Source of the DNA: Rhizobium sp. Q54
GTDB lineage: Bacteria > Pseudomonadota > Alphaproteobacteria > SMXS01
Length of the DNA stretch: 37,822 nucleotides
Direction of reading: 5' to 3'
Assembly: GCA_945907245.1 (NCBI GenBank)
Contig: CAMDTB010000031.1
Location: forward strand, 1 to 37,822
Positions 1 through 37,822 of this stretch are shown piece after piece. The translations under genes were made by a program, and so were the position numbers. Positions within the stretch are counted from its first letter, which is position 1. Each line of letters begins with the position of its first letter. Below the pieces are notes generated by a model. That model saw only the letters and a list, made by a program, of their open reading frames with translations, did no database searches and had not been told where the DNA came from.

Positions 1-1
1 G

Positions 2-178
2 GCTATCCCACGCAAGACCGACCTCGCAACCTTGCCAGACGAACGATTCAACGCCATCGTCAGCCTCTACAACAACACACCTCGAAAGTGCCTCGACTTC
101 AAAACCCCTGCAGAACTCTTCTGCAGCCAACTGTTGCACTTCAAATGTGAATCCATCTCCCGGCTTTCGCCGGGATGA
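2..178 (+). mobile_element. IS30-family transposase, C-terminal fragment cut by the window edge
   Basis: The open frame from base 2 to the TGA at 176-178 gives about 58 residues. They include the IS30-type integrase-core C-terminus: a YNNTPRKCLDFKTPAE segment close to the YN.TPRK.L...TP.E pattern of that family, followed by a short tail. The catalytic DDE residues would lie upstream, outside the window. The last 20 or so codons (QLLHFKCES...) probably read through the right inverted repeat of the element into flanking DNA, because the stop lies inside a palindromic repeat. That boundary is inferred, as the left end cannot be seen. The transposase faces the minus-strand oxidoreductase gene and ends 25 bases beyond that gene's stop codon. 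Confidence 0.8.
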
Positions 179-187
179 CAGGAATTT
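150..187. repeat. Small GC-rich palindromic repeat (REP-like)
   Basis: A perfect 6-bp stem (CCCGGC 159-164, GCCGGG 169-174) with a TTTC loop is followed by GATGACAGG. Read on the minus strand it encodes the VIPAKAG-type peptide that is familiar from dispersed intergenic palindromes in many Proteobacteria. The flanking transposase frame terminates inside it. It may be a REP-like unit that served as the landing site of the IS, or that acts as a transcript end for the genes converging here. Confidence 0.55.
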
Positions 188-202
188 TTTGAGATTGAGC
201 TG

Positions 203-1321
203 TTACTCGGCCGCGTACTGCACCGCCGGGCTGTATTGCACGCCGAGGTCGCCGCCCACATCGTAGGCCTTGAGGCGCGGCAGCACCTTCTCCGCGAACA
301 GGTCGTAGTTGGCCTGCGCCACGTCCTTCTCCATGCCGCCGAAGCAGAGCTGCACCAGCAGGCCGCCGGCCTGGGCCATGTCCACGTAGCGCAGCAGCGT
401 GTCGGCCACCTTGTCGGGCGTGCCCCAGGCCTGCAGGTCGGCGAGGATGTTGTTGAAGCCGTCGATGCCCAGCTTGCCGATCAGCCTGGCGAGGCCGGCA
501 TAGTACTCGTAGCCCTCGATCTCGGCGAAGCCCACATTGTCGAACTCGTAATGCTCGATGGTCGAGCGGGCGTAGCGCTGGATGTAGACCCGGCGCATGC
601 GCTCGGCCTCGGCCGGGTCCTCGCTGACACAGACGAACATGGCGAGCACCGGCTTGGGCGCCTCCTCGCCGTTCACTTCGAGGAACCGCTTCCGGTATCG
701 GTCCAGGTCGACGATCACCTTGTCCCACGGCTTCTGGGCGATGATCATGGCGCCCAACTCCAGCCGCGCGATCAGGTCGAGCGAATCCGGCGAGTTGGAC
801 GAGGCGAAGCGGCGGCCCCTGAAGCTGGCATAGGGACCGGGCCGGATGCGGGTGCGCGGCTGCTTGTACAGTTCGCCGTCATGCTCGATGACGCCGGTTT
901 CCAGCGCGGTGACGATGGCCTCGGTGTATTCGGTGAAGCGCTTGCGGGATTCCGCCATCTCCACCCGGAAGGCCTCGAACTCCACCCGGCCCAGGCCGCG
1001 CCCCAGCCCCAGGATCGCCCGGCCTTTCGACAAATGGTCGAGCAGGGTGAAGTTCTCGACCACGCGCACCGGATCGTGCCACGGCAGCACCGTCACCATG
1101 GTGCCCAGCCGGATCGTCGTCGTCTGGCCGGCGATCCACGACAGGAACTGCGGCACGTTGGGCGTCATCATGTAGTCGGTGAAGTGGTGCTCGGGCGTCC
1201 AGATGCTGTCGTAGCCCAGCGCCTCGGCCCGCGCCGCGAGACCCAGCTCGAACCCGTAGACCTCGGCGTCGGACATCTTGCCGTCCAGCGCCTGGAAGTT
1301 CATCCCGAGGCCCACATGCAT
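203..1321 (-). CDS. LLM class flavin-dependent oxidoreductase (luciferase-like monooxygenase)
   Basis: The 372-residue product belongs to the bacterial luciferase-like flavin monooxygenase superfamily, which uses reduced FMN/F420-type flavin and O2 to oxidise small organic substrates. It starts MHVGLGMNFQ and contains the family's TPEHHF stretch after the first strand-helix unit, then the LGTMVTVLPWHDPVRVVE segment typical of the TIM barrel, a GLGRG loop and a C-terminal PDKVAD segment. The start at 1321 is preceded by a clean AGGAG about 9 bases upstream. A longer frame to 1423 would overlap the upstream gene and lacks such a site. It is the last gene of a minus-strand run with an NTF2-like protein (12-base gap), an SDR and an exporter, so a role in a shared catabolic or tailoring pathway is likely. 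The substrate is unknown. Confidence 0.88.
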   Translation of the reverse strand: MHVGLGMNFQALDGKMSDAEVYGFELGLAARAEALGYDSIWTPEHHFTDYMMTPNVPQFLSWIAGQTTTIRLGTMVTVLPWHDPVRVVENFTLLDHLSKGRAILGLGRGLGRVEFEAFRVEMAESRKRFTEYTEAIVTALETGVIEHDGELYKQPRTRIRPGPYASFRGRRFASSNSPDSLDLIARLELGAMIIAQKPWDKVIVDLDRYRKRFLEVNGEEAPKPVLAMFVCVSEDPAEAERMRRVYIQRYARSTIEHYEFDNVGFAEIEGYEYYAGLARLIGKLGIDGFNNILADLQAWGTPDKVADTLLRYVDMAQAGGLLVQLCFGGMEKDVAQANYDLFAEKVLPRLKAYDVGGDLGVQYSPAVQYAAE

Positions 1322-1332
1322 GGAAAATGCTC

Positions 1333-1827
1333 CTACGCCTTGGGCGGGAACTCGCCCGGGAAATCGCCGGTGATGTGCTTCTCCGGCCAAAGGAATTGCA
1401 GGGTGGTGCGCGCGATGAGCCACTGGCCGTCGACCTTGCGGTATTCCTCGTCATAAAGGCCGAGCCAGATGAACGGGCTCTCGTCCTTGGGGCGGGTGGT
1501 CATCAGGTCGAGCAGGTAGCGACGGCCCACCGCCGTGTCCGGTCCGGTCATCTCGACCCAGTGATGGGAGTTGGCATGCAGGGCGCTGAACGAGCTGCCG
1601 CCATTGGCTTCCTTCACCTTGGCATAGTTTTCGCGAATCTCCTGCCGGCCATTCCAGGTGCCGTAGGGACCGAACTCGCACAACGCGTCCTCGGTGAAGA
1701 TATCCGCCAGCTTGTCGAGATAGGCGTGGTCCTGCAACTGCGAGTAGAGCAGGCCCAGCTTCTTGATGTCGTCGACATCGAGAAGCCTGCGCAGCCGCTT
1801 GATCTCGTCAGGTGTGAAATCGCTCAT
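1333..1827 (-). CDS. Nuclear transport factor 2 / SnoaL-like protein
   Basis: This 164-residue protein has the cone-shaped NTF2-like fold pattern: an N-terminal helix pair, then LADIFTEDALCEFGPYGTWNGRQEI, a mid-domain HANSHHWVEM strand and a C-terminal WLIARTTLQF strand. SnoaL-like members act as isomerases, dehydratases, cyclases or small hydroxylase subunits on polycyclic or aromatic intermediates, but many are uncharacterised. Twelve bases on each side separate it from the SDR upstream (stop at 1840) and the luciferase-like monooxygenase downstream, implying one transcript. The function is inferred from fold and context only. A second protein of the same kind lies at 7910-8431 next to a P450, which suggests that this locus handles related cyclic substrates. 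Confidence 0.82.
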   Translation of the reverse strand: MSDFTPDEIKRLRRLLDVDDIKKLGLLYSQLQDHAYLDKLADIFTEDALCEFGPYGTWNGRQEIRENYAKVKEANGGSSFSALHANSHHWVEMTGPDTAVGRRYLLDLMTTRPKDESPFIWLGLYDEEYRKVDGQWLIARTTLQFLWPEKHITGDFPGEFPPKA

Positions 1828-1839
1828 GAATCGTATCCT

Positions 1840-2739
1840 TCAGTCCAGGTCCATGCCGTCCATGCCGGCGTTCTTGCGAGCCTTTTCCATCAGTCGCGCG
1901 ACCACGGGGCCGAGCTGTGCCGGATCGGCGATGGGTTCGGTGATCGGGCCGCGGTGCCAGCCCTCGGCGATGGCGAGGATCCGGCCCGAGGCCTCGAACA
2001 TGCGGCCGGTGACGTCCTTTGATTCCGTGCTGGCCAGCCAGGTGACGATGGGCGCGATCCAGAACGGGTCGCCCTGCTTCTTTTCCTCCTCGGTGCGCTC
2101 GCGCAGGTTCTCGGTGAGGCGGGTCAGCGCGCCGGGGGCGATGCAGTTGACGGTGATGCCGTAGCGGCGCAACTCGCGGGCGGCGATGATGCTGAACGCC
2201 GCGATGCCCTGCTTGGCCGCGCCGTAGTTGGTCTGGCCGATATTGCCGTAGATGCCCGACACCGACGAGGTGTTGATGATCCGCGCGTCGACCGGTGCGC
2301 CGGTCTGCTTGACCACGTCGCGCCAGTGGGCGGCGGCGTGATGGGCCGGGCCGAAGGTGCCTTTCAGGTGCACCTTGATCACCGCGTCCCATTCCTCCTC
2401 GGTCATGTTGACCAGCATGCGGTCGCGCAGGATGCCGGCGTTGTTGATCACCACGTCCAGCTTGCCCCAGGTCTCGACCGCCTGGTCGATCATCCGTTTG
2501 GCGGCCTTGAAGTCCGAGACGTCGTCATAGTTGGCGACGGCGTCGCCGCCCGCAGACTTGACCTCGTCGACCACCGACTGGGCCGGCGTCTTGTCCGATC
2601 CGGTGCCGGCTTCGCTGCCGCCCAGGTCGTTGACCAGCACCTTGGCGCCGTGCGCGCTCAACAGCTTGGCATATTCGCGGCCGATGCCGCGTCCCGCGCC
2701 CGTGACGATACAGACGCGCCCCTCGCAGAGCCTGCTCAT
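1840..2739 (-). CDS. SDR family NAD(P)-dependent oxidoreductase
   Basis: This is a 299-residue classical short-chain dehydrogenase. The Rossmann motif TGAGRGIG is at residues 13-20, VNDLGG follows beta-2, NNAG is at 99-102, the catalytic Ser lies in TSSVSG (about 158-161), and the active-site YGAAK gives Tyr172 and Lys176. The VNDLGG region and insertion pattern resemble the dehydrogenase domain of peroxisomal-type multifunctional enzyme 2 (HSD17B4-like), so a 3-hydroxyacyl-CoA or hydroxysteroid substrate is possible but not shown. The start at 2739 has GGGAGGAAAC directly upstream. Longer frames exist but include an uninformative leader. It lies between the HpnN-like exporter (78-base gap) and an NTF2-like gene (12-base gap), all on the minus strand. 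Confidence 0.88.
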   Translation of the reverse strand: MSRLCEGRVCIVTGAGRGIGREYAKLLSAHGAKVLVNDLGGSEAGTGSDKTPAQSVVDEVKSAGGDAVANYDDVSDFKAAKRMIDQAVETWGKLDVVINNAGILRDRMLVNMTEEEWDAVIKVHLKGTFGPAHHAAAHWRDVVKQTGAPVDARIINTSSVSGIYGNIGQTNYGAAKQGIAAFSIIAARELRRYGITVNCIAPGALTRLTENLRERTEEEKKQGDPFWIAPIVTWLASTESKDVTGRMFEASGRILAIAEGWHRGPITEPIADPAQLGPVVARLMEKARKNAGMDGMDLD

Positions 2740-2817
2740 GTTTCCTCCCATCCGTCCCCAAGACGAGGCCGCATGATGGCGCGGTTCCGCGCGGCAGCAC
2801 AACCCCCCGCGGATGGG

Positions 2818-5415
2818 TCAGGTTGCCTTCTTCTTGTCGCGCGGCGGGCCCAGCAGCGCCGGCTCGAAGATCAGGGCGCAGATCAGGGTCCAGATCAGCG
2901 AGATCACCAGCACCTTGCCCATGCTTGCGGTGCCGGGATGGTCCGACATCCACAGGCTGCCGAACGCCGCGCCGGTCGCCAGCGCGCTGAACAGAACGGC
3001 GCGGGCGAGACTCGACTGAAGCAGGTCCTTCTCGCCCGAGCGCCACGCCATGACGAAGTAGATGTGGAATGCCACGCCGACGCCGAACAGCAGCGGAAAG
3101 GCGATGATGTTGGCGAAGTTGATCGGCAGCTGGATCAGCACGCAGGTGCCCAGCGTCAGGAAGCCCGACAGCACGATGGGCGCCAGCGTCGCGGCCACTT
3201 CGGTCACGCTGCGCAGCACCACGAGCAGCAGGATGGTGATGGCGACCAGCGCCAGGATGCCGGCCTGGATGAACGCGCCTGAGATGGTGGCGCCCGCCTC
3301 GGTCACCGAGATCGGCAGGCCGGACGCATGTGTCGCGATGGCCTGGACGGCGTCGACGAAGCGTTTGAGGGTGGCGTTGTCGTTGCTGTCGCCCTCGGGG
3401 AAGGTCTGGATGCGGGCGCGGCCGTCCTCGTTCACCCAGTCGCGCACCAGGTCGGGCGGCAAATCGGCCATGGTGATCGGCTGGGCCATCAGCGCCGCGC
3501 GGGTCTGGCCCAGCATGACGTGAAGCGGATCGATCAGCGCCATCTGCGCCTGCGCCCGCGTCTCGGGCGGACCGGCGGCGAGCGCGTCGAGCGCACCCGC
3601 AAGGCGCAGCGCCGCGGCCGCGTCGTCACGGCCGGTGGCGGCATCGCGCAGGTACTTCGCGGTCGCCGTGAGGCTGGCGACGGTCTCGGCATCGGTCGGC
3701 GGCGGCGCGGCGTCGATGGGATTGAGCGTCGGATCGAGCAGGCTGGCTGTGTCGCCGATCAGCGCCAGCTTGGCGTCCTGGTCCTTCGGCACGAAGCTCG
3801 AAATGGTGACTGCCTGCGACACCTCGGGCAGCGCCGCGAGCTTCTTCGCCATGGCGGCGGCCTCGTCGGTGCTGGGCATCAGCACGTCGATGGTGTTCAG
3901 CGTCCGGCTCGGGTCGCTCATCAGGTCGCGCAGGGTGGCGACCGACTCGCTTTCCTGGTCGCGCAGGTGCAGCGGGTTGAAGTCGAACTTCACCAGCGGC
4001 AGTCCGGCGATGCTGGCGATCATCAGCCCGGCGAAGATCCACAGTACCAGCTTGCGCCGGCGCAGCAGGAATGAGTCGACCGGCGCCAGCGCCTTGTTGC
4101 CGACTTCCAGCGATTGCTGCGGCGACCGCAGCAACAGCAGTAGCGATGGCAGCAGCGTGACGTTGAAGGCAAGCGCGATGGCCATGCCGATGGCGGCGAT
4201 GATGCCCAGCTCGGAAATGCCCACATAGGACGTGGGCAGGAAGGCCAGAAAACCCAGGCAGATGCCGGCGGCTGCGAGGGTGAGCGCGCCGCCCAGCGCC
4301 TCGGCCGCGCGCCGCAGCGCCAGCCTCGGGTCGCTCTCGGTCAGCCGCTCCTGCCGGAACCGGACGCTGAGCTGGATGCCGAAATCGATGCCCAGGCCGA
4401 CGAACAGCGGGATAAAGGCGACCGAGATCAGGTTGAACCGTCCGACGGCCGCCAGGCCCAGCGCCATGGTGATCAGCAGGCCGACCAGCGTGGTGACCAT
4501 GATCGCCGCGACGATGCGGACGGACCGCGTGGCGAACCACAGCATCAGCAGCATGCAGCCGATGATGGCGAGGCTCACCAGCCAGATGTTGTGGGCCAGC
4601 GAGGCGAACTCCTCGTCGGTCATCGGCACCTGCCCGGTCAGCCGGACGGTGACGCCGTGATCGGCGTCGAGGTTCAGGTCCTGCGCTGCCGCGCGGATGG
4701 CGTCGGTGGCTTTCAGCCCTGGCTTCAGCGACTGGTAGTCCAGCTGCGGCTTGACCAGGATGAAGCGGCGCAGCGGCGCCTGCAGGCGTGAGCCGCCGCC
4801 CTCTCCAAGGATCGCCTGCCATGAGAAGAAGGCCGGCTGGCCTCCGTTCACCGCCTCCAGCGTGTCGGCCAGCGACGTCAGCGGCCTGTCGATCTGGGCG
4901 AAGCTCGTCTCGCCGCTCCGGATGCCCAGCAGCGTCGTGTTGAACACGTCCATGACGCCGCGCAGGCTGGGATCGTAGGCAAGCGTGCCCAGGAAGGGCT
5001 GGGCGGCGACCATGGCGTCGGTTGCCTTCTGCACATCCTCGACCGACCCGTAGAGCAGCGCGGCTCGGGAGAAGAATTCGCCGCCATCCGGCCGGCGCAC
5101 GCCCAGGAAATCGGTCGTGTTGCCCTGCAGCTTTTCAGCAAGGCGAGCGGCGGCGCTTTCGGCCAGTTCCGGTGTCCTGGCGTCGATAACCACCACGATC
5201 AGGTCGGCGACCTGCGGGAATGCCGCGCGCATCTCGTTGTTGCGCACGATGTAGTTTACGTCCGAGGCGATGAGTTCCTCGGTCTTGGTGCTCATCCGGA
5301 AGTGGCCGAAAACGTACCACGCCGACAGGCCGCACAGCAGCACGGCGGCGAGGGCGACGAGAACGGGATGGCGACAGCTGAACGCAACGGCGCTCGGTAC
5401 GGGCGATAGCCTCAA
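2818..5415 (-). CDS. hpnN: MMPL/RND family exporter, HpnN-like (hopanoid transporter family)
   Basis: The product of 865 residues is close to the normal length of HpnN. It has one N-terminal membrane helix (about 15-35), a large periplasmic loop containing ADLIVVVIDARTPE, a first helix bundle with the GLGIDFGIQL motif near residue 342, a second periplasmic loop, and a second bundle with GVGVAFHIYF near 781 and SDHPGTASMGK after it. The last two are close to the sequence I know from HpnN proteins, which move hopanoids from the inner to the outer membrane. No hopanoid synthesis gene is visible in the window, so a related lipid could be the cargo. The start is TTG at 5415 with GGAG 11 bases upstream. 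The next Met (residue 42) would remove the first membrane helix, so TTG is preferred. It is probably the first gene of a run continuing into the SDR, NTF2-like and monooxygenase genes. Confidence 0.85.
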   Translation of the reverse strand: MRLSPVPSAVAFSCRHPVLVALAAVLLCGLSAWYVFGHFRMSTKTEELIASDVNYIVRNNEMRAAFPQVADLIVVVIDARTPELAESAAARLAEKLQGNTTDFLGVRRPDGGEFFSRAALLYGSVEDVQKATDAMVAAQPFLGTLAYDPSLRGVMDVFNTTLLGIRSGETSFAQIDRPLTSLADTLEAVNGGQPAFFSWQAILGEGGGSRLQAPLRRFILVKPQLDYQSLKPGLKATDAIRAAAQDLNLDADHGVTVRLTGQVPMTDEEFASLAHNIWLVSLAIIGCMLLMLWFATRSVRIVAAIMVTTLVGLLITMALGLAAVGRFNLISVAFIPLFVGLGIDFGIQLSVRFRQERLTESDPRLALRRAAEALGGALTLAAAGICLGFLAFLPTSYVGISELGIIAAIGMAIALAFNVTLLPSLLLLLRSPQQSLEVGNKALAPVDSFLLRRRKLVLWIFAGLMIASIAGLPLVKFDFNPLHLRDQESESVATLRDLMSDPSRTLNTIDVLMPSTDEAAAMAKKLAALPEVSQAVTISSFVPKDQDAKLALIGDTASLLDPTLNPIDAAPPPTDAETVASLTATAKYLRDAATGRDDAAAALRLAGALDALAAGPPETRAQAQMALIDPLHVMLGQTRAALMAQPITMADLPPDLVRDWVNEDGRARIQTFPEGDSNDNATLKRFVDAVQAIATHASGLPISVTEAGATISGAFIQAGILALVAITILLLVVLRSVTEVAATLAPIVLSGFLTLGTCVLIQLPINFANIIAFPLLFGVGVAFHIYFVMAWRSGEKDLLQSSLARAVLFSALATGAAFGSLWMSDHPGTASMGKVLVISLIWTLICALIFEPALLGPPRDKKKAT

Positions 5416-5439
5416 CGGCCTGTTACTCCGATGGCTTGC

Positions 5440-5475
5440 GGTTCGGTGGACTGTATATAACGGTCCGCGCGCCCG
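5440..5475 (-). promoter_or_regulatory. Possible promoter of the hpnN-like transcript
   Basis: An isolated AT-rich patch, reading TTATATACA on the minus strand (about 5453-5461), sits roughly 40 bases upstream of the TTG start in otherwise GC-rich DNA. It would serve as a -10 element. No convincing -35 hexamer accompanies it, so the call rests on composition and position. Confidence 0.3.
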
Positions 5476-5493
5476 CGAACCACGGGAACGTTC

Positions 5494-7188
5494 TCAGATC
5501 GGTACGCCGTGATCTGGCGCGCCCTGGAGGCTGCCGGCGACGACCACCCGGTCGCGGCCATGCTGCTTGGCCTGGTACATGGCCTTGTCGGCCTGGCGCA
5601 GGACCGCGTCGGGCGAGCTGCCGTGTTTGGGGTAGACGGCGACGCCGATCGACATGGTGATCGGCGAGATCATTTTGCCATGGAACGGCACCTCGAGCTG
5701 GGCGAGCGTCCGCCTCAGCTCGTCGGCGCGCTCGCGGGTCTGCTCCAGCGAGGCGCCGGGCAGCACCAGCACGAACTCCTCGCCGCCGTGACGGCAGGCG
5801 ATGTCACCCTTGCGAACGTTGCTGACCAGCACCTGCGCCACAGCGCGCAGCGCGGCGTCGCCGCCGTCATGGCCGTGGGTGTCGTTCAGCCGCTTGAAAT
5901 GGTCCAGGTCGCCGACGATGATGCCGACACCTTCATCGGTGCGCGATGCACGGCCGAATTCCAGCACCAGCGCCTCTTCCAGATAGCGCCGGTTGAACAG
6001 CCCGGTCAGCGGATCGCGCAGCGACATCACCCTCAGTGCCTCGCGCAGCCGGTAGTTGGCGAGCGCCAGTCCCAGGTTGCCGGCGAAGGCGTTGAGAGCC
6101 TCGTCCTGCCCGGCGGCGTCGGCGTCGGCCTCGATATACAGCAGGCCGACGATGCCGCCGCGCCCCAGCAGCGGATAGCAGGCATAGCCGCCCGAGAACG
6201 CGGCATGCACATGCTGGCAGCGCACCTCGCGTCCGTCCGCCGGTACGAAGTGGGTCTGGCTGCGCCGCAGGGCCCAGCAATTGTCGGGTGGGAAGTCCAT
6301 CTCCGAGCCTGTGGCATCACCCCAGCTGGCGATGGCGGTCAGCAGGTTCTGCGAATTGTTCATCAGAAACAGGGTTCCCGGCCGGCCGGGGATGATCTGC
6401 GGCGCATAACCGGCGATGATCTCGGTCAACTCCTGGTCGGTGGTCGCCTCCTGCAGGCGCTGCACCATGCCGTTGATCAGGTGGACCGAACGGGTCTGGT
6501 CCTCGAGCGCGGCGGTGATGTCCTGCAGGGCGGTTTCCCTGTCGCGGCTGGTCGTGACCTCGCTCTCCAGTGTCTCCGTGGCGTGCTGCAGCCTGTCGAT
6601 CAACTGTTCGCGTTCGATCTGCAGCCGCGTGGTGCTCTCGATCCAACGGTGCATATTGCGCCCTGCGACAGCGAGCACTGCAGAGAACGCCAGTATCAGC
6701 AGCGCCATCTCGACCGATCGCGAGTCGCCAAGGATGAACAATGCCATGGCCATGGGCATGATCGCGGGTAGCGCGAAGCCTTAGAACGCCGGCATGTACG
6801 TGGCGTTGCTCGCCACGGCGCCCGCCGTCATGCCTCCTATCACGAACGCCACGAAAACGTGGTAGCCGGGGTCGTCGGTGACGAATACCACCGATGCCGC
6901 AAGCCCCCATAGAATGCCCGTTGCCACCGCACCGCCGACGAAGCGATGGCGCCATAGATCGGTGGCGACGGTCTGGTCTGTCTTGGTATAGCGTCGCCAA
7001 AGGTGCAGCCGCCAGACTGCGGCGATGATGAACGCAGCGACCCAGCCAATCAGAACCAGCGATGGAAAGACTCGGGACAAGGCGGCGGCGGTGATCCCCG
7101 CCGCGACCACGTTGAGAACCGGAATGGCAGGAGTACGGTAGATCATCCGCGTCTGCTCGATCCTGACCCGGCCATCGAGCTGCAGCAT
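5494..7188 (-). pseudogene. Membrane diguanylate cyclase (6-helix sensor + GGDEF) interrupted by an in-frame TAA
   Basis: Two open frames on the minus strand, 6781-7188 and 5494-6759, are in the same reading frame and separated only by TAA (6781-6783) and seven sense codons. Read through, they give one 564-codon protein: membrane helices from about residue 25 (IPVLNVVAAG...), the stop at codon 136 directly after NATYMPAF between helices 4 and 5, two more helices (GFALPAIMP..., MALLILAFSAVL), a coiled linker, a GAF-like region (about 230-390) and a GGDEF domain with HGGEEF at 467-472 and an RKGD inhibitory site five residues before GGEEF. The position of the stop normally holds an aromatic residue, so a Tyr codon to TAA change is the simplest history. 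Downstream reinitiation at clustered ATGs (6759, 6753, 6747) could still make a GGDEF protein with two helices. ATG 7188 is chosen; TTG 7206 is an alternative. It could also be a sequencing error. Confidence 0.8.
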
Positions 7189-7354
7189 CGCTTCGTCTAG
7201 CACCAAATCCCCATGCCCTACTGCGCGTCTATCAACTCATGATTGTAGCAGATATTCGAAGAATGGGGAGATTGCGCGCACCGCTACTGTTCAGGTGCCC
7301 GGTGGCTCTTTACAGTGCGTTTTGAATCATCCGTCGGAAATGGGGAGACGCACG

Positions 7355-7906
7355 ATGAAACCGATCCTGAACGCCGCCAAGATCATCCAGAACTGCTATA
7401 TCGTCCGCGATCTGGAAGCCGCCTGCAAGCGGCTGAACCAGATGTACGGCATCGGCCCGTTCATGGGCGGACAGGCGGGCTCGCTGACCGAGCACACCTA
7501 TCGCGGCCGGCCGGAGGAGCCGATCGGCATCAAGGGCGTGTTCGTCCAGTCGGGCGATCTCAACATCGAGCTGGTCGAGCTCACCTCGAAGACGCCCAGC
7601 GCGTTCCACGACATGTTCCCGAACGGCGAGGAAGGCTTCCACCACGTCGCCTGCTTCACCGACGATTACGAGAAGGAGCGCGATGCCTTCGTCGCCGCCG
7701 GCTATCCGTTGGCGAGCGAGTTCATCGCCGTTGGCAAGAAGTTCTGCTACATCGACGCCCGCAACCCGCTGGGCCATATGATCGAGCTGTACCCGCAGCA
7801 CAAGACGGTGCGCGCCATGTACCAGAAGACCAGGGACATGGCCGCCAATTGGGACGGCAAGGAACTGATCATCCCGTGGGACCTGACCGGCTACGACGTC
7901 GAGTAG
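7355..7906 (+). CDS. VOC family protein (glyoxalase / epimerase-like)
   Basis: The 183-residue protein has the vicinal-oxygen-chelate fold. The first half-domain opens with ...QNCYIVRDLEAACKRL and carries NIELVEL; the second contains GFHHVACFTDDYEKE and ends in GHMIELYP. The His of GFHHVA and the Glu of MIELYP are typical metal-ligand positions, and the arrangement resembles methylmalonyl-CoA epimerase-like glyoxalase proteins found near polycyclic catabolic genes. The ATG at 7355 is preceded by GGGGAG at a good distance. An ATG at 7340 is possible but has no clear site. The gene diverges from the broken GGDEF gene and converges with an NTF2-like gene, with only three bases between the two stop codons. 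The substrate cannot be assigned. Confidence 0.85.
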   Translation: MKPILNAAKIIQNCYIVRDLEAACKRLNQMYGIGPFMGGQAGSLTEHTYRGRPEEPIGIKGVFVQSGDLNIELVELTSKTPSAFHDMFPNGEEGFHHVACFTDDYEKERDAFVAAGYPLASEFIAVGKKFCYIDARNPLGHMIELYPQHKTVRAMYQKTRDMAANWDGKELIIPWDLTGYDVE

Positions 7907-7909
7907 GGT

Positions 7910-8431
7910 CTAGAGTTCGTCGGCCACGACCAGGCCGGTGGCGGCGAACTTGCTCGGCTCGACCGAGTAGGCCTCGGTGTCCTCCACCATCGGCCGAATG
8001 GTCTCGAAGTACCAGCGCCCGTCGCGGTAGACGAAGTCGTCCTGGTAGTAGCCGAGGATCCGGAAGAACTGCACGCCGCCGTCCGGCGTGTTGCCCGCAT
8101 AGACCATCATCATCCGCCAGTAGCCCGTGGCCCGGTCGCCGGTCACGGTGATGTTGGGGTTGGTCACCATGTGCTGGGAATTACGGATTCGGCCTGAATT
8201 GGCCAGGCCGTCGAAGAACACCCGGCGCTCGGCGTGTCCCTTGGCGTCGACCTGCATGGCGTCGCACTTCCAGCGGCCTTCCGGCACGAAGATCGCCTCC
8301 AGCGAGTCGGCGTTGTGGTTGTCGTCGCAACCGGCGCAGTAGCGCGACTTCAGGTTCATGATCTCGGTGACGGCCTCCACCCGGTGAAGCCGTTCCAGGA
8401 GTGCGTTCACGTCCAGCGTTTCGATGTTCAT
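7910..8431 (-). CDS. NTF2 / SnoaL-like protein (second copy of the fold)
   Basis: This 173-residue protein begins MNIETLDVNALLERLHRVEAV and follows the SnoaL_4-type pattern: helix with NLKSRYCAGCDDN, a strand with GRWKCDAM, a mid-domain SQHMVTNPNITVTGDRATGYW and a C-terminal DDFVYRDGRWYFETI. The final segment is characteristic of NTF2-like enzymes and dioxygenase small-subunit-like proteins. The start at 8431 is preceded by GGGGAACCCAC, which decides against longer frames. It lies downstream of the P450-ferredoxin pair on the same strand, separated by 123 bases that include a strong hairpin, so it may be transcribed from a separate promoter or by read-through. It shares little obvious sequence with the other NTF2-like protein at 1333-1827 beyond the fold. 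Confidence 0.82.
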   Translation of the reverse strand: MNIETLDVNALLERLHRVEAVTEIMNLKSRYCAGCDDNHNADSLEAIFVPEGRWKCDAMQVDAKGHAERRVFFDGLANSGRIRNSQHMVTNPNITVTGDRATGYWRMMMVYAGNTPDGGVQFFRILGYYQDDFVYRDGRWYFETIRPMVEDTEAYSVEPSKFAATGLVVADEL

Positions 8432-8500
8432 GTGGGTTCCCCGCTTGTTCGTGCGCAAGCGTGGGTCGCAACGGGGCGGCGAGTCAACTGGCAGGCCGCG

Positions 8501-8545
8501 GCGAACCATACGCCGTACACGGGGAGTTGCCGGCGTACGGTTCGC
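8501..8545 (-). terminator. Long hairpin after the P450-ferredoxin operon
   Basis: Arms of 15 bases (8501-8515 and 8531-8545) are complementary except at one position, which becomes a G-U pair in minus-strand RNA. The loop is 15 bases. It begins 9 bases past the ferredoxin stop codon. No U-tract follows, so it is more likely a 3' stabiliser or a factor-assisted end than a classical intrinsic terminator. Confidence 0.55.
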
Positions 8546-8554
8546 GCAGTGCCC

Positions 8555-8752
8555 TCATTCCACCAGCGTGATGGCGCCACGGGGACAGGCGTTCGCGGCG
8601 GACTGGGCGTCGACAATCAATTCGTCAGTATCGAGGTCTTCCGTCCGGACGATGATGCCCTTTCCGTCCGGGCCCTTCCCGAAAATGCTGGGATAGAGGT
8701 TGAAACAACGAGCCTTGCCCTGGCAGCGCGCGGGATCGATGACGGCTTTCAT
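8555..8752 (-). CDS. P450-associated [3Fe-4S] ferredoxin
   Basis: A 65-residue ferredoxin of the type that donates electrons to bacterial class I P450s. Its cluster motif is Cys10-x5-Cys16 ... Cys55-Pro, with Lys13 at the position where 4Fe-4S ferredoxins carry a fourth Cys. This three-Cys pattern matches [3Fe-4S] P450 ferredoxins. The start at 8752 is preceded by GAGGA, and the gene lies 11 bases after the P450 stop codon, so the two are cotranscribed and almost certainly work together. No ferredoxin reductase is encoded nearby, so reduction must come from elsewhere in the genome. Confidence 0.9.
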   Translation of the reverse strand: MKAVIDPARCQGKARCFNLYPSIFGKGPDGKGIIVRTEDLDTDELIVDAQSAANACPRGAITLVE

Positions 8753-8763
8753 CGGATAGGTCC

Positions 8764-10014
8764 TCAGGCTGCCGTCGCCCGCGCCGCCGCGGCGGCGGGA
8801 TCCGACTGGATCCACAGATATTTGAGCTGCCGCAGCGCCAGGCCGGGCACGTACTCGAACGACTCGGCGCCGCGCGCGAAACGGAAGTGCTGGCGGCGCG
8901 ACAGCAGGATTTCGAACGCCAGGTTGATCTCCAGCCGGGCGAGCGGCGCGCCCAGGCAATGATGGATCGCCTGGCTGAAGGCCAGGTGAGACGCGGCGTT
9001 GCGCCGGTCCAGGTCCAGCTTGTCCGGGTTTGGGAAGTGGCGCTCGTCGCGGTTGCCGGCGGCGAAGCGGAGGTGGACGATGCAGCCCTTCGGGATGGTG
9101 ACACCGTGCAGTTCCACGTCCTGCGTCGTCACGCGGTACATGCCGGCCGTCGGCGATTGCAGGCGCAGGCATTCCTCCACGAAGGTGCGGATCTTGCCGG
9201 GTTCGGCATGCAGCCGGTCTTCCACGCCCGGATTTTCGATCAGCTCCTTCATCGCCATGGCGAGGCCGTTCTGCGTGGTCTCGTTGGCGCCGACGACGGC
9301 CTGCTCGGCGAAGCCCAGCATCTCGTGGGTAGTCAGCGGCGATCCGTCTGCGCGCCTCGTCTGGACCAGCACGGTCAGCAGATCGTCGGCCGGCTCCCGG
9401 CGCTTGCGCTCGAAAGCGTCCAGCAGATAGCGCTGCAGCTTGATGCCCTCCTCGGCGACATACATTTCCTGCTCCGGCGTCAGTCCGTGGGAGAACGGCA
9501 GGACCCAGACGTCGGTCCAGTGCTTCAGGATCTTGTGATCCTCCAGCGGCAGCCCGAGCAGGACGGTCATGACGCTCATCGGCAGCGGAAAGCAGAAGTC
9601 GGCGACGAAGTCGACCGGCTTGTCGGTCTCCAGCTTGTCGGCCAGATTGCCGATCAGCTCGCGCAGCCTGGGCTCCCACTGGCGGATGCGGCCGGCGGTG
9701 AAGAACGGCTCGAGCAGGTCGCGGAACTCGGTGTGATAGGGCGGATCGGACGACAGCGGCGTCCGGCGTGGATAGCCGTGATCGCGGTAGTACTGCTTGG
9801 CCGCGTCGGTCTTGAACAGGAAGTCCATGGGCACGGCCATGGAGAACCGGTCCGGATCGCGCACGATGTCGCAGATGTCCTCGTAGCGGCTGACCACGTA
9901 CATCCCGGTGTTGGGCATCCGGTGCACCGGCGCCTCGTCGCGCAACGCCTTGTAGGCGCCGAACGGGCAGCGCTGCACCTCGGGATCGGAAAGATTGATG
10001 TTGGTCGTGGTCAT
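8764..10014 (-). CDS. Cytochrome P450
   Basis: This soluble 416-residue bacterial P450 carries the expected landmarks. The I-helix oxygen-activation motif GANETT is at 242-247, the K-helix ExxR is at 281-284, and the heme-binding loop FSQAIHHCLG is at 346-355 with Cys353 as axial thiolate ligand. In that loop the two usual Gly positions are Ser347 and Ala349. The enzyme would insert one O2 atom into an unactivated C-H bond, using electrons from the ferredoxin encoded 11 bases downstream. The ATG at 10014 follows GGGGAACAGAAAC. Substrate specificity cannot be read from sequence. Proximity to NTF2-like, VOC and luciferase-like genes suggests terpenoid, steroid or aromatic substrates. Confidence 0.95.
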   Translation of the reverse strand: MTTTNINLSDPEVQRCPFGAYKALRDEAPVHRMPNTGMYVVSRYEDICDIVRDPDRFSMAVPMDFLFKTDAAKQYYRDHGYPRRTPLSSDPPYHTEFRDLLEPFFTAGRIRQWEPRLRELIGNLADKLETDKPVDFVADFCFPLPMSVMTVLLGLPLEDHKILKHWTDVWVLPFSHGLTPEQEMYVAEEGIKLQRYLLDAFERKRREPADDLLTVLVQTRRADGSPLTTHEMLGFAEQAVVGANETTQNGLAMAMKELIENPGVEDRLHAEPGKIRTFVEECLRLQSPTAGMYRVTTQDVELHGVTIPKGCIVHLRFAAGNRDERHFPNPDKLDLDRRNAASHLAFSQAIHHCLGAPLARLEINLAFEILLSRRQHFRFARGAESFEYVPGLALRQLKYLWIQSDPAAAAARATAA

Positions 10015-10044
10015 GTTTCTGTTCCCCGTCTGCGGCTGTTTTGC

Positions 10045-10069
10045 CTCGTAACATGACGAACGTTATGAT
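10045..10069. promoter_or_regulatory. Possible operator dyad between P450 and ferritin-like genes
   Basis: TAAC (10049-10052) and GTTA (10062-10065) form an imperfect inverted repeat with a 9-base spacer, 35 bases upstream of the P450 start in a 176-base divergent intergenic region. The size suits a dimeric repressor of the TetR class, but the dyad is short and could be chance. Confidence 0.3.
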
Positions 10070-10136
10070 TTGCGACGGGGCCGCGAAACTATCAGAAATG
10101 ATGGTTTTAGACTGAAAGGTCGACAAATTGGCGGGG

Positions 10137-10166
10137 TTGCCGGGATGCCTGCCGGCGGTTTATGTT
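10137..10166 (+). promoter_or_regulatory. Possible promoter of the ferritin-like gene
   Basis: TTGCCG (10137-10142) and TATGTT (10161-10166) are 18 bases apart and lie 25 bases before the ferritin-like ATG. They match sigma-70-type elements only partly. Confidence 0.3.
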
Positions 10167-10190
10167 ACCGGAAGGAAACAGGAGAACCTC

Positions 10191-10682
10191 ATGAGCCTAT
10201 TGCCCGCCGGGATGCCGCAGACCTCTGAAGCCGCCTTCGCCTATATCGGCACCATCGACCGGCCCAGCGTCGACGATCTGAAGCTGATGGTCTGCCTGGA
10301 GGCCAGCGGCCTGAGTTTCTACAAGGCGCTTGCAGCCGGGGCGCCGTCGAAGGCGATCGGCGACCTGCTCGCCGCCAATGGGCGCGAGGAAATGGCGCAT
10401 GCCAGGCGCCTGCAGAAAGCCATCGAGATCCTGACCGGCGAGACATTTGATATCCCGGCGCCCGATGCCAATCCCTACGACACCGCGCCGGGGACCCTGC
10501 CGGTGGACGAGACGCTGCTGGACAACATGGCCAAGGGCGAATTCGGCGGTGAGCTGATGTACGAAGGCTGGGCCGCGAAGATCGGCAACGACGAGGTCGC
10601 CAAGCTGCTGCGCCAGAACGGCAAGGAAGAGCGCCGCCACGGTGAGCGCGCCCAGCAGGCGAAGGCGCTGCTGACCGCCTGA
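10191..10682 (+). CDS. Ferritin-like (rubrerythrin-type) diiron protein
   Basis: This 163-residue, mostly helical protein has paired carboxylate motifs of a four-helix diiron bundle: a Glu in MVCLEASGLSFYKAL, an ExxH in REEMAHARR, a Glu in GGELMYEGW and a second ExxH in KEERRHGER. This is the rubrerythrin-like ferritin pattern without a rubredoxin domain. Such proteins act in peroxide detoxification or iron handling. The start at 10191 is preceded by AGGAG, while the in-frame extension to 10128 has no site. The gene is transcribed divergently from the P450 and converges with the nitroreductase, one base separating their stop codons. The precise substrate is inferred only from the family. Confidence 0.82.
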   Translation: MSLLPAGMPQTSEAAFAYIGTIDRPSVDDLKLMVCLEASGLSFYKALAAGAPSKAIGDLLAANGREEMAHARRLQKAIEILTGETFDIPAPDANPYDTAPGTLPVDETLLDNMAKGEFGGELMYEGWAAKIGNDEVAKLLRQNGKEERRHGERAQQAKALLTA

Positions 10683-10683
10683 C

Positions 10684-11874
10684 CTACGCTTCGCGGGTCA
10701 CGGCGTCCTCGACCGCACGGCGCGGGCTGGGGCGGGCCGGGCGTTCGGCATAGCCCAGCCGGAAGATGAAGGTCGGCCGCCACGCCGGATTCCCCGTCAG
10801 GGACGCCAGCGCCGTCTTCATCGGCGACGGCCTGCCCAGCTGACGGTCGCGGTCGACCCATTCAGCCGGCTGGTTCAGCGGTTGCGCGGCCAGCCCACGG
10901 GCCGCGGCCCAAAGATGCAGGCGCTGCCACAGCCGGCCGGCGTCGAGAGTGCTTCCCAGGTCGTAGGAATCCTCGACGGCGATGATCCCGAACATCGGCG
11001 CGGTCGCGACATGCACGTCGCGGGTCGCGCCCAGCCACTGCCGGTCGGCCAGCTCGGGCGATGGCGAGGAGATCAGTTTTGCGGCGACGTTCACCAGGTC
11101 CGGCAGGCCCGTGGCATCGAGGGTGATGCCATCTCGGTGTCTATCGATGTCGCGGCGGCTGAAGCGGAACCAGCGGGCGCTGTCGGCTGCCATGACCGGG
11201 TCGGCCACGATCGATTCGGTCGCCGAGACGATAAGCCGGCCCAGATCGGTGCGCCGGGGTTCGTCATCGACCAGCATCAGGCGCACGCGCGGCATATCCG
11301 CGAGTGTTTCCAGTTCGGCCTTGAGGGCGGGTGAGAGGACGCGTCCGACCGCATAGGGTCCGCGGTTGGTGTGGCGCCGGTCGATGACGTCGAACAGCGG
11401 CGGCGCGGCGGCTCCGGTGCGCTCCGGCATCAGGATGGCGACTGGCAGGGAAAGATCCAGCTTCGAGGTCCTGCGCCCCTCGGTCGGCATGATCAGCGTC
11501 GATCCGCCTTGCGCGTCGGCGGCCAACACCATGTTTTCGAGGGCGCAGCCCAGCGACAGGACAAGTTCCCGGCTGAAAGGGTCGAAGCTGCCGATATGGC
11601 GGCCGGGATCGGCGTAGAGGGCAACGCCGCGCGGGCCGACGGTGAAGCGCCATGGCTGGGTGTTGTGCGCGTTGGAGGCGAGGATACCGGCCCGCGCGAC
11701 CGCCAGAGTCCCGTCGAGCCGCGATTGGCGCCAATCGCGCCACAGCGCATAGGGCGGACCCTCGCCGGGGTTGAACGCGCCATTGTCCCAGGCGCGCCAG
11801 ACCAAGCCGCCCGCCGCGACCAGGGTCACGCCGGCGAGACCGCGTTTCAACGCCTGACGCCTGGTTGTGCGCAT
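10684..11874 (-). CDS. Acg-family nitroreductase-like flavoprotein with Tat-like leader
   Basis: The 396-residue product begins with a twin-Arg leader (TRRQALKRG followed by a hydrophobic run to about residue 27), which suggests Tat export or membrane anchoring. The rest matches the Acg family of nitroreductase-fold FMN-binding proteins: ASNAHNTQPWRF near residue 70 is the hallmark N-terminal motif, DRRHTNRGPYA is a second conserved block, and a C-terminal FIFRLGYAERP completes the fold. Family members are poorly characterised; FMN binding without clear reductase activity has been described for some. It lies 38 bases downstream of creA on the same strand and probably shares its transcript. 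Confidence 0.85.
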   Translation of the reverse strand: MRTTRRQALKRGLAGVTLVAAGGLVWRAWDNGAFNPGEGPPYALWRDWRQSRLDGTLAVARAGILASNAHNTQPWRFTVGPRGVALYADPGRHIGSFDPFSRELVLSLGCALENMVLAADAQGGSTLIMPTEGRRTSKLDLSLPVAILMPERTGAAAPPLFDVIDRRHTNRGPYAVGRVLSPALKAELETLADMPRVRLMLVDDEPRRTDLGRLIVSATESIVADPVMAADSARWFRFSRRDIDRHRDGITLDATGLPDLVNVAAKLISSPSPELADRQWLGATRDVHVATAPMFGIIAVEDSYDLGSTLDAGRLWQRLHLWAAARGLAAQPLNQPAEWVDRDRQLGRPSPMKTALASLTGNPAWRPTFIFRLGYAERPARPSPRRAVEDAVTREA

Positions 11875-11912
11875 CCTGTTGCCGCTCCCAAAAGCACGAA
11901 GTGACGTTCAGC

Positions 11913-12401
11913 CTATCTTGCCGTCGCGGGCTGGCCCCAGGGCATGATCGGCACGGTGGAGATCGAATTCTTCGGCGAGCCTTCGACCAGCTTGTCCGAA
12001 TAGGTCAGGTAAATCAGGGTGTTGTTTGGCCGGTCGTAGAACCGCACCACCTGCAGCTTCTTGAACAGCCAGGACCGGCTTTCGCGAAAAACGTCCTCAC
12101 CGTCCTTCAGCTTGCCCTTGAAACCGACCGGGCCGACCTGCCTGCACGAGACGGAGGCGTCGGAAGGATCCTCCGCCAGGCCGACCGCGCCTTTCACGCC
12201 ACCGGTCCGGGCGCGGCTCACATGGCAGACCACGCCGTCGACCTTGGGGTCGCGGAAGCTGTCGACACAGACCTTGTCGTTGAGCAGGCCCAGGCCGCGG
12301 AACGTCGTAGAGACGCAGCCCACGGGTTCGGCGCTCGCCGGCGCAGGCAGCAGAAGCGCGAAGCAGGGAAGGGCGAGCATTGTCAGGATCAGCGGGCGCA
12401 T
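11913..12401 (-). CDS. creA: CreA family protein (exported)
   Basis: This 162-residue protein has a cleavable signal peptide (MRPLILTMLALPCFALLLPA, predicted cut after ASA near residue 24) and a mature domain with the CreA signature: NDKVCVDSFRDPKVDGVVCHVSR, then GAVGLAEDPSDASVSCRQVGP, and a closing STVPIMPWG. Paired Cys residues suggest disulfides in the periplasm. The molecular function of CreA is not established. The start at 12401 is preceded by AGGA, and longer frames would spoil the signal peptide. It lies between the cold-shock gene, from which a terminator separates it, and the nitroreductase-like gene. Confidence 0.92.
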   Translation of the reverse strand: MRPLILTMLALPCFALLLPAPASAEPVGCVSTTFRGLGLLNDKVCVDSFRDPKVDGVVCHVSRARTGGVKGAVGLAEDPSDASVSCRQVGPVGFKGKLKDGEDVFRESRSWLFKKLQVVRFYDRPNNTLIYLTYSDKLVEGSPKNSISTVPIMPWGQPATAR

Positions 12402-12433
12402 GCCGCATCCTGTCACGGGCCACCGGAAAAGAC

Positions 12434-12460
12434 AAAGGGCGCCGGGTGACGGCGCCCTTT
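12434..12460 (-). terminator. Intrinsic terminator of the cold-shock gene
   Basis: A perfect 10-bp inverted repeat (AAAGGGCGCC 12434-12443 and GGCGCCCTTT 12451-12460) encloses a 7-base loop. On the minus strand the stem is followed by a T-rich run (TTTGTCTTTT). It lies 20 bases past the cold-shock stop codon and insulates creA from it. Confidence 0.9.
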
Positions 12461-12479
12461 GCTGCAATATGGCGGTGAC

Positions 12480-12689
12480 TCAGGCCTTCTTGAGGTTCTC
12501 GGCCGAGGTCTTGCCGCGCTTGGGATCGCGCTGCTCCTCGTAGGAAACCTTCTGGCCTTCGTTGAGGCTTTCCATTCCGGCGCGCTGCACGGCGGAGATG
12601 TGCACGAACACATCCGGGCCACCGGCGTCGGGCTGAATGAAGCCATAACCTTTGGTGCTGTTGAACCACTTCACGGTACCGACGGGCAT
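12480..12689 (-). CDS. Cold-shock domain protein (CspA family)
   Basis: This 69-residue single cold-shock domain has RNP1 (KGYGFIQ) and RNP2 (DVFVHISAV) motifs, which bind single-stranded RNA or DNA. The start [10 protein letters not shown] is canonical and GGAG lies just upstream. A hairpin (12715-12737) in the presumed leader and a strong terminator mark it as an independent single-gene transcript. It may act as an RNA chaperone during cold or growth transitions. Whether it is cold-induced cannot be told. Confidence 0.95.
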
Positions 12690-12714
12690 CGGCGTTCTCC
12701 AATCAATTTAAGTG

Positions 12715-12737
12715 GCACGGCGTCGGACGAGCCGTGC
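12715..12737 (-). promoter_or_regulatory. Hairpin in the leader region of the cold-shock gene
   Basis: GCACGGC (12715-12721) and GCCGTGC (12731-12737) form a 7-bp stem with a 9-base loop, 25 bases upstream of the cold-shock start. It could be a leader structure of the csp mRNA or a weak end signal for incoming minus-strand transcription. No U-tract is present. Confidence 0.4.
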
Positions 12738-12877
12738 ATCAACCGAACGATTGGCAGCAATCCATACCCAAACTTGGCGAGACGATCGGCAAACCGCAGC
12801 AGCATGACCGCGGAATGATGGGCAGCATGGCGCGCCAACGCAAGCCAGAAGTGCGGTTCATGCAAGGCAAGTGGTCG

Positions 12878-13711
12878 TTATTCACCCGAAATGAATTGCA
12901 TCCAGTTGTCCAGATCGCGCAGCCGTTCCTTCGGATCGAGCACGTCGGCATCGACTCCAAAGCGCCATCGATCGCCGGCGGTGCCGCCCTGGTCGAACGA
13001 GGCGAAGGTCTCGGCGGCGTCGCGCGCGGCCTGCTCGCTTTCGAACAGCCCATCCTGCACCAGGACGTCGGCGTAGCGGCGCATGGAGGCGGCGATCTCG
13101 CCGAAATTGTATTCCGGATGGTACTGAACGCCCCAGAATTCGCCGCCGTCCACATGGAACGCGGCCGCCTGGACGCGGGTCATGGAATTGTAGGCCAGGA
13201 CCTGGGCGTTCTCGGGCAGGGCCGTGACGATGTCCCGGTGGACGGCGATGGCGTCGAACACGGTCGGCCGGCCCGCGTAGAGCGGATGGGCGCGGCCGGC
13301 GTCGGTCAGCAGGATCTTGCGGGCGAGGCCGATTTCTCGGCCCAGCGGATTGCGAAGCACCGTGCCGCCCGCCGCCGCGACCCCTACCTGCAGGCCCCAG
13401 CAGCTGCCGAATTGGGGGACTCGGGAGGCGAAGCATGTGCGGCAGAAGGCGAGCTGGCGCTCGATCTCCGGCCCGCCATTGTAGATGTTGAGCGACGAGC
13501 CGGTCCAGGCGATGCCGTCATAGGCCTTCAGCGCCGCTTCGTCGGGCAGCACCGTGTCCGAATCCGCCGGGAACGCCACGTCGAGCGCCAGGTCGCCGCG
13601 GATACGGCGGAGCGAGTCGGCATAGAGCATGTTGGCCTCGCGTCCGCGTGCGGCGACGGCGCGCTGGCGGCCTTCGGCGGTGTTGCCTTCGACGATCAGG
13701 ATTTTGGGCAT
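12878..13711 (-). CDS. Class I glutamine amidotransferase, probable gamma-glutamyl amide hydrolase
   Basis: This 277-residue type 1 GATase domain protein has the full triad: nucleophile Cys104 in FGSCWGLQ, and His198 and Glu200 in QYHPEYN. There is no attached synthetase domain, and the neighbours are a glutamine-synthetase-like ligase, an alcohol dehydrogenase, an aldehyde dehydrogenase and a permease. It therefore most likely hydrolyses a gamma-glutamyl amide intermediate, releasing glutamate, as PuuD and IpuF do in putrescine and isopropylamine catabolism. The start is 2 bases after the alcohol-dehydrogenase stop, implying translational coupling. It is the last gene of the five-gene minus-strand cluster. 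Specificity is inferred from context. Confidence 0.85.
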   Translation of the reverse strand: MPKILIVEGNTAEGRQRAVAARGREANMLYADSLRRIRGDLALDVAFPADSDTVLPDEAALKAYDGIAWTGSSLNIYNGGPEIERQLAFCRTCFASRVPQFGSCWGLQVGVAAAGGTVLRNPLGREIGLARKILLTDAGRAHPLYAGRPTVFDAIAVHRDIVTALPENAQVLAYNSMTRVQAAAFHVDGGEFWGVQYHPEYNFGEIAASMRRYADVLVQDGLFESEQAARDAAETFASFDQGGTAGDRWRFGVDADVLDPKERLRDLDNWMQFISGE

Positions 13712-13713
13712 CG

Positions 13714-14892
13714 TTAAGCCGCGTCTTCGATCCTGCCGGAAACGGCGGCCCGGAAAATGCGCTCCAGCGCCGGCGCCTTCACCTCGATGGGGTTGCCGCC
13801 GGCCGACGGGTCGGCCTCGGCGAAGCGCCCGATCTCGCCGGCCCGGCTGTCGTTCACACCGATCTCGGCAAGGGTGTGCGGGATGCCGATATGCTCGCGC
13901 AGGTACAGCACATGGGCCAGCACCGCGTCGAAGCTGGGATGGGACAGAGCGAGCACGGCGGCGAGATGGCCCATCTTGCCTTCGATGGCGCGCCGGTTGT
14001 GCAGCATCACATAGGGCAGGACCACGGCGTTGGTCAGGCCGTGGTGGGTATCGTAGAGCGCGCCGACCGGGTGAGAGATGGCATGGACCGCGCCCAGCCC
14101 CTTCTGGAACGCGGCGGCGCCCATGGAGGCGGCGGTCAGCATCCGCGAGCGGGCGAGGATGTTCGATCCGTCGGCGACGGCGCGCGGCAGGTGCTCGACG
14201 ATCAGCCGCATGCCTTCCAGCGCGATGCCGTCGGCCATCGGATGAAAGCCCGGCGCGCAGAACGCCTCGAAGCAATGGGTGAAGGCGTCCATGCCGGTCG
14301 CAGCGGTGATGTGCGGCGGCAGCTTCACGGTCAGCGCCGGGTCCGAGATGACGATGCCCGGCAGCATTTTCGGGTGGAAGATGATCTTCTTCTCGTGGGC
14401 ATCCTCGTTGAGCACCACGGCGGCGCGGCCCACTTCCGAGCCGGTGCCGGCCGTCGTCGGCACCGCGACGATGGGGGCGATGCCGTTCGGGTCGGCGCGG
14501 GTCCACCAGTCGCCGACATCCTCGAAGTCCCAGATCGGCCTTGTCTGGCCGCTCATGAAGGCGATGGCCTTGCCCGCGTCGAGCGCCGAGCCGCCGCCGA
14601 AGGCGATCACGCCGTCATGGCCGCCTTGCCGGTAGAACGACACGCCGTCGTCGATGTTGGCGCCCACCGGGTTCGGCTTGATGTCGGCGAACGCGGCGGA
14701 CTCCAGCCCTTCCTGCTTCAGGCCCTCCAGCGCGGCCTGGGCGATGGGCGAGGGCAGCAGGCCCTTGTCGGTGACGAACAGTGGCCGGGTGATGCCCAGC
14801 GTCCGGCAGGCCTGCGCCAGCTCGCGGATGCGACCCGGGCCGTGCAGCACGCGTGTCGGGTAGTTCCAGTTGCCGGTAAGGATGTCGCTCAT
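13714..14892 (-). CDS. Iron-containing alcohol dehydrogenase
   Basis: This 392-residue group III alcohol dehydrogenase has the dinucleotide-binding GGGSALDAGKAIA loop at 99-111, PTTAGTGSEV at 145-154, and metal ligands Asp202, His206, His270 and His284, the last two in the GAVHAISHP and DTHHGL blocks. It should oxidise a primary alcohol with NAD(P)+. An alcohol dehydrogenase is not needed for the classical putrescine gamma-glutamylation pathway. Its presence between the amidase and aldehyde dehydrogenase therefore points to a hydroxyl-bearing amine such as ethanolamine or alaninol. It lies 24 bases downstream of the aldehyde-dehydrogenase gene. Confidence 0.93.
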   Translation of the reverse strand: MSDILTGNWNYPTRVLHGPGRIRELAQACRTLGITRPLFVTDKGLLPSPIAQAALEGLKQEGLESAAFADIKPNPVGANIDDGVSFYRQGGHDGVIAFGGGSALDAGKAIAFMSGQTRPIWDFEDVGDWWTRADPNGIAPIVAVPTTAGTGSEVGRAAVVLNEDAHEKKIIFHPKMLPGIVISDPALTVKLPPHITAATGMDAFTHCFEAFCAPGFHPMADGIALEGMRLIVEHLPRAVADGSNILARSRMLTAASMGAAAFQKGLGAVHAISHPVGALYDTHHGLTNAVVLPYVMLHNRRAIEGKMGHLAAVLALSHPSFDAVLAHVLYLREHIGIPHTLAEIGVNDSRAGEIGRFAEADPSAGGNPIEVKAPALERIFRAAVSGRIEDAA

Positions 14893-14916
14893 GCCAGGAA
14901 ATCGCTCATGCTGTCC

Positions 14917-16311
14917 TCAGCGCGTCCGGGTGCGCAGATGGAAGGATTTGGGCCGGGTCAGGTACTGGTAACCCAGCGCCGACAGGGTGCAGCCGCGGCC
15001 GCTGTCCTTGACGCCGGTCCAGGCCAGCGCCGGATCCAGATAGTCGCAGCGGTTCATGAACACCGTGCCGGTGTCGACCTGGCGCCCGATGCGTTCGGCG
15101 GCCTCGACGTCCTCGGTCCAGATGGCGGCGGTCAGGCCATAGGCGCTGTCGTTCATCATCCGCACCGCCTGCTCGTCCGAGCTGACCTTCATGATGCCGA
15201 CGGCCGGGCCGAAGGTCTCCTCGGTCATGATCCGCATGGAATGGTCCACATGGACCAGTATCTGGGGCGCGAGATAGGGCGTTCCAGGGGCGTCGGCGTG
15301 AAAATGCGCCGGGTTCAGCAGTGCCGAGGCGCCCTGTCGCACCGCCTCGTCGATCTGGCCGCGCACGAAGGTGGCGGCCGAGGCGCGCACCATGGGGCCG
15401 AGCGTGGTTTCGGGCTTCGTCGGATCGCCCAGGACGTATTTCCGCGTCAGCTCGAACGCGCCGGAGACGAAGTCGTCGAACAGGCTGTCATGAACATAGA
15501 TGCGCTCGATGCCGCAGCAGCTCTGCCCCGAATTGAACATGGCGCCGTCGACCAGGTTCTCGACGGCGTGGGCCAGATTGGCATCGGCCCGCACATAGGC
15601 CGGGTCCTTGCCGCCCAGCTCCAGCCCGGCGGCGGCGAACTTGCCGGCCAGCGCCCGCTGCACCGCGTGGCCGCCCTCGACCGAGCCGGTGAAGCAGACG
15701 CCGCCGATCCGCGCGTCCGCGATCAGCGCCGCCGTGTCGGCATGGCTCAGATGCAGATGGGCGAACACACCGCCCGGCAGGCCGGCGGCCTCGAACACCT
15801 GGGCGAAGCGCTCGGCGCACAGCGGCGTCTGGTGGGAATGCTTCAGGATCACCGCGTTGCCGGCGGCCAGCGCCGGGATCACCGCGTTCACCGCCGTCAG
15901 GTAGGGATAATTCCATGGCGCGACCACCGCGACCACGCCCAGCGGCTCGTGGGTGACGTAGCGCCTGAAGCCCTCCTTCGGTCCCGGATCGAGCGGCGCC
16001 AGCGCGTCCGCCGCCAGCGCGATCATGGTGCGCGCCCGGTCCTCGAAGCCGCGCACCTCGCCGGGCGTGTAGGCGATGGGCCGGCCCATCATCCAGGTCA
16101 GCTCGGTGGCGATCTCTGGCCCGTGCGCCACGAAGGCGTCGACCGCCTTGGACAGCAGGGCCTGCCGTTCGGGCAGCGGTGTCGTGCTCCATGCCCGCTG
16201 GCCGGTGACGGCCCGGTCCAGCGCCGCCTCGATGGCGGCCGCGTCCGCCAGCGGGCGCTCGACATAGATGCGCCCGTCGACCGGGCTCACGCAGTGCAGG
16301 ATCGCGGCCAT
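14917..16311 (-). CDS. Aldehyde dehydrogenase (NAD(P)+)
   Basis: The 464-residue protein belongs to the aldehyde dehydrogenase superfamily: PWNYP at 132-136 (substrate and cofactor channel), the general base Glu231 in ELGGK, and the catalytic Cys265 in GQSCCG. It should oxidise an aldehyde to the acid. Its ATG overlaps the stop codon of the upstream glutamine-synthetase-like gene by one base (TGATG), so the two are translationally coupled. In this cluster it would oxidise a gamma-glutamyl-amino-aldehyde, the role of PuuC in putrescine catabolism. The in-frame extension further upstream lies inside the ligase gene and is rejected. Confidence 0.93.
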   Translation of the reverse strand: MAAILHCVSPVDGRIYVERPLADAAAIEAALDRAVTGQRAWSTTPLPERQALLSKAVDAFVAHGPEIATELTWMMGRPIAYTPGEVRGFEDRARTMIALAADALAPLDPGPKEGFRRYVTHEPLGVVAVVAPWNYPYLTAVNAVIPALAAGNAVILKHSHQTPLCAERFAQVFEAAGLPGGVFAHLHLSHADTAALIADARIGGVCFTGSVEGGHAVQRALAGKFAAAGLELGGKDPAYVRADANLAHAVENLVDGAMFNSGQSCCGIERIYVHDSLFDDFVSGAFELTRKYVLGDPTKPETTLGPMVRASAATFVRGQIDEAVRQGASALLNPAHFHADAPGTPYLAPQILVHVDHSMRIMTEETFGPAVGIMKVSSDEQAVRMMNDSAYGLTAAIWTEDVEAAERIGRQVDTGTVFMNRCDYLDPALAWTGVKDSGRGCTLSALGYQYLTRPKSFHLRTRTR

Positions 16312-17678
16312 CAGATGATCTCGAAGTAGCGGGCCAATTCCCAGTCGGTGACCGCCTTGCGGAACTCGCGCTCCTCCCAGTCGCGAGTCGCGGCGTAGTG
16401 CTCGACGAAGGCGTCGCCGAACAGCTCGCGCGCCGCCTTCGACTTGTGCAGTCGCTCGGCCGCTTCCGACAGGGTGCGCGGCAGGCTGCGCGCCGCCGGA
16501 TGATCCATGGCATAGGCGTTGCCGGTGACGGGGTCGTCGGGCTCCACCTTGTTCTCGATGCCCCACAGTCCCGAGCCGATGGCGCAGGCCAGCGCGATGT
16601 AGGGATTGATGTCGGCGGCGGCGATCCGGTACTCGACCCGCTGCGCCTTCGCCGATCCGCCGATGATGCGCAGCGCACAGGTACGGTTCTCCACGCCCCA
16701 GGTCGCATGGGTCGGCGCCCAGAAGCCGGGGATCAGCCGCGTATAGGAATTGACGGTGCAGGCGACCATGGCCAGCAGTTCCGGCATCAGCTTCTGCTGG
16801 CCGCCGACGAACCAGCGCATCACGTCCGACATGCCGTGCGGATTTGCCGGATCGTGGAACGCGGGCTTGCCGTCCTTGCCGGTCAGCGACATGTGCAGAT
16901 GGCCGCTCTGGCCGGGCCAGTCGGGCGACCACTTGGCCATGAAGGTCGCCATCCAGCCGCGCTTCTGCGCCAGGATCTTGGTGAAGGTCTTGAACAGGGC
17001 GGCCTTGTCGGCGGCGGCGAGCGCCACGTCGTGGTTGATGGCCACTTCCAGCACGCCGGGCCCAGTTTCCGTGTGCATGCCTTCGAGCGGCATGTCCATG
17101 GCCGTGCACATGTCCAGCAGCTCCTTGTAGAAGTCGGCATGGACCGAGCTGCGCAGCATGGAATAGCCGAAATAGCCGGGCGTGATATTCTTGAGGCCTC
17201 GGTAATGCTTATCGCGCACCGAATGGGGCGTCTCGTCGAACACGAAGAACTCGAACTCGGCGGCGGCGCGCACGCCAAATCCCAGCCTGTTTGCGCGGCC
17301 CAGCACGTTGCGCAGCACGCCGCGCGGGCAGACGCCTTCGCCCTCGCCCGAAAACTCGCCCAGGAACAGCAGCATGTTCCCTTCCATGGGCACGGCGCGG
17401 CAGGAACTGGGAACGATGCGGACCATGGCGTCCGGATAGGCGGTGTGCCAGCCGGTGACCTTGACGTTGTCGTAGAGCTGGTCGTTCGAGTCCCAGCCCA
17501 GCACCACGTCGCAGAAACCGAAATCATGTTCGAGGGCGGAGTAGAACTTGTCCCTGGCCATGTACTTGCCGCGCATGATGCCGTCGATGTCGAACACGCC
17601 GACCTTGACGTAGTCCAGCCCCCGCTGCTCGACGATCGCCCTGGCGTCGTCGGCGGTCTTCACCTGTCTTGGATCCAT
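16311..17678 (-). CDS. Glutamine synthetase family ligase, probable gamma-glutamyl-amine synthetase
   Basis: A 455-residue glutamine-synthetase-fold enzyme. It has the short beta-grasp N-terminus of PuuA/GlnA-like ligases (FDIDGIMRGKY near residue 30), the AAEFEFFVFD metal-binding strand near 140, an HTETGPGVLEVA segment, SGHLHMSL, and a C-terminal NRTCALRI followed by EYRIAAADINPY. Genuine GlnA type I would be slightly longer, with an adenylylation-site Tyr loop that I do not see here. With aldehyde dehydrogenase, alcohol dehydrogenase, amidotransferase and an amine permease alongside, the likely reaction is ATP-dependent attachment of glutamate to an amine, probably ethanolamine. Streptomyces GlnA4 is the characterised precedent. 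Confidence 0.9.
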   Translation of the reverse strand: MDPRQVKTADDARAIVEQRGLDYVKVGVFDIDGIMRGKYMARDKFYSALEHDFGFCDVVLGWDSNDQLYDNVKVTGWHTAYPDAMVRIVPSSCRAVPMEGNMLLFLGEFSGEGEGVCPRGVLRNVLGRANRLGFGVRAAAEFEFFVFDETPHSVRDKHYRGLKNITPGYFGYSMLRSSVHADFYKELLDMCTAMDMPLEGMHTETGPGVLEVAINHDVALAAADKAALFKTFTKILAQKRGWMATFMAKWSPDWPGQSGHLHMSLTGKDGKPAFHDPANPHGMSDVMRWFVGGQQKLMPELLAMVACTVNSYTRLIPGFWAPTHATWGVENRTCALRIIGGSAKAQRVEYRIAAADINPYIALACAIGSGLWGIENKVEPDDPVTGNAYAMDHPAARSLPRTLSEAAERLHKSKAARELFGDAFVEHYAATRDWEEREFRKAVTDWELARYFEII

Positions 17679-17740
17679 GAGGTCCGCGTCTCGTCCCGGT
17701 TACAGCCTCGCGGTGTCCGCGCACCGCGACGCAAAGCCTA

Positions 17741-19237
17741 TCAGTCGCTTCTGCTCGACGCACCCTTGGTCATGGCGAATTCCTCCTCGGGCGACAGCAC
17801 CAGCCGGTGCCGCCCGAACACCGCGAAATAGAGGATCATGATCGCGTAATAGCAGGCGGTGGCGATCACCGGCGTCCGGAATGCCGGGTCGGTGACCTGG
17901 AAGTAGATGGTAACCAGGCCGATGATCATGGTCGCGGCCGCGCCGGGGATGCCGAACGGGCTGCGATAGGGCCGTTCGATATGCGGCATGTTGATGCGCA
18001 GCAGGATGAACGACATCGCCTGGTAGATGTAGGACAGCATGGCGCCGAACACCGCCATGTTAAGGAGGGTGGCGCCGATCAGCGTGCCGCTGTCCTCGGG
18101 ATAGAGGAACCAGATGATCAGCATTACCGCCAGCCCCGCCACGCTGCCGGCGAGCAATGCCGCATGGGGCGTCTTGTGCTTGCCGTGGGTGATCGACAGG
18201 CCCTTGGGAAGGTAGCCGGCGCGCGACAGCGAATAGATCTGGCGTCCGTAGGCGTACATGATGGCGTGGAAGCTGGCGATCAGGCCCAGGATGGCGGCAA
18301 GCGCCAGCAGGTTGGCGACGCTGGTGCCGTACATTGTCCGGAAGCCTTCGAGCAGCGGCTCGCCCGAGGTCTTCAGGCCCCATGAGCCCGGACCGATAGA
18401 GGCGTTGAAGAACAGCACGCCGAAGCCGGTCAGGATCAGGGTGAAGATGCCGAGCCGGATGCCCTTCGGCATGTCACGGCGCGGGTCCACCGATTCCTCG
18501 GAGGCGAGCGGCAACTGCTCGATGGCGAGGAAAAGCCAGACCGCGAAGGGCAGCGCGCCCAGGATGCCGTGGAAGCCGTCGGGGAACCAGGGCCCGCCGC
18601 CTTCCGGCAGCTCGACCAGCGCGCCATCGGGACCGACGCCGATGTTCATGGCCCAACGGTTGAAATCCACGTGCGGGATGGCGCTGATGAAGAAGATCGC
18701 CAGCACCGCGAGCGCCACCAGCGTCACGAACACGGTCACCCTGAACGACAGTTCGACGCCGAACAGGTTGAGGCCGAGGAATATGAGGTAACCGGCCAAC
18801 CAATAGAACGGCTGGTACATCGGCGGCGTCCCCAGGATCGCCTCCACATAGGTGCCGATGAAGAACACGATCACTGCAGGCGTCAGGATGTATTCGATGT
18901 TTTCGGCGATTCCGGTGACGAAGCCGCCCCACGGTCCCATCGCCGATCGGGCGAACGAGTAAGCGCCGCCGGTGTGCGGCAGGGCGGGCGACATCTCGGC
19001 GATGGAATAGGTCAGGCCGAGATACATAATGGCGATGATGATCGTGGCGACGAACATTGAACCCCAGCCGAATCCCAGGCCGAAGTTCCACCCCGAGAAA
19101 TCGCCCGAGATAACGGCGCCGACGCCCAGCGCCCACAGCGAGAACACGCCGGCATATCGCCGCAGGCCGCGCTTTTCGAAATACTCGCCGTCGACCGTAT
19201 TGTAGGAAACGCCCTGTGTGCCCTTGATCTCGCTCAT
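17741..19237 (-). CDS. APC superfamily permease, ethanolamine-permease-like
   Basis: This 498-residue protein has about 12 membrane helices. The N-terminal block GVGAVISGDFSGWNFGLGFG (from about residue 38) is characteristic of the ethanolamine permease branch of the amino acid-polyamine-organocation superfamily. SPALPHTGGAYSFARSAMGPWGG follows, as in that branch. It would bring an amine into the cytoplasm for the downstream ligase. The start at 19237 has GAGGA seven bases upstream. The leader region carries two direct GGGAGTC repeats one helical turn apart (19319-19325, 19330-19336) that could bind a regulator. It is the first gene of the five-gene minus-strand cluster, 62 bases before the ligase. 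Confidence 0.88.
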   Translation of the reverse strand: MSEIKGTQGVSYNTVDGEYFEKRGLRRYAGVFSLWALGVGAVISGDFSGWNFGLGFGWGSMFVATIIIAIMYLGLTYSIAEMSPALPHTGGAYSFARSAMGPWGGFVTGIAENIEYILTPAVIVFFIGTYVEAILGTPPMYQPFYWLAGYLIFLGLNLFGVELSFRVTVFVTLVALAVLAIFFISAIPHVDFNRWAMNIGVGPDGALVELPEGGGPWFPDGFHGILGALPFAVWLFLAIEQLPLASEESVDPRRDMPKGIRLGIFTLILTGFGVLFFNASIGPGSWGLKTSGEPLLEGFRTMYGTSVANLLALAAILGLIASFHAIMYAYGRQIYSLSRAGYLPKGLSITHGKHKTPHAALLAGSVAGLAVMLIIWFLYPEDSGTLIGATLLNMAVFGAMLSYIYQAMSFILLRINMPHIERPYRSPFGIPGAAATMIIGLVTIYFQVTDPAFRTPVIATACYYAIMILYFAVFGRHRLVLSPEEEFAMTKGASSRSD

Positions 19238-19727
19238 GAAACGGTCCTCTGTTTCGGACAGTCAAGCGGCTGGCCCTGCCCCGGCTCCTGTACGGAAAGG
19301 TTCACAGAGGTTGCCGGTGGGAGTCAACTGGGAGTCTATTTGCTTGACGCACGTTTTCGCATGGCATGGGCCAATAAATGCCCGGACAGGCTACGTGGAT
19401 ACTTCTATGTGATTAAATTGTGAGCAAGTGCCCTGCAAATAATCGTCGATCGTTTGGCACCTCAACACCTCGCGCCATTGCCCGATTAGGGTGGCGTCAT
19501 GCTCTTGTCGCCACCCTGACTTACGTCTTCGTCGGCATCAGTGCGCTGTCGGCGGTTACCCGCTGGTCGCCTGGATGTCGACGGGGCGCTTCATGTTCGG
19601 CGCAGTACTGCTGGCGTCGACCCTGCTCGCCGCCGACAAGCTTAGACTCGCACGGGCGTGACTCCGCGCACGCTTCATGGTTAGCTAGCGTACTGAATGA
19701 CCATGTTTGCCGAACGGGGAGACGACG
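19238..19727. other. 490-base intergenic region with hairpin and possible gene remnant
   Basis: No intact gene is visible here. The left part should hold the promoter of the permease cluster, including the direct GGGAGTC repeats. A relatively AT-rich stretch runs from 19400 to 19445. A perfect 9-bp inverted repeat (AGGGTGGCG 19488-19496, CGCCACCCT 19509-19517) follows. The right part contains coding-like fragments (separate entry) and the GGGGAG ribosome-binding site of the Rieske gene. Confidence 0.6.
19420..19661 (+). pseudogene. Possible remnant of a small membrane protein, frameshifted
   Basis: One plus-strand frame gives a helix-like HALVATLTYVFVGISALSAV (about 19497-19556). The next frame gives a second hydrophobic stretch, YPLVAWMSTGRFMFGAVLL, and a natural-looking end ADKLRLARA with a TGA stop at 19659-19661. 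Adding one base near 19558 would join them into one two-helix protein. The family is not recognised. It may equally be chance, since a hairpin overlaps the first part. Confidence 0.3.
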
Positions 19728-21128
19728 GTGAATAAGCAGGTTAAAGGCGGGCTGAAGCCCGGTGACGCGCGCAGCGTCGGACCCAGCGTACAGCAGATCA
19801 TCGACCGGGACGGCGACAACCCGCCCGAATGGTTCCACTCGGAAGAGTGGACGTACCAGGGCGACGAGAACCTGACCGTCGACCGCTACATCAGCCAGGA
19901 CTACCACAACCTGGAAATGGAGCGGATGTGGTCCCGCGTCTGGCAGATGGCGTGCCGCGAGGAGGAAATTCCCGAAGTCGGCGACAATGTCGTCTACGAC
20001 ATTGGCAGCTGGTCGTTCATCGTCGTCCGCTCGGACGACAACACCATCAAGGCGTTCAAGAACGCCTGCCTGCACCGCGGCACTCAGCTGCGCGCCGAGG
20101 ACGGCTCTGTCACCCAGTTTCGCTGCCCGTTCCACGGCTGGACCTGGAACCTCGACGGCTCGCTGAAGGAAATCCCCTGCAAGTGGGATTTCCCGCATGT
20201 GGACGAGGCCGAGTACAGCCTGCCGGAGGTGAAGGTCGCCACCTGGGGCGGCTTCGTGTTCATCAACATGGACAAGGACGCCATGCCGCTTGAGGAGTGG
20301 CTGGACGTGCTGCCGCAGCACTTCTCCACCTTCCCGCTGGAGCGCCGCTACATGACGGCCAATGTCCGGCGCATCATGCCGTGCAACTGGAAGGTGGCGC
20401 AGGAGGCGTTCATCGAATCCTATCACGTGGTCGAGGCGCATGCGCAGGCCATGCCGGTGACCGGCGACGCCAACACGCAATACGATCTCTACGGCGACCG
20501 CATCAGCCGGCTCTACACCCAGCCTGGTGTCACCAGTCCGCACCTGCCGGCGCTGTCGGAGCAGGAGATGGCGAACATGATGATGCAGTCGCCGCGTCTG
20601 AAGGAACGGGGCGGCGCGCTGCCGCTGAAGCCCGGCGAAACCGCGCGCAGCCGTTATGTACAGGCTCTGCGGAAGGACCTGGAGGACCGGTTCGGCGCCG
20701 ACCTGTCGGCGCTGTCGACCACGGAGATCCTCGACAACATCGAGTACTTCCTGTTCCCCAACTTCTTTCCCTGGTTCAATTTCAGCCTGCCGCTGGTCTA
20801 CCGCTTCCGGCCCAACGGCAACGACCCGAACAGCTCGATCATGGACGTGATGCTGCTGCATCCGGTGCCGGACGAGGGGCCGCGTCCCGATCCGGCGCCG
20901 CTGAAGACCCTGCGGCCTGACCAGTCCTTCACCGAGGCGCCCGAGCTGGACCAGATTTCAGCGATCTTCGAGCAGGACGTGTCCAACATGCCGCGCGTGC
21001 AGAAGGGCATGCACATGCTGGAAAAGGGCGTGACCCTGGGTAACTACCAGGAATCCCGCCTGCGCCACATGCACCGGCTGCTCGACCGTTACGTCGCCAC
21101 GCCACCGGGCAAGAAGCTGCGTAAGTAG
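19728..21128 (+). CDS. Rieske-type aromatic ring-hydroxylating oxygenase, alpha subunit
   Basis: The 466-residue protein has an N-terminal Rieske [2Fe-2S] domain with ligands Cys114, His116, Cys133 and His136 (CLHRGTQL and CPFHGWTW). A C-terminal catalytic domain follows, in which NWKVAQEAFIESYHVVEAHA supplies the two His ligands of the mononuclear iron. NIEYFLFPNFF follows further on. Members hydroxylate or demethylate aromatic, amine or other compounds. No small subunit, ferredoxin or reductase gene is adjacent, so partners must be elsewhere. The GTG at 19728 is preferred because GGGGAG lies 6 bases upstream; the TTG at 19707 lacks a site. A strong intrinsic terminator follows, marking a single-gene transcript. 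Confidence 0.93.
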   Translation: MNKQVKGGLKPGDARSVGPSVQQIIDRDGDNPPEWFHSEEWTYQGDENLTVDRYISQDYHNLEMERMWSRVWQMACREEEIPEVGDNVVYDIGSWSFIVVRSDDNTIKAFKNACLHRGTQLRAEDGSVTQFRCPFHGWTWNLDGSLKEIPCKWDFPHVDEAEYSLPEVKVATWGGFVFINMDKDAMPLEEWLDVLPQHFSTFPLERRYMTANVRRIMPCNWKVAQEAFIESYHVVEAHAQAMPVTGDANTQYDLYGDRISRLYTQPGVTSPHLPALSEQEMANMMMQSPRLKERGGALPLKPGETARSRYVQALRKDLEDRFGADLSALSTTEILDNIEYFLFPNFFPWFNFSLPLVYRFRPNGNDPNSSIMDVMLLHPVPDEGPRPDPAPLKTLRPDQSFTEAPELDQISAIFEQDVSNMPRVQKGMHMLEKGVTLGNYQESRLRHMHRLLDRYVATPPGKKLRK

Positions 21129-21160
21129 ACTCCATCGGCTGGGTTTTCCGGCCTGCATTC

Positions 21161-21192
21161 AGCCCCGCGGCCTCGCCGCGGGGCTTTTTGTT
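21161..21192 (+). terminator. Intrinsic terminator of the Rieske oxygenase gene
   Basis: AGCCCCGCGG (21161-21170) pairs perfectly with CCGCGGGGCT (21176-21185) around a CCTCG loop, followed by TTTTTGTTT. It lies 33 bases after the stop codon. Confidence 0.93.
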
Positions 21193-21390
21193 TCCACCCT
21201 CTATGTTGGTTGTCAGCATGGTATTGAAGAACCGCCAGGCATAGCTCCCCGGCTTCTCATGCAGCTGTGCGTCGGTCCACGCGCCCTGTTGGGAGAGTCC
21301 TCACCACCACAGGTGGAGCGCCAGCGCCAACAGGCTGGCGGCGATCGTTGCAAAACCGAGAGAGCCTCGGAAGGCGCGCAACCATTGCAT
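21190..21390 (-). pseudogene. Possible remnant of a small membrane/exported protein split by TGA
   Basis: On the minus strand, ATG 21390 opens a 29-codon frame with a hydrophobic helix (GFATIAASLLALALHLWW), ending at TGA 21301-21303. The same frame continues without a stop as GLSQQGAWTDAQLHEKPGSY and AWRFFNTMLTTN, until it runs into the Rieske terminator. Codon third positions are strongly G/C in both parts, as in the real genes here. One TGG-to-TGA change would explain the break, and the natural C-terminus appears lost. The family is not recognised. The remaining bases between the Rieske gene and the transglutaminase gene show nothing else. Confidence 0.35.
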
Positions 21391-21600
21391 CCTTGATCAT
21401 GGCGGACGTCGAGGACGCCGCGCCAAATCCCGGCGTTTCCCGGAACCTTTGGCCGGCTGGATCGTAGTTAACCACGTCAGGCCACGCCGACCCGCTCGCG
21501 CGGCCCGATATTTTCTCGATGCACGCGTCCGTGTCCGGAGCGTCTTGAATTGGACATTCACATGAACGACGTCTCCGCAGTCTACGCCAAGGAACAGGTC

Positions 21601-22416
21601 ATGCAGATCCGGGTCGGGTATGAACTCGTCTATGAGTGCCCCCAGCCGACTCCCATGATCGTCACCCTCAGCATCCACCAGGACCGGGCGGGCGACATCA
21701 TCGTTCCCGATACCATGTCGACCGACCCGCAGGTGCCGCTGACCAGTTATATCGACGCGTTCGGCAACAAATGCACGAGGCTGGTCGCGCCGGCCGGTCC
21801 GATCCGCATCTTCGCCGACGCCGTCGTGCGCGACAGCGGCCTGCCGGAGCCGGTGGCCGAGGACGCGCGGCAGGTGCCGGTGGAGGAGCTGCCGCCAGAG
21901 ACGCTGATGTACCTGCTGGGCAGCCGCTATTGCGAGACCGACCGTCTCGCCGGTTTCGCCTGGGGCCGGTTCGGCGACATCATCGGCGGCTGGCAGAGGG
22001 TCCAGGCCGTCGTCGACTTCGTCCACAACCATCTGCGCTTCTCCTATGCGGAGGCGCGCCCGACCCGCACCGCGCTCGACGCGTTCACCGAGGGCAAAGC
22101 CGTGTGCCGCGACTTCGCCCATCTGTCGATCACCCTGTGCCGCGCCCTCAACATCCCGACGCGCTACTGCACCGGCTATCTAGGCGACATCGGCGTGCCG
22201 CCCGACCCCGCGCCCATGGACTTCTCGGCCTGGTTCGAGGTGTTCCTCGACGGCCGGTGGTACACTTTCGATGCCCGCCACAACACGCCGCGGATCGGCC
22301 GGATCGTCATCGCCCGAGGCCGCGACGCATCCGATGTGGCCATCACCAGCACCTTCGGTCCCCATCAGTTGACGCAGTTCAAGGTCTGGACCGACGAGGT
22401 CAGGGAGGAGACCTGA
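21601..22416 (+). CDS. Transglutaminase-like cysteine protease family protein
   Basis: This 271-residue protein of the bacterial transglutaminase-like superfamily has an N-terminal beta-rich domain (MQIRVGYELVYECPQPTPM) and a transglutaminase core. The core has the nucleophile Cys in GKAVCRDFAHLSITLCRALN, followed by CTGYLGD, then SAWFEVFLDGRWYTFDARHN. The catalytic His expected before AW is Ser here (DFSAWFEV), so classical Cys-His-Asp chemistry may be altered, although some relatives may share this. The ATG at 21601 is chosen because AAGGAAC precedes it and relatives begin at this point; ATG 21562 and TTG 21550 are alternatives. It precedes two small unknown genes on the same strand. Confidence 0.85.
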   Translation: MQIRVGYELVYECPQPTPMIVTLSIHQDRAGDIIVPDTMSTDPQVPLTSYIDAFGNKCTRLVAPAGPIRIFADAVVRDSGLPEPVAEDARQVPVEELPPETLMYLLGSRYCETDRLAGFAWGRFGDIIGGWQRVQAVVDFVHNHLRFSYAEARPTRTALDAFTEGKAVCRDFAHLSITLCRALNIPTRYCTGYLGDIGVPPDPAPMDFSAWFEVFLDGRWYTFDARHNTPRIGRIVIARGRDASDVAITSTFGPHQLTQFKVWTDEVREET

Positions 22417-22495
22417 ACACCCGCTTCTATGGTGACAGCGCAGCCGATTTGGATGAGAATCGGCCCCGCGTCGCGTCACATCGCGGGAGCGGATC

Positions 22496-22867
22496 ATGGT
22501 GTCACGTTACATGGTGTTCGCGTCCGCCGGCCTGTGGCTGGCTCTTTTCGTATTGTCCTTCGTCACTTACAGCACGGTTGAACCGACAGGCGACGGTTTT
22601 ACCCGTGGCATGGACCGGGCCGGCGCGGTTTTGGCGTGGCAGGCGGGCGCCATGGTGGCGGCCGTTGCCGCCATGGTCTTCACCTTGCGCCAGAAAGGAC
22701 CGCGAGGCTTTGGCGTATCATTCGCCGGGCTCGCCCCGATGGTCGTCATGGTGCTGGAATTGATCGTCGTCGCCGCGCTGGTCATCTGGGTGGCAACCCG
22801 CGATCCCAACGAACGGATCGAGCGATTCTATTATCCGGAAGGCGTTCCCACGCAAGGTGCCGACTGA
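22496..22867 (+). CDS. Uncharacterised small membrane protein
   Basis: The 123-residue protein has three predicted membrane helices (about 5-26, 44-64 and 76-100) and a charged C-terminal tail with DPNERIERFYYPEG. The ATG at 22496 follows GGGAG at good spacing. I do not recognise a family. It lies 79 bases downstream of the transglutaminase-like gene on the same strand, so cotranscription is possible. High G/C at third codon positions and the ribosome-binding site support a real gene. Confidence 0.7.
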   Translation: MVSRYMVFASAGLWLALFVLSFVTYSTVEPTGDGFTRGMDRAGAVLAWQAGAMVAAVAAMVFTLRQKGPRGFGVSFAGLAPMVVMVLELIVVAALVIWVATRDPNERIERFYYPEGVPTQGAD

Positions 22868-22995
22868 GCCGCATCGCACGGCGTACAAGCCTGATCTCGC
22901 ACGGCTGCGCATGACATCTGTGCCATGATCGCCGATAGTATGGCCTCGCTGGCACGGATCATACATCCGCGTCGCCTGGGCATTCTGGAGTTGGT

Positions 22996-23361
22996 GTGGG
23001 CATGACGCCGTCTATCGCGGGTACCGGACGCTATCGCGGCTATTTCATCGGTACCTTCCATCTGAGCCATTTCTACCCGGACGACGGCGACGGATATTGG
23101 TGGGTCGAAGCCGATGATGCGACGTGGCCCCTCGTATGGGACCATGCGGTGGGCGATCCGCCCGTCGTCACCGTCTATATGGAGGTCGAAGGCGCCCTGC
23201 AGCCCAATGTGGCGAAGGAACTGACCAGCCCGGAAGGCGATCCGATCCGGATTCCGGCGCGCGGCGCCACCGCCACCAAGCTGGTCCTCAGGCAGATCCA
23301 GAGCATTCGGCCGGTGCCATCCGATGAATTCAATCAACTGGCGGGTGTCTCGGAGGACTGA
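22996..23361 (+). CDS. Uncharacterised soluble protein
   Basis: The 121-residue acidic protein is rich in aromatic residues in its first half (GYFIGTFHLSHFYPDDGDGY, then WWVEADD) and has no signal peptide or membrane helix. The family is not recognised. GTG 22996 has GGAG five bases upstream; ATG 23002, two codons later, has the same site at eleven bases. The 3' end overlaps the end of the convergent N-formylglutamate amidohydrolase gene by 28 bases. Confidence 0.6.
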   Translation: MGMTPSIAGTGRYRGYFIGTFHLSHFYPDDGDGYWWVEADDATWPLVWDHAVGDPPVVTVYMEVEGALQPNVAKELTSPEGDPIRIPARGATATKLVLRQIQSIRPVPSDEFNQLAGVSED

Positions 23362-24152
23362 CCTGGACCCGGTCGGCCGAGCCGCAGCGCCTGCGCTTCG
23401 ATCCGCCGGTAGGCGTCCGCCAGCTTCTCCGCCCAGACCGCCGCCGTCTCCGCCGTGCGGATGCCGTCCTGGCGGGTTTCGACCAGCACATGGGGAATGC
23501 CGTGCCGCTCGCCGTGGACCGGAATGGAATAGTCGCTCCAGGCGGCGACCGAATAGGGCTGGTTGTCGCCCACCACCGTGCCGTCTTCGCGCAACGCCGG
23601 GATCAGCAGACGGGCCAGGCGGTCGTCGCTGCCATAGGCGATGGCGATGCGCCACGGGCGCGGGCCGTCGTCTAGCTCCGGGGTGAAGCTGTGGATCGAC
23701 AGCAGCAGCGTCGGACGGCCGCCGCGCGCCTCCAGCATCGCCTCGATGGTATCATGATACGGCTGGTGCAGTTCGGCGATCCGCGCGGCCCGGTCCCCGG
23801 CGGAAACCGACTCATTTCCCGGCACCGTCACCCCGCCGCTGACCGGCGCGGTGAGCTGGGTGCTGTCCAGGGGCCGGTTGCAGTCGATCACCAGCCGCGA
23901 ATAGCCGCTCAGCACCAGTGGCGCGTCGAGCAGTTCCGAGAGCCGGCGCGCCATGCTCGCAGCACCCGGATCCCAGGCGATGTGCTCGGCGCGCTCGGCC
24001 TCGCTCAATCCAAGGGTGCCCAGCCTGCGCGGGATGAGGTTCGAGGCGTGGTCGCAGATCAGGAAGGCTGCGCTCTTGCCGTCCGGGTTGACGACCTCGA
24101 ACGCCGGCGGTTCGCCCGGCTGCAGCAGAGTCGTTTTCGATAAATCGTCCAA
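23334..24152 (-). CDS. N-formylglutamate amidohydrolase family protein
   Basis: The 272-residue protein matches the FGase/HutG-type amidohydrolase family: an early CDHASNLIPRRLG block with the metal-binding Asp-His, then YSRLVIDCNRPLD, LLLSIHSFTPELDG-like SIHSFTPEL, and a C-terminal VLVETRQDGI. The family hydrolyses N-formyl-glutamate or related amides, releasing glutamate, in histidine breakdown; no other hut genes are nearby. The start is TTG at 24152 with AGGAAGG just upstream, and no Met occurs in the first 60 residues. It diverges from the methionine aminopeptidase gene with about 100 bases between them. It converges with the unknown gene at 22996, overlapping by 28 bases at the 3' ends. 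Confidence 0.88.
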   Translation of the reverse strand: MDDLSKTTLLQPGEPPAFEVVNPDGKSAAFLICDHASNLIPRRLGTLGLSEAERAEHIAWDPGAASMARRLSELLDAPLVLSGYSRLVIDCNRPLDSTQLTAPVSGGVTVPGNESVSAGDRAARIAELHQPYHDTIEAMLEARGGRPTLLLSIHSFTPELDDGPRPWRIAIAYGSDDRLARLLIPALREDGTVVGDNQPYSVAAWSDYSIPVHGERHGIPHVLVETRQDGIRTAETAAVWAEKLADAYRRIEAQALRLGRPGPGQSSETPAS

Positions 24153-24256
24153 GGCCTTCCTGCCCTCTTGTTGTGCCGGCGCGCTTATATCAGATAAGCA
24201 GGAGCAGGGCGGTTGTCACGGCCGCGCGAAACGGCAGTGCCGCGAAGGGACTGGGC

Positions 24257-25009
24257 ATGACCATCGGCAACGAGAACGACCTGGACAAGCTCAAGGAGAT
24301 CGGGGGCATCGTCGCCCGGGTTTTGCACGCCATGGGCGAGGCGCTGCGCCCTGGCATCAGCACGGCCGAACTCGACGCGCTTGGCCGCCGCATGCTCGAT
24401 GAGGCAGGCGCGGTGTCGGCGCCGGAGAAGGTCTACGGCTTTCTGGGGGCCACCTGCATCAGCGTCAACGAGGAGATCGCCCACGGCATTCCCGGCGGCA
24501 GGGTGATCCGCGACGGCGACCTCGTGAATATTGACGTGTCGGCCGAGAAGGACGGCTATTTCGCCCATACGGGCGCCTCGTTCCCGGTTGGCGACCTGCC
24601 GCCGCGCATCCACTGCCTGTGCCGGGACGGCAAGCGGGCGTTGTGGACCGGGATCAGGCAGGTCAAGACCGGCAGTCCGCTCGGCGGCATCGGCATGGCG
24701 ATCGGCGATTTCGCCAGGCGCAACCGCTATACCCTGGTGCGCAACCTCGCCAGCCACGGCGTCGGCCGGTCGCTGCATGAGGAGCCGGCGCACATCCCGA
24801 CCTGGCCGGACCGTTCCGAACGGCGGCGGATCGGCGACGGGCTGGTGTTCACCATCGAGCCGTTCCTCTCGCTGGGCGCCGAGTGGGCGATGGATTCGCG
24901 CCGGGACCAATGGACGCTGCTCGCCCAGCCATCCGCGCCCACGGTGCAGTACGAGCACACCATGGTGGCGACGCCGCGCGGCGCGGTCGTGGTGACGCAG
25001 CTGTCCTGA
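24257..25009 (+). CDS. map: Type I methionine aminopeptidase, variant metal site
   Basis: This 250-residue pita-bread-fold protease-like enzyme would remove the initiator Met from nascent proteins. Aligning by motif with E. coli MAP: His76 (E. coli His79) in SVNEEIAHGIP, Asp93 (Asp97) in NIDVS, His167 (His171) in SHGVG, Glu201 (Glu204) in FTIEP and Glu233 (Glu235) in QYEHTM are all kept. The second Asp ligand (E. coli Asp108, usually in ADTG) is His104 here (YFAHTGAS), a single-base change from GAT to CAT. The ATG at 24257 follows AAGGGA. A second, canonical map gene probably exists elsewhere, and this copy may be a specialised or impaired paralogue. Confidence 0.88.
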   Translation: MTIGNENDLDKLKEIGGIVARVLHAMGEALRPGISTAELDALGRRMLDEAGAVSAPEKVYGFLGATCISVNEEIAHGIPGGRVIRDGDLVNIDVSAEKDGYFAHTGASFPVGDLPPRIHCLCRDGKRALWTGIRQVKTGSPLGGIGMAIGDFARRNRYTLVRNLASHGVGRSLHEEPAHIPTWPDRSERRRIGDGLVFTIEPFLSLGAEWAMDSRRDQWTLLAQPSAPTVQYEHTMVATPRGAVVVTQLS

Positions 25010-25114
25010 TCCGCGCGGGCAGTTCCGCTGTAAAAAATTCGCTTTATCTTGCCGCTCAAACCAATACCTTTGCCGCGGGACCCAAATGGTGTCCTGAAGG
25101 TTTCCGGAGGATGA

Positions 25115-25639
25115 ATGAGGCAGTCGATGGAGCGATTTCTCGAAAGGGGCATGTTCGCCAGCCGCTGGTTGATGGCGCCATTCTATATCGGCCTGGTCCT
25201 GTCGTTGATCCTGCTGCTGGTCAAATTCGTGCAGGAGCTGATCCACCTGGCGCCCCGCATCATGGACATGAAGGAATCGGATGCGATCCTGGGCATCCTG
25301 ACCCTGATCGACATGTCGCTGGCCGGCAACCTGCTGCTGATCGTGATCTTCTCGGGTTACGAGAACTTCGTTTCGAAGATCCATATCGACAACCATGAAG
25401 ACAAGCCCGCCTGGATGGGCAAGGTCGACTTCAGCGGACTGAAGCTGAAGCTGATCGCCTCCATCGTCGCCATCTCCGGCATCCAGCTGCTCAAGCAGTT
25501 CATGAATGTCAGCAATGTGCCGAAGGAAGAACTGATGTGGCTGGTAATCGTGCACCTGACCTTCGTGCTGTCCGGCGTCATGCTGGCGCTGATGGACCTG
25601 ATCACGGTCAAGGCCCACAAGATGGGCGGCAGGCACTGA
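25115..25639 (+). CDS. YqhA / UPF0114 family membrane protein
   Basis: This 174-residue integral membrane protein has about four helices. Its start region, MERFLERGMFASRWLMAPFY, and the later LLIVIFSGYENFVSKI are close to the YqhA (TIGR00645) family signature. Function is unknown; a role in stress or small-molecule transport is only speculation. ATG 25115 has GGAGG four bases upstream, while ATG 25127 begins at the family's usual MERF and has GAGG six bases upstream. Either could be used. The region between it and the aminopeptidase gene is unusually AT-rich (25030-25075) and may hold its promoter. Confidence 0.85.
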   Translation: MRQSMERFLERGMFASRWLMAPFYIGLVLSLILLLVKFVQELIHLAPRIMDMKESDAILGILTLIDMSLAGNLLLIVIFSGYENFVSKIHIDNHEDKPAWMGKVDFSGLKLKLIASIVAISGIQLLKQFMNVSNVPKEELMWLVIVHLTFVLSGVMLALMDLITVKAHKMGGRH

Positions 25640-25652
25640 GTGGCCGCCGATT

Positions 25653-25699
25653 GTCCAACCCCTTGTGACGGAAGTGTCATGCCTGTATGAGGGTTGGAC
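25653..25699. promoter_or_regulatory. Nested inverted repeats upstream of the MHS transporter gene
   Basis: A perfect 9-bp inverted repeat, GTCCAACCC (25653-25661) and GGGTTGGAC (25691-25699), encloses a smaller dyad, TGAC-N6-GTCA (about 25666-25679). It lies 120 bases upstream of the transporter start and 14 bases after the yqhA-like stop. It could be an operator, a folded leader or a weak end structure; no U-tract follows. Confidence 0.45.
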
Positions 25700-25818
25700 C
25701 GGGGCAGGGAAACCGCCGCGTTCGGATGCCACGCATCCTGGCGGGGGAAGTAGGCGCTAGCGGCGCCGCGCGGGGTTCGTGATCCGGCCATATCGTCCAC
25801 CCAAGGCAGGATCGCCCG

Positions 25819-27417
25819 ATGTCGTCTTCAGCGCAATCCCTCGGCAAGCGTAACCGGCTCGTCATCACCGCCTCGACCCTGGGCACGGTCTTCGAGTGGT
25901 ACGACTTCTTCATCTACGGCACGCTGGCCGCGCTCCTGGCGCAGCACTTCTTTCCGGGTGAAAGCGGCACGGCCGCCTTCCTGAAATCGCTGGCCGTGTT
26001 CGGCGCCGGCTTCCTGGTGCGGCCGCTGGGCGGCATCATCTTCGGGCATCTGGGCGACCTGATCGGCCGCAAATACACTTTCCTCGTCACCATCACCATG
26101 ATGGGCGTCGCCACCTTCGCCATCGCCTTCATTCCTGATTACGCGACCATCGGCATCTGGGCGCCGATCCTGCTGGTCGCCATGCGCCTGCTGCAGGGCC
26201 TGGCGCTGGGCGGCGAGTATGGCGGCGCGGCCATCTACGTGGCCGAGCATGCGCCGCCGGGAAAGCGCGGCTTCTTTACCAGCTTCATCCAGATGTCGGC
26301 GGGGGCAGGCTTCCTGCTGTCGATCGTCGTGGTGCTGTCGACCAAGGGGCTGATGTCGGCGGAAGAGTTCACGGCATGGGGCTGGCGCGTGCCGTTCGCC
26401 TTCTCGCTGGTGATCCTGCTGATCTCGCTCTACATCCGCCTGAAGCTGTCCGAGAGCCCGGTCTATGCCGAGATGAAGGCGCAGGGCAAAACCTCCAAGC
26501 ACCCGCTGAAGGACGCGTTCGCGTCCTGGCCGCAGGCCCGGCTGGTGCTGATCGCCCTGTTCGGAGTCGCCGCCGGCCACACGGTGATCTGGTACACGGC
26601 CCAGTTCTCGGTGCTGTATTTCCTGCGCGACACCATGCGGCTCGACGCCAGCCATGCCGAGATGATCATGGCAGCCTCGGTCGCCCTCGGCATGCCGCTG
26701 ATGATCCTGATGGGCTGGGTGTCCGACAAGGTGGGACGCAAGCCGGTATTGCTGTCGGGCTATTTGCTCTCGGTCCTGCTGGTGGCGCCGATCTCTCCCC
26801 TCGCTCTTTTCCCGCACCTGGCGAGCGCCGCCAATCCCGCCATGTCGGAGGCCATGAAGCTGGCGCCGGTCACCGTCGCCTCGACCGATTGCCCCTATAG
26901 TGCCTTCGCCGAGAAACAGACCGCCGAATGCGCGCGCGCCATGGCGTTCCTCGCCAAGCGCGGCATCAGCTACGAGCGTGTCGAAGGGGTGCCCGGCCAT
27001 GAGGTCGTCATCAGCTTTGGCGGGGTCAACATCGAGGGCTTCGACGAGCAGTCGCTGATCGTCGCCATTACCGCCGCCGGCTATCCAACGGACGCCGATA
27101 CGCAGCGCACCAACTATCCGATGGTCATCGCCATCGTGCTGGCGCTGATCTTCCTGTCGGCGGTGGCCTACGGACCGGTGGCGGCGATCATGACCGAGCT
27201 GTTCCCCGCCAAGGTGCGCTATACCTCGATGTCGGTGCCGTACCATTTCGGCACCGGCTGGTTCGGCGGCCTTCTGCCGTTCGTGTCCCAGTTCATCATC
27301 GTCTCGACCGGCGACGTCTATTCCGGGCTCTGGTACATGACCGGCGTGGTGGTCATCGGCTTTCTGGTGGTGCTGTTCTTCCTGCCCGAAACCCGGGACC
27401 GCGACATCAGGGCGTAG
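25819..27417 (+). CDS. MFS transporter, metabolite:H+ symporter (MHS) type
   Basis: The 532-residue, 12-helix transporter opens with TLGTVFEWYDFFIYG, the hallmark of the MHS branch (ShiA, KgtP and ProP relatives). It carries the loop 2-3 motif GHLGDLIGRK, ALGGEYGGAAIYVAEH in helix 4-5, and a repeat of the RK loop (VSDKVGRK). It should import an organic acid, betaine-like or aromatic solute with protons. It is longer than the usual 430-450 residues because of a roughly 95-residue insert (about 334-428) between the helices near the end of the second half, predicted periplasmic, with two Cys residues. ATG 25819 follows AGGA. It converges with an APC permease gene, six bases between stops. Confidence 0.92.
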   Translation: MSSSAQSLGKRNRLVITASTLGTVFEWYDFFIYGTLAALLAQHFFPGESGTAAFLKSLAVFGAGFLVRPLGGIIFGHLGDLIGRKYTFLVTITMMGVATFAIAFIPDYATIGIWAPILLVAMRLLQGLALGGEYGGAAIYVAEHAPPGKRGFFTSFIQMSAGAGFLLSIVVVLSTKGLMSAEEFTAWGWRVPFAFSLVILLISLYIRLKLSESPVYAEMKAQGKTSKHPLKDAFASWPQARLVLIALFGVAAGHTVIWYTAQFSVLYFLRDTMRLDASHAEMIMAASVALGMPLMILMGWVSDKVGRKPVLLSGYLLSVLLVAPISPLALFPHLASAANPAMSEAMKLAPVTVASTDCPYSAFAEKQTAECARAMAFLAKRGISYERVEGVPGHEVVISFGGVNIEGFDEQSLIVAITAAGYPTDADTQRTNYPMVIAIVLALIFLSAVAYGPVAAIMTELFPAKVRYTSMSVPYHFGTGWFGGLLPFVSQFIIVSTGDVYSGLWYMTGVVVIGFLVVLFFLPETRDRDIRA

Positions 27418-27423
27418 GCAGGA

Positions 27424-28830
27424 TCAGGGCGCGACCGTCGGCGCCGGCGGCTTGCGCATGGGGCTGCGGCGGCCGCTGTACACGTAGTAGACGACCAGCC
27501 CGATCACCACCCAGACGCCGAACCGGACGAGGGTGGTGGCCGCGAGGCTGGCGAACAGCACCATGCAGCCCAGGATCGCCAGCCCGCAGACCAGCAGCGG
27601 GGCCGGGCAGCGGAACGGCCGCGGCCGGTCCGGCTGGGTGCCGCGCAGGATCAGCACCGCCATCGACACCACGATGAAGGCGAGCAGAGTGCCCGCGTTG
27701 GACAGTTCGGTGATGTCCTCGATGGGGAAGATGCCCGCCATCACGGTGATGACCGCGCCGGTCGCCAGGGTCACCACATGCGGTGTGCCGCGCTTGCCGT
27801 GGACCCGCGCGAACACTGGCGGCAGCAGCCCGTCGCGCGCCATCGCGAAGAAGATGCGGGTCTGGCCGTAGATCATCACCATGATCACCGTCGGCAGGGT
27901 GATGATGGCGCCTGCGGCGATCAGGTCGCCGGCGGTGCCGTGCCCCAGCGCGCGGACCAGGAAGGCCAGCGGTTCGTCGCTGTGCATCACCGTCTCGAAC
28001 GGCAGCGCGCCCACCGAGACGGCGGCGACGATCATGTAGATCAGCGTGCACACCAGCAGCGAGCCGATGATGCCCAGCGGTAGATCGCGGCTGGGATTGC
28101 GCGTCTCCTCACCGGCGGTCGAGATCGCGTCGAAGCCCAGATAGGCGAATAAGATCTGGCTGGCGGCCGACACCACGCCGCCATAGCCATAGGGCAGGAA
28201 CGGCTGGTAGTTGCGCGCCTCCACATGCGGGGCGGCGAAGACCACGAACAGGGTCAGCGCGGCCAGCTTGACGACCACCAGCACCGCGTTGACCGTGGCG
28301 CTCTCGCGAGTGCCGACCACCAGCAGCAGCGTGACGACGCAGGCGATGAACATGGCCGGCAGGTTGAGGATGCCGCCGTCGAACCAGCCGCTGCTCAGCA
28401 CCAGCGGGACCTGCCAGCCGGCGCCGTTCATCCAGCCGGTCACGTAGCCCGACCAGCCGACGGCGACGGCGCTCGCCGCGATCGCATATTCCAGGATCAG
28501 GCACCAGCCGACGATCCACGCCGCGAGCTCGCCCAGGGTCGCGTAGGTGTAGGTGTAGGCGCTGCCGGCCACGGGGATCATCGACGCCAGCTCGGCGAAG
28601 GCCAGCGCCGCCATGGCGCAGACGAATCCGGCGATGACGAAGGCAAGGATCAGTCCCGGTCCCGCCCGCTCGGCGCCGATGCCGGTCAGAACGAAGATGC
28701 CGGTGCCGACGATGGAGCCGACGCCGATCAGGGTCAGGTGGATGGGGCCGAGGCTCCGCTTCAGGCCGCTTTCGCCATTCCGGTCGCCCAGATGCTCGAT
28801 CGCCTTGACCCGCCACCTGCCCTCAGCCAT
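27424..28830 (-). CDS. APC family amino acid permease (cationic amino acid transporter-like)
   Basis: This 468-residue, 12-helix permease has the GVGSIVGTGIFVLTGIGAE motif of helix 1 (from about residue 36), a FAELASMIPVAGSAYTYTYA block and FAYLGFDAISTAGEETRNPSR, a set typical of the CAT/YfnA group of amino acid transporters. GGGGAG lies upstream of the ATG at 28830. Thirteen bases further upstream is the end of the kdpE-like remnant on the same strand, so the permease may now be expressed from the leader that once served that locus. The substrate is not determined. Confidence 0.92.
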   Translation of the reverse strand: MAEGRWRVKAIEHLGDRNGESGLKRSLGPIHLTLIGVGSIVGTGIFVLTGIGAERAGPGLILAFVIAGFVCAMAALAFAELASMIPVAGSAYTYTYATLGELAAWIVGWCLILEYAIAASAVAVGWSGYVTGWMNGAGWQVPLVLSSGWFDGGILNLPAMFIACVVTLLLVVGTRESATVNAVLVVVKLAALTLFVVFAAPHVEARNYQPFLPYGYGGVVSAASQILFAYLGFDAISTAGEETRNPSRDLPLGIIGSLLVCTLIYMIVAAVSVGALPFETVMHSDEPLAFLVRALGHGTAGDLIAAGAIITLPTVIMVMIYGQTRIFFAMARDGLLPPVFARVHGKRGTPHVVTLATGAVITVMAGIFPIEDITELSNAGTLLAFIVVSMAVLILRGTQPDRPRPFRCPAPLLVCGLAILGCMVLFASLAATTLVRFGVWVVIGLVVYYVYSGRRSPMRKPPAPTVAP

Positions 28831-28843
28831 GCGTGCTCCCCTC

Positions 28844-28991
28844 TCATGGACCGCCGTCCACCAGACGGTACCCTACACCGAGCTCGGTCACGATCAGTTT
28901 CGGCTGCGCCGGATCGTCCGCAGAGACGGACATAGGCGAGCGCCGCAGCGAGCAGCGCGACACCCGGCCCGATCCAGATGATGTCCTGCAC
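28844..28991 (-). pseudogene. Fusion scar: start of a small kdp-associated ORF joined to the last codons of kdpE
   Basis: Minus strand. GTG 28991, with GGAG nine bases upstream, opens MQDIIWIGPGVALLAAALAY then VRLC, resembling the one-helix small ORF that precedes kdpF in several bacteria. About 25 codons in, the frame loses sense. From about 28918 a different frame reads DDPAQPKLIVTELGVGYRLV and stops at TGA 28844-28846. The TELGVGYRL winged-helix ending is typical of KdpE response regulators. No kdpFABCD sequence lies between. The simplest history is a deletion that removed the potassium-uptake operon and left both edges, with a short TGCG overlap at the join. This is inferred; the identification of the first part is weaker than that of the second. 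Confidence 0.6.
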
Positions 28992-29132
28992 ACGGTGGGT
29001 CTCCGTGCCGGGCGGCGTAAAGAGTCGATGCCGAGTTTTCCCGCACCCGCCTTGCCAACGCCCGCCTGGCGGTCTGACCGGCCAATACTTTGCCCCTGGC
29101 GGTCGATAAGGCTACCATGCAGGAAGCGAAAG
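28992..29132. other. Divergent intergenic region between the kdp-like scar and a diguanylate cyclase gene
   Basis: With the scar, this makes about 300 bases without an intact gene. It should hold promoters for both directions. I see no clear hairpin, repeat or recognisable promoter hexamer pair. AGGAAG at 29121-29126 is the probable ribosome-binding site of the next gene. Confidence 0.5.
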
Positions 29133-30884
29133 TTGAGAGGGCCGGGCGCGTTGACAACGCCTGCACGCTTGAAGCCGCGGTTCGCCGCGAGCCTGCACGC
29201 AAGGGTGCTGCTGCTGACCGTCGCGATCTTCATCGCGACGGCCGGTGCGGCATTCGTGGCGTTCAACTACCTGGTCGACCGCGCGGTGGTGCGTCTCGGC
29301 ACGCTGTTCGCCGAGAAGCAGGTGCAGTTCGACCGCTACCGCGGCCTGGAGACCCTGTTTCGCGAAGCCTCGCTGGCGCAGACCCTGGCACGCTCGCCCG
29401 CCATCATCGAGTGGGCGCACGATGAGAGAGATCCCGCCGTCAGGCAGCGCGGTCTGGCCGAGCTGGAGCACTACCGCCTCGCGTTCAAGGACCACAGCTA
29501 TTTCTTCGTCATCGGCGGGTCAGGCAACTACTACTTCAACGACCGCGACAACGCCTATGAGGGCAACCAGCTCCGCTACACGCTGAGCCCGGAGAATCCC
29601 CGCGACGGCTGGTACTACAAGACCATTGCCTCCGGCGCCGACTGCCAGCTCAATGTCGACAACGACGACAATCTGCGGGTCACCAAGGTGTGGGTGAACT
29701 GCCCGGTGCGCGACGGCGGCGAGCCGGTCGGCATGATCGGCACCGGCATCGACCTGACAGACTTCATCCGCGAGGTGGTCGACTTCCCGCAAAAGGGCAT
29801 CGACAGCGTGTTCGTCGATCGGAGTGGTGCCATCCAGGCGCACCGGGACCCGCGCATGGTCGACTTCCACAGCCTGACCAAGGACACCAAGTCGAAGAAA
29901 ACCATCTTCCGGCTGCTCGAGCGCGAGGAGGACCGGAAGGCGCTGGCCGCCATGATGGAGCGGGTCGCCGCCGAGAAGAACCAGGTCGAATCCCGCTTCG
30001 TCGAGATCGAAGGGCACCGCGTCCTGGCGGGTGTCGGCTATCTGGACCAGATCGGCTGGTTCAACGTCACCCTGATGGACGTGGACATGCTGATCGAGCG
30101 GCAGCTGTTCAACCCCATCGTCGCGGCGCTGACCCTGGCGATCGCGGCGGCGACCCTGCTGATCGCGCTGCTGTTCCGCCAGGTGGTGCTCGGCCGCATC
30201 GACCGGCTGGCAGCCTCGGTGCGCCGCGTCGAGGGCGGCGACTTCTCCGTGGCGCAAATCGATCCCTCGGATGACGAGATCGGCCAGCTGTCGCGCGCCT
30301 TCGCCGACATGGCGCGCACCGTGGGCGACAACACCAGGCTGCTGGAGGAGCGCGTGGCGGAGCGCACCGAAAAGCTCGAGCGGCTCGCCCATGTGGACCC
30401 GCTTACCGAGGTGTTCAACCGCCGCGGCTTCGTCCATGCGGCCGGGCAGGAGCGCAACCGGGCTTCGCGGCACGGCCATACGCTGGGGTTGCTGCTGATC
30501 GATATCGACATGTTCAAGAGCGTCAACGACGGCTTCGGCCATCATGGCGGCGACCAGGTGCTGATCGAGGTGGCGCGGCGGCTGCGCCACGATCTCCGCA
30601 ACTACGACGTGGCGGCCCGCTGGGGCGGCGACGAGTTCGTGGTGCTGCTGGCCGAGGCGGAGCCGGACACGCTGGCCATCGTGGCGCAGAAGGTCGCCGA
30701 CGTCCTCAGCTCGTCGCCGGTCGCGCTCGAGGATGGCCGCGAGGTCGAGGTCACCGCCAGCATCGGCGCCTGCCTGGCGGGCACCGACGAACCGGTGGAC
30801 CGCATCATCGCCCGGGTCGATGCGGCGCTCTACGTGGCGAAGGCCGCCGGCCGCAACCGGGTGATCATCATGGACCCAGCCTGA
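29133..30884 (+). CDS. Membrane diguanylate cyclase (Cache-like sensor, HAMP, GGDEF)
   Basis: The product of about 583 residues has an N-terminal membrane helix (VLLLTVAIFIATAGAAFVAF), a periplasmic Cache-like sensor with GGSGNYYFNDRDNAYEG and DGWYYKTIAS, as in small-ligand-sensing Cache domains, a second helix (LTLAIAAATLLIALLF), a HAMP domain, and a GGDEF domain. WGGDEF is intact, with GGDEF at 498-502, and the inhibitory RxxD (RNYD, 489-492) lies five residues before it. It should make cyclic di-GMP under feedback control. No ATG is well placed. TTG 29133 has AGGAAG six bases upstream and is chosen; TTG 29151 and ATG 29028 are alternatives. It is transcribed away from the kdp-like scar. 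Confidence 0.9.
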   Translation: MRGPGALTTPARLKPRFAASLHARVLLLTVAIFIATAGAAFVAFNYLVDRAVVRLGTLFAEKQVQFDRYRGLETLFREASLAQTLARSPAIIEWAHDERDPAVRQRGLAELEHYRLAFKDHSYFFVIGGSGNYYFNDRDNAYEGNQLRYTLSPENPRDGWYYKTIASGADCQLNVDNDDNLRVTKVWVNCPVRDGGEPVGMIGTGIDLTDFIREVVDFPQKGIDSVFVDRSGAIQAHRDPRMVDFHSLTKDTKSKKTIFRLLEREEDRKALAAMMERVAAEKNQVESRFVEIEGHRVLAGVGYLDQIGWFNVTLMDVDMLIERQLFNPIVAALTLAIAAATLLIALLFRQVVLGRIDRLAASVRRVEGGDFSVAQIDPSDDEIGQLSRAFADMARTVGDNTRLLEERVAERTEKLERLAHVDPLTEVFNRRGFVHAAGQERNRASRHGHTLGLLLIDIDMFKSVNDGFGHHGGDQVLIEVARRLRHDLRNYDVAARWGGDEFVVLLAEAEPDTLAIVAQKVADVLSSSPVALEDGREVEVTASIGACLAGTDEPVDRIIARVDAALYVAKAAGRNRVIIMDPA

Positions 30885-30890
30885 GATCAT

Positions 30891-30912
30891 CCTGCGTTCA
30901 AGAGACCGCAGG
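30891..30912 (+). terminator. Weak hairpin after the diguanylate cyclase gene
   Basis: CCTGCG (30891-30896) and CGCAGG (30907-30912) form a 6-bp stem with a 10-base loop, seven bases after the stop codon. A short CTTTT follows 13 bases later, so termination strength is doubtful. Confidence 0.35.
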
Positions 30913-30990
30913 CTGCTCTAGGGCTTTTCGTTGGCGCCCCGACTGTCTATCATCCGCGCATCAGACGAAGCCAGCCACGGGAGCCATGCC

Positions 30991-31248
30991 ATGGACGAAC
31001 CCGCGTCTCCTGCGCCCGAGACCCTTGCGGGGGAGAGCCCCAGGCTCAAGCCGAAGCCCAAGCCGCTTACGCCGTTCCAGAAGAAGATCTACGCCGCCCT
31101 GGCGCTCCTGGGCCTGGTGCTGATCGGCCTGACCTTCTACCTGGTGGAGTCCAGCGTGCCCGGTTTCGTCATCGGCGGCATGGCCGGAGCCGGCGGTTCG
31201 TTGCTCGCCATCGGCGGCATGATGTTGTTCCATCGTCCCGACAGATAG
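30991..31248 (+). CDS. Small two-helix membrane protein of unknown function
   Basis: The 85-residue protein has a Pro/Lys-rich cytoplasmic start (RLKPKPKPLTPFQKK) followed by two membrane helices (YAALALLGLVLIGLTFYLV and GFVIGGMAGAGGSLLAIGGM). The family is not recognised. ATG 30991 follows GGGAG, and the longer frame from 30931 lacks a site. It stands between a diguanylate cyclase and mgtC, with 227 bases after it in which I see no gene. Confidence 0.7.
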   Translation: MDEPASPAPETLAGESPRLKPKPKPLTPFQKKIYAALALLGLVLIGLTFYLVESSVPGFVIGGMAGAGGSLLAIGGMMLFHRPDR

Positions 31249-31475
31249 TCTTGCCGCCACGGCCGGTCGCGACATCAGGCCCGCATACGGACCGGGCGGC
31301 TGCACGTCGCGCCGGGCGTTCCAGCGCCCCCAGCGCAGACGCTGTATCATGCAGCCCCCTTGGGAACGCGGCGCATGCCGACTGAACCGCGATTCGGGCG
31401 GATCGACAACGGTGGCGCGGCGGAACACGTGACGGCGACGGGCGTTGCCAGTGTTCCAGTTCATGCGGGAACGCC

Positions 31476-32018
31476 ATGCGCGACACCGACGGCGTCATCG
31501 ATCCATTTGCGACTTACACCTCGATCAGCGAGATGGCGATCCGGATGTGCCTCGCGGTGATGCTGGGCGCGGTGGTGGGATTCGAGCGGGAGTACCGCAA
31601 CCGGCCGGCGGGCCTGCGCACCCACATGCTGGTCGCGCTGGCCGCCAGCAGCTTCATGATCATCGCCCTCGAGGTGTTCTACAGGACCCAGCACATGGCC
31701 GAGTACGCGCGTCTCGACCTGCTCAGGGTTATCGAGGCGGTGACCGCGGGCGTCGCGTTTCTTGCCGCGGGCACGATCATAACCTCGGGCACCCGGGTCG
31801 CCGGCCTGACGACCGGCGCATCGCTCTGGCTGACCGGCGCCGTGGGCCTGGCCTGCGGGATCGGGTATTATGTCGTGGCGGCCCTGGCGACGGCGCTAGC
31901 GCTCTTCATTCTGGTCATCGTCCGCGTGATCGAGCGGGTGATGCCCACCGACGACACCCACCCTACGCAATCCGACAAGCACGGCAGCAAGACTGGCGCA
32001 AAGACGATGGAAGACTGA
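31476..32018 (+). CDS. MgtC/SapB family membrane protein
   Basis: The 180-residue protein has four to five helices. RMCLAVMLGAVVGFEREYRN and the following RPAGLRTHMLVALAAS are the strongly conserved MgtC/SapB signature, and VTAGVAFLAAGTII with GLTTGASLWLTGAVGLACG completes the core. It lacks the soluble C-terminal ACT-like domain of longer MgtC proteins and ends in a charged tail. MgtC proteins are linked to growth in low magnesium and to membrane-potential control. GGGAA precedes the ATG at 31476. It lies 47 bases upstream of sodC on the same strand. Confidence 0.9.
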   Translation: MRDTDGVIDPFATYTSISEMAIRMCLAVMLGAVVGFEREYRNRPAGLRTHMLVALAASSFMIIALEVFYRTQHMAEYARLDLLRVIEAVTAGVAFLAAGTIITSGTRVAGLTTGASLWLTGAVGLACGIGYYVVAALATALALFILVIVRVIERVMPTDDTHPTQSDKHGSKTGAKTMED

Positions 32019-32065
32019 TGTACCAGCAGCGGCGCCCACCGCGCCACGAACATGGGAGAAGCGAT

Positions 32066-32656
32066 ATGACCAACTGGAAGACCATCGCCGGCATCGCGGG
32101 CATGATCATGGCGGTCGCCGGGGCGTCCCGGGCGGACGATCACGCGGCGCACAAGGCGCCTGGCAGCGAGCTGGACACGGCCGCGTCGGCGGGTGGCACC
32201 GTCGTCCTCAGGGACCAGGGTGGCAAGACCGTCGGCACCTTGAAGCTGACCGCCGGTGCGTCCGGCGTTGCCATGACCGGCAACTTCGCGAACCTGCCGC
32301 CGGGTCCGCATGGCTTCCATATCCATGAAAAGGGTGTCTGCACCGGCGACTTCACGAGCGCCGGCGGCCATTTCAATCCCGGAAAATCCAAGCACGGCAT
32401 CCTGTCGGATGCCGGGCACCATGCCGGCGACCTGCCGAACATCGATGCGCCGGCCTCGGGCGCGGTCAACATCGACCTGTTCCTTACCGGCGTGGCGTTG
32501 AACTCGGCAGGGCCTGACGGCCTGTTCGACCAGGACGGCTCATCCTTCGTGGTTCATGCCGGTCCCGACGATTACAAGAGCGATCCTTCGGGCAATTCCG
32601 GCGGCCGCATCGCCTGCGGCGTCCTCGAGGCCATCAAGCCCTCGGCGCAGAACTGA
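32066..32656 (+). CDS. sodC: Periplasmic Cu/Zn superoxide dismutase
   Basis: The 196-residue protein has a signal peptide (about residues 1-23, ending GASRA) and the complete Cu/Zn SOD metal site: HGFHIHEKG, AGGHFNP, HGILSDAGHHAGDLPN and FVVHAGPDDYKSDPSGNSGGRIACG. The Cys in GVCTGDF and the Cys in RIACG should form the conserved disulfide. It dismutates superoxide in the periplasm. The ATG at 32066 follows GGGAG; the open frame continues upstream, but only as an overlap with mgtC. It converges with egtD, two bases between the stop codons. Confidence 0.95.
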   Translation: MTNWKTIAGIAGMIMAVAGASRADDHAAHKAPGSELDTAASAGGTVVLRDQGGKTVGTLKLTAGASGVAMTGNFANLPPGPHGFHIHEKGVCTGDFTSAGGHFNPGKSKHGILSDAGHHAGDLPNIDAPASGAVNIDLFLTGVALNSAGPDGLFDQDGSSFVVHAGPDDYKSDPSGNSGGRIACGVLEAIKPSAQN

Positions 32657-32658
32657 TG

Positions 32659-33678
32659 TTAGGCCGCGGCCAGATAGTGGATGCTGAACAGGGACTTCCG
32701 GTCCTTCCAGGTTCGCAGCACGCGGAAACTGGCGCTCTCGGCGGCGAGGACGAACTCCGGTACCGAGTATTTGTAGGAATTCTCGGTATGGATCGTCTCG
32801 TCTCGGGCCATGGCGATCTGCTCGCCCGCCACCTCGAAACGCTGGTCGGCGGTGGATCGCAGGTGCATCTCGATGCGGCCATCCGCCTCGTTGTAAAACG
32901 CCAGGTGGCGGAATTTTTCCAGGTCGATGGTGCCGCCCAGCTCGCGGTTGATCCGTCGCAACACGTTCAGGTTGAACTCGGCGGTGACGCCTTCGTCGTC
33001 ATTGTAGGCGGGATCGAGGATGTCGCGGCTCTTGCGCAGGTCGACGCCGACCAGGAAGCCGTCACCCGGCGACAGCATTTCGTGGACGTCGACAAGGAAC
33101 TGGCGTGCCCGTCCGCGGTCCATGTTGCCGATGGTCGAGCCGGGAAAGAAGGCCAGCTTCTTGCCGCCGCATTGAGCCTCGGGCGGCAGTTCAACCGGGG
33201 TGCTGAAATCGGCGACGATCCCGCCCACCGTCATGTCGGCATAGTCGCGCGACAGGTCCTCGATGGCGGGCTCGAGCGCGGTGCGGCTGATGTCGATCGC
33301 CACATAGGCGCACGGGTTGGGCAGCGCATCAAGCAGCCGCCTGATCTTGGCGTCCGAGCCGCTGCCGAACTCGATCACCGTGACATCGCTTCCGGCTATG
33401 TCGGCTATGTCGGGGCCGATGTCGGACAGCAGCTTCAGTTCGGTGCGGGTGACGTAGTATTCCGGCGTGCGGCAGATGCGCTCGAACAGGTCCGAACCGC
33501 GCGCGTCGTAGAAATATTTTGGCGGGATCTGCTTCTGCGGCTTCGACAGCCCTTCCAGCACGTCGGCGGCGAAATCATCCTTCGGTGGATGCTGGTCCAG
33601 CAGGAACGCGGGACCGCCGCACGGTGACAAGCGGTCGGCCTGCACGGGGTCAGCGGCTTCCAGGGCGGTGTTTTCCAT
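32659..33678 (-). CDS. egtD: L-histidine N-alpha-methyltransferase EgtD
   Basis: The 339-residue SAM-dependent enzyme trimethylates histidine to hercynine, the first step of ergothioneine synthesis. It shows the EgtD pattern: PKYFYDARGSDLFERIC near residue 55, the SAM-binding VIEFGSGSDAKI, LAFFPGSTIGNM, and a C-terminal KYSVPEF followed by SIHYLA. The ATG at 33678 lies 2 bases past the egtB stop codon with AAGGA upstream, so the two are translationally linked. No egtA, egtC or egtE is seen here, so the later sulfur-transfer steps depend on genes elsewhere or on a cysteine-using EgtB. Confidence 0.95.
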   Translation of the reverse strand: MENTALEAADPVQADRLSPCGGPAFLLDQHPPKDDFAADVLEGLSKPQKQIPPKYFYDARGSDLFERICRTPEYYVTRTELKLLSDIGPDIADIAGSDVTVIEFGSGSDAKIRRLLDALPNPCAYVAIDISRTALEPAIEDLSRDYADMTVGGIVADFSTPVELPPEAQCGGKKLAFFPGSTIGNMDRGRARQFLVDVHEMLSPGDGFLVGVDLRKSRDILDPAYNDDEGVTAEFNLNVLRRINRELGGTIDLEKFRHLAFYNEADGRIEMHLRSTADQRFEVAGEQIAMARDETIHTENSYKYSVPEFVLAAESASFRVLRTWKDRKSLFSIHYLAAA

Positions 33679-33680
33679 GG

Positions 33681-35051
33681 TCAGTCGTCCTTTGCCAGCC
33701 GGATTCCCGAGAACTGCCAACGGGCGTCGGGAGGGAAGAAATTGCGATAGGTCGCCCGAACATGACCGGCCGGCGTCGCGCAGCTGCCGCCGCGCAGCAC
33801 CATCTGGTTGCTCATGAACTTGCCGTTGTACTCGCCGATGGCGCCTTCGGCCGGTCTGTAACGCGGATAGGGCGCGTAGGCACTCATGGTCCACTCCCAG
33901 ACGCCGCCGAACATCCCGCGAGTTTTCCCGCAGGCGCGGGGTTCCAGGCAAGACAGGTCGAGCCAGTTGCCATCCACCGGAAGACCGCGGGCCGCGGTCT
34001 CCCATTCCGCCTCGGTCGGCAGCCGATGGCCGGCCCAAACCGCATAGGCGGCGGCTTCGTAATAGCTCACGTGACAGACGGGCTCGGCCGGATCGATCAG
34101 CTCGCGGCCGTGCAGGGTGTAGCGCGTCCAGGCGCCGTCGCGCTGTTCCCAGTACAGCGGCGCGCGCCAGCCCCGTTCGCCGACCATGGTCCAGCCTTCG
34201 GCCAGCCACAGCGCGGGGTCGCGGTAGCCGCCCGCTTCCATGAACGCCAGGTACTCGCCGTTCGTCACCGGCCGCGACGCCAGCGCGAACGGCTCCAGCT
34301 GATGGCGGTGGCGCGGTCCTTCGTTGTCGAAGCAGAACCCGTCGCCGGCGTGGCCGATCTCGCGCAGCCCGCCCGCGAAAGGGTGCCAGGCCAGGCCGGG
34401 AGCATCGTTGCCGCCGCGCTTGCGTACACCATAAGGAGCAGGATCGAGCGGGTTGAGCGACAGTACGTGCTTGATATCCGTGACCAGCAGTTCCTGGTGC
34501 TGCTGCTCGTGGTTGAGCCCGAGCTCGACCAGCGGAACGAGCGACGGGCCGGGCCGCTCCAGCAGCGAGGCCATGGCGGTGTCCACATAGGCCCGGTAGT
34601 CCAGCACCTCGTCGACGGTGGGGCGCGACAGCAAGCCGCGCTGGGGACGCGGGAAAGGCGACCCGATCTGCTGGTAGTATGAATTGAACAGGTGGTCATA
34701 GGCGTCGTTGAGCGGCCGGTAGCCGGGCAGGTGCGGCTTCAGCAGGAAGGTCTCGAAGAACCAGGTCGTGTGCGCCAGGTGCCATTTTGTCGGGCTGGTG
34801 TCCGGCATGCTCTGGATCACCTGATCCTCGGCCGCGAGTGGCGCGGCGAGTGCGATGGAGGTTCCCCGCACGCGCGCATACGCATCGCGCACGCCGTCGC
34901 GCGAGGAATGAAGGACCGGCTGGTTGGCTGACGCCGGCGGTGGCTGGGCGGTCACGGCAGTTCCCCTGCTGTCCGAAACCGGCGTGGGCTCCGGCAATGA
35001 GATCGATGAAACGTCTTGGGGCCGCCACAGGTTCCCCCCGATAACGGCCAT
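33681..35051 (-). CDS. egtB: Ergothioneine biosynthesis protein EgtB
   Basis: The 456-residue non-heme iron sulfoxide synthase joins hercynine to a thiol donor using O2. An N-terminal DinB-like domain carries the iron ligand motifs: HLAHTTWFFE (about 91-100) and HEQQHQE (181-187). A C-terminal formylglycine-generating-enzyme-type domain includes LPTEAEWE, GGVWEWT, and VLRGGSCATP followed by YRNFFPPDARWQFSGIRL. The first 45 residues are poorly conserved and Pro-rich. ATG 35051 has a weak GGGG site; ATG 35075 is an alternative. Which thiol donor is used cannot be read with confidence from sequence. Confidence 0.94.
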   Translation of the reverse strand: MAVIGGNLWRPQDVSSISLPEPTPVSDSRGTAVTAQPPPASANQPVLHSSRDGVRDAYARVRGTSIALAAPLAAEDQVIQSMPDTSPTKWHLAHTTWFFETFLLKPHLPGYRPLNDAYDHLFNSYYQQIGSPFPRPQRGLLSRPTVDEVLDYRAYVDTAMASLLERPGPSLVPLVELGLNHEQQHQELLVTDIKHVLSLNPLDPAPYGVRKRGGNDAPGLAWHPFAGGLREIGHAGDGFCFDNEGPRHRHQLEPFALASRPVTNGEYLAFMEAGGYRDPALWLAEGWTMVGERGWRAPLYWEQRDGAWTRYTLHGRELIDPAEPVCHVSYYEAAAYAVWAGHRLPTEAEWETAARGLPVDGNWLDLSCLEPRACGKTRGMFGGVWEWTMSAYAPYPRYRPAEGAIGEYNGKFMSNQMVLRGGSCATPAGHVRATYRNFFPPDARWQFSGIRLAKDD

Positions 35052-35075
35052 ACTTGCCCCTACTTCTTGCCTCAT

Positions 35076-36488
35076 ATGGACGCTTCGCGCACCCGGAACA
35101 AGGGCGGCGCGGCGTCGTTGTCGCTGGCGGGCACCGGCATTCAAGTTGGAGGGAGGGGCATCATCGAGGACTCCGCGGAGATTCAGGCTGCGCGCGGCGG
35201 CGCGAGAGGCCGTCCGGTTTATATCGTCGACGGCGCGCGAACGCCGTTCCTGAAGGTGCGCGGCAAGCCCGGGCCGTTCTCGCCCGTCGACCTCGCCGTG
35301 CAGTGCGGGCGGCCGCTGCTCGAGCGGCAGGATATCCCGCGCGAGGGCTTCGACAGGGTGGTCCTGGGCTGCGTCAACGTCATTGCCGACGAGATGAACC
35401 CGGCTCGGGTCGCGGCGCTTCGGCTCGGCATGGGCGCCGCGACCGTCGCCTACACCATGCAGATCAACTGCGGATCCGGCATGCAGTCCATCGACACCGC
35501 GTTCCGGACCATCCAGTCCGGGCACGCCGACCTGATCCTGGCTGGCGGCGCCGAATCGCTCAGCCACGCGCCGCTGGTGTTCCGGCGCGACGCGGCGGCC
35601 TGGTTCGGCAGCCTGATGTCGGCGCGGGGTCCAGGCGCGCGGCTGAAGGCGCTGGCCGGGTTCCGGCCCCGGTTCATGAAGCCGGAGACCGGACTGGAGC
35701 GCGGCCTCACCGATCCGGTCGTGGAGCTCAACATGGGCCAGACCGCTGAAATCATCGCCCACCTGTTCCAGGTCTCGCGCGACGCCTCCGACGCCTACGC
35801 CGCGGAAAGCCACCGCCGGCTGGCGCTCGCCCAGGCCGGCGGCTGGCTTGACGGCGAGATCGAGCCGGCGATGACACGTGACGGCGCCGCATTCGTGGCC
35901 GACGACGGCGTCCGGCCCGACAGCACGCCCGAGAAGCTGGCGACGTTGAAGCCGGTTTTCGAGCCGCCCTGGGGCAAGGTCACGGCGGGAAATTCCTCGC
36001 AGATCACCGACGGCGCGTCCTGGGTGATCCTGGCGTCCGAGGAGGCACTGGAGAAGCACAGGCTGAAGCCGCGCGCGGTCATCATCGACAGCCACTGGTC
36101 GGCGCTCGACCCATCGATCATGGGCCTGGGCCCGACGCTGTGCGCCACCGAGATGATGAAGCGTCACGATATGGGCATGGCCGACATCGACCTGTGGGAG
36201 CTGAACGAGGCGTTTGCCGCCCAGGTGCTGGCGTGTCTCGCGGCGTGGAATGACGCCGACTATTGCGAGACGGTGCTCGGCCTCGACGGCAGGCTGGGCC
36301 GGATCGAGCGCGACCGCCTCAACCCGGACGGCGGCGCCATCAGCCTCGGCCATCCCGTCGGCGCCAGCGGCAACCGGATCGTGCTGCACCTGGTGAACGC
36401 GCTGCACCGGATGGACCTGCACCGAGGCATCGCCACCGAATGCATCGGCGGCGGGCAGGGCGGCGCCATGATGATCGAGAGGATCTGA
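35076..36488 (+). CDS. Acetyl-CoA C-acyltransferase (thiolase), FadI/FadA-like
   Basis: This thiolase, about 440-470 residues depending on the start, should perform the last step of beta-oxidation. It has the nucleophile Cys in INCGSGMQS, NEAFAAQVL, ISLGHPVGASGNR with the catalytic His, and CIGGGQGGAM with the second catalytic Cys. ATG 35076 is the only ATG in frame before the conserved RPVYIVDGARTPF and is given here. It would leave just 24 bases between it and the divergent egtB start, and adds an unconserved leader. A strong GGAGGGAGGGG at 35148-35158 lies seven bases before an in-frame ATC (35160), so true initiation may be there. It is followed after 2 bases by a fadJ-type gene. Confidence 0.88.
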   Translation: MDASRTRNKGGAASLSLAGTGIQVGGRGIIEDSAEIQAARGGARGRPVYIVDGARTPFLKVRGKPGPFSPVDLAVQCGRPLLERQDIPREGFDRVVLGCVNVIADEMNPARVAALRLGMGAATVAYTMQINCGSGMQSIDTAFRTIQSGHADLILAGGAESLSHAPLVFRRDAAAWFGSLMSARGPGARLKALAGFRPRFMKPETGLERGLTDPVVELNMGQTAEIIAHLFQVSRDASDAYAAESHRRLALAQAGGWLDGEIEPAMTRDGAAFVADDGVRPDSTPEKLATLKPVFEPPWGKVTAGNSSQITDGASWVILASEEALEKHRLKPRAVIIDSHWSALDPSIMGLGPTLCATEMMKRHDMGMADIDLWELNEAFAAQVLACLAAWNDADYCETVLGLDGRLGRIERDRLNPDGGAISLGHPVGASGNRIVLHLVNALHRMDLHRGIATECIGGGQGGAMMIERI

Positions 36489-36490
36489 CC

Positions 36491-37822
36491 ATGCGTCCGC
36501 TATCGAAGACCGTGCTGGCGGCGCTGGAGCCTCGCGAACTCGAGCTGGGGCTCGACATGGCATCGAGCCACATGTTGCGCCACTGGCGCTATGGACGCGA
36601 CGCGCAAGGCGTTGCCTGGCTGCTGTTCGACAAGATGGGCGCGTCGGTCAACACCATCGACGAGGAGGTGCTGAACGAACTGGCCGATGTCCTGCGTCGC
36701 CTGCTGCCGGACAATCCCGCCGGGATCGTCATCCGTTCGGCCAAGCGCGCCGGGTTCTGCGCCGGCGCCGACGTCAGCCGGTTCGCCGGCCAGATCGACC
36801 CGAGCGAGGCCGAACGCCAGCTGCTGCAGGGTCACATGGTGCTCGACGCCATATCCGAGCTGGCCATACCGACCGTGGCCGTGATTCACGGGCATTGCCT
36901 GGGCGGCGGTCTGGAACTGGCTCTGGCCTGCCGCACCCGCATCGCCGTCGATGGCGCCACATTCGTCTTCCCGGAGGTACTGCTCGGCCTCCATCCCGGC
37001 CTCGGCGGCACGGTGCGGTCGGTGGGGTTGATCCCGCCGGTCGAGGCCATGAGCATGATGCTGACCGGCAAGACCGTCCATGCCGCGCGCGCCAGGGCGA
37101 TCGGGCTGGTCGACGTCCTGACCCAGGAGCGGCACGTCGCCGCCGCCGTCGGCGATGCCGTCGCGGGCCGCATCAAGCGGCCGCAGCCGAGCCTGCGCGC
37201 CAAGGTCGAGCGGTTGCGGGCGCTGCGCGGCTTTCTCGCCAACCGGATGCGGGCGCAGGCGCGCAAGCGGGCGCCGGAAGAGCACTATCCGGCGCCCTAC
37301 GCGATGATCGACCTGTGGGAGACCTTCTCCGACCGGCCGGCCGCCATGCGCAACGAGGAGATCAGGAGCTTCGCCGGCCTGCTGGCGAGCCGCACGGCGC
37401 AGAGTCTGATCCGGGTGTTCTTCCTGCGCGAGACCCTGCGCAGGATGGGGGAATCGGGCAAGCCGATGACCCATGTCCATGTCGTCGGCGCTGGCGCCAT
37501 GGGCGGCGACATCGCCGCCTGGTGCGCGCTGAAGGGCCTGCGCGTCACCCTGTCGGACCAGAAGGCCGAGGCGATCGGCGCCGCCATGCGCCGCGCCGCC
37601 GATCTCTTCGCCAGGCGGCACCTCAACGGCATCCAGATCCGCGACGCGCTCGACCGGCTGATCCCCGATCCGGACGGCCGCGGCGTCGGCAAGGCCGATC
37701 TGGTGATCGAGGCGGTGCCCGAGCGGCTGGAGCTGAAGAAGGCGCTGTACGAGAGCATCGAGCCCCGCATGAAGCCGTCCGCCTTGCTGGCCACCAACAC
37801 CTCCAGCATCCCGCTGCGGGAC
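36491..37822 (+). CDS. Fatty acid oxidation multifunctional enzyme (crotonase + 3-hydroxyacyl-CoA dehydrogenase), 3' end cut
   Basis: The frame stays open from ATG 36491 to the window edge (444 codons), so the gene continues outside. An N-terminal crotonase domain (about 20-210) shows the oxyanion-hole GFCAGADVS, HGHCLGGGLELALACR with the first catalytic Glu, and FPEVLLGLHPGLGG with the second. A 3-hydroxyacyl-CoA dehydrogenase Rossmann fold starts near residue 329 (VHVVGAGAMGGDIA), followed by DLVIEAVPERLELKK and the LATNTSS strand. It would hydrate enoyl-CoA and oxidise the hydroxyacyl-CoA, passing the product to the thiolase encoded 2 bases upstream. Together they are a FadI-FadJ-like pair. 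Confidence 0.92.
   Translation, partial: MRPLSKTVLAALEPRELELGLDMASSHMLRHWRYGRDAQGVAWLLFDKMGASVNTIDEEVLNELADVLRRLLPDNPAGIVIRSAKRAGFCAGADVSRFAGQIDPSEAERQLLQGHMVLDAISELAIPTVAVIHGHCLGGGLELALACRTRIAVDGATFVFPEVLLGLHPGLGGTVRSVGLIPPVEAMSMMLTGKTVHAARARAIGLVDVLTQERHVAAAVGDAVAGRIKRPQPSLRAKVERLRALRGFLANRMRAQARKRAPEEHYPAPYAMIDLWETFSDRPAAMRNEEIRSFAGLLASRTAQSLIRVFFLRETLRRMGESGKPMTHVHVVGAGAMGGDIAAWCALKGLRVTLSDQKAEAIGAAMRRAADLFARRHLNGIQIRDALDRLIPDPDGRGVGKADLVIEAVPERLELKKALYESIEPRMKPSALLATNTSSIPLRD

Follow-up and report, generated by a model that had tools for sequence, protein, structure and literature searches.

The DNA analysed here, a 37,822-nucleotide stretch from Rhizobium sp. Q54 (hereafter the window), carries on its minus strand a five-gene operon that, with a probability of roughly 80% and judging from sequence comparison, encodes a gamma-glutamylation pathway for ethanolamine catabolism. 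Other bacteria are already known to have this pathway; the novelty lies in a different branch of ligases, combined with exchangeable importers and final enzymes. The best evidence for this reading is the gene neighbourhood of the ligase's relatives, and we infer the substrate, its transport, each reaction, the order of the oxidations and the last-acting hydrolase as follows. The permease would import ethanolamine, whose amine the ligase would couple, with consumption of ATP, to the glutamate gamma-carboxylate. The hydroxyl of the resulting gamma-glutamylethanolamide would be oxidised to the aldehyde by an Fe-alcohol dehydrogenase (Fe-ADH), and the aldehyde to gamma-glutamylglycine by an aldehyde dehydrogenase (ALDH). 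Finally, an amidotransferase-like hydrolase, alone or together with a PF05013 enzyme encoded elsewhere in the window, would free glycine and regenerate glutamate.

The operon is real and intact. Reading-frame coordinates, together with Pfam and NCBIfam profiles that verified the families of all five proteins, bear out the initial annotation, which had described five adjacent minus-strand genes with tight junctions. The first gene (17741-19237) encodes an APC-family permease of 498 aa, the proposed ethanolamine importer, and is separated by 62 bases from that of a glutamine synthetase (GS)-like ligase (16311-17678, 455 aa), the putative gamma-glutamylethanolamide synthetase, which is termed type A, a name coined in this analysis. 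The stop of the ligase gene has one base in common with the start of the ALDH gene (14917-16311, 464 aa), whose product would act on the gamma-glutamylated aldehyde. A gap of 24 bases precedes the gene for the Fe-ADH (13714-14892, 392 aa), the predicted gamma-glutamylethanolamide dehydrogenase, and a further 2 bases separate it from that of a class I glutamine amidotransferase (GATase)-like protein without synthetase domain (12878-13711, 277 aa), the candidate gamma-glutamylglycine hydrolase. A comparison of gene order in relatives, which had been called for earlier, recovered the five genes in the same order in the own genome and in 6/6 same-genus genomes searched (in one, G004, the last gene runs off the contig end), and no close match to the ligase was detected in 3/3 genomes from other genera of the family; the arrangement is not a chance one. 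Promoter- and terminator-like sites were no more frequent than in shuffled sequence. The span delimited by the initial annotation omits a gene for a PF05013 (N-formylglutamate amidohydrolase-like) protein at 23334-24152 on the minus strand, about 4 kb outside the operon, whose product is a possible pathway member.

The ligase matches PF00120 with 336 bits, scores 230 bits against the GlnA model TIGR00653, under its cut-off of 429, and reaches 190 bits against 650 with the PuuA-type model NF045547. Among 14 GlnA positions compared, the ten lying outside the ammonium site and other than Asn264 are all identical in the ligase, and the substitutions consist of Phe170 for Tyr179, Trp320 for Glu327 and Pro255 for Asn264. 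Asp is retained in the Asp50 column of the ammonium site, so the residues of this site are not all lost. Trp replaces Glu327 in 22/22 core type-A rows of the alignment, and Tyr179 is still Tyr in one of the 22. The PF00120 and TIGR00653 matches and the retained Asp50 column would also fit an additional glutamine synthetase whose neighbours are unrelated dehydrogenases. This interpretation is extremely improbable and was ruled out on the ammonium-site residues (Glu327, Tyr179), on the shortfall against TIGR00653 and on the presence of a separate GlnA, the second GS of the genome (627 bits against the cut-off of 429). The surroundings of type-A ligases argue against it as well. A scan of genome contigs, in which 80 type-A loci were kept of at least 581 confirmed, was followed by reading up to 10 kb on each side of every locus; ligase, ALDH and Fe-ADH occur together in 49 of the 65 kept loci for which 3 kb or more of downstream sequence could be read.

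In the tree, type-A ligases form a clade separate from GlnA, PuuA, IpuC and the ligase of operons of the Chromohalobacter salexigens type (type B). The first expectation, prompted by PMC10132767, was orthology between the window ligase and that of C. salexigens; it was abandoned, since the two fall into different clades and the window ligase is 31% identical to the type-B ligase of the C. salexigens-type genome G173. For the same reasons the pathway is counted here as a variant and not as an orthologous copy. The type-B ligase of C. salexigens is represented by PDB entry 5dm3. Our literature search found no biochemistry or demonstrated activity for any type-A ligase.

The two dehydrogenases link both kinds of operon. 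The ALDH (398 bits against PF00171) carries the motifs SGQSC and ELGGK, presumably catalytic, and is 52% identical to that of the C. salexigens-type operon L176; the Fe-ADH (160 bits against PF00465, 140 bits against PF25137) is 56% identical to its counterpart there. Both families are common to type-A and type-B operons, and trees without outgroup, from which 29 of 140 loci (no typed ligase) and all rows falling short of 48% identity or 90% length were left out, do not split the two types cleanly, each containing three label changes, at least two of them forced by starred branches. In these same outgroup-less trees, 14 of 16 type-B ALDHs and 15 of 17 type-B Fe-ADHs have a branch of their own.

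The permease is the top match of the genome to TIGR00908, 'ethanolamine permease' (353.1 bits; runner-up, 124 bits), although the cut-off of 381.75 is not reached, so that this name is a near miss. Homologues 54-73% identical, from outside the genus, sit directly before type-A ligases. In a tree whose root is one very distant carrier, the permease groups with the Eats of Pseudomonas aeruginosa and Vibrio at 94/94, against Azospirillum-type Eats plus the outgroup. Six plasmid records hold permeases 51-68% identical, and the four inspected have no ligase within 5-6 kb. In the alphaproteobacterial locus L273, a C. salexigens-type operon comprising RpiR, PF05013, permease, type-B ligase, ALDH and Fe-ADH, a 54% homologue of the window permease occupies the position of EtoVWX, a TRAP importer whose binding protein is EtoX.

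Relatives of the window ligase adjoin ethanolamine importers of four lineages, namely the window permease clade, two Eat lineages and EtoVWX. Both Eat lineages adjoin eutBC in other genomes: the type-A operon permeases of Photobacterium GJ3, L123 and L114 are 62-67% identical to an Eat adjoining eutBC in a P. aeruginosa record, and those of L104, L124 and L128 are 77-79% identical to one adjoining eutBC in Azospirillum. Importers were tallied in the 58 loci flanked on either side by 3.5 kb or more (from the 80 kept of at least 581), counting matches anywhere in the stretch and on either strand. An ethanolamine-type importer was found in 28 of them: a permease of the window clade in 17 (including L051 and L053, from same-genus genomes), EtoX alone in 7, an Azospirillum-type Eat in 2, another Eat in 1, and Eat plus EtoX in 1. 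The other 30 showed no importer of the kinds searched.

EtoX proteins at type-A loci are 60-77% identical to 4UAB, that is, Csal_0678, whose structure was solved with ethanolamine according to the available text of PMC12410723. The ligand residue Glu220 is kept in 31/31 loci checked, which include 26 of type A (under an inferred numbering offset, and with L164 and L176 belonging to one genome). EtoX occurs in 26 of 121 halomonad-family genomes, 18 times beside a type-A and 8 times beside a type-B ligase. In Alphaproteobacteria it was found in 46 of 385 genomes, and the 40 loci read widely have type B nearby in 10 cases, type A in only 1 and neither in 29, a count in which the GS-like proteins of L253 (31%) and L220 (28%) were scored as neither and some stretches stop at contig ends. 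In view of these 29 loci, EtoX was dropped as a constant marker of the operon. The genome under study holds no EtoX at E <= 1e-100.

The importers also bear on the substrate. Alaninol, serinol, 3-aminopropanol or several amino alcohols could be the main substrate of the same chemistry, as the window permease forms its own clade, 37-40% identical to Eats adjoining eutBC, and the wider ligase clade includes loci that lack an annotated Fe-ADH and have a gene for an aminotransferase or GMC oxidoreductase in the vicinity. Ligases about 55% identical, on plasmids of Rhizobium, Burkholderia and Rhodobacteraceae, have no annotated Fe-ADH nearby, which suggests that the wider clade may act on other substrates; the Ipu route, moreover, goes via alaninol. 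Nevertheless, the same ligase clade adjoins EtoVWX and eutBC-type Eat elsewhere, and the window permease clade replaces EtoVWX in L273, making another main substrate unlikely. Ethanolamine, already named as the likely amine in the initial annotation, is favoured by these importers, by the ALDH and Fe-ADH families common with C. salexigens-type operons and by the genomic check for eutBC that had also been proposed: neither eutB nor eutC had any match in the genome, which is 98% complete (E. coli control positive), and the Eut ammonia-lyase route was discarded.

Assignment of the last step is less straightforward. The GATase-like protein scores 58 bits against PF00117 and carries the motifs GSCWGLQ and YHPEY. 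The PF05013 protein at 23334-24152 scores 144 bits against that family, only 20 against 279 with the HutG model, and is 37.5% identical to that of L176; as a candidate alternative or additional gamma-glutamylglycine amidohydrolase it may perform or share the final step. The initial annotation is corrected to that extent. A stronger version, compatible with the ethanolamine pathway, in which gamma-glutamylglycine is truly hydrolysed by the PF05013 protein, leaving the amidotransferase-like protein an accessory or different function, is possible but doubtful. PF05013 is the hydrolase type given for C. salexigens and Streptomyces coelicolor in Table 2 of PMC9397018, as far as its available text goes, and the window copy shares 49% identity with the one that immediately precedes the type-A ligase in L056; it lies, however, outside the operon and was found in 1/5 further loci of the genus (L032-L036) in which 6.6 kb or more could be read upstream. 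In the same 58 type-A loci (from the 80 kept of at least 581), GATase was found in 20, PF05013 in 15, neither in 23 and both in 0 (hypergeometric 0.0005, uncorrected for kinship), as expected of equivalents; the window and L032, both outside this tally, hold the two together.

A polyamine or isopropylamine route of the Puu or Ipu kind would share the GS superfamily and a GATase-fold hydrolase with the operon, and the ligase is 38.5% identical to IpuC. In addition, the same strand carries a P450 and a ferredoxin-like reading frame some 3 kb downstream, and P450/ferredoxin genes also adjoin ipuC in Paenarthrobacter. Such a route is very unlikely, however: the operon has no amine oxidase domain, the type-A clade includes neither PuuA nor IpuC, and the importers beside the ligase's relatives are of ethanolamine type. 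Other genes lie between the P450 and the operon, and just 1/5 further loci of the genus has a P450 in this position (L033; in L036 one of 40% identity lies upstream), and an Ipu-like role for it was rejected on this inconsistent linkage.

Type-A ligases, which occur in many Alpha- and Gammaproteobacteria, probably constitute a second and still uncharacterised clade of gamma-glutamylethanolamide synthetases, in which case the same dehydrogenase families would be coupled with ligases of two clades, importers of at least four lineages and hydrolases of two unrelated families, as a pathway of exchangeable parts. Bacteria commonly obtain nitrogen from the ethanolamine of membrane lipids, and those that do are usually recognised by eutBC; a clade annotated merely as 'glutamine synthetase' would flag more ethanolamine users, without B12 or microcompartment. 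As an annotation rule, a type-A or type-B ligase with Fe-ADH and ALDH would indicate amino-alcohol gamma-glutamylation and not extra glutamine synthesis.

Among known systems, the route of ligase (PF00120), Fe-dehydrogenase (PF00465), ALDH and amidohydrolase for ethanolamine is published for C. salexigens and Phaeobacter MED193 (available text of PMC10132767 and PMC9397018), the former paper also citing Agrobacterium C58. The operon is therefore not, as had been proposed, a new alphaproteobacterial version, MED193 having been published in 2023 (PMC10132767). In those accounts, the C. salexigens (Csal_0678 region) and MED193 (MED193_10021-10056) operons hold ligase, ALDH, Fe-dehydrogenase, hydrolase and importer together, as here, and G173 shares both dehydrogenase families with the window. 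The differences lie in the ligase clade, as compared with G173, and in their having EtoVWX and PF05013 in the operon, where the window has an APC permease and a class I GATase; at E 1e-5 the window contains neither EtoV/W/X nor RpiR homologues. The GlnA4 cluster of S. coelicolor (SCO1610-SCO1615), as far as the available text of PMC6529630 describes it, likewise works by gamma-glutamylation, GlnA4 being a gamma-glutamylethanolamide synthetase, and includes a ligase, two dehydrogenases, a hydrolase and, in some species, a permease; one of these dehydrogenases is short-chain, however, where the window has Fe-ADH. The ligase compared from the Streptomycetaceae, that of Embleya beside an Eat-like permease, is closer to type B (45%) than to type A (35%). 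The short eut operon (eutBC plus Eat) has an Eat-related permease in common with the window, but its ammonia-lyase route is its own. E. coli Puu follows the same gamma-glutamylation logic of ligase, aldehyde dehydrogenase and hydrolase, with the oxidase PuuB in place of the alcohol dehydrogenase and a ligase in a separate clade. In Ipu (ipuC, Paenarthrobacter aurescens TC1), a GS-like ligase acts on a monoamine and amidotransferase genes lie nearby, whereas the P450/ferredoxin genes adjoining that ligase fit the hydroxylation of a substrate without a hydroxyl.

Sequence comparison gives good support to the proposed function of the operon, a putative pathway of ethanolamine gamma-glutamylation. 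As described in the initial annotation, five intact genes were found on the minus strand at 12878-19237, encoding a permease, a glutamine synthetase (GS)-like ligase, an aldehyde dehydrogenase (ALDH), an iron-type alcohol dehydrogenase (Fe-ADH) and a class I amidotransferase-like protein (GATase), with tight junctions that include a one-base overlap between the GS-like and ALDH genes and a spacing of two bases between the Fe-ADH and GATase genes. Gene order was unchanged in each of the six further genomes searched within the genus, one of which has the last gene cut by the contig end. A ligase with at least 59% identity was present in 20 of 96 genomes (own genome included), the next match being a partial-length one of 47%. 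The route had been proposed to need no ammonia-lyase, and neither eutB nor eutC was found in a search of the host genome.

The operon ligase is, judging by its residues and its position in the tree, not an ordinary glutamine synthetase. The genome encodes two GS-type proteins, this ligase and, on another contig, GlnA (627 bits against a cut-off of 429). Fourteen positions of Escherichia coli GlnA were compared with the window ligase, 22 core rows of its clade (type A) and 13 rows of the ligase clade found in the operon of Chromohalobacter salexigens type (type B). Ten of these positions were identical in the window and in every row of both types. Asn264 is replaced by Pro255. At the ammonium site, Asp is retained in the Asp50 column, Tyr179 is replaced by Phe170 (type-A rows: Phe in 18, Met in 3 and Tyr in 1), and Glu327 by Trp320, Trp being found in 22/22 type-A rows and in IpuC, and Phe in 13/13 type-B rows. 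At the Glu327 position, passages of PMC6529630 report Phe in GlnA4 of Streptomyces and Trp in PauA7. When 48 GS proteins were placed in a tree, the deep order of which is unsure owing to long branches, the 26 type-A rows formed a single clade (100/100) that excluded GlnA, PuuA, IpuC and all type-B rows.

The window ligase and the type-B ligase of genome G173 are 31% identical, and both types were found at one operon position. According to a portion of PMC12410723, PDB entry 4UAB is Csal_0678, the binding protein EtoX of the TRAP ethanolamine importer EtoVWX, with ethanolamine bound. The EtoX of G173 is identical to 4UAB across 319 residues and the ligase that follows it matches 5dm3 (1024 bits; a few differences by eye), so that G173 belongs to C. 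salexigens or to a close relative. Among 121 halomonad-family genomes, taken evenly from a larger group, 26 carried an EtoX of the 4UAB kind, the adjoining ligase being of type A in 18 genomes and of type B in the other 8. Among the 18, the ligase of L140 is visible only in a wider stretch (L182), with a permease intervening, and at L141, L149 and L160 it is only partly visible. Thus, type A is found at an identical position in this operon. At type-A loci, EtoX shares 60-77% identity with 4UAB, and the ligand residue Glu220 (chain position 217, an equivalence based on an offset of three) was kept in 31/31 loci examined, of which 26 are type A.

The two operon types also have their dehydrogenase families in common, and the simplest reading is that the chemistry downstream of the ligase would be the same in both. 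Two trees were built by a quick method with SH-aLRT support only and midpoint rooting, from rows at least 48% identical to the window: one holds 89 ALDHs, of which 73 belong to type-A operons and 16 to type-B operons, the other 89 Fe-ADHs (72 and 17, respectively). In each, operon type has to change three times, and starred branches force at least two of these changes. Most type-B rows, including those of G173, form a separate branch (14 ALDHs, 15 Fe-ADHs); under the midpoint root, with no outgroup, the 14 ALDHs appear nested within a 37-row branch (98*) alongside 22 type-A rows. Both dehydrogenases of L231, and of L239 the Fe-ADH, were placed among type-A rows.

Importers were of several lineages. 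In 58 type-A loci flanked on either side by at least 3.5 kb, counting matches anywhere in the stretch, an ethanolamine-type importer was detected in 28, namely the window permease clade in 17 (two of them same-genus genomes), EtoX alone in 7, an Azospirillum-type Eat permease in 2, Eat in 1 and Eat together with EtoX in 1; none of the searched kinds was seen in the other 30. Type-A-operon permeases of Photobacterium GJ3, L123 and L114 share 62-67% identity with the Eat adjoining eutBC in a P. aeruginosa record; for those of L104, L124 and L128, identity to the Eat adjoining eutBC in Azospirillum lipoferum is 77-79%. The window permease shares 37-40% identity with these Eats and scores below the TIGR00908 cut-off; its clade groups with P. 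aeruginosa and Vibrio Eats (94/94) to the exclusion of Azospirillum-type Eats and of an outgroup that is very distant. By gene order, the most direct tie of this clade to ethanolamine is L273 (G048:C1:3996000-4010000), which reproduces the G173 operon (RpiR, PF05013, permease, type-B ligase, ALDH, Fe-ADH) with a permease of the window clade (54% identity) where EtoVWX would be. However, clade members in Phyllobacterium, Rhizobium sullae, a P. aeruginosa plasmid and Agrobacterium leguminum, near which no ligase was seen, count against this tie.

Two hydrolase families are candidates for the last step. The 58 type-A loci contained a GATase in 20 cases, a PF05013 protein in 15, neither in 23 and both in none, the pattern expected of equivalents; the chance of zero overlap is 0.0005 assuming independent loci, which these are not. 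Exceptions outside this tally are the window and its relative L032, which contain both families, with the GATase inside the operon. The PF05013 protein of the window, a candidate hydrolase at 23334-24152, lies outside the operon. It shares 49% identity with the PF05013 protein that immediately precedes the ligase in Denitrobaculum (L056) and 37.5% with its G173 counterpart, and it scores far below the HutG model (20 bits against 279). Of five other same-genus loci in which 6.6 kb or more of upstream sequence could be read, one has this protein near the operon. A second, higher-scoring PF05013 protein is encoded elsewhere in the genome.

From its neighbours, the permease would import ethanolamine, which the ligase would join to glutamate at the expense of ATP, yielding gamma-glutamylethanolamide. 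The enzyme families common to the published operon suggest that Fe-ADH would then form the aldehyde and ALDH gamma-glutamylglycine, with a final hydrolysis presumably releasing glycine and glutamate. The glutamyl group would serve as a carrier, blocking the amine while oxidation proceeds.

A Rieske ring-hydroxylating oxygenase (19707-21128, plus strand; best NCBIfam model glycine betaine monooxygenase GbcA, 121 bits against a cut-off of 670) adjoins the operon divergently, and a cytochrome P450 (8764-10014, minus strand; PF00067, 96 bits), followed by what appears by eye to be a short ferredoxin-like reading frame, lies downstream. The oxygenase also lies upstream in 3/5 other same-genus loci (L032, L033, L034), and the P450 recurs at its place in 1/5. 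No reason was found to count either as a pathway member. Further away, at 33681-36563 (minus strand), the last 400 residues of a 960-aa ORF match the ergothioneine enzyme EgtB (TIGR03440) above the cut-off (567 against 360 bits), and the first 550 gave no confident Pfam or NCBIfam match. Ligases 92% and 76% identical to that of the window occur on MAG contigs labelled Candidatus Kuenenia (L051) and Candidatus Marinimicrobia (L058), labels that may be wrong. On plasmids of Rhodobacteraceae bacterium M382, Rhizobium leguminosarum and Burkholderia vietnamiensis (L130, L131, L132), a ligase about 55% identical to that of the window is followed by ALDH, with an aminotransferase, GMC oxidoreductase or Na+/solute symporter nearby and no annotated Fe-ADH, suggesting that the substrate there may be a different amine or amino alcohol.

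In Streptomyces, GlnA4 is reported to be a gamma-glutamylethanolamide synthetase, and dehydrogenase, aldehyde dehydrogenase and amidohydrolase steps were proposed (sections of PMC6529630). A Streptomyces-like arrangement in another phylum was seen on a Thermomicrobium roseum plasmid (L264), where a GS-like ligase (50% to type B), an annotated glucose 1-dehydrogenase and a permease (47% to that of the window) stand in a row. For C. salexigens, a review gives the corresponding set as Pfam families PF00120, PF00465, PF00171 and PF05013 (PMC9397018), and C. salexigens and Agrobacterium C58 are both named in PMC10132767. The pathway is therefore known in kind, and the novelty claimed for an operonic alphaproteobacterial version does not hold, since that of Phaeobacter MED193 was already published in 2023 (PMC10132767). 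A word search, which cannot test sequence clades, found no published description of an operon with the type-A ligase clade. Compared with these known systems, what is new is the variant: an uncharacterised ligase clade within a set of exchangeable parts.
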